Assembly: GCA_030654225.1 (NCBI GenBank) | Contig: JAURXY010000031.1 | Coordinates: forward strand, 65,431 to 99,943 | Direction: 5' to 3' | Source: a bacterium | Lineage (GTDB): Bacteria; Patescibacteriota; Minisyncoccia; Moranbacterales; UBA2206 | Length of the DNA: 34,513 nucleotides | Shown here: piece by piece, positions 1 to 34,513 of the stretch | How positions within the stretch are numbered: position 1 is the first letter of the stretch | Layout of the letters: every line of letters starts with the position of its first letter | Made by a program: the position numbers and the translations under genes | The notes under the pieces: model-generated | The model's database searches: none | What the model saw: the letters and a program-made list of their open reading frames with translations, nothing else | Told to the model about the DNA's origin: nothing

Positions 1-756
1 CAAACCCGTCACCAAATCACGCCCACGCACTGCCATTTGCATTTTTTTTTCTTGTGGACAAGCACTGCCAATAGCAATTTTCACATCCTCAGCAGTTTTT
101 TCTCCAATCAAAAGATTAAATTCATCACGACAATAGCGCGTGATGTCTTCATTCATTTCATCTCCCGCAATGCGAAGATTTCGGGACACCACAATTCCTC
201 CGAGAGATATAATGGCAATGTCAGTTGTGCCACCACCAATATCCACAATCATATTTCCCGCTGCTTCCTGCACTGGAAGGCGTGCCCCAATTGCCGCCGC
301 CATTGGTTCATCAATCAAATAAGCTTCTTTGGCTCCAGCGTTTATGGTTGCGTCAATCACCGCTCGTTTTTCCACTTCCGTCACGTCGGACGGAATTCCA
401 ATCACCACCCTTGGTCCGGAAAAAAAAGAAAATCCACCTTTGTTAACTTTGTCGATAAAACATTTGAGCATTTGTTCAGTAATTTCAAAATCACTCACCA
501 CTCCGTCCACCAAAGGACGCGTTGCCACAATATGACTGGGGGTTTTTCCTACCATTCTTTTAGCCTCTTTTCCAATCGCCAAAACTTGACCGGTCTTTTT
601 GTTGACCGCCACAACAGAAGGCTCATTGATCACAATACCTCGGCCTTTGACATAAACAAGCGTGTTAGCTGTTCCAAGATCAATCCCAATATCCTTGGAA
701 AATCCGCCGAAAAAATTACCAGTTATTTTTTGCAAAAAGCTTCTAAATTTAGCCAT
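1..756 (-). CDS. mreB: Rod shape-determining protein MreB, 3' end cut by window edge
   Basis: Reverse-strand reading from ATG at 756: MAKFRSFLQKITGNFFGGFSKDIGIDLGTANTLVYVKGRGIVINEPSVVAVNKKTGQVLAIGKEAKRMVGKTP...IVDIGGGTTDIAIISLGGIV; actin-fold MreB motifs. Absent from ORF track because no stop lies in the window. Confidence 0.95.
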   Translation of the reverse strand, partial: MAKFRSFLQKITGNFFGGFSKDIGIDLGTANTLVYVKGRGIVINEPSVVAVNKKTGQVLAIGKEAKRMVGKTPSHIVATRPLVDGVVSDFEITEQMLKCFIDKVNKGGFSFFSGPRVVIGIPSDVTEVEKRAVIDATINAGAKEAYLIDEPMAAAIGARLPVQEAAGNMIVDIGGGTTDIAIISLGGIVVSRNLRIAGDEMNEDITRYCRDEFNLLIGEKTAEDVKIAIGSACPQEKKMQMAVRGRDLVTGL

Positions 757-874
757 AATTCAAAACTCCAACGTCTTTTGGTTGGGAAATTTTTATAATT
801 TAAAAAGATTTTTTATATTTATTTTACCCTTCTATTTTACTTTAGTTGAGAGTTATTGTCAAAAATAGGATATT

Positions 875-979
875 GCAGGCTCAGGCGTCCTCGCCTGAAC
901 CTTTTATTTCTAGTAAAGTTTAACTCCCGAACAGAAAATTATCAGAACTATGCGATTCAAGCGAGACGCTTGAACCTGC
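875..979. repeat. Inverted pair of related hairpin elements (GCAGGCTCAGGCG..CGCCTGAACC and TTCAAGCGAGACGCTTGAACCTGC)
   Basis: Two local hairpins (878-902, 956-974) with outer GCAGG/CCTGC pairing; the two hairpins differ by paired substitutions. Confidence 0.7.
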
Positions 980-1011
980 GAGATGATGGGCGAGATGAAC
1001 CGCATGTGCCG

Positions 1012-1598
1012 TGTTATGTGCTGTTTTGAAAAGCCCCAGTCCTTAATGTATTTAATTTTGGCGATTTATTTTTTATTTTTTTCAAATTCTTCATCAAGTC
1101 TTTTTGTTTCTTCAACTAGTTCATCAATCCTTGCATCTTTTTGGTCTTTTGTTAACACGTCGCTAAAATAAAAATTATCACTTGCGGTGTGCGCACGAAA
1201 TTCCAGATAAAGCCCATTGGGAAGTGGCATAAAACTTACATCTGTGTTGCCGTTATTGTAATAATCGCTACCATCTTCATCTTCGCTACGATTTTCATCA
1301 TCGTGTTTATATTTATCAACTAAATTCCTAAGTTCATCATATAGATCTTCTGAATTTTCCGGCATTTTTTTTTGATTGTAGAGTACTGCTAATTCTTGAA
1401 GGCGATCTAAATAATTTCCTGTTTCTACTTTTTTATCCATGGAGGGTGGCATGTTAATATTTTTTCCTTCATTCATAATTTTAAATTATTAAATTTATTA
1501 ATACTTATCTATAAATTTCAGTCATACCTCGACCCCAAAAATGAATTGCCAAAAAATTATTAAAAAATAAAAGGGGCTTTTCAAAATGGCGTATAACA
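1012..1598. repeat. 26-bp inverted repeats (1012-1037 and 1573-1598) flanking a hypothetical ORF
   Basis: TGTTATGTGCTGTTTTGAAAAGCCCC versus reverse complement of the right copy TGTTATACGCCATTTTGAAAAGCCCC; 22/26 identical. Confidence 0.75.
1066..1476 (-). CDS. Hypothetical protein, acidic
   Basis: 136-aa ORF between inverted repeats; no family recognised. Confidence 0.55.
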   Translation of the reverse strand: MNEGKNINMPPSMDKKVETGNYLDRLQELAVLYNQKKMPENSEDLYDELRNLVDKYKHDDENRSEDEDGSDYYNNGNTDVSFMPLPNGLYLEFRAHTASDNFYFSDVLTKDQKDARIDELVEETKRLDEEFEKNKK

Positions 1599-1702
1599 TG
1601 TTTAGTTTTACTTACTTATAAAATAAATATAGCATATTTTTGATAATCTTTCAATTTTTCCTATGTATATTTTTTCCCTAATTATTTCTCAGTGACTCCT
1701 CG

Positions 1703-1735
1703 GCGGACTGTCCGCTTTTTTAGCGGACAGTCCGC
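1703..1735. repeat. Perfect 13-bp stem hairpin GCGGACTGTCCGC-TTTTTTA-GCGGACAGTCCGC
   Basis: Direct inspection; each arm is itself palindromic. Confidence 0.85.
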
Positions 1736-1823
1736 TATTCGATATTTTTTCCTATTTTTTCCAATCCTTAATCAAAAATCCTCCCCGAACTTTATAATCA
1801 TATTTTTTATTTCTTGATAAGTA

Positions 1824-2378
1824 TCATAATAATTTTCTTGGTTTAAGCAAGACACCAAAAAAAGATACCGAAGCTAAACTTCCCATCATAAAAAATAATG
1901 GAAAAAATCCAAAATAGTTGATAATAATCCCACCAAGAATAATGGCGCCTGCGCCTGTAATGTTAGAAATTAATTTCCAATCTGTGTATTCTCGAATATG
2001 ACAACCATCATCAAGATGCTCTGCGAAAATAGAATCAAATGCTGGTGAGCCAAGAGTTTCACCAATGCCAAGTAATATTTGCAACATAACCAACATGAAT
2101 ATTGTGGATATAAACGGAAAAGAAAACCAAACAATAGCTCTGATTAGAAATCCCCCCATGAGAAGATATTCTTTTTCTTTCAATCTATCGCCATATTTTC
2201 TGAGAAATAACATTCCTAATGTGGTTGATACCAAAAAAGCAGCCCAAGATATGCTTACGAATAATATATTTTTATCAATGGTCTCAACAAAAATTGCATA
2301 AAGAGGTCCCAGTAATCCTGCAGCAAAAACAAAAATACCGTTATACACAAAAAGAACTTTTAGAGCTTTATTTTTCAT
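1824..2378 (-). CDS. Half-size MFS-like membrane protein
   Basis: 184 aa, about six hydrophobic segments, MFS-like loop LRKYGDRLKEKEYLLMGG. Confidence 0.6.
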   Translation of the reverse strand: MKNKALKVLFVYNGIFVFAAGLLGPLYAIFVETIDKNILFVSISWAAFLVSTTLGMLFLRKYGDRLKEKEYLLMGGFLIRAIVWFSFPFISTIFMLVMLQILLGIGETLGSPAFDSIFAEHLDDGCHIREYTDWKLISNITGAGAIILGGIIINYFGFFPLFFMMGSLASVSFFGVLLKPRKLL

Positions 2379-2452
2379 TTTATTTATATATCATAATATG
2401 TATTTAATTCGTACATTAGTATATTTGTAAAAGATTAGTAATTCGTAAAATT

Positions 2453-3766
2453 TTATTTCACAAACTTCATCACATCCTTAAATGTCACTAGAATTAAAAG
2501 TAGGATAAGAAGCAAGAAACCGACTGAATGAAAAGTTTGTTCGAGTTTTTGGCTCACGGGTGAGCCTTTCATTTTCTCAATTAGCACAAAAAGAATTCTT
2601 CCGCCGTCGAGCGCTGGAATTGGCAAGATGTTTATTATTCCAAGATTGATGCTAAGCATCGCCGCAAATTGCAAAATATAAACCAAGCCAAGACCTGTCA
2701 CTTGTTTGGTGAGCACGGCAATACCAACTGGTCCAGCCACATCTGCGCCAACGCCATTGCCCATAAAAAGACTCTTTATTATCCCGCCCAAGGCCACCAG
2801 AATCGCCACGATTAGATTGCCAGTTGTTTTTAGCCCTTCCCAAAGCGCTTTAGGCACCGAATATTTGATAATGGCTGTTTGCGCCAAATTTACACCAAGT
2901 AGTCCTTGACCTTCTGGAGCGCTAACTCGAGGCGTAATCATAATGTCTAAAGTTTCATTGCCCCTTATTATGCCTAAATTAAGCTCTTTCCCAGCATTGT
3001 TTTTTATATAATTTTGCACATCTTCCACACTGGAAAGTTTCACCGATTCTCCCGCTGGATTTTTTTGATTTTTTGAAATTTCATCGCCAATTTGAAGTCC
3101 TGCCGTTTGCGCTGGAGTTTCAGGCAAAATATCAGAAATTTGAATTTTTGTTGCAGACACATTTTCTGCTTCTTCAACGGCTTGCGGAGCACCGATCATA
3201 AAAACAAGCGAAATCAAAAGCCAAGCAAAAACAAAATTCATCACCACTCCCGCCGCCAAAACTTTTGTTCTCACCCAACCAGATTTTCCCGCAAAACTAT
3301 CGGTGTCATCAATGTTTCCTCCATCTTCGCCTTTGATTTTGACAAATCCACCCAGTGGAATCCAATTTATCGAATAGATCGTTCCGCCAGTGAATTTTTT
3401 CTCATGTGCTTCAGTCAAATCATTTTTTTCATTTTCGTCATCACCATCGCGACTGCCCCAAATTATCCGCCATTTTCTAACTGGCTTCAATCTCTGCGTT
3501 TCTTCTAATCTTTCAGTGATAATTTCTTCACGAATTTCTTGACCCTGGCTTTTTATGTCGATAGACTTTATCTCAATGCTTTTCACTTCCATTTCTTTTT
3601 TGTTTTCTTCGCCGGAAATTAGTTGCACACCAAACATTCTTGGCGGAAAACCAAAACCAAATTCGCTAGCCTTGATGCCATTTCGCCGAGCCGTCACAAA
3701 ATGTCCAAGTTCATGGACAAAAATCAAAACCCCCAAAATTGCTATAAAGACTAATACTGCTAGCAT
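2453..3766 (-). CDS. rseP: RIP metalloprotease RseP/site-2 protease (M50) with PDZ domain
   Basis: HELGH active site, PDZ-like region, NILPIPALDGG motif. Confidence 0.93.
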   Translation of the reverse strand: MLAVLVFIAILGVLIFVHELGHFVTARRNGIKASEFGFGFPPRMFGVQLISGEENKKEMEVKSIEIKSIDIKSQGQEIREEIITERLEETQRLKPVRKWRIIWGSRDGDDENEKNDLTEAHEKKFTGGTIYSINWIPLGGFVKIKGEDGGNIDDTDSFAGKSGWVRTKVLAAGVVMNFVFAWLLISLVFMIGAPQAVEEAENVSATKIQISDILPETPAQTAGLQIGDEISKNQKNPAGESVKLSSVEDVQNYIKNNAGKELNLGIIRGNETLDIMITPRVSAPEGQGLLGVNLAQTAIIKYSVPKALWEGLKTTGNLIVAILVALGGIIKSLFMGNGVGADVAGPVGIAVLTKQVTGLGLVYILQFAAMLSINLGIINILPIPALDGGRILFVLIEKMKGSPVSQKLEQTFHSVGFLLLILLLILVTFKDVMKFVK

Positions 3767-3850
3767 TTTTCATGAAACATGAAACATGAAACATAAAACA
3801 AAAAACTTTTTTATTATGCGTTACATGTTATATGTTGTATGTTATATGAA

Positions 3851-4408
3851 TTAAATCGTCATTATCTCCTCTTCTTTTTTCTTTCTAATTTCTTCGATCT
3901 TAGCATTATATTCATCCACAACTTTTTGCAACTTATCTTTGCCGGAAAATTTGTCGTCTTCGCCAATCGTTCCCGCTTTTTCCAAATTTTGAATTTCTTC
4001 CCAAATTTCTTCTCGCACTCTCCGCACTGACACACGAGCTTCTTCCGCTTTTTGATTGAGCATTTTCACCAAATCTTTTCTGCGCTCTTCATTGAGCGCC
4101 GGAATGTTTATCCGCACCATTTGACCATCATTAATCGGATTTAGATTTAATTGTGATTCACGAATAGCTTTTTCAATATCCACCAAAACATCTCGGCTCC
4201 AAGGAGTAATAGCGATAGTTCTGGCTTCCGGCACAGTGATGCTAGCCACTTGTTTCAAAGGTGATTTCGCACCATAATAGTCCACCATCAAATCTTCCAC
4301 CAAGGATACCGAAGCTCGGCCAGTACGAAGTTTTCCCAGTTCTTCTTTGAAATGTCCAGCAGTTTTTTCAAAATCATCTCTATATTTATTTATTACTTCA
4401 TTAATCAT
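3851..4408 (-). CDS. frr: Ribosome recycling factor
   Basis: 185 aa; ELGKLRTGRASVSLVEDLMVDYYGAKSPLKQVASITVPEARTIAITPW. Confidence 0.97.
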   Translation of the reverse strand: MINEVINKYRDDFEKTAGHFKEELGKLRTGRASVSLVEDLMVDYYGAKSPLKQVASITVPEARTIAITPWSRDVLVDIEKAIRESQLNLNPINDGQMVRINIPALNEERRKDLVKMLNQKAEEARVSVRRVREEIWEEIQNLEKAGTIGEDDKFSGKDKLQKVVDEYNAKIEEIRKKKEEEIMTI

Positions 4409-4419
4409 ATTTTTTATAT

Positions 4420-4508
4420 CCGATTCGAATCTTCGAATGTATTCGAATTTACGAATGTATTTTTTGTGCTTATTCGTAGATTCGCATGTTATTCGTTGAT
4501 TCGCATCG
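4420..4508. repeat. Long palindromic element, CCGATKCGAA family, copy A
   Basis: CCGATTCGAATCTTCGAAT..TTCGAATTTACGAAT / ATTCGTAGATTCG..ATTCGTTGATTCGCATCG inverted arms. Confidence 0.85.
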
Positions 4509-4513
4509 CTTAT

Positions 4514-5575
4514 TTACTTAGTAAAACCAATATATAACTGGGTGCCTTCCGTTGGATTATATTCCAAAATATTTGCTTTCATTTTGTTGTCAAATTCAAA
4601 AGTTTTCCAAGTTTTTCCCGCGTCAATTGATTTGTATACGGCTCGATCCATCGCATAAACTATTTCGCTAGAATTTTTTGGATTGATGGCCAGAGCTCTG
4701 ATTGGAAAATTTTCCGGATCGTTAAGTGCCCAAACCTCTTCCCACTTTTCTCCGCCGTCCAAACTTTTCATTATCCCATCCGCACCAGCCAAATAAACAA
4801 CATTAGATCGCGTTGGATCAGTTTTCAGAACTTTATATTGTCCATTGCCAAAAGAAAAAGATTCTTTTTTGATATTTTCGGAGATATCTTCAATTTTTTC
4901 TCCCGCGTCCTTACTTCGCAAAATTTTTCCACCATTAGTCAAAAAATAGACCAGGTTGCTATTTGCTGAATCAATCGCAATTCTCACAATTGGATCATCT
5001 GATAGATAAATATTTCTCCAAGTTGTTCCGCCATCCGTACTTTTTATCACTTCTTTTTCGCTAGTCGCAACGTAGATATTTTTGGAATTTTTTTGATCAA
5101 TAACTAGAGAAATTAAGATTGGCCCAGCGGAAGGACTAGTATAAATTTCTTTCCAATTTTTTCCGTCATCTTCAGTTTTGAAAATTTTTCCAGTACCTTG
5201 CCACACACCGCTAGCATAAAGCGTTCTGCCATCTATTGGATCAATTGCCAAGCCATAAACTTTTTCCGAAACAAAATTCATAAATTCCCAAGTCTCTCCG
5301 CCATTTCTTGTCTCAAGGATTCCGCCTTTTCGTAGCCCCACATAAAGATTATTGGCGTCATAGGGATTAATTGCGAAACTCAAAACATCTATCTCGGCGA
5401 TATTAGCTTTGCCCTCACCCTTATTTTTCACTTTCCAATCCGCTCCGCCATCAATCGATTTCCAAATACTTTGACTCACTGTGAAAGTTGGCACGGTAGC
5501 ATTCTTACTGTTAGCGCAACCCGCAAAAATCAAAACCAAAAACGATGCAATTGTAATAGATAATGTTTTTTTCAT
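4514..5575 (-). CDS. YCF48/BNR-repeat beta-propeller-like lipoprotein
   Basis: Lipobox-like LIFAGCANS and repeated SxDGGxxW motifs (SIDGGADW, TRNGGETW, STDGGTTW, SLDGGEKW, SIDAGKTW). Confidence 0.85.
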   Translation of the reverse strand: MKKTLSITIASFLVLIFAGCANSKNATVPTFTVSQSIWKSIDGGADWKVKNKGEGKANIAEIDVLSFAINPYDANNLYVGLRKGGILETRNGGETWEFMNFVSEKVYGLAIDPIDGRTLYASGVWQGTGKIFKTEDDGKNWKEIYTSPSAGPILISLVIDQKNSKNIYVATSEKEVIKSTDGGTTWRNIYLSDDPIVRIAIDSANSNLVYFLTNGGKILRSKDAGEKIEDISENIKKESFSFGNGQYKVLKTDPTRSNVVYLAGADGIMKSLDGGEKWEEVWALNDPENFPIRALAINPKNSSEIVYAMDRAVYKSIDAGKTWKTFEFDNKMKANILEYNPTEGTQLYIGFTK

Positions 5576-5710
5576 AATGTTTTTTTATTTACCCTATGGA
5601 GTACGGACTTTATTAATATGCTAGAATAAAAATTTACTTGATTTTTATAATTACTTTTAAAGTTCTTAGTAAAATTACTCCACAGGGTAAAGTATATCAT
5701 AAATCTGAAA

Positions 5711-5742
5711 AAACAAAAAACCTCGCAAAATTTGCGAAGTTT
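5711..5742 (-). terminator. Rho-independent terminator downstream of tRNA-Lys
   Basis: CTTCGCAAATTTTGCGAGG followed by a T-rich run on the minus strand. Confidence 0.8.
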
Positions 5743-5748
5743 CAACTG

Positions 5749-5821
5749 TGCGCCCACCGGGACTCGAACCTGGGACCGTTTGCTTAAAAGGCAACTGCTC
5801 TACCAACTGAGCTATGGGCGC
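5749..5821 (-). tRNA. tRNA-Lys(UUU)
   Basis: GCGCCCATAGCTCAGTTGGTAGAGCAGTTGCCTTTTAAGCAAACGGTCCCAGGTTCGAGTCCCGGTGGGCGCA; full cloverleaf, anticodon TTT, CCA not encoded. Confidence 0.95.
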
Positions 5822-5862
5822 ATTCTATATTTAATTTATTTTACATAACCTCCAAAATAATA

Positions 5863-5931
5863 CCACTGATCGGACCCCTGCCTACCGGCAGGCAGGCTGT
5901 CCGCCTTTGGCGGAAACTGAACTATGGACGC
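5863..5931 (-). pseudogene. tRNA-Lys-like 5' fragment fused to nested palindromes
   Basis: GCGTCCATAGTTCAGTTT + CCGCCAAAGGCGGACAG + CCTGCCTGCCGGTAGGCAG + GGGTCCGATC; compare tRNA GCGCCCATAGCTCAGTT. Confidence 0.75.
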
Positions 5932-5989
5932 AAAAATAACTTTTCTATTATATCACTCTCTTTTCTTTAGTCAATAGAAACTTAACTAA

Positions 5990-6038
5990 ACAAAAAAAGT
6001 CCGGAAGTATAGTTTAGCTAATACCATAATTCCGGAGG
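5990..6038 (-). terminator. Rho-independent terminator downstream of the small ORF
   Basis: CTCCGGAATTATGGTATTAGCTAAACTATACTTCCGGAC followed by TTTTTTT on the minus strand. Confidence 0.75.
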
Positions 6039-6056
6039 TTAAAGGGTTTGAGAGTT

Positions 6057-6233
6057 TTACAATAGGGTTAAGGCTAATCTTTTTTTGCTAAATCCCTTAA
6101 GTTGATTTTTTGCAAACTCCCTGTTTTGAGGAGTTGTCAAGGGATTTTTTAACATCTGCATCAGAGTCCCAATAATAACACAATCATTATTAAGTTCTCC
6201 TTTAGCCTTTTTTTTCTCACGCTTTTTCTTCAT
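6057..6233 (-). CDS. Small basic hypothetical protein (58 aa from ATG with SD AAAGGA)
   Basis: MKKKREKKKAKGELNNDCVIIGTLMQMLKN...; own promoter and terminator. Confidence 0.6.
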   Translation of the reverse strand: MKKKREKKKAKGELNNDCVIIGTLMQMLKNPLTTPQNREFAKNQLKGFSKKRLALTLL

Positions 6234-6327
6234 AATACAATCCTTTCTCCGCAAAAAACTCTCTTCCACAGCGCTACCTAAGATTCTAGGCTAAAGCACA
6301 CACCCGTTGTATGCCAACGCTACAAAA

Positions 6328-6356
6328 AATATAGCATAAACGCTATATTTTGTCAA
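6328..6356 (-). promoter_or_regulatory. Sigma70-type promoter TTGACA-N17-TATATT with palindromic spacer
   Basis: Minus strand TTGACAAAATATAGCGTTTATGCTATATT; inverted repeat AAATATAGC-N6-GCTATATTT at 6327-6350. Confidence 0.75.
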
Positions 6357-6369
6357 AAATAAAAAACCC

Positions 6370-6861
6370 TTAATTAAGCCTTTTTCTAATGAGATAAACG
6401 AAAAGCAAAGGGATGAACATCCAAGAGAAATGGAAGATTGGAGAAACTAGATAGTCATAGGCGTTGGGGGAAATATAGCCCAGCACTATTTTTTTGGGCG
6501 TAATCGTAAAAACAACACTGAGGAGTAAAACTACTTCCAAAAAACTCATCACAAAAATCCGCCACATAAATTCTGCGCCGGAAATATAAATTCCAAAGAT
6601 TTTTTTGCTAGAAATTGTGACCAGAACCAGCGCAACAAAAAAGAAAATCAATTCAAATGAATAATCATTCAGATATTTTTCAGGAAAAGCTTGGAGAAGT
6701 GCCAAGGAAATATATATGCCTACGAGCGATTGAATAAGCCGATGACGCCCAACTAAAAAAGCAACCGCCACAGTCAAAATAGCCACGACCAAAAGAAGTG
6801 TGAAATCTTGCACAAAATTTTGCGAGATTCCAATTTTAGAAAGCAATAAATCTAGATTCAT
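6370..6861 (-). CDS. Hypothetical integral membrane protein
   Basis: 163 aa with multiple hydrophobic segments. Confidence 0.65.
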   Translation of the reverse strand: MNLDLLLSKIGISQNFVQDFTLLLVVAILTVAVAFLVGRHRLIQSLVGIYISLALLQAFPEKYLNDYSFELIFFFVALVLVTISSKKIFGIYISGAEFMWRIFVMSFLEVVLLLSVVFTITPKKIVLGYISPNAYDYLVSPIFHFSWMFIPLLFVYLIRKRLN

Positions 6862-7040
6862 ATTTTTTTGTTTATTTTATCTTTTTTTATTTCACTACCA
6901 TATATAGGCGAATGGTAGTAATTATATATATTTTTAATATTTTGGTCATTAACAATTTTCTGCGACCGCATTTTTTTGTTCACACGAAGATATCTTAAGC
7001 ATCTCAGATATTTTTATCTTACTCCTTTTTCTTTCTTTTG

Positions 7041-8132
7041 TCATTCCCCAGCCTTTTCCAATTCTTCAATCAACCTTCTTTGCTCGCGACTGAGTTTTTT
7101 TGGAATACGCACAATTATTTTCACCAAATGGTTACCTCGGCCTCGACCATGCACATCCGGCACGCCTTTTTCTCTGATGCGAAAAGTTTCACCAGATTGC
7201 GTTCCGGCTGGAATTTTCAAAATCAAATTTCCCTCGATGGTTTCAATTTCAATTTCTCCACCCAGCGTTGCCAAAGAAAAGCTAATCTCTTCAATACTCA
7301 AAATATCATTGTCATGCCTTGTGAATTTTTTGTGATTTTTAACCCGCACTAAAATATATAAATCACCTGCGCGTGCACCTTTTCCACCAGCTTCCCCTGC
7401 ACCTTGCATGGAAATCGTTTGACCACTAGCAATCCCGGCGGGAATATTTATCTCAATTTCTTGTTCTTTTTTGATTCGGCCATCCCCTCCACACTTGGAA
7501 CATTTTTTTTCATAAGATTTTCCTTCTCCTAGACAGTCCGGACAAGTTATCACCTGAGAAAAAGAACCAAAAAAACTGCGCGTATTTTTCTGCACCTGTC
7601 CCGCGCCTCGGCAAGTTGGGCAGGTTTTAATATTTGATCCTGGCTCGCCTCCCGCACCATCACATCTGTCACACACCGCGCTTTTATATAAATTTATTTT
7701 TCTTTTCGCCCCGCTCACCATCTCAGAAAAATCTATCTCCACATCCACCTGAATATCCTGACCTCTTTTTTGTTTCCGACTTCGTCCGCCACCAAAAACA
7801 TTGGAAAATATATCTTCAAAATCTGTCCCGCCAAACTCAAAACCACCCGCGCCTTGGCCGAAATCGAAGCCCGAGAAGTCGAAACCACCAGCGCCTTGGC
7901 TTTGTCCAGAAAAACCACCTTGATCAAAAGTCTTGCCAAATTGATCATATTGTTGGCGCTTGGACTTATCTGAAAGCACTTGATAGGCCTCGTTTATTTC
8001 TTTGAATTTTTTTTCGTCTCCGCCGGTTTTGTCAGGATGATGTTTATGCGCCATCTTTCGATAGGCCTTTTTTATCTCATCATCCGATGAACCCTTGGAA
8101 ACCCCTAGAATATCATAATAATCACTTGCCAT
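7041..8132 (-). CDS. dnaJ: Chaperone DnaJ
   Basis: J domain with HPD, G/F-rich linker, CxxCxGxG zinc-finger repeats. Confidence 0.97.
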
Positions 8133-8184
8133 ATTGTTTTAACTATAAATAATCGTAAAATAATTATACTACCATTTCAAAAAA

Positions 8185-8211
8185 TTAGCAATCCCTGCTA
8201 CTGAGTGCTAA
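8185..8211. promoter_or_regulatory. CIRCE element (HrcA operator) upstream of dnaJ, one mismatch
   Basis: TTAGCAATC-N9-GAGTGCTAA versus consensus TTAGCACTC-N9-GAGTGCTAA. Confidence 0.85.
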
Positions 8212-8280
8212 TCATCATTATTGCCAAACTTATTTTTGACATATATAATAATACTAATTAACTAGCCTAATTATAATAAT

Positions 8281-8706
8281 ATGCCAGAAATAAAATTTTC
8301 TCAAAATGATGTTAAGCCAGAAGATATGGACGAATTTAATTCACTTATGGCTCAAATCTTAACACATCCAAAAACCATCGCCTATGAACATCTTTTAAAA
8401 GTCATGCAAAATGGAATTCTTTTCACGGCTAGAAACAAAGGCACTCTCGTAGGCATCTCTACATTAGCATTTGCTTATAAGCCTTCCGTTTTCTTTGGCA
8501 CAATCGAAGAAATTGTGGTCGATGAAAAATTCCGTAGTCAGGGAATTGCAAAAACATTAATGAATCAAATGATCCAAAAAGCTAAAGAGATAGGAATGGA
8601 TCGCATTGATCTAACAAGCAAACCCATCCGCGAAAAAGCTAATCTTTTTTATGCCTCAATTGGCTTTGAAAAACGAGACACCAATGTCTACAGACTAAAA
8701 CTATAA
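8281..8706 (+). CDS. GNAT family N-acetyltransferase
   Basis: EEIVVDEKFRSQGIAKTLMNQMIQKAKEIG acetyl-CoA binding motif; FYASIGFEKR. Confidence 0.9.
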   Translation: MPEIKFSQNDVKPEDMDEFNSLMAQILTHPKTIAYEHLLKVMQNGILFTARNKGTLVGISTLAFAYKPSVFFGTIEEIVVDEKFRSQGIAKTLMNQMIQKAKEIGMDRIDLTSKPIREKANLFYASIGFEKRDTNVYRLKL

Positions 8707-8708
8707 TT

Positions 8709-9704
8709 TCATTCCACTATCTCCATTTCCACCATCACCTTAGAAACTTGGACAAGACTAGCTTTTCGAAGCATCCAGAAAACAAGAGCAGTTAGATATC
8801 CGCAAATTGAGCCAAGAAGAGATCCAAGGGATGCGACTGTCAAAAAAAGAACTGCTGACATAATCCCAGGCAAAAATGGATGACCGCCTGCTTGTGAACT
8901 AGAAGAAAACAAACTATTTATTCGGCCATTGATCATCTCAGAAAAAACATCTGAGATTTTTTCTTGCCCGGTGAGTTCTATTCCGGCAATCTGACTAAAA
9001 CTTTTTCTTTGTTCCGCAAGAATTTTTCCCTGATCGGTTGCAATTATTTTTTCTATTTGAGATTTGTTAGCTCCAATTTGTTTTTCATCCAACCCTTGAC
9101 TTTCCAAAATATTTCCCAACATACTGTCAGAATTTTGCTTGGACATCTCTTGGATAAATTGATCCACCGTCAAATCACTTTTTTGATTGTTTTTCAATTC
9201 CGGATAGAGTCTTGGCAAAATTTGAGAAACAGCGTCCCCCACTTCAAATTTCGGAATAACATTTATCTTGTTAGTGTTTTTCACTACCGTATAATATTGC
9301 GAGGTGATCACAATCGAAAGCGCCAGAATCAACATCGTTTTCCCGGTGCGCACTGATTTATTGATATCAAATTTGATATTAGATTTTATGTCCTTGGAAA
9401 TTCTTTCCAATCCAGCCAGCGCTAAAAAGAAAGAGAAGAACAAAATCAAAATATGCCAAAAAGAAAAAGCAAAAAATAAATTTGCGAGAAAACTAAGCAC
9501 CAGAGCAGAAATCAAAATAATTCTATTCTTAATAAGAATTGCGCCTAGCGCCAATATTATAAAAAAAAGCATGAACAAAATTGACGGCACCAGCCAAGTA
9601 CTCGATGTTGGCACATTAATAGCTTGATCAATCGAAAACCAAGAAACCACACCCAAAACGACAATAAGCCCAGCTACTATATATTTTGTAATTTTTGTTT
9701 TCAT
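8709..9704 (-). CDS. Hypothetical multi-pass membrane protein
   Basis: 331 aa, N-terminal cluster and C-terminal hydrophobic segments flanking a soluble region. Confidence 0.7.
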   Translation of the reverse strand: MKTKITKYIVAGLIVVLGVVSWFSIDQAINVPTSSTWLVPSILFMLFFIILALGAILIKNRIILISALVLSFLANLFFAFSFWHILILFFSFFLALAGLERISKDIKSNIKFDINKSVRTGKTMLILALSIVITSQYYTVVKNTNKINVIPKFEVGDAVSQILPRLYPELKNNQKSDLTVDQFIQEMSKQNSDSMLGNILESQGLDEKQIGANKSQIEKIIATDQGKILAEQRKSFSQIAGIELTGQEKISDVFSEMINGRINSLFSSSSQAGGHPFLPGIMSAVLFLTVASLGSLLGSICGYLTALVFWMLRKASLVQVSKVMVEMEIVE

Positions 9705-9705
9705 T

Positions 9706-10956
9706 TTAATAATTTTTCTTCAACTCTTTTGGCAAATCTTTCAAATTTTTCACTTTCCAACTCAAGCCTATTTTTGGCATTTCTTCCAAGAAAATTTTCG
9801 AATCCAATGATTTGTCTTCAGAATTTTTTGTGCCTGTTCCATTCCATTTTCCTTCTAAAACCAATTTTGCGCAAGTGACCGTTGGAATAGCTGTGGTATA
9901 ACCAATGGCATTGCCATTAGTTTCCTTGTAAGCCTCAGCATGATCGCAAACATTATAGATATAGACAAATTTTTTCTTGCCGTTTTTGACGCCAGAAATA
10001 ATATTGCCAATGTTTGTTTTGCCAGTGTAGCTACTATTGAAATCTTCGCCTTTTGGCAAAATGGCTTTGAGAAATTTCACTGGCACCACATCACATCCAT
10101 TATAATCAACCGCATCAATTCTAGTCAGACCAACATTATACAGTACCCGCAAATACGTCAGGTAAGTCTTAGAAAATGTCATCCAAAAACGAATTCGTTT
10201 CAAATCTGGCATATGAGTCGGGATGGTTTCCATTTCCTCATGATACATCAAATATGGGTCAAATTTACCCGCCTCAGGAAAGTTAAATTCAAAGTGCGGG
10301 GCTTTCTCGTCAATTAGTCGTCCTTTTTCTTGCCACTTTTTTCCTTCCCAAAACCTAATTGGCAAAATCAATTCTCGCAAATTTATCTCCGGATCAAAAT
10401 TCGGCGCGAATTTTATCTTCTCATCTTTTGATCCACCATTGCAATCCAAAATATCCACGGCATAAACTTTGTCAAAAATATAATCTCTGGCATAAGCACA
10501 AAAAATATTGGTCACTCCCGGATCAAAGCCCATCCCCAAAATTGCCAAGAGTCCTTTTTTCTTGAAAGCTTCATTTTTAGCTAATTGTAATTTATAGGAA
10601 AAGCCATACTTGTTTTTGTCTTCATAGCAAGCTGTGTCGATATAGTTCACGCCATATTCCAAGCAGACATCCATCACCACCAAATTATCATACGGACTTC
10701 CCCAATTCACCACTAGTTTTGGTTTCACATCTTGCAAAAGTCTGGAAAAGAATTTTTTGTCACTCACATCTCCAACATGAATTTTGAGATCCATTTTACC
10801 TTTTGATTTCTTTTTTACCGAAGCGCGAACCACTTCTAGTTTGGAAATAGTTCTTCCGACTACATGAATTTCCGAGAAAGTTTTCGGAAATTGCGCCATC
10901 TTGTGCAACCCCACGCTACCCACATTCCCACAACCGATAACAAGTACTTTTGACAT
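9706..10956 (-). CDS. Saccharopine dehydrogenase family protein, probably carboxynorspermidine dehydrogenase/synthase
   Basis: MSKVLVIGCGNVGSVGLHKMAQ Rossmann motif; VVNWGSPYDNLVVMDVCLEYGVNYIDTACYE; MGFDPGVTNIFCAY. Confidence 0.85.
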   Translation of the reverse strand: MSKVLVIGCGNVGSVGLHKMAQFPKTFSEIHVVGRTISKLEVVRASVKKKSKGKMDLKIHVGDVSDKKFFSRLLQDVKPKLVVNWGSPYDNLVVMDVCLEYGVNYIDTACYEDKNKYGFSYKLQLAKNEAFKKKGLLAILGMGFDPGVTNIFCAYARDYIFDKVYAVDILDCNGGSKDEKIKFAPNFDPEINLRELILPIRFWEGKKWQEKGRLIDEKAPHFEFNFPEAGKFDPYLMYHEEMETIPTHMPDLKRIRFWMTFSKTYLTYLRVLYNVGLTRIDAVDYNGCDVVPVKFLKAILPKGEDFNSSYTGKTNIGNIISGVKNGKKKFVYIYNVCDHAEAYKETNGNAIGYTTAIPTVTCAKLVLEGKWNGTGTKNSEDKSLDSKIFLEEMPKIGLSWKVKNLKDLPKELKKNY

Positions 10957-10999
10957 ATTTTTTAAACTAAAACTTATTAACTTTTTTATTCTAACAGAT

Positions 11000-11695
11000 T
11001 TATTTTATTTTACCAATAACCACCACCCCTGCTTCAACTCTTTTATTTTTATCCCTTCTAGCAGAAAAATATTTTTCATCACAATAAGTACAACTTTTTG
11101 AAGTTTTTATATTTTCTTTTCTCACTCCATTTTTTTCTAATTGAAATTTAATAATTTCCTTAAGATCCACGAGATATTTTTCATTCTTTATTTTGATAAA
11201 CTTTTTATACTTTCCAAATTTGTTTATAACATCTTTTCCAATTTCGAAATGACATTGCCCAATTCCAGGACCAATTTCCACTTTCAAATCGTTAACATTT
11301 CCTCCTAATTTTTCAATTTTTTCAATTGTACTATAAATAATATTTTTCAAGGTGCTTCGCCAACCAGCATGTGCTACAGCAATAATTTTTTTATTTTTAG
11401 AAAACATCAAAACCGGCACACAATCCGCCACCGTAATCGACAAAAAAATTCCTGCCTGATTAGTCACCAATGCATCCGTTTTTGAAATAATCTTTTTCTT
11501 ATTATTCCTAATCGTCACTACTTTTTTTCCATGACAAACATCCGCGCTAACAACATCCTTCGGATTCATCCCAAGTTTTTTGAAAAATTTCTTCCTATTC
11601 TTCACACTTCCCCGCTCAAAAAGTTTCATCTGCCCATCTTTCTTCTCCGACATCACCGCCAAAATTTCTGGATTTTCCTCGAAAAATTTAAACAT
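11000..11695 (-). CDS. pgeF: YfiH/PgeF (LACC1-type) purine nucleoside phosphorylase-family protein
   Basis: ADCVPVLMFSKNKKIIAVAHAGWRSTLKNI; IGPGIGQCHFEIG; FSARRDK. Confidence 0.88.
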   Translation of the reverse strand: MFKFFEENPEILAVMSEKKDGQMKLFERGSVKNRKKFFKKLGMNPKDVVSADVCHGKKVVTIRNNKKKIISKTDALVTNQAGIFLSITVADCVPVLMFSKNKKIIAVAHAGWRSTLKNIIYSTIEKIEKLGGNVNDLKVEIGPGIGQCHFEIGKDVINKFGKYKKFIKIKNEKYLVDLKEIIKFQLEKNGVRKENIKTSKSCTYCDEKYFSARRDKNKRVEAGVVVIGKIK

Positions 11696-11748
11696 AGCTT
11701 CAAATTAACATTCTGGCTTTCTGCAGAATGTCAGAATGTTGTTTATTA

Positions 11749-12114
11749 CTAATCCACTTTTTCCAACATCAAAATTCTTTTTTTGAAACCGCCTCTTTTT
11801 TCTGCTTTTTCTTTTTGCACTTTTTCGACCGTCTCCCAATCCAATTCATTAAATTCTAAAATAGTATCGAGTAATTCTTTCACATCACTAATTTCTTCAA
11901 TTAAATGTTCCTTGTCCGTAGTATTCGCCAACTCATTCGCCTCCTCCTCAACCTTATGCAATAAAAATTCTGCGTACTCCGCGTTGTCCTCCAAAATCCT
12001 AGTTTTAGTTTTTTTACCAGTTCTTTGTTCTACGATTTCCGGAATATTATCCCTTACTAGTTTTGGGTATTCGTTTTCTTTTTCTAAATTTGTTTTAAAG
12101 TGTTTGAAGTTCAT
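11749..12114 (-). CDS. MazG-like/PRA-PH-like nucleotide pyrophosphohydrolase
   Basis: YPKLVRDNIPEIVEQ...KVEEEANELANT..EHLIEEISDVKELLDTIL; ATG at 12114 (track ORF extends into a terminator). Confidence 0.8.
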   Translation of the reverse strand: MNFKHFKTNLEKENEYPKLVRDNIPEIVEQRTGKKTKTRILEDNAEYAEFLLHKVEEEANELANTTDKEHLIEEISDVKELLDTILEFNELDWETVEKVQKEKAEKRGGFKKRILMLEKVD

Positions 12115-12129
12115 ATTTTTTTTCAAAAG

Positions 12130-12151
12130 AGCCCCGATTAAATCGGGGCTC
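12130..12151 (-). terminator. Rho-independent terminator downstream of dnaK
   Basis: GAGCCCCGATTAAATCGGGGCTCTTTTGAAAAAAA on minus strand. Confidence 0.9.
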
Positions 12152-12161
12152 AAATTTAAAG

Positions 12162-14084
12162 CTATTCTTTTTTATCCTCTTTCTTCTCCTTCGTCTCTGC
12201 ATCCTTTACCTCTGGCTCGGCTTTCGCCTCACCTTCTGGGGTTGCTTGGCTCGACGTAGCTCCGTCTTTCGGAGCGGAGTCGGCAGATGCCTTGTAAAGT
12301 TTCTCGCCAATCTTTTGGGCTTCTTGCGAAAGTTCTTCCGAAGCTTTTTTTATGGCTTCGATGTCATCTGTGTCTTTAACTTTTTTCAAAGCTTCAATTT
12401 TTTCTTCGACTGGTTTCTTTTCTTCGGCTGTGATTTTGTCGCCAGCTTCACGAATCGCTTTTTCGGTGGTGAAGATCAAGGTGTCAGCAATGTTTTTCGT
12501 TTCAACTATTTCTTTCTTTTTCTTGTCTTCTTCCGCATGAACTTCGGCGTCTTTTTTCATTTTTTCCACTTCTTCTTTGGAAAGTCCGCTGGAACCTTCA
12601 ATTCTAATTGATTGTTCTTTATTAGTAGCTTTGTCTTTGGCTTTGACACTCAAAATTCCGTTGGCATCGATGTCAAAAGTCACTTCCACTTGTGGAATGC
12701 CTCTTGGAGATGGTGGAATGCCGTCTAGGATAAATCGGCCCAGGGTTTTATTGTCAACGGCCATTTCTCGTTCGCCTTGCAAGACATGGATTTCTACTGA
12801 TGGTTGATTATCAGCGGCAGTGGAAAATATTTGCGATTTGGCAGTTGGCACAGTGGTGTTTCGATCAATTAGTGGTGTTCGCACGCCACCCATTGTTTCA
12901 ATTCCAAGAGTAAGAGGAGTGACGTCCAATAGAAGCACATCCTTCACGTCCCCTTGAAGCACACCACCTTGAATAGCAGCGCCCAAAGCCACTACTTCAT
13001 CAGGGTTAACTGTAAGATTAACTTTTTTTCCAAAAAATTCCTCAACGGTCTTAATGACTAATGGCATTCTAGTCATTCCGCCCACCATCACTATTTCATT
13101 AATATCCTTCGCTTCTAGTTTTGCATCGGCCAATGCTTTTCTGGTTGGTTCCAGTGTTTTTTTGACTAAATCCCCTACTAATTCTTCCAATTTCGCTCGA
13201 GTGATTTTCATCACGAGATGTTTTGGACCATTAGCATCAGTTGTGATGAAAGGTTGATTGATTTCAGTGTCAGCCGCTGTGGAAAGTTCAATTTTAGCTT
13301 TTTCCGCCGCTTCCTTGATTCTTTGCAATGCCAAAGAATCATTGCCGAGATCAATACCTTCTTGTTTTTTGAACTCTGCAATTATCCAACTGATTATAAT
13401 TTGGTCAAAATCGTCTCCACCAAGATGCGTGTCGCCATTGGTTGATTTCACTTCCACTGTATCATCGCCTACTTCCAAAATAGAAATATCGAAAGTTCCC
13501 CCACCAAGGTCATAAACCGCAATTTTTTCATCTTTCTTTTTGTTGAAACCATAGGCCAAAGCCGCCGCTGTCGGTTCGTTTATTATGCGTCGCACTTTCA
13601 GCCCGGCAATTTCTCCCGCTTCTTTTGTTGCTTTTCTTTGTGAGTCGTCAAAATAGGCTGGCACAGTGATCACAGCTTCTTCGATTTTTTCGCCCAATTT
13701 TTCTTCGGCGTCCGCTTTGAGTTTAGAAAGAATCATCGCAGAAATTTCTTGCGGAGTATATTCTTTGTCGCCCATCAAAACTTTCACGCCACCATTGGCT
13801 TTGACAATTTTGTATGGCATCAATTTCAAATCTCTTTGCACTTCTTCGTCTTCGAAACCTCGACCAATCAATCGTTTGATTGAATAGAGTGTGTTGCCTG
13901 AATTTGTCACTGCTTGACGCTTAGCCAAAAGCCCAACCAATCTTTCGCCAGATTTTGAAATAGCCACCATTGACGGCGTAGTTCTCGCTCCTTCTTTGTT
14001 CTCGATTATTGTTGGACTGCCACCTTCTACAATTGCCATTGCAGAATTAGTTGTCCCAAGATCGATTCCTAATATTTTGCTCAT
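12162..14084 (-). CDS. dnaK: Chaperone DnaK
   Basis: [22 protein letters not shown]; full HSP70. The track's 12-aa N-terminal extension is rejected. Confidence 0.98.
12252..12282. repeat. Palindrome inside the dnaK 3' coding region
   Basis: CGAC-GTA-GCTCCG-TCTTT-CGGAGC-GGA-GTCG. Confidence 0.6.
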
Positions 14085-14164
14085 ATATTTTTTTGCCAGT
14101 GAACAATGATCAAGGATCAATGAACAACAGCTTTTTAATTTTATTAATTTAAATTTATTTAAAT

Positions 14165-14308
14165 TTGCTGAAGAAAAATTTATTTGGAATTCTTGTTTGA
14201 GAGAATTTATTTTCTCAAAAAATTTCCATTGGATGCCGTTGATTGAGGGAAATTTTTGGTTAGAAAATAAGTTCTCGAGTTAATTCCGAAGAAATTTTTC
14301 TTCAGCAA
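14165..14308. repeat. 144-nt imperfect long hairpin between the grpE fusion and dnaK
   Basis: TTGCTGAAGAAAAATTT / AAATTTTTCTTCAGCAA (17/17), GAGAATTTATTTTCT / AGAAAATAAGTTCTC (14/15), AAAATTTCC / GGAAATTTT. Confidence 0.9.
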
Positions 14309-14315
14309 TATTACC

Positions 14316-15215
14316 TTACTCCACCGCCACTCTCGCTACTCTAATTACTTTGTTATTAATTTCATACCCTTTCATCAAAACTTTTTTAACTTTATTTTCA
14401 TTCGTGTCATTAGTGTTTTCATTTGTGATATTCGCGCTACTGACGGCTTCCATAATATTTGGATCAAATTCATCCCCAACATTCACCAAAATTTCACTCA
14501 CGCCATTTTCCTCCAAAACTTTTTCCAATTGTTTTTGAATATGCATAATTCCTACTACCCAACCACCATCTTTTTGATCTTCGGGAATATGATCCGTCGA
14601 AGCATGAAAGTTATCTAGAATTGGAATGAGTTCCAAAATCAAATTCACGTTAGAAAAGGCAATTATATCCTTTCTTTCTTCGATTTGTCTTTTTTTATAG
14701 TTTTCAAAGTCTGCCATGCATCGCTTCCAGCCTTCCAAAGAATTTTTTAGTTCCAAATATTCTCTAGCTTTTACAATCGATTCTTTTTTATCTTTCGTAA
14801 AATCACTATCACCAAATTTTTCCAATGCTTTGTCAAAATCTAACCATTCGTATTCTTGATGTTCATCGGATAATTTTATCTCTCCTCCCTTGTAATACGC
14901 GATAAATCTTAATCCTTTTCCGCCAACCTTAATTTTTTCTTTTCCAAATTCATATTCCCTATCATATTTATTTTCAAAATCAAAGGCATAAATTATCGGT
15001 CCAATTTCAACTTCAATTCCTAATTCTTCTTCAATCTCTCTCTTCATAGCAATCTCAATATTTTCCCGATAATCGATATTCCCTCCTGGCAAATCATACT
15101 CCCCAGCTTTAATTGAATCGTTTTCTGATCTTTTGATTATCAAAATTTTTCCTTCTTGGTTTATAATTACCGCCTTGACTGTTAAACTAAAAAAATCTTT
15201 TTTTTCTTTTATCAT
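14316..15215 (-). CDS. grpE: Nudix hydrolase-GrpE fusion protein
   Basis: N-terminal Nudix box GGNIDYRENIEIAMKREIEEELGIEVE; C-terminal GrpE MADFENYKKRQIEERKDIIAF...LIPILDNFHAS...VGDEFDPNIMEAVSS...VLMKGYEINNKVIRVARVAVE. Confidence 0.92.
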   Translation of the reverse strand: MIKEKKDFFSLTVKAVIINQEGKILIIKRSENDSIKAGEYDLPGGNIDYRENIEIAMKREIEEELGIEVEIGPIIYAFDFENKYDREYEFGKEKIKVGGKGLRFIAYYKGGEIKLSDEHQEYEWLDFDKALEKFGDSDFTKDKKESIVKAREYLELKNSLEGWKRCMADFENYKKRQIEERKDIIAFSNVNLILELIPILDNFHASTDHIPEDQKDGGWVVGIMHIQKQLEKVLEENGVSEILVNVGDEFDPNIMEAVSSANITNENTNDTNENKVKKVLMKGYEINNKVIRVARVAVE

Positions 15216-15220
15216 AATTT

Positions 15221-15973
15221 TTATTTTAAAATTATTATTCCGCTATCAATTATTGAAAATATTACCATTGAACTGCCCAAAAGTTTTCGCGCGTAATCCA
15301 AAAGCGACTTATTCTTGGCATATTTCATTCTCTTTGGTCCGACAATCGCCAAAATTCCTCGTTCACCTTCTTTGGTTGTATATGGACTCACTACCATCGA
15401 ACAATTGGAAATTTCCTTGATTGGATTTTCTTTGCCGATAAAAATCTTCGTTTCACCATCTTTGATTTTTGAAAGAATTGTGTCCACATTTTCATCGATA
15501 TAATCCAACGCTTCGGCAATTCGGCAAAATTCATCCACATTTTGAAATTCTGGATTTTCCAAAAGTTCTCCGATTCCAAAATCATAAAATTCTTTTTCTG
15601 ATCCACTAATAGCCAAACTACCACTAAAAGATGACAAGAGTTTGGCCGCTGTGCGAGAAATTCTTTTGTTTTGCGCCTTGAGTTTCAAAACTTCTGTTTG
15701 CAATTTTTTCTGATCCGTTAAGCTCATTTTTTGATCAGTCATAATACTTTCCACAAAAAATCGATATCCTTTGTCAGTTGGAATGCGTCCAGCGCTAATG
15801 TGCGGTTGATACAAAAATCCTTTTTCTTCCAATTCCACCATATCATTTCGGATTGTGGCTGAACTCACTTTCAAATCATATTTATCCTCCAAAACTTTCG
15901 AGCCAACGGCAACAGCCGAATTGGTATATTCTTCAATTACCGCCGCTAAAATTTTCTTAAGTCTTTCATTCAT
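15221..15973 (-). CDS. hrcA: Heat-inducible transcription repressor HrcA (short, 250 aa)
   Basis: VGSKVLEDKYDLKVSSATIRNDMVELEEKGFLYQPHISAGRIPTDKGYRFFV. Confidence 0.95.
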   Translation of the reverse strand: MNERLKKILAAVIEEYTNSAVAVGSKVLEDKYDLKVSSATIRNDMVELEEKGFLYQPHISAGRIPTDKGYRFFVESIMTDQKMSLTDQKKLQTEVLKLKAQNKRISRTAAKLLSSFSGSLAISGSEKEFYDFGIGELLENPEFQNVDEFCRIAEALDYIDENVDTILSKIKDGETKIFIGKENPIKEISNCSMVVSPYTTKEGERGILAIVGPKRMKYAKNKSLLDYARKLLGSSMVIFSIIDSGIIILK

Positions 15974-15983
15974 AATGTTGAAC

Positions 15984-16045
15984 TGTCATCCTGAACTCGT
16001 TTCAGGATCTAATTATTGAGATGCTGAAATGAATTCAGCATGACA
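15984..16045. repeat. Two-hairpin palindrome in the hrcA leader
   Basis: TGTCAT[CCTGAACTCGTTTCAGG]...[GCTGAAATGAATTCAGC]ATGACA. Confidence 0.85.
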
Positions 16046-16050
16046 ATACT

Positions 16051-16079
16051 ATTATACATTCCTCTTTAGCACTCGTCAA
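16051..16079 (-). promoter_or_regulatory. Promoter P2 for hrcA: TTGACG-N17-TATAAT, -35 overlapping CIRCE
   Basis: Minus strand TTGACGAGTGCTAAAGAGGAATGTATAAT. Confidence 0.7.
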
Positions 16080-16092
16080 GTCAGAGTGCTAA
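16066..16092. promoter_or_regulatory. Perfect CIRCE element upstream of hrcA
   Basis: TTAGCACTC-GTCAAGTCA-GAGTGCTAA. Confidence 0.97.
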
Positions 16093-16096
16093 TTCA

Positions 16097-16124
16097 ATTT
16101 TAGCAGATTGTTTTTAGCTGTCAA
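16097..16124 (-). promoter_or_regulatory. Possible second promoter P1 for hrcA: TTGACA-N16-TAAAAT
   Basis: Minus strand TTGACAGCTAAAAACAATCTGCTAAAAT. Confidence 0.55.
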
Positions 16125-16133
16125 GACAAATAA

Positions 16134-16156
16134 AAATGCGCCCTTTTAGCGCATTG
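16134..16156 (-). terminator. Terminator downstream of tRNA-Gln
   Basis: ATGCGCTAAAAGGGCGCATTTTT on minus strand. Confidence 0.7.
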
Positions 16157-16161
16157 ATTTG

Positions 16162-16232
16162 TTGGGGAAGAGGGATTCGAACCCCCGATCACGGGATCAG
16201 AACCCGTTGCCTTACCGCTTGGCTATTCCCCA
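16162..16232 (-). tRNA. tRNA-Gln(CUG)
   Basis: TGGGGAATAGCCAAGCGGTAAGGCAACGGGTTCTGATCCCGTGATCGGGGGTTCGAATCCCTCTTCCCCAA; anticodon loop TTCTGAT. Confidence 0.93.
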
Positions 16233-16401
16233 ATTTTTTTAGTCTTAATATAATCTAACTCAATATCAACATAAAATCAAATGACACTTGCAATTTTTTT
16301 TGTTTTATGATAATTTAATGTATTCCATTATAGAAAGCTGTTTAAAAAAAGAATATCCGTCAAGGTCATTCAAACCCATAATATTTATTCAAGGAGGAAA
16401 A

Positions 16402-16677
16402 ATGCAACTTACCAATTACAAAACAATTGGCATATTTACAAAAGAACAGATAGAATCCCCCGTTCACAATTTAACGGAGAAACAGGTGGAAGACCTGTTT
16501 AAAAAGATGGGGGCTTCGTTACCAGTTTTGTATATGGAAAGCTGGGAAAAATGTCCGGATTTTTTATTTAATGATTCTGAGGAATTAATGATTGACCATA
16601 TTAAGTTAAGGATTGTGAAGAACAACACAGAGCAACACTCCCCCTTCACATATGCAATAAGAGTTTATCCAGTATAA
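16402..16677 (+). CDS. Small hypothetical protein with strong SD (AAGGAGG)
   Basis: ATG at 16402 preceded by AAGGAGGAAAA; MQLTNYKTIGIFTKEQIESPVHNLTEKQVEDLFKKMGA...; followed by terminator. Confidence 0.75.
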   Translation: MQLTNYKTIGIFTKEQIESPVHNLTEKQVEDLFKKMGASLPVLYMESWEKCPDFLFNDSEELMIDHIKLRIVKNNTEQHSPFTYAIRVYPV

Positions 16678-16692
16678 ACATAAACTACCTTC

Positions 16693-16738
16693 GCCGAAAA
16701 GTCCCCCGTCGTCCATTGACGACGCGCGGGACTTTTTT
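16693..16738 (+). terminator. Rho-independent terminator after the plus-strand small ORF
   Basis: AAGTCCCCCGTCGTCCATTGACGACGCGCGGGACTTTTTTT. Confidence 0.85.
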
Positions 16739-16805
16739 TATGCAAAAAAACACGCCCATCGCGTGCTTTTGTTTTTTTGCTTTATTCTTTCTACCACGCC
16801 TCATC

Positions 16806-16820
16806 CTGCCTCATCGGCAG
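16806..16820. repeat. Short palindrome CTGCC-TCATC-GGCAG
   Basis: Variant of the CCGCC-TCATC-GGCGG element at 19493 and 34290. Confidence 0.6.
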
Positions 16821-16855
16821 ATAAACGGCGCAAGCTTTCTACTTTATACTTACTA

Positions 16856-17764
16856 CTAAATTTTAAGGTATTTCCTCATCGCAATCCAACTACTGGCGAT
16901 TCCAAGAAAGGCGCCGATAGCAACTTGGAGACCAAGAATAGAAAGCGCGTGAGAAAGATAGAAAGTGAATAGATTTCCTGTAGACACCACAGAAGAAGCA
17001 TAAACATTCACAAACTTAATCGATATCATAAGAATAAGCGATGCCACGAGCGAAGCAATTACGCCATAGAGAATGCCTTCAAAAATAAATGGCAAACGGA
17101 TAAACATATTCGATGATCCGACTAGTCGCATCACTTCAATTTCATGTTTATGAGTATAGATTGTGATTCGAATTGTGTTGAAAATAATGAGAATTGATAC
17201 GATTCCAAAAATTCCCGCTATCGCTAAACCAATTTTCTTAATTTGAAAAATCATAGTGTTTAGCTTATTTATCAAATCCTTGTTTTTTCCATAATTAACT
17301 CGGCTCACATCTTCCTTGAAAGACGCATTTTCGACATAATCAGCAACCGCTTGGTATTGACTAGAATTATTCGCCTTAATGACCAGCGATGCTAAAAGTG
17401 GATTCTCTCCAATTTCATCTAGTGACTGCATAATTACCGGCTCATCAGCATTGTCACGTTTGAAAATTTCCAAGGCCTTGTCTTTGGAAATATATTCAAT
17501 TGAACTTATCTCCTTGAAATTTTCCAAATCCTTCTTACTCTGGGCTATTTTTTCTTCACTCACATCACTTTTGAAATATACACTGATGTTCACTTTACTT
17601 TCAACATTTTTCAAAACATTATCCGCCACCATCCCCATCATAAAAATCGCTCCCACCACAAAAAGAGAGAGAACAAGAACGCTCACTGCCGCCACTGACA
17701 ACCAACCATTTCTCCAAAAATTTATTAGACTTTCTTTTATTGTTCGTCCGATAATTAAAAACAT
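16856..17764 (-). CDS. ftsX: Cell division permease FtsX
   Basis: 302 aa, four-TM FtsX architecture, MRLVGSSNMFIRLPFIFEGILYG. Confidence 0.93.
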   Translation of the reverse strand: MFLIIGRTIKESLINFWRNGWLSVAAVSVLVLSLFVVGAIFMMGMVADNVLKNVESKVNISVYFKSDVSEEKIAQSKKDLENFKEISSIEYISKDKALEIFKRDNADEPVIMQSLDEIGENPLLASLVIKANNSSQYQAVADYVENASFKEDVSRVNYGKNKDLINKLNTMIFQIKKIGLAIAGIFGIVSILIIFNTIRITIYTHKHEIEVMRLVGSSNMFIRLPFIFEGILYGVIASLVASLILMISIKFVNVYASSVVSTGNLFTFYLSHALSILGLQVAIGAFLGIASSWIAMRKYLKI

Positions 17765-17775
17765 ATAATTTCAAT

Positions 17776-17867
17776 CCGATGCGAACCTACGAAACTAATG
17801 CGAATCTACGAAATTTTATTTTGTATTTTGTTCGTAGATTCGAATATCATTCGTAGTTTCGAATCGG
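17776..17867. repeat. Long palindromic element, CCGATKCGAA family, copy B
   Basis: CCGATGCGAACCTACGAAACTAATGCGAATCTACGAA / TTCGTAGATTCGAATATCATTCGTAGTTTCGAATCGG. Confidence 0.9.
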
Positions 17868-17868
17868 T

Positions 17869-18636
17869 TTAGCAGATTTTATATTTACCCTTCGCGTCGT
17901 CGCAAATTACTTTTCCATGATCCAAAACAATTACTCTTTTGGCAGCTTTATTGACGATATCATGATCATGGCTAGCTAAAATTACAGTTGTGCCTAATTT
18001 ATTTATATCCAAAAGAAGTTTCACTATTTCCATAGAACTTACTGGATCCAAATTTCCCGTTGGCTCATCCGCCGCAATCACATGAGGCTTATGAATAAGT
18101 GCTCGCGCTAAAACTACTCTCTGCTGTTCACCACCTGAAAGTTGACGTGGAAATTTTTCCATCTTGCCTCCAAGCCCAACAATGTCCAAAATTTGTGGCA
18201 CATCTTCCAAAATTTCACTTCTTGGCGCTCCACAAACTTCCATAGCATAAGCTACATTTTCAAAAACAGTTTTTTTAGAAAGCAATTTGAAGTCTTGAAA
18301 AATTGTGCCAATTCTTCGTCTATGATATGGCAGTTTTCTTCGACTAATCATGTCCAGAGAAACACCGTCAAAATACACCGAGCCCTCTGTCGGCATTTCC
18401 TCAGCATAAATCAATTTCAAAAGAGTTGATTTTCCCGCTCCGCTGTGTCCAACGACTGAAACAAATTCTCCCTTCTTAATTTCTAAATTTATATCCGTCA
18501 GTATATCTTGATCATTTTTGAAAAACTTGCTCACATGATCAAACTTAATAAGCACCGGAAAATGATCCTCTTGCATTTCTCTCGAATATTTTTCTTCACT
18601 ACTTTCTTCGTTTTTAATTTTTGACTCTCTTTTCAT
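17869..18636 (-). CDS. ftsE: Cell division ATP-binding protein FtsE
   Basis: Walker A GHSGAGKST, signature LSGGEQQRVVLARAL, Walker B VIAADEPTG; adjacent to ftsX. Confidence 0.96.
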   Translation of the reverse strand: MKRESKIKNEESSEEKYSREMQEDHFPVLIKFDHVSKFFKNDQDILTDINLEIKKGEFVSVVGHSGAGKSTLLKLIYAEEMPTEGSVYFDGVSLDMISRRKLPYHRRRIGTIFQDFKLLSKKTVFENVAYAMEVCGAPRSEILEDVPQILDIVGLGGKMEKFPRQLSGGEQQRVVLARALIHKPHVIAADEPTGNLDPVSSMEIVKLLLDINKLGTTVILASHDHDIVNKAAKRVIVLDHGKVICDDAKGKYKIC

Positions 18637-18674
18637 TTATTTTTATAAATTTTAATTCGTAATGTCATTATAAA

Positions 18675-19773
18675 CTACTTTTTCAAATACTTCAAGTAGC
18701 TTTCCATAAATTCATTGAGATTTCCCTCCAAAACACTTTCCGCTTGGGCAGTTTCGTGTTTTGTGCGATGATCTTTGACCATTTTGTATGGATGAATCAC
18801 ATACGAGCGAATTTGACTCCCCCACTCAGCGCTCAAAGATTCGCCACGAAGTTTTCTTTTTTCTTCTTCCACTTCTTCCAAATATTTTTTATGCAATTTT
18901 GCTTTCAAGATTTTCATCGCCTGTTCCTTGTTTTGCAGTTGTGATCTTTCATTTTGACAAGACGCCACAACACCCGTTGGAATATGCGTTATTCGCACAG
19001 CGCTATCAGTTGTGTTGACACTTTGTCCGCCCGCGCCACTCGATCGATACACATCAATTCTCAAATCTTGCGGATTGATCAATACCTCTTTCATTTCCGA
19101 AATTACTGGCATAATTTCAACAAGCGCAAAAGATGTTTGACGCAAATTGTCAGCATTAAATGGTGAGAGTCGCACCAAGCGATGCACACCCGCTTCGCTT
19201 TTCAAATATCCATAAGCAAAGCTACCAGAAATTTCTAGCGTCGCACTTTTTATCCCCGCTTCCTGTCCGTGTGTTTCGTCCATCAGTTTTGCTTTAAAAT
19301 TATTGATTTGCGCCCATTTCAAATACATGCGAAGAAGCATTTCTGACCAATCCTGTGCGTCCACTCCGCCCGCACCACTCATGATATTTATAATAGCATC
19401 GTTTCGATCATATTCCCCAGAGAAAAGCGTCTTAAATTCCAAAGTATTGATATTTTTTTCTATTTCCAAAATTTCTTTTTCAATTTCAGCACTGTCCGCC
19501 GATGAGGCGGGCTTGTCCCCAATCATTTCCGCCAACTCTTCCAAATTTTTCAGCTTATTTTCTATTTCTTCAATTTCCAAAATTTCTTTTTTCAATTCTT
19601 CAATTTCCTGCATAATTTTCCCCGCATTTTGCGAATCACTCCAAAAATCAGCTTTTTCACTTTCCTTGGTTAATTCCCCAATTCTTTTTGCTTTTACATC
19701 CAAGTCAAAGATAGTCCCGAATAGTCGGGAGTTTAATTTTTAGTTCTTCGATTTTTTGCGTAAAATTTTGCAT
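18675..19773 (-). CDS. prfB: Peptide chain release factor 2, programmed +1 frameshift at CTT TGA C (TGA 19705-19707)
   Basis: ATG at 19773: MQNFTQKIEELKIKLPTIRDYL-(CTT TGA C)-DLDVKAKRIGELTKES...; GAGGQSVNTTDSAVRITHIPTG. Confidence 0.95.
19493..19511. repeat. 19-nt palindromic repeat within prfB; exact copy at 34290-34308
   Basis: TGTCCGCCGATGAGGCGGG at both sites. Confidence 0.85.
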
Positions 19774-19778
19774 ATTAT

Positions 19779-20135
19779 TTAAAAGTTCATACAGGAATCA
19801 CAATACAAAATACCATGTTCTATATATTTACCTATTGTAAAATAAGCAAGTATAAGTATAATATTTGCAATAACAATTAAATTTTTAAGTTTTATTAAAG
19901 TATATTTTTTTTGAATAATAAATGAAACTAATAACGCCAATAAAATTGGCCCTATAGAAATGTATACGTTAAGTAAAAACGATTTACAAAAGTCTCCCCA
20001 AGCATCAAGATGTTTTTTTCCTGGAGATAATTGTAAAAAATCTTCAATAAAACCAGAAGAATACCATAAGCTTATTACTAATATCATGCCAATATGACTT
20101 ACGAACTGAATTAAAAGTTTTTTATTAATACTCAT
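19779..20135 (-). CDS. Hypothetical membrane protein
   Basis: 118 aa, about three hydrophobic segments, C-terminal CDSC. Confidence 0.6.
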   Translation of the reverse strand: MSINKKLLIQFVSHIGMILVISLWYSSGFIEDFLQLSPGKKHLDAWGDFCKSFLLNVYISIGPILLALLVSFIIQKKYTLIKLKNLIVIANIILILAYFTIGKYIEHGILYCDSCMNF

Positions 20136-20169
20136 AGATAAAAAATTAAATTAATTAGTAAATTATTTT

Positions 20170-20913
20170 TTATTCCAAAAACAACAATCCTGCCATCAGC
20201 CCCATACCCAGCACAAAGGCGATTGTTTGCCAAAAACCAGCTTTGAAAGAGCGGTGTTTGTGAAGTTCAGGAATTAAATCCGTTCCAGCAATATAGATAA
20301 ATCCGCCGGCAGCAAAAGGCACTAAAAATGCGGTCAGATCAGCTACATTCAAATTTATCGCTAAAATTACCACTGCCCCGAGGACTGCTGTGAGTGCGGT
20401 GATAAAATTGAAAAACAACGCTTTTCCTCTAGAAAATCCAGCATACACCAAAGAAGCAAAATCACCAATCTCTTGGGGAATTTCATGGAAAACAACGGCT
20501 GTTGTTGTAGCAATTCCCAATGGAACACTCACTAAAAAACTGGTAGCGATAATCATTCCATCAATGAAATTGTGAATCGAATCTCCAATCAGAATCACAT
20601 AGGAAAAAGGATGAGGGTGCTGTTCGCAAGGTTCTTCGTGACAATGACGCCAACGAATGATTTTTTCAATTAGAAAGAAAATCAAAATTCCGCCCAAAAT
20701 TGAAAAGGAAATTTTCATCGTATTTTGTGAATTCTCAAATGCTTCTGGAATAAGATGCAAGAAAGCATCCCCCATCAGCGTCCCAGCCGAAAAACTCACC
20801 AGATAAATCAAAACTTTATATAGTTTTTTTTGATCAATCGACAACGCGAAAACACCGACAAGTGAAATCAGACTAATTACAGAAACTGAAACTATTGTAT
20901 AAATCCAAACCAT
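20170..20913 (-). CDS. ZIP family divalent metal transporter
   Basis: His-rich loop RWRHCHEEPCEQHPHP; GDSIHNFIDGMIIA; FHEIPQEIGDFA. Confidence 0.93.
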   Translation of the reverse strand: MVWIYTIVSVSVISLISLVGVFALSIDQKKLYKVLIYLVSFSAGTLMGDAFLHLIPEAFENSQNTMKISFSILGGILIFFLIEKIIRWRHCHEEPCEQHPHPFSYVILIGDSIHNFIDGMIIATSFLVSVPLGIATTTAVVFHEIPQEIGDFASLVYAGFSRGKALFFNFITALTAVLGAVVILAINLNVADLTAFLVPFAAGGFIYIAGTDLIPELHKHRSFKAGFWQTIAFVLGMGLMAGLLFLE

Positions 20914-20914
20914 A

Positions 20915-21475
20915 TTATAAGTTCTTTATAAGTTCAATGTGCCCTGCCTCCACCTGCATTAATGCTCCGAAAAATTTTCGAATATTTGGCTCTGTCGCTT
21001 CAGAGGTAAATTTTTTGTATAGCTCTACCGCATGATCTTCTAACTCAATTGTCTTTTGAAAATTTTCTTGATTTTCATCAGCACAAGTTTCTGCTTTCAT
21101 CTCTGGCATAACAATGCCCAAAAGTTTTGTCACAATCACCGCGTGTTCGAGTTCCACCTTCGCCAAACGCTTATACATTGCTTTGATTTTATATTCCGAT
21201 GCTTTCCCCGCCATACAAAGATACATCGCATTGGCTCGAGTTTCAAGTGCTAATGTTTCCAAAAGATTTTTTTGGGAAAGTTCTGAAATATCCCCGCCTC
21301 GCGTCGACGAGCGGTCGTCTCCGCGAGTCGAGGCAGGAATTTTTTCATTCACAATCGGCTTGGCTTCATCAGCATTTTTTATAAAATTATTCTTCGCCCC
21401 GCAAAACGGACAGTCCGTCGGCTTCTCCTCCCCAATATACGCATCCCCACAAATTTCACAAATGTATAGTTTCAT
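20915..21475 (-). CDS. Rubrerythrin-like protein with N-terminal rubredoxin-type zinc/iron ribbon
   Basis: CEICGDAYIGEEKPTDCPFCGAKN then ferritin-like helices (ETRANAMYLCMAGKA, ELEHAVIVTKL, EVEAGHIELI-like). Confidence 0.88.
   Translation of the reverse strand: MKLYICEICGDAYIGEEKPTDCPFCGAKNNFIKNADEAKPIVNEKIPASTRGDDRSSTRGGDISELSQKNLLETLALETRANAMYLCMAGKASEYKIKAMYKRLAKVELEHAVIVTKLLGIVMPEMKAETCADENQENFQKTIELEDHAVELYKKFTSEATEPNIRKFFGALMQVEAGHIELIKNL
21292..21337. repeat. Compound palindrome within the rubrerythrin linker
   Basis: GCCTCG/CGAGGC outer stem with inner GACGA-GCGG-TCGTC; encodes PASTRGDDRSSTRGGD. Confidence 0.75.
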
Positions 21476-21509
21476 ATGATTTGAATTATTTTAATTATTA
21501 ATAAAAAAC

Positions 21510-23393
21510 CTATAGACTTTTAACAATTTCTTCTGCTTCTTTTATTGTATCTTCTTTTTTAAAAATTGATTTTTGCAATAATCTTTCTCCAATCTCTTTT
21601 CTTTTTTCAGCAGATAATCCAGCTTTCCCAATTGCAACTTCTTCAGGCATAAGTTGCTTTCCGATCTCCACTGTTCCATCATCATTAACACTAAAACACT
21701 CGAAAAAATTACCCTCAGAATTTTTTATATATATTGGCAAGCCTTTTTTAGATGCAATTTCAATTGGTTTTCTCCACATTGATATATTCCTCTCTAACAT
21801 TTCCTTATAATCATTCCAATAAGCTGATTTATTCTTAACTGCCTCGGATTGCTCTTTAATATTTAAACTTCCTACCCAATATTTTCCCTCATTATCTTCA
21901 ACGCCTGGAATGAAATAACCAAAAACCTCAGGATTATTCACAACAAATTCATTATACCCACCTTTTTTAAATAATTCTGCATTCCTTCTTCTTGTTTTGG
22001 CAACCTTATCAATTTCCTCAGCACTCACTCCCTCATCTCTTTTTTGACCAGATCTTCTGTCTTTTATTCCAAAAGAAACACTCCCCGCATCATCAATACT
22101 TGCCTCACTTATTTGACCGCCACCTAATATAATTCCTCCCGAATGAGACCATAATCCACTGATAAGACCATTTTCATCCTTCCCTGGATTAATCGAAGAA
22201 ACAGAAATTGATGGCTCTAGGGAAAGTAGTATATCTAAGTCATCTTCAAAGGTAGCATCGGAAGAAACATTTGAATTTTCATTATGACGCAATTTTTCAT
22301 CTTCATTAATTGTGTGTACAAAAAAACAATTACTTCGTAGCATAGTTTGTTCAACACTTCTCTGTATATTTTCAAATTTTTCTTTTCCTATCTCATCCGC
22401 TTTCGTATAATGTTCTTCGACTTTTTTCTTAATTTCCTCAAGCCCTTCGCTGTTGGAGATTAGTTGCTCTAGATTTTCTTGCTCATCATTAACGTCTTCT
22501 TCATTTAATTCTTCCCCAGAAGAAAATCTTTTAGCCATTGCATTAGCTTCACCACTTTGCATTTCCGACAATTTACCATATTGCCCATCTTCCTTGCTAC
22601 CATCTAAATTTTCCTGAGAAAGATTTGATTTTTCGATTTCTATGCGAATTTCTTCTATGAGTTTCGCCCGTTCTTCAGCTAGAAATTTTTTTGATGCTTC
22701 TTCTTTGCTTAGTAATTCAACCTTTCTAACAACTCGCTCTTGCATTTTAGATTCGTCATCAGGTTTTAATATTTCCAATTCACCTCCGCATGCAGTGCAA
22801 TAACTTGCACTTGCGCTTGTATATTCTCTACCACATTTTGGACATGACCTTGTTACTATCTGATCTTTTTCTGGAAATTTGGAATCTAGCATTTTTTTAA
22901 CTTTCTCCACATTTATATCGATTGCACTCCGCCAAGTTATATCCTTTCCCAATCCTTCTGTTAAATACGAATATAAAGCCCAATACTCGGGAGATTTGTC
23001 ATTCCCTTCAGCTTGTAATTTTAAAACTATTTTCTTCCCTAAATCGTAAGCTTCTTGTTGTTCTTCAGTTGGATTTTTTTCTATGTTTTCTTTTTTGTCA
23101 GAAATTTCCTTTTCCAATTCCACTTTCGCTTCTTGAGCTTCTTTGTTCAACCCTTCCAATTCACTTCTATCCACTATGTCAATTTGCAAGCCATCTGCTG
23201 ATGCTTTTTTCTCAACACTTTCCAAATCTGATTTTTCTTCTCGCTCAAAACTAGCCACCTCTTTTTCAGAATCCGCCAACATTTCATTTTCAATTTCTTC
23301 TGGCGATTTTTCAACTTCCTCAAAAACAGCTTCTTGCTCAGCTTTTACTTTTGGCTTTTCTCCTGATTTAATTGTTGAATCTTCTACGCTCAT
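21510..23393 (-). CDS. Large lineage-specific hypothetical protein with a zinc ribbon
   Basis: 627 aa, Glu/Lys-rich; CPKCGREYTSASASYCTACGGELE. Confidence 0.8.
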   Translation of the reverse strand: MSVEDSTIKSGEKPKVKAEQEAVFEEVEKSPEEIENEMLADSEKEVASFEREEKSDLESVEKKASADGLQIDIVDRSELEGLNKEAQEAKVELEKEISDKKENIEKNPTEEQQEAYDLGKKIVLKLQAEGNDKSPEYWALYSYLTEGLGKDITWRSAIDINVEKVKKMLDSKFPEKDQIVTRSCPKCGREYTSASASYCTACGGELEILKPDDESKMQERVVRKVELLSKEEASKKFLAEERAKLIEEIRIEIEKSNLSQENLDGSKEDGQYGKLSEMQSGEANAMAKRFSSGEELNEEDVNDEQENLEQLISNSEGLEEIKKKVEEHYTKADEIGKEKFENIQRSVEQTMLRSNCFFVHTINEDEKLRHNENSNVSSDATFEDDLDILLSLEPSISVSSINPGKDENGLISGLWSHSGGIILGGGQISEASIDDAGSVSFGIKDRRSGQKRDEGVSAEEIDKVAKTRRRNAELFKKGGYNEFVVNNPEVFGYFIPGVEDNEGKYWVGSLNIKEQSEAVKNKSAYWNDYKEMLERNISMWRKPIEIASKKGLPIYIKNSEGNFFECFSVNDDGTVEIGKQLMPEEVAIGKAGLSAEKRKEIGERLLQKSIFKKEDTIKEAEEIVKSL

Positions 23394-23537
23394 TTATTTT
23401 TCTAATTTCTTACGAACATTTTCAATTTTCTGTTGATCCAGCTTATCATAAATCCTAAGCAAAACATCCTTTTGCCTTTTTCGCAAATTCTTCATCTTAT
23501 TTTGAAACTTTTCCCAAGCTTGTTGATATTTGTCCAT
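23394..23537 (-). CDS. 47-aa basic coiled-coil ORF immediately upstream of the 627-aa gene
   Basis: MDKYQQAWEKFQNKMKNLRKRQKDVLLRIYDKLDQQKIENVRKKLEK; stop TAA directly abuts the next ATG. Confidence 0.55.
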   Translation of the reverse strand: MDKYQQAWEKFQNKMKNLRKRQKDVLLRIYDKLDQQKIENVRKKLEK

Positions 23538-23560
23538 AATTATTCTATATTAAACTAAGT

Positions 23561-23610
23561 GCCATCTTAGCTCAGTTCCCGCCAAAGGCGGACAGGGTCC
23601 GAGCGACGGC
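23561..23610 (+). pseudogene. tRNA-Thr-like 5' fragment with palindrome replacing the D-loop
   Basis: GCCATCTTAGCTCAGTT-CCCGCCAAAGGCGGACAGGGTCC-GAGCGACGGC versus intact GCCATCTTAGCTCAGTT-GGTA-GAGCGACGGT. Confidence 0.85.
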
Positions 23611-23642
23611 CGAATTATATGTAATGTTTTACAAACACACAA

Positions 23643-23715
23643 GCCATCTTAGCTCAGTTGGTAGAGCGACGGTATCGTAAACCGTAGGTCATCAGTTCGA
23701 TCCTGATAGATGGCT
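23643..23715 (+). tRNA. tRNA-Thr(CGU)
   Basis: GCCATCTTAGCTCAGTTGGTAGAGCGACGGTATCGTAAACCGTAGGTCATCAGTTCGATCCTGATAGATGGCT; loop ATCGTAA. Confidence 0.94.
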
Positions 23716-23721
23716 CATTTG

Positions 23722-23778
23722 TCCCCTTCTCCCTTTGGGAGAAGGTGCCTCGGTAATCCGAGGCGGATGAGGGGAAAA
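23722..23778 (+). repeat. Two-hairpin element, left flank of DUF559 gene
   Basis: [CCTTCTCCC-TTT-GGGAGAAGG]T[GCCTCGG-TAAT-CCGAGGC]GGATGAGGGGAAAA. Confidence 0.85.
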
Positions 23779-23779
23779 C

Positions 23780-24139
23780 TCACAAAAATTCTTCTATCTT
23801 TAAAAATACTCCTTCTAAATTATCGTTAATTTCATTATTCCAAAATCTTATCACTTCATATCCTTGTCCTTCTAAGAATTCTGTTTTTGTTTTATCATAT
23901 CTCTCCTGTTTTTCTTCCTTATGCTGAAATCCATCAATTTCTATAATAATTTTCTTTTCAATACATATAAAATCTACCACATATTTTCCTATTTGATATT
24001 GCCTTCTAAATTTAAAATTTCTAAAATTTCTATTTCTTAATTTTGACCAAATAATTATTTCTTGCGGTGTAGAATTTTTTCTTAAATTTCTATTTCTTTC
24101 TAAAACTTGTTCCGATAATTTTGTTTTTATCCTTTTCGT
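23780..24139 (-). CDS. DUF559/Vsr-like endonuclease-domain protein; open frame lacks an evident ATG/GTG/TTG start for the full domain
   Basis: ...KLSEQVLERNRNLRKNSTPQEIIIWSKLRNRNFRNFKFRRQYQIGKYVVDFICIEKKIIIEIDGFQHKEEKQERYDKTKTEFLEGQGYEVIRFWNNEI; the track starts at an internal GTG (23980). Confidence 0.8.
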   Translation of the reverse strand, partial: TKRIKTKLSEQVLERNRNLRKNSTPQEIIIWSKLRNRNFRNFKFRRQYQIGKYVVDFICIEKKIIIEIDGFQHKEEKQERYDKTKTEFLEGQGYEVIRFWNNEINDNLEGVFLKIEEFL

Positions 24140-24144
24140 TTAGC

Positions 24145-24197
24145 CTTTTCCCTCTCCTGTCCGGAGTACCGGACATCCTCTCCCTAAGGGAGAGGAG
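24145..24197 (-). repeat. Two-hairpin element, right flank of DUF559 gene, inverted relative to the left copy
   Basis: Minus strand [CCTCTCCC-TTA-GGGAGAGG]A[TGTCCGG-TACT-CCGGACA]GGAGAGGGAAAAGG. Confidence 0.85.
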
Positions 24198-24213
24198 GAA
24201 TATTATATTTTTA

Positions 24214-25125
24214 TTATTCTTCGCACAAATTCGCAATCCTAGCGAATTCTTCATTGACTAATTTTTGAATCTCTTCTAAATGAGGTTTGTTTTCAACTTT
24301 AAAAAGATGCTTGAAACGGCCTTGGGTTTTCAAAAATTCCGTCACGGGAGTTATTTTTTTTGGTTCGAAGTTTAGCTTATGTTCACCATTCTCAATTTCA
24401 TATAACGGCCAAAAATTTGTTTCGGTCGCTAACTTTCCCACATTCACATATTGCGAAGTAGGAAATTTCCAATTATTAGTGCAAGGTGAAAAAACGAGCA
24501 AGAAACTTGGCCCGTCAGTTTCCAGAGCTTTCTTAGCTTTCTTTTTTAGATCAGTTAGATAGGCAACATTAGCTTGAGCTAAATATCCAATGCGATGAGC
24601 ATTCACAATCTCCATCAAATTTTTGCGCGTCTCAATTTTTCCAAAAGATTCTTTTCCGGTTGGCGTTGTTTCCGTGAAAGCCCCATAAGGTGTCGCGCTA
24701 GACCGTTGATTGCCCGTGTTCATATACCCCCCGTTGTCATAGCAAACATAGAGAAAATTATGTCCACGCTCAAGCGCACCTGATAAGCTTTGCAGTCCGA
24801 TGTCATATGTTCCACCGTCTCCGCCAAAAGCCACGAATTTAATTTTTTTATTTTTAGAAATCTTGCCTTTCTTTTTCAAAGCTTCATAGGCTCTCTCCAC
24901 TCCAGAGATCGTGGCCGCCGCATTTTCAAAAGCATTGTGAATATACGGCGCTTTCCAAGCTGAATATGGATAGAGCGTCGAAGTCACCTCCAAGCACCCA
25001 GTCGCATTGGCGATAACCACATCAGTTTTAAGTTCCCCTAAAACCGTCCGCACAATCGCCGGAAATCCACACCCCGCGCAAGCTGAGTGTCCCGCCGAAT
25101 AATATTTTGTTAATTCTTTGTTCAT
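24214..25125 (-). CDS. porB: 2-oxoacid:ferredoxin oxidoreductase beta subunit (TPP-binding)
   Basis: GHSACAGCGFPAIVRTVLGE; GDGGTYDIGLQSLSGALERGHNFLYVCYDNGGYMNTGNQRSSATPYGA. Confidence 0.94.
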   Translation of the reverse strand: MNKELTKYYSAGHSACAGCGFPAIVRTVLGELKTDVVIANATGCLEVTSTLYPYSAWKAPYIHNAFENAAATISGVERAYEALKKKGKISKNKKIKFVAFGGDGGTYDIGLQSLSGALERGHNFLYVCYDNGGYMNTGNQRSSATPYGAFTETTPTGKESFGKIETRKNLMEIVNAHRIGYLAQANVAYLTDLKKKAKKALETDGPSFLLVFSPCTNNWKFPTSQYVNVGKLATETNFWPLYEIENGEHKLNFEPKKITPVTEFLKTQGRFKHLFKVENKPHLEEIQKLVNEEFARIANLCEE

Positions 25126-25132
25126 AATATTT

Positions 25133-26299
25133 TTATTTTATATATCCCCCTTCAATCTTTCCTGCAAACACATCCTCAATTTGTTTTTGAAAAATATCGC
25201 GTCCACCAAGACCATAGACATAGGATTTGATTTCGCGTCCCGTAGAGACGCAAAATTTTGCGTCTCTACCATTGCCATATAAAGAATTTATTATTTCACT
25301 GTAGAATGGCGGATAAGTTCCGATTGATTGAGCACGATCCAGCACAATTATTTCTTTGGCATTTTTCAAACTTTCGGCAATTTTTTTGTGCGGAAATGGT
25401 CGAAATAAATTTATTTTCAAAATTCCAACTTTTTCTCCTGCCTCTCGCAATTTATCTACAATAACTTTAGCTGTTCCTGCTGCTGAGCCAGTGAGTACCA
25501 TTATTTTTTCTGCATCTTCCAATCTATATTCTTCAAAAATAGAGTATTTTCTTCCACTGATTTTTTCATATTCAACTGCAATTTTTTCATATTCTTCTTC
25601 TGCGTTTTTCATTGCTTCCTCCTGATCAATCCTAAATTCAAAATATGAATTCTGCAATGCCACCGCGCCATATGTCACAGGATTATCCGTATCCAAGAGT
25701 GGACTAATCGCCTTATATTCTCCCACAAATTCTTGCACAACTTTCGTTTCCAAAATTTCCAAATTTTCCACACTGTGAGAAGTATTAAATCCATCCATAA
25801 TCACCATGATTGGCAATTTCACTTTTTCTGCCAGTTTCATTCCGATGATTGTTTTGTCATAAACTTCTTGCGCGTTCTCGCAAAAAAGTTGAATCCAGCC
25901 AGAGTCGCGACAACCCATCACGTCACTATGATCCCCATGAATGTTTATAGGCGAAGCCAGCGCTCGCGCGCTCACCAACATCATAATCGGCAAGCGAAAA
26001 CCACTGGCTATATAGAGAACTTCATGCATCAAAGCCAATCCTTGCGAACTAGTAGCAGTGGCTGTTCTGGCTCCCGCTGAACTTGCGCCAATCGCTGCGC
26101 TCATGGCTGAATGTTCTGATTCCACCTTGATTATTTCAGTTTCCACTTCACCATTAGCTTCAAATCCAGCATAGGTTTCAATGATTGTGGTTTGTGGCGT
26201 AATCGGATAAATCGGCATCACATCTATTTCAATTTGTTTCAAAGCTTCCGCTGCCGCAGCCCCACCAGTAAGTGCTAATTTTTTATTTTTTTTATTCAT
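25133..26299 (-). CDS. porA: 2-oxoacid:ferredoxin oxidoreductase alpha subunit
   Basis: YPITPQTTIIE; VESEHSAMSAAIGASSAGARTATATSSQGLALMHEVLYIASG. Confidence 0.94.
   Translation of the reverse strand: MNKKNKKLALTGGAAAAEALKQIEIDVMPIYPITPQTTIIETYAGFEANGEVETEIIKVESEHSAMSAAIGASSAGARTATATSSQGLALMHEVLYIASGFRLPIMMLVSARALASPINIHGDHSDVMGCRDSGWIQLFCENAQEVYDKTIIGMKLAEKVKLPIMVIMDGFNTSHSVENLEILETKVVQEFVGEYKAISPLLDTDNPVTYGAVALQNSYFEFRIDQEEAMKNAEEEYEKIAVEYEKISGRKYSIFEEYRLEDAEKIMVLTGSAAGTAKVIVDKLREAGEKVGILKINLFRPFPHKKIAESLKNAKEIIVLDRAQSIGTYPPFYSEIINSLYGNGRDAKFCVSTGREIKSYVYGLGGRDIFQKQIEDVFAGKIEGGYIK
25242..25269. repeat. 28-bp perfect palindrome within porA
   Basis: GTAGAGACGCAAAATTTTGCGTCTCTAC. Confidence 0.95.
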
Positions 26300-26301
26300 A
26301 A

Positions 26302-26565
26302 TTATTTTTTCTTCATTGTTATTGCTTTTATTGGGCAAACTTCTGCGCAAACGCCACAACCCTTGCAATATTCGTAGTCAATATCTGCTTTATCTTTCTG
26401 TCCTTCTTTATGTTTTTTCATCTCAATTGAAGCTTCCGGACAAAACGGCACACAAGTTGCGCAACCAATACATTTTTCTTTGTCCACTTCCGGATGCATA
26501 TATCGCCACGCTCCGGTTTTAGGTGATTTTTTTTGATCATGTTTTATAACTGCTCCATGTTCCAT
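26302..26565 (-). CDS. porD: 2-oxoacid:ferredoxin oxidoreductase delta subunit (2x 4Fe-4S)
   Basis: CIGCATCVPFCPEASIEM and CKGCGVCAEVCPIKAI; ATG at 26565. Confidence 0.93.
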   Translation of the reverse strand: MEHGAVIKHDQKKSPKTGAWRYMHPEVDKEKCIGCATCVPFCPEASIEMKKHKEGQKDKADIDYEYCKGCGVCAEVCPIKAITMKKK

Positions 26566-26584
26566 AATTATTAATTTTAAATTT

Positions 26585-27169
26585 TTATATTGTATCGTAC
26601 GCCTTCTCAATCGCTTGAATATTTTTGTCGCAATTTTCTTTGCCCAATTTTTTTTCAAAAATATTCCTAAATTCTTCAATCATACTTTCCATTTTTATCA
26701 CTCCAGAAACTTGCACAAATTTTCCCAAAATTACGGTGTTGGGACGAGGTTGGCCGATAATCGAAAGTGAAATTCCACTCGCATCAATCGGATGAATTTT
26801 ACCTTCGAATTTTCCGCCTTTTTGAATTAATTTTTCTCGCACTTCATGTTCCTGCATTTGTGTATTTATTATCAAAAATTCGTCTTTATCCAAATTGAAA
26901 GCCACTTCTTGTGAATCCAAAAGTGTGTCGTCTAAAACTACCACCAAATCCGGATCAACGACCGGTTCATGCGTTCTAATTTCATGATCGGAAATTCGCA
27001 AATATGTCTTAGTTGGCGCGCCAGACCTTTCCGGTCCAAAACTTGGAAAAGCTTGAACAAATTTATCCTCGTGAGTTCCCGCTTGCGCCAAAATTTCCGC
27101 CGTCGTCTTTGCGCCTTGCCCGCCACGAGCAAAAAAAATAACTTCAAAAATATCTTTATGATTTTTCAT
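26585..27169 (-). CDS. porG: 2-oxoacid:ferredoxin oxidoreductase gamma subunit
   Basis: FFARGGQGAKTTAEILAQAG; FPSFGPERSGAPTKTYLRIS. Confidence 0.94.
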   Translation of the reverse strand: MKNHKDIFEVIFFARGGQGAKTTAEILAQAGTHEDKFVQAFPSFGPERSGAPTKTYLRISDHEIRTHEPVVDPDLVVVLDDTLLDSQEVAFNLDKDEFLIINTQMQEHEVREKLIQKGGKFEGKIHPIDASGISLSIIGQPRPNTVILGKFVQVSGVIKMESMIEEFRNIFEKKLGKENCDKNIQAIEKAYDTI

Positions 27170-27173
27170 ATAA

Positions 27174-27364
27174 CCGATGCGAAATTACGAATTAAATGCG
27201 AATCTACGAACAACTTGTAATTAATAGATTTTTTAGTTGAATTTATTTTATTGTACCATAAATATTTAGATACACAAAACGCCCCCTTATTGGAGCGTTA
27301 TGAGATTTATATCTAAAATGTTTTAATTTCGTAGATTCGTTCTTGTTTCGTAGTTTCGCATCGG
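27174..27364. repeat. Long palindromic element, CCGATKCGAA family, copy C (expanded central loop)
   Basis: CCGATGCGAAATTACGAATTAAATGCGAATCTACGAA ... TTCGTAGATTCGTTCTTGTTTCGTAGTTTCGCATCGG. Confidence 0.88.
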
Positions 27365-27366
27365 CT

Positions 27367-28380
27367 TTATTTCGCCAACTGCTCCTCAATATCCTTTTTC
27401 AAATCTTCCGCGCTAAGCGCTCCAGTCTCTACTTTGTCACCCACGAAAATTGTCGGCGTTCCCGTAATACCAAAATTCTGCGCATCGCTAATGTCAGCAT
27501 TAATCTTATCCTGATATTTTTTGTTATCCAAACAGCCATTAAAATCATTGATGTTTAGTCGAAGCATCAGCGCATATGATTTGAAACTAGCGTTGTCTTT
27601 TGTCTCTCCCCATTGTGATTGTTTAGCATAAAGGATATCAGCATATTCCCAAAACTTGCCTTGTTCCTGTGCACACATTGAAGCCAAAGCCGCGCTCTGG
27701 GCTTGCGGATGAATTTCGGTTAGTGGAAATTCTTTGAAACTAAACAAAACCTTGTCTTGATAGTTTTTCATGGTGTCGCGCAGTGATTTATAGAAAACTT
27801 TGCAATATGGACATTGGAAATCGGAAAAAATAACAACCTTGACTTTGGCGTCTTTGTTACCAAAAGTTGCATCGCTTGTACTTACCTGCGGCAACTCCAG
27901 ATATTTTCCTACGGGCGCTCCTAATGTTTGCACATTCAAAACATATTTGTCGCCTTTGGCATAGAATAGCGACTGGGCTTCAGTATAAAATTCAGTTTGA
28001 TCAAGATTTTTGGCAAAAATGAAAGCTGGCAAAGTTTTGATTCCAAACTCACTGATCAAATTTTTTCCTTGCTCACTGTCAGAATTTATTTTCTCGGCAC
28101 TAATTGTTGGTGAAACTCTTCGAAGCCAAGCCAAAATTTCTCCTGGATCGCAAGCTTCACAAGTGTCATCTGTGATAACAGAAATTGACACCGCTGGATC
28201 GCTATAGGCCACCCACGTTTTTCCATTCGCTTCAAAAATGTCAGATTTATTGAGATTTTTTTGTGAATAACCACTACCCCTCATCATTTGTCCTGCATCC
28301 ACAAAAAGACTGCCCAAAAGAAGTCCCACCAAAAGAATCACCAGAGAAATTAGATTCTTAATTTTATTTTTTTCTTCCAT
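27367..28380 (-). CDS. DsbA-family thiol-disulfide oxidoreductase with two thioredoxin-like domains
   Basis: N-terminal TM; DDTCEACDPGEILAWL...IKTLPAFIF domain; second domain VVIFSDFQCPYCKVFY...GITGTPTIFVGDK. Confidence 0.88.
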   Translation of the reverse strand: MEEKNKIKNLISLVILLVGLLLGSLFVDAGQMMRGSGYSQKNLNKSDIFEANGKTWVAYSDPAVSISVITDDTCEACDPGEILAWLRRVSPTISAEKINSDSEQGKNLISEFGIKTLPAFIFAKNLDQTEFYTEAQSLFYAKGDKYVLNVQTLGAPVGKYLELPQVSTSDATFGNKDAKVKVVIFSDFQCPYCKVFYKSLRDTMKNYQDKVLFSFKEFPLTEIHPQAQSAALASMCAQEQGKFWEYADILYAKQSQWGETKDNASFKSYALMLRLNINDFNGCLDNKKYQDKINADISDAQNFGITGTPTIFVGDKVETGALSAEDLKKDIEEQLAK

Positions 28381-28397
28381 AGAGTTATATACTTGTC

Positions 28398-28417
28398 ATT
28401 CCCGTGAAAACGGGAAT
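28398..28417. repeat. Short hairpin ATTCCCGTGAAAACGGGAAT
   Basis: Inverted repeat with short loop in intergenic space. Confidence 0.7.
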
Positions 28418-28445
28418 CTAGTGCAAAATTTTAATTAGATTATAT

Positions 28446-28772
28446 CTACTTTATGTTTCCTGTATTATTATCAATTTGATTTTCCTCTGTCCCTTTTTGC
28501 GCTTCATCATTTTGTTTTTGCAAAATATCTTTTTCAATCTTATTTATATCAAAATCGCTTTTCATAATTTTCATTTTATAATCATCATACCCAATTGTGA
28601 TTTTTTTCACCGCTTCAGTCTTGAGCGCAATTCCAATCAAGATTCCCAAAATCAAAAACAACACGAGCTCAACATAGAAATCGTATTTCTTTTTTGGTTT
28701 CTCCCTCAATATCTCTTCTGTGTCGTTCTGTATTTTTAATTCTGTGTTATTCTGCGTAGTATCATTTTCCAT
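28446..28772 (-). CDS. Hypothetical single-TM protein
   Basis: 108 aa; one hydrophobic segment YVELVLFLILGILIGIAL. Confidence 0.6.
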   Translation of the reverse strand: MENDTTQNNTELKIQNDTEEILREKPKKKYDFYVELVLFLILGILIGIALKTEAVKKITIGYDDYKMKIMKSDFDINKIEKDILQKQNDEAQKGTEENQIDNNTGNIK

Positions 28773-28795
28773 ACCACTAGGCTACCACACATCAA

Positions 28796-28815
28796 AAAAC
28801 CCCGCAATCTTGCGG
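28796..28815 (-). terminator. Rho-independent terminator
   Basis: CCCGCAAGATTGCGGGGTTTTTTG on minus strand. Confidence 0.8.
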
Positions 28816-28839
28816 GATTTGTGGTTTATGGCGTAATAA

Positions 28840-28876
28840 AAAAAGAACCCCGTAACCATATAGATGATTACGGGGA
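28840..28876 (-). terminator. Rho-independent terminator downstream of purL
   Basis: CCCCGTAATCATCTATATGGTTACGGGGTTCTTTTTTT on minus strand. Confidence 0.85.
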
Positions 28877-28896
28877 CTGCATCTTTTTAAAAAAAT

Positions 28897-31800
28897 TTAT
28901 TTATTTTCGCACCACTCCCTGGCATTTTGAAACATTTTTATCCAAGGAGAGGCTAACAGATCTTCAATCTCTGCTGTTCGATATGGCCATTGCCATTTCA
29001 GAAAAGCCCGTTCAGGATGAGGCATCATTGCGAGATGCCGTCCGTCAGGCGAGCAAAGACTTGTAATACCAAACGGTGAACCATTCATATTAAAGGGATA
29101 ACTTCCATCCGGAATCGCCCTATCAGAATAACCATCATCATCCACAAAAGACATGGGTGCTAAATTACGCATCACCACATCATCCATAATGGTTAAATCC
29201 GGAAAATAAAGCTTCCCCTCACCATGAGCCACCCAAACACCGAGGATCGATCTTTCCATCCCTTTCAGCATAATAGCAGGACTTTCAAAGATTTTAACCG
29301 AGGCCCAACGAGATTCGAAACGTCCCGAGATGTTTTGGATAAACCTAGGCTGGCTCTCATCGGAAAGTCCCTGCCAAGGAACCCATCCCAAAAGTGCAAA
29401 GAGCTGACAACCGTTACAGACACCCAGCGAGAATGTGTCGGGACGTTTATAGAAATCCGCGAACATCTTATTGAGTTTTTCGTTGAATCTGATTGTTGCT
29501 GCCCAACCTTTGGCACTCTCCGGAACATCGGCGTAAGAAAATCCGCCGACCGCTACGAGCCCCCTGAATCGCTCCAGCGTCACTCTGTCACTCAGAAGGT
29601 CGGTCATAGTGATGTCCCACGGCTTGAATCCTGCCTGATAAAAAGCAGTTGTCATTTCGCGGTCACCATTACTTCCTTCCTCCCGAAGTATCGCTACCTC
29701 GGGCTTTTCCTTTGCCTTGATAATATAATCAGGTGTCGATTTGGGTTCGAAAGATACATAATACTTCGGACCCTTGCGTTTAAAAATATTTTTCTTTTCC
29801 TGATCAGCACATTTGGGATTCTTCTGAAGCCGTTCGATTTGGTAAGATGTTTCTTCCCACCATTGACGAAGAACTTGCATGTCAGCTTCGAACAGATTTT
29901 TTCCCGTACCCACTTCTGTAATGGAAATATTTTTGTCAGATATGGGCATTGTGAATCCGAGATAATCAAATGGTATTTTCCATCCCCTGAGTATTTCAAT
30001 AACTTCTTTGAATTCCCAGGAACACTCAATTACCATGCCCGCTTCCTCGGCGAACCAATCCTTTACCGAATATGTCGTCGGGGTCGAGATTGAAAATCCG
30101 CAGTTACCAGCAAAGGCCATTTCCAACAGCGTCACAATAAGACCACCGTCAGAAATGTCATGTCCAGCAAGGATGAGATTTTTTTCTATTAGCTCCTGAA
30201 TCGCCATAAATGCGCGCTTAAGAAGTTCGGGGTCTTCCATGTCCGGACACTCGTCTCCAAGTTGACCATAACACTGTGCCAGAGCCGAACCGCCCAACCG
30301 CTTCTTTCCGTTCGCCAAGTCGATATAAATAATCCGACTGGCTCCAGGACTCTTGAAATCAGGCGTCACCACTTTCGTGATGTCAGGCATCGTTGCGTAA
30401 GCGGATATGACCAACTCTCTCGGAGACTTCACAATTTCGTCGTCGACTCGTGTCGCCATCGAAAGACTGTCCTTCCCACCGTCCACGGCAATGCCCAGTT
30501 GAATCATGATGTCGCGCATAGCGCAAGCTGCGTCGTAGAGAGCCGCTCCTTCACCAGGAAGTTTCGGCGCCCACATCCAGTTAGCACTGCACTTAACATC
30601 TTCCAGTCCACTGATTTTCGCCCAAACCAAATTGGTCAGAGCTTCAACGACTGCCATTCGAGCGCCGGCTTCGGGGTTAACCAGCATCTTAATCGGTTGT
30701 TCCCCAATTGAAGTTGCCGCACCCGTAATTTCGAAATGACTCTGAGCAATAACTGCCACATCACCGACCGTAAGTTGAAGCGGACCGCAGCACTGCTGCC
30801 TCGCAATGAGTCCCGTCACACTTCGGTCAACTTTATTGGTAAGAAATCGTTTAGAGCCAACTGCCAGATTACGAAGCACTCTATAAAGAGCATCTTCAAG
30901 TGTCATATCCGGCAGATTAAGGGATTGATGTTTATTTTCAATTCTCTTGTCCTCGAAAGTTTTCTGCGGCATATTACCTAAAACTTTCGCAAGGTCAAGA
31001 TTCACTGGGATTGAGTCGTCCCGCTCATCATGAACGAGGAAGCGTCCGTCCCCAGTTACTTCGCCAAGAACTTCACAGTTGACCTTCTCCCTTTCGCAGA
31101 TGGATTTGAATTCTTCAATCCGCGAAGAAATAATCAGAAAACCGCAACGCTCCTGGTATTCGGCAATCCAGATTTTGAGAACCGAGAGAGTCGGATCGCC
31201 GAGTTTGATGCGCCTAAGTTCGATTTTTCCTCCGACTTTTTCAACCAGCTCCTTGAGAACATTAGCTGGTCCGCCTGCTCCTTGATCATGAGCACTCACG
31301 ATGGGATTTTTGTCTCCCATCTCAACGCAGGCCCGAACGACACGATTCATTTTCTGTTCCATTTCCGCATCGCCACGCTGCACTGCATTGAAATCGAGCT
31401 CCGCGTCGTTATCACCTTGGAGCTTGCTGGAAGCCGAGCCACCGCCCACACCGATACCATATGCTGGTCCGCCTACCTGAACGATAAGCATTCCTTTTTC
31501 AGCTTCGCCTTTTTCGATGTGTCTGGCATCGATTTGACCGATACCGCCTGTAAACATGATCTTCTTGATCCATCCCCAGCGTTCACCATTGGGAAGTCTC
31601 TGGTCGAATGACCGGGTAAAGCCGAGTATAACCGGCTCACCAAATTTGTTGCCATAATCGCTGGCGCCGTCGCTTGCCCTTATCTCGACATTGAGAGAGG
31701 GTGCAAGATTTGAGGGATAAACATAGCTCTTGTCTTCCCAAGGCAGGTCGTAACCCGGAATGAGAAGATTTGCAACACAATATCCTGCCGTGCCAGCCAC

Positions 31801-32715
31801 CACCAGCCCACCTCTGCCCGTTGCTTGGACATCGCGGATTCTTCCACCTGTGCCTGTCTCGGCGCCGGGGAAAGGAGCGATGCCTGTCGGGAAGTTGTGC
31901 GTTTCCGCTGTGAAGATTATGTGATAGTTCACTTTTTTCTTCACGAACGGTGATAGTGCTCCGGGATTTTCAGGAATGATTGTCCAACAATCATATCCCT
32001 TGATTCCACTGGAATTGTCCTTGAAAGCGATGATGCTGTTGCCAGGATTTTTCGTGAGTGTTGACTGCACGATTTCCATAAGCGTTTCCGGCATTGCCAC
32101 GCCGTTGATGATCTGTTTACCCCTGAAGTAGCCATGCCGCGAGTGTTCGCTATTGGCGTTATCGAGGTCGCGGATTTCAACGATCGTAGGATTTCTTTTT
32201 TCTTCACCGACAAAATATTCGTAGTAAAGATTTCTATCCCATGCGTCCATCGCAAGCCCAGGAACCTTTAGAAGTGCATCGGGTCCGTTTTCCATCATCG
32301 GAATTTCAGTGACCGGCTCAGGGCGAATGCCCGAGCTGAAAGTCACAAGACTCTGTTGATAGACACATTCCGTCATGCGATCATGGTGATCGCCGATAAA
32401 TTTTGCCTTGTTGATTTCGGAAGACAATGCATGTCTTCTGGAGCGTTCAATCCGGATTATTTTTTCAAGCCCGCAACTTTTACAAACAGAAAAAATGTTT
32501 GTTGAGTACGCCGTCGCAAAATTCATACGAGGCCCCAATTCCACCACTTCCTGTCCGCCATTATTCGACGGAACATCTAAAATTTTGTCCGTCACAAATC
32601 CTTCCGTGAGAAGCTGTTTCAAAACAGCCAGTTCGACATTGGTTAATGGTTCGGACGTTTCCACATTAAAACAATATTCCAATCCTTCTTTTTTTGGCAG
32701 AAAAAAATGTAGCAT
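28897..32715 (-). CDS. purL: Phosphoribosylformylglycinamidine synthase, large single-chain form with C-terminal amidotransferase
   Basis: 1272 aa; FTAETHNFPTGIAPFPGAETGTGGRIRD; SLGVCNGCQLFALLGW; MPHPERAFLKWQWPY. Confidence 0.96.
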   Translation of the reverse strand: MLHFFLPKKEGLEYCFNVETSEPLTNVELAVLKQLLTEGFVTDKILDVPSNNGGQEVVELGPRMNFATAYSTNIFSVCKSCGLEKIIRIERSRRHALSSEINKAKFIGDHHDRMTECVYQQSLVTFSSGIRPEPVTEIPMMENGPDALLKVPGLAMDAWDRNLYYEYFVGEEKRNPTIVEIRDLDNANSEHSRHGYFRGKQIINGVAMPETLMEIVQSTLTKNPGNSIIAFKDNSSGIKGYDCWTIIPENPGALSPFVKKKVNYHIIFTAETHNFPTGIAPFPGAETGTGGRIRDVQATGRGGLVVAGTAGYCVANLLIPGYDLPWEDKSYVYPSNLAPSLNVEIRASDGASDYGNKFGEPVILGFTRSFDQRLPNGERWGWIKKIMFTGGIGQIDARHIEKGEAEKGMLIVQVGGPAYGIGVGGGSASSKLQGDNDAELDFNAVQRGDAEMEQKMNRVVRACVEMGDKNPIVSAHDQGAGGPANVLKELVEKVGGKIELRRIKLGDPTLSVLKIWIAEYQERCGFLIISSRIEEFKSICEREKVNCEVLGEVTGDGRFLVHDERDDSIPVNLDLAKVLGNMPQKTFEDKRIENKHQSLNLPDMTLEDALYRVLRNLAVGSKRFLTNKVDRSVTGLIARQQCCGPLQLTVGDVAVIAQSHFEITGAATSIGEQPIKMLVNPEAGARMAVVEALTNLVWAKISGLEDVKCSANWMWAPKLPGEGAALYDAACAMRDIMIQLGIAVDGGKDSLSMATRVDDEIVKSPRELVISAYATMPDITKVVTPDFKSPGASRIIYIDLANGKKRLGGSALAQCYGQLGDECPDMEDPELLKRAFMAIQELIEKNLILAGHDISDGGLIVTLLEMAFAGNCGFSISTPTTYSVKDWFAEEAGMVIECSWEFKEVIEILRGWKIPFDYLGFTMPISDKNISITEVGTGKNLFEADMQVLRQWWEETSYQIERLQKNPKCADQEKKNIFKRKGPKYYVSFEPKSTPDYIIKAKEKPEVAILREEGSNGDREMTTAFYQAGFKPWDITMTDLLSDRVTLERFRGLVAVGGFSYADVPESAKGWAATIRFNEKLNKMFADFYKRPDTFSLGVCNGCQLFALLGWVPWQGLSDESQPRFIQNISGRFESRWASVKIFESPAIMLKGMERSILGVWVAHGEGKLYFPDLTIMDDVVMRNLAPMSFVDDDGYSDRAIPDGSYPFNMNGSPFGITSLCSPDGRHLAMMPHPERAFLKWQWPYRTAEIEDLLASPWIKMFQNAREWCENK

Positions 32716-32918
32716 GGAAGTACTCCTTTTCTTATTTGAGTTTTATATTTATTATTTTATATTTTCAAGCAGAATAAAAATTCTGCGTAATTTTATTCAG
32801 TTGTAAAAGGGCTAAAAATCATCAAAATAAAAAGCAAAAAAGCCAACCCTCCTTAATTGGTTTAGCTTTTGTTTCTGCCTAAAACATAGCAGATTGAAGG
32901 GGTTTTAGTCAAATAAAA

Positions 32919-32948
32919 ACGCCGGACTCTCCTCGAGAAGTCCGGCGG
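32919..32948 (-). terminator. Rho-independent terminator downstream of purM
   Basis: CGCCGGACTTCTCGAGGAGAGTCCGGCGTTTTTATTT on minus strand. Confidence 0.88.
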
Positions 32949-32974
32949 TATTTGAGCGAAAAAAATCGCTGGAT

Positions 32975-34156
32975 TTAATAATCATTGAAAATTCCATAGG
33001 GAGTTGTGAGTTCTATCCGATTTCCGCCTCCATAATATGTATGGCATCTCCCCAGATCGAAAAGTTTAATAGCTGTTTCTTCAGAAACTTCCAATAAGGC
33101 AGCTTTGAATTTGGGATCATCTTCGCCAACCACATCAATCCCTATGCCACAGTTAAAGGATTTATACATGTTGCGATATTTTTCTCCAGATCGTTCTTGG
33201 ATAATCTTGAAAATTCCCGAAAGAGGTGGCATTCTTTTTTTATAGTAAATACCGCTTCCTACATGACCAATCTTGGTAGCCCCACCGCCCGTATTCATAC
33301 TTATGCCGTGAAGCATATTTCGAATACCCTTGCTCTCAAGTTTTTCTAAAAGCAATTTAATGAGAATCGCCCATTGCCTCGTAGGTGAAATAAGCGCATC
33401 ACTTATTGGCATAGTTAATCTTTTGTCTTTGTCGCCCACCCGATAAGAACCATCATATTCATTTCCTGAAACAATGAGATGGGGATATTTTGAAGTGTAT
33501 CCCGCCCACATAGTTTTAACGCGACCTAATGTAAGACCATTAGACATGATGCCGGAATTATATTCATTTTCCCACACTGCTTGTCCGTCGCTGGCAAAAC
33601 CAAAAATTTTATCCCCAGGTACAGTGTTGCCAAGGATTATTTCACTTTCTTTGGCCTCAGCATAAACAGACGCATTGAAAACTATTGTCTGCACTTGATG
33701 AGGAAGATCCGCCGTTTCACCACCCAAAAAGAAAAATGAATTAAAACCAAAGCTTCTGTATAATTTCTTAAGTTCAGCAAAGCGCCTGCCAATTTGCTCC
33801 ATAATTTCTTTTTTTGGAACATTAAAAGCATTCAAATCAATAACATCCGAAATGACAATCTTTTGATTCACAAACCCAGCCGCTGCAATATCTCCGAGGT
33901 TCATCGACACAGCGTCATCTACTGCTCCGCAAAAAACATCCACATCCCCTGTTTCAGCAAATATTAACAACCGCTGAACGAATTTACTTCCATCCCCATC
34001 CATATGTTGAGTAAAAACTTCCCCAGGACGAAATGGGTCACGAACGATATTGACAAATGCTCTCGGAAAATCATTATCCACATATTGATCAAAAATTTTC
34101 CGCACTTCTTTCTTCCCCGAATCAATGCCTAGCTTCTCATACATATCCTCAGTCAT
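32975..34156 (-). CDS. purM: Phosphoribosylformylglycinamidine cyclo-ligase (AIR synthetase)-like
   Basis: GAVDDAVSMNLGDIAAAGF; FFLGGETADLPHQV; GMNTGGGATKIGH-like NTGGGATKIGHVG. Confidence 0.85.
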   Translation of the reverse strand: MTEDMYEKLGIDSGKKEVRKIFDQYVDNDFPRAFVNIVRDPFRPGEVFTQHMDGDGSKFVQRLLIFAETGDVDVFCGAVDDAVSMNLGDIAAAGFVNQKIVISDVIDLNAFNVPKKEIMEQIGRRFAELKKLYRSFGFNSFFFLGGETADLPHQVQTIVFNASVYAEAKESEIILGNTVPGDKIFGFASDGQAVWENEYNSGIMSNGLTLGRVKTMWAGYTSKYPHLIVSGNEYDGSYRVGDKDKRLTMPISDALISPTRQWAILIKLLLEKLESKGIRNMLHGISMNTGGGATKIGHVGSGIYYKKRMPPLSGIFKIIQERSGEKYRNMYKSFNCGIGIDVVGEDDPKFKAALLEVSEETAIKLFDLGRCHTYYGGGNRIELTTPYGIFNDY

Positions 34157-34194
34157 GATTCATTCCTCCTCTCAAAAAAATTAAAATTAAAAAG

Positions 34195-34220
34195 AACAGC
34201 CACCATGGCCGTTCCCTCCC
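34195..34220 (-). terminator. Rho-independent terminator upstream of purM
   Basis: GGAACGGCCATGGTGGCTGTTCTTTTTAATTTT on minus strand. Confidence 0.75.
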
Positions 34221-34289
34221 TTCAGCCAAAGTTAATCCCACACTAACCCAACCAGACCAAAAAATCAAGTTTTTGCTACTTAACATGCT

Positions 34290-34308
34290 TGTCCGCCGAT
34301 GAGGCGGG
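34290..34308. repeat. Intergenic copy of the TGTCCGCCGATGAGGCGGG palindrome
   Basis: Exact 19-nt match to 19493-19511. Confidence 0.85.
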
Positions 34309-34372
34309 TTACTGAACTTGTTACTTAACAAATTATTTAAACAATCCGATTACTTTCATTAACAATAAAAAA

Positions 34373-34406
34373 ACTCCTCGCCATTTTTCTTTTCCCAAAA
34401 GAAAAG
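34373..34406. repeat. Hairpin GCCATTTTTCTTTTCCCAAAAGAAAAGTGGC
   Basis: Inverted repeat by inspection. Confidence 0.65.
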
Positions 34407-34513
34407 TGGCAAAAAAGAAAAAGGCCATCCGAGCTCATAGAAAGATAAATTTTCAACTTTTTCGCTAAAATTTATAACTCGGCCCGACCAAATGCGTCGG
34501 ACCTCAAACAGGA

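What the first reader, a model, noticed from the sequence alone, without database searches (positions are those of the whole stretch)
5749..5931. Second tRNA 5'-half/palindrome chimera, upstream of intact tRNA-Lys
On the minus strand GCGTCCATAGTTCAGTTT resembles the 5' end of the adjacent tRNA-Lys (GCGCCCATAGCTCAGTT), then runs into CCGCCAAAGGCGGACAG...GGGTCCGA, the same junction and sequence as in the tRNA-Thr chimera. Two independent loci share the same architecture (chimera, then ~30-40 nt, then intact tRNA), pointing to a recurring element or mechanism targeting the tRNA D-arm rather than random decay.
Basis: partly seen in the sequence, partly recalled or inferred. Interest (0 to 1): 0.85.

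Follow-up and report, generated by a model that had tools for sequence, protein, structure and literature searches.

The report
Broken tRNA relic beside its replacement
In this small-genome bacterium the leader of the lysine tRNA gene holds the broken front half of an older copy of that tRNA, pierced by two short palindromes, and the same scar, often with a complete new tRNA sitting inside the broken old one, recurs at many tRNA genes across the Patescibacteria, which suggests that their tRNA genes are repeatedly invaded and replaced from within.

Summary
On the minus strand at 5931-5866 lies the 5' part of a tRNA-Lys gene (15 of the first 17 bases match the intact gene). Its D-loop holds two perfect palindromes, and the intact tRNA-Lys starts about 40 nt downstream. 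CCGCCAAAGGCGGACAG occurs exactly twice in the 1.0 Mb genome, both times in such chimeras (Lys, Thr). At least eight of the 39 tRNAs have one.

Over 197 tRNAs of seven same-genus genomes, tRNA 5' ends recur upstream 24 times on the same strand and 0 times on the opposite one. 3' ends recur downstream 10 versus 0. Many loci are complete nests: an intact tRNA, flanked by an inverted repeat, inside the split copy of an older tRNA of the same type. Sister species carry that older allele intact. Further cases lie in other families of the phylum.

I read the Lys chimera as the 5' scar of a tRNA gene that was invaded and replaced. The palindromes are later, duplication-free insertions into hairpin loops. 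Mobility and enzyme are inferred; no autonomous element was found. A functional leader is not excluded, because the Thr chimera is almost invariant across two genera. I found no description in the papers held.

The parts
5947..5974 (-). promoter-like TTGACT-16-TATAAT upstream of the relic; shared with the relic-free tRNA-Lys loci of G020 and G019
5915..5931 (-). 5' relic of tRNA-Lys: acceptor 5' strand and D-arm 5' strand up to the D-loop T (GCGTCCATAGTTCAGTT)
5900..5914 (-). palindrome 1, TCCGCCAAAGGCGGA, in the D-loop
5877..5896 (-). palindrome 2, CCTGCCTGCCGGTAGGCAGG; 9 distinct sites in the genome, 4 of them in tRNA relics
5866..5876 (-). GGTCCGATCAG, continuation of the D-loop and D-stem 3' side of the relic
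   Evidence: same module in Thr, L089 and L093
5822..5865 (-). A+T-rich spacer between relic and intact tRNA; absent from the empty site in G020
5748..5821 (-). intact tRNA-Lys(TTT), the only gene with this anticodon in the genome
5717..5743 (-). terminator-like hairpin directly after the tRNA; aligns with the corresponding stretch of the empty site in G020
23561..23612 (+). 5' relic of tRNA-Thr(CGT) with D-loop palindrome CCGCCAAAGGCGG and GGTCCGAGCGACGGCCG
   Evidence: conserved in G017, G020, G030
23643..23716 (+). intact tRNA-Thr(CGT)

Best explanation
The chimera is the 5' scar of an older tRNA-Lys gene that was broken and functionally replaced at its own locus. General process: (1) an inverted-repeat-flanked cassette carrying a complete tRNA of the same type inserts into a loop of the native tRNA gene. 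The native gene is split into a 5' half upstream and a 3' half downstream, and the inner tRNA takes over (architecture shown at other loci; use of the old promoter inferred). (2) Short palindromes later insert, without target duplication, into loops of the now redundant relic (order shown for Ser-TGA). (3) Recombination between the two near-identical 3' halves removes one of them and leaves '5' relic, spacer, intact tRNA' as at Lys and Thr-CGT; recombination between the 5' halves leaves '3' relic only' as at Arg-CCT (inferred). The relic is presumably transcribed as a leader and removed by RNase P (inferred). What moves the cassettes and palindromes is unknown.
For: Side and strand rule over 197 tRNAs of 7 genomes: 5' end upstream 24 vs 0 on the opposite strand, 3' end downstream 10 vs 0, wrong side 3; outside the family 4 and 8 of 167, opposite strand 0 and 1. 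Complete nests: G000 Thr-TGT and Ser-TGA, G018 and G021 Ser-TGA, G019 Ile, Arg-GCG and Arg-CCT, G021 Arg-CCT, G016 Thr-CGT and Pro, G028 Gln, G033 Phe, G121/G122 Leu, plus L083, L089, L244, L266, L300 (read by eye). Allele evidence: the broken outer Thr-TGT of G000 matches the intact tRNA of G020/G021/G019 except for the insertions and a 4-nt loss, and in G020 at a syntenic locus; the inner one is a different allele. In G019 Ile the outer is the G000/G016/G020 allele and the inner is identical (75/75) to that of G021. Order-wide, 9 of 13 elements with terminal repeat CCCGCACCATTTTT enclose an intact tRNA inside a broken tRNA and 2 more sit in tRNA relics. Empty sites: Lys, Ser palindrome, and a 30-bp double palindrome in a G020 Tyr D-loop. 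Palindrome 2: 4 of 9 genomic sites in about 0.6 kb of relics, Poisson P about 3e-11.
Against: No 3' half of the Lys relic exists next to the gene or elsewhere in the assembly, so the nested stage at Lys itself is not seen. The intact Lys allele equals the commonest genus allele, so replacement by a foreign allele cannot be shown at this locus. The Thr-CGT relic has at most one change in 57 nt between genera, slow for a dead scar. No target duplication, transposase or autonomous partner was found for the cassette repeat.
Confidence: 0.62

Rival explanations
1. The chimera is a functional structured leader: a tRNA mimic in the 5' end of the pre-tRNA that controls processing or expression of the following tRNA.
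For: The Thr-CGT chimera is nearly invariant over 57 nt in G000, G017, G020 and G030 (two genera) while spacer and upstream flank diverge. It lies just behind a promoter-like site. The Lys and Thr leader-tRNA transcripts fold better than shuffles (z -2.2 and -3.3), though the tRNA itself contributes to that.
Against: Presence is sporadic: Thr-CGT empty in G018/G019, Lys empty in G019/G020. Different tRNAs are affected in each genome and hairpin families differ. Many relics lie 3' of the tRNA. The Thr relic is predicted to pair with the 3' acceptor strand of the intact tRNA, a misfold. Horizontal exchange of the locus could also give the identity.
Confidence: 0.15
2. Ordinary partial tandem duplications of tRNA genes that decay, with palindromes landing in them by chance.
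For: Tandem relic units exist (L091 Asn with 2 units, L084/L095 Val). The Lys relic carries two C-to-T changes.
Against: 5' halves nearly always upstream and 3' halves downstream, and complete nests with inverted repeats at the split. Inner and outer are different alleles. Every one of the eight relics read in G000 carries a palindrome.
Confidence: 0.13
3. Attachment-site scar of a larger tRNA-targeting integrative element whose body was lost.
For: tRNA genes are classic integration sites; a 5' tRNA fragment upstream of an intact tRNA with a recombinase-bearing insert is described in Caldiarchaeum (PMC3293823).
Against: Inserts are about 100-250 bp and read as gene-free. Split points vary among D, anticodon and variable loops. 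No integrase among the neighbours scanned. Palindromes and inverted repeats are unexplained.
Confidence: 0.05
4. A split or intron-containing tRNA whose parts are spliced or trans-spliced.
For: Nested outer halves keep matching acceptor strands, and the repeats at the split are complementary.
Against: No 3' half for the Lys relic anywhere in the assembly; an intact tRNA-Lys(TTT) exists; several outer genes have lost parts of the D or anticodon arm.
Confidence: 0.04

Closest known systems
Disrupted tRNA-Thr locus of Caldiarchaeum subterraneum (PMC3293823)
   Same: A 5' tRNA fragment lies upstream of a complete tRNA of the same type, attributed to a mobile element entering the tRNA gene; alleles differ between relatives.
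   Different: There a 1.8-kb insert with a putative recombinase in an archaeon; here 100-250 bp cassettes in bacteria, flanked by inverted repeats, carrying the whole replacement tRNA, plus palindromes in tRNA loops.
MITEs (miniature inverted-repeat elements)
   Same: Short, terminal inverted repeat CCCCGCACCATTTTT; about 120-bp copies without a tRNA exist (G009, G020, G021, G028).
   Different: No clear target duplication, no transposase partner found, cargo is a tRNA gene, targets are mostly tRNA loops.
REP/BIME palindromes mobilised by RAYT (Y1/HUH) transposases
   Same: Short G+C-rich palindromes scattered between genes; Y1_Tnp genes in 6 of 7 genus members.
   Different: No constant tetranucleotide beside 20 palindrome copies; G020 carries palindromes in tRNA relics but no Y1_Tnp match.
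Rickettsia palindromic elements
   Same: Palindromes inserted in both coding and RNA genes (from general knowledge).
   Different: Sequence homology and reading-frame conservation were not tested; here the hits are loops of redundant tRNA relics.
Split/trans-spliced tRNAs (Nanoarchaeum, Caldivirga)
   Same: Separated tRNA halves with complementary extensions at the split (from general knowledge and PMC10714607).
   Different: An intact cognate tRNA lies between the halves and is taken to be the working copy.

Membership tests
MITE | terminal inverted repeats, short | tested here: met
   for the tRNA cassettes and cargo-free copies; the Lys relic itself has only palindromes
MITE | target-site duplication | tested here: not met
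   palindrome insertions in Ser (G000 vs G018) and Tyr (G020 vs G000) are clean without duplication; no consistent duplication at cassettes read by eye
MITE | related autonomous transposon with the same ends | tested here: inconclusive
   exact 14-mer repeat in 133 genomes of the order gave only short copies by eye; degenerate ends not searched
REP/RAYT | Y1 HUH transposase in the genome | tested here: inconclusive
   PF01797 in 6 of 7 genus genomes, absent in G020, which nevertheless has palindrome-bearing tRNA relics
REP/RAYT | conserved tetranucleotide 5' of the palindrome | tested here: not met
   20 flanks of CCTGCCTGCCGGYAGGCAGG show no constant base quartet
tRNA-targeting integrative element | integrase gene and cargo between direct repeats of the tRNA end | tested here: not met
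   relic and tRNA are about 40 nt apart; neighbouring genes scanned are a BNR-repeat protein, DnaJ, ribosome recycling factor and unknowns
split tRNA | matching 3' half elsewhere and no intact gene | tested here: not met
Rickettsia palindromic element | sequence homology to RPE families | not tested
   no RPE library at hand

The most novel reading that the evidence does not exclude
Patescibacteria harbour self-rescuing tRNA cassettes: minimal mobile elements whose cargo is a complete tRNA and whose target is the cognate tRNA gene, so that each insertion destroys an essential gene and supplies its replacement, a natural break-and-rescue system that turns over the tRNA set of the host.
Probability: 0.3. 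Interest if true: 0.9.

Novelty: new variant of a known kind. Interest (0 to 1): 0.72.

Why it matters
tRNA genes are usually treated as the most stable genes and as passive integration sites. If tRNA genes in Patescibacteria are repeatedly invaded and replaced from within by cassettes carrying their own tRNA, this gives a concrete route for tRNA turnover and horizontal exchange in genomes with about one copy per anticodon, and explains odd tRNA-like fragments that annotation tools would miss or miscall. The relics also record where palindromic elements land (tRNA hairpin loops), a target choice that selection would hide in working tRNA genes.

Tried and rejected
A search of 50,697 phage records with the relic found nothing. 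Rfam found only the three intact tRNAs in the window. The idea that CCGCCAAAGGCGG is an abundant genomic repeat was rejected: 3 copies in 1.0 Mb, 2 in tRNA relics. RAYT-type REP origin of palindrome 2 was tested and is not supported by its flanks. Two hits of the cassette repeat in G139 (L248, L252) look like prepilin coding sequence (NGAGFTLIE-type) and were set aside. Literature searches for nested tRNAs, pseudo-tRNAs with palindromes, or split tRNAs in CPR bacteria found no description; most subscription journals are not held. Alignments of G000 vs G018 for Gln and for Thr-CGT were poor: the Gln flanks do not align at all, and in Thr-CGT the tRNA aligns but the upstream gap placement is arbitrary.

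Full report
Setting. The window is contig C3:65431-99943 of a 1.0-Mb, 34-contig genome. ARAGORN and Rfam find tRNA-Lys(TTT), tRNA-Gln(CTG) and tRNA-Thr(CGT) in the window. The genome has 39 tRNAs, with one gene per anticodon except Asp, Trp and Met.

The minus strand reads promoter-like TTGACT-16-TATAAT, GCGTCCATAGTTCAGTT, palindrome TCCGCCAAAGGCGGA, CAG, palindrome CCTGCCTGCCGGTAGGCAGG, GGTCCGATCAG, an A+T-rich spacer, then the intact tRNA-Lys and a terminator-like hairpin. The Thr chimera has the same module without the second palindrome. The motif CCGCCAAAGGCGGACAG is found exactly only at these two places in the genome.

It is part of a wider pattern. Reading the flanks of all 39 tRNAs shows truncated cognate copies on the same strand beside Lys-TTT, Thr-CGT, Thr-TGT, Ser-GCT, Ser-TGA, Leu-TAG, Gln-TTG and, on the 3' side, Arg-CCT; all eight carry palindromes in D, anticodon or T loops or arms. 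I took 197 tRNAs from seven same-genus genomes and asked whether the first or last 18 bases of each tRNA recur within 260 nt, other tRNAs masked. With at most 4 mismatches, 5' ends recur upstream 24 times on the same strand and never on the opposite strand; 3' ends recur downstream 10 times and never on the opposite strand; the wrong side gives 2 and 1. In 167 tRNAs from 29 genomes of other families of the phylum the counts are 4 (5' upstream) and 8 (3' downstream), with 0 and 1 on the opposite strand. Some of these are nests read in full (L228, L244, L266, L300). A scan of 85,488 species genomes for CTCAGTT, 0-3 bases, CCGCCAAAGGCGGA gave 13 stretches; the titles that name a lineage are all Patescibacteria, and most hits lie just upstream of an intact tRNA with the same or a similar 5' strand.

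Nests explain the side rule. At many loci the broken outer tRNA has its 5' half upstream and its 3' half downstream of the intact tRNA, with an inverted repeat at the split, often TCCCGCACCATTTTT..AAAAATGGTGCGGGA. Searching 133 genomes of the order for CCCGCACCATTTTT gave 13 distinct elements after setting aside two prepilin-coding hits: 9 enclose an intact tRNA inside a broken tRNA, 2 are about 120-bp elements without cargo inside tRNA relics, 2 are such elements between genes (classification by eye). Where the outer anticodon region survives (Thr-TGT, Ile-GAT, Arg-GCG, Leu-TAG, Gln-CTG, Phe-GAA, Met-CAT) it agrees with the inner tRNA (by eye).

The outer tRNA is the old native gene. At the syntenic Thr-TGT locus G020 has a single intact tRNA; in G000 that same tRNA is present but split, with a palindrome near the D-stem, a cassette in the anticodon loop and a 4-nt loss, and the cassette holds a different Thr-TGT allele (the alignment program placed the gaps differently, the exon reading is by eye). 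In G019 the split Ile tRNA is the allele of G000, G016 and G020, and the inner one is identical to that of G021. In G019 Arg-GCG the outer parts match the intact gene of G000 and G020, while the inner tRNA is unlike any other in the genus set.

The palindromes are a separate, duplication-free insertion. G018 and G000 share the Ser-TGA nest, but only G000 has CCTGCCTGCCGGTAGGCAGG between GAGT and GGTT. A 30-bp double hairpin sits at the same D-loop position in a Tyr-type copy of G020 relative to the intact Tyr of G000. The second Lys palindrome sits cleanly inside the Thr-type module in the same way. Four of the nine genomic sites of this palindrome lie in about 0.6 kb of tRNA relics (Poisson P about 3e-11). 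Flanks of 20 copies show no constant tetranucleotide, so the REP/RAYT hallmark is not met, and G020 lacks a Y1 transposase match.

Lys itself. G020 and G019 have the same promoter and terminator region with the tRNA between them; G000 has about 100 extra bases, the relic plus spacer, between promoter and tRNA. No matching 3' half exists in the assembly. The simplest reading, by analogy with the nests, is a former nest from which the duplicate 3' half was lost by recombination. This last step is inferred; the direct alternative, a partial duplication, is not excluded for Lys alone.

What speaks for function. The Thr-CGT relic differs by at most one base in 57 between G000, G017/G020 and a different genus, G030, while spacer and upstream flank diverge. 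This could mean constraint or recent exchange of the whole locus; its patchy presence (absent from G018, G019 and, in the exact search, from the other members of G030's genus) favours exchange. Folding does not suggest a helpful leader for Thr: its relic is predicted to pair with the tRNA's own 3' strand. The Lys relic folds separately from its tRNA.

Limits. The genomes are largely metagenome assemblies; the Ser-TGA nest recurs in three independent assemblies (G000, G018, G021), which argues against artefact. The phylum sample favours high-scoring tRNAs. Novelty rests on open-access papers only.

Noticed in passing
G000 C22, C33, C14 (L051, L061, L054): upstream of tRNA-Gly, -Pro, -Trp: An inverted-repeat element of roughly 120 nt (GTGCCTGCCAAACTTTCTTA..TAAGATAGGAAAGTTAGGCAGG), sometimes in two copies, ends at the 5' end of these tRNAs; a similar stretch precedes Thr-TGT in G021.
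   Followed up: no
window 4470-4513, 17773-17870, 27168-27370: A second inverted-repeat family (TTCGTAGATTCGCAT.. / ..ATGCGAATCTACGAA), unrelated to the tRNAs.
   Followed up: no
G000 C19:38678 (L003): The third CCGCCAAAGGCGG copy is a compound palindrome that may lie inside a protein gene.
   Followed up: no
G000 C5, about 100 nt upstream of tRNA-Asp (L052): A tRNA-like sequence GGGAGAG..CTCTCCC with an enlarged anticodon loop that ARAGORN does not call.
   Followed up: no
L188 (G018 C69:1-140): A tRNA-Ala-like gene with an Ile-type 5' end and an altered D-arm, perhaps a recombination product or an assembly error.
   Followed up: no
L091 and L084/L095: The relic-plus-spacer unit is tandemly repeated upstream of tRNA-Asn and, across two contigs, probably tRNA-Val.
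   Followed up: partly
window 23780-23980 minus strand: DUF559 (restriction-endonuclease-like) reading frame just downstream of tRNA-Thr.
   Followed up: no
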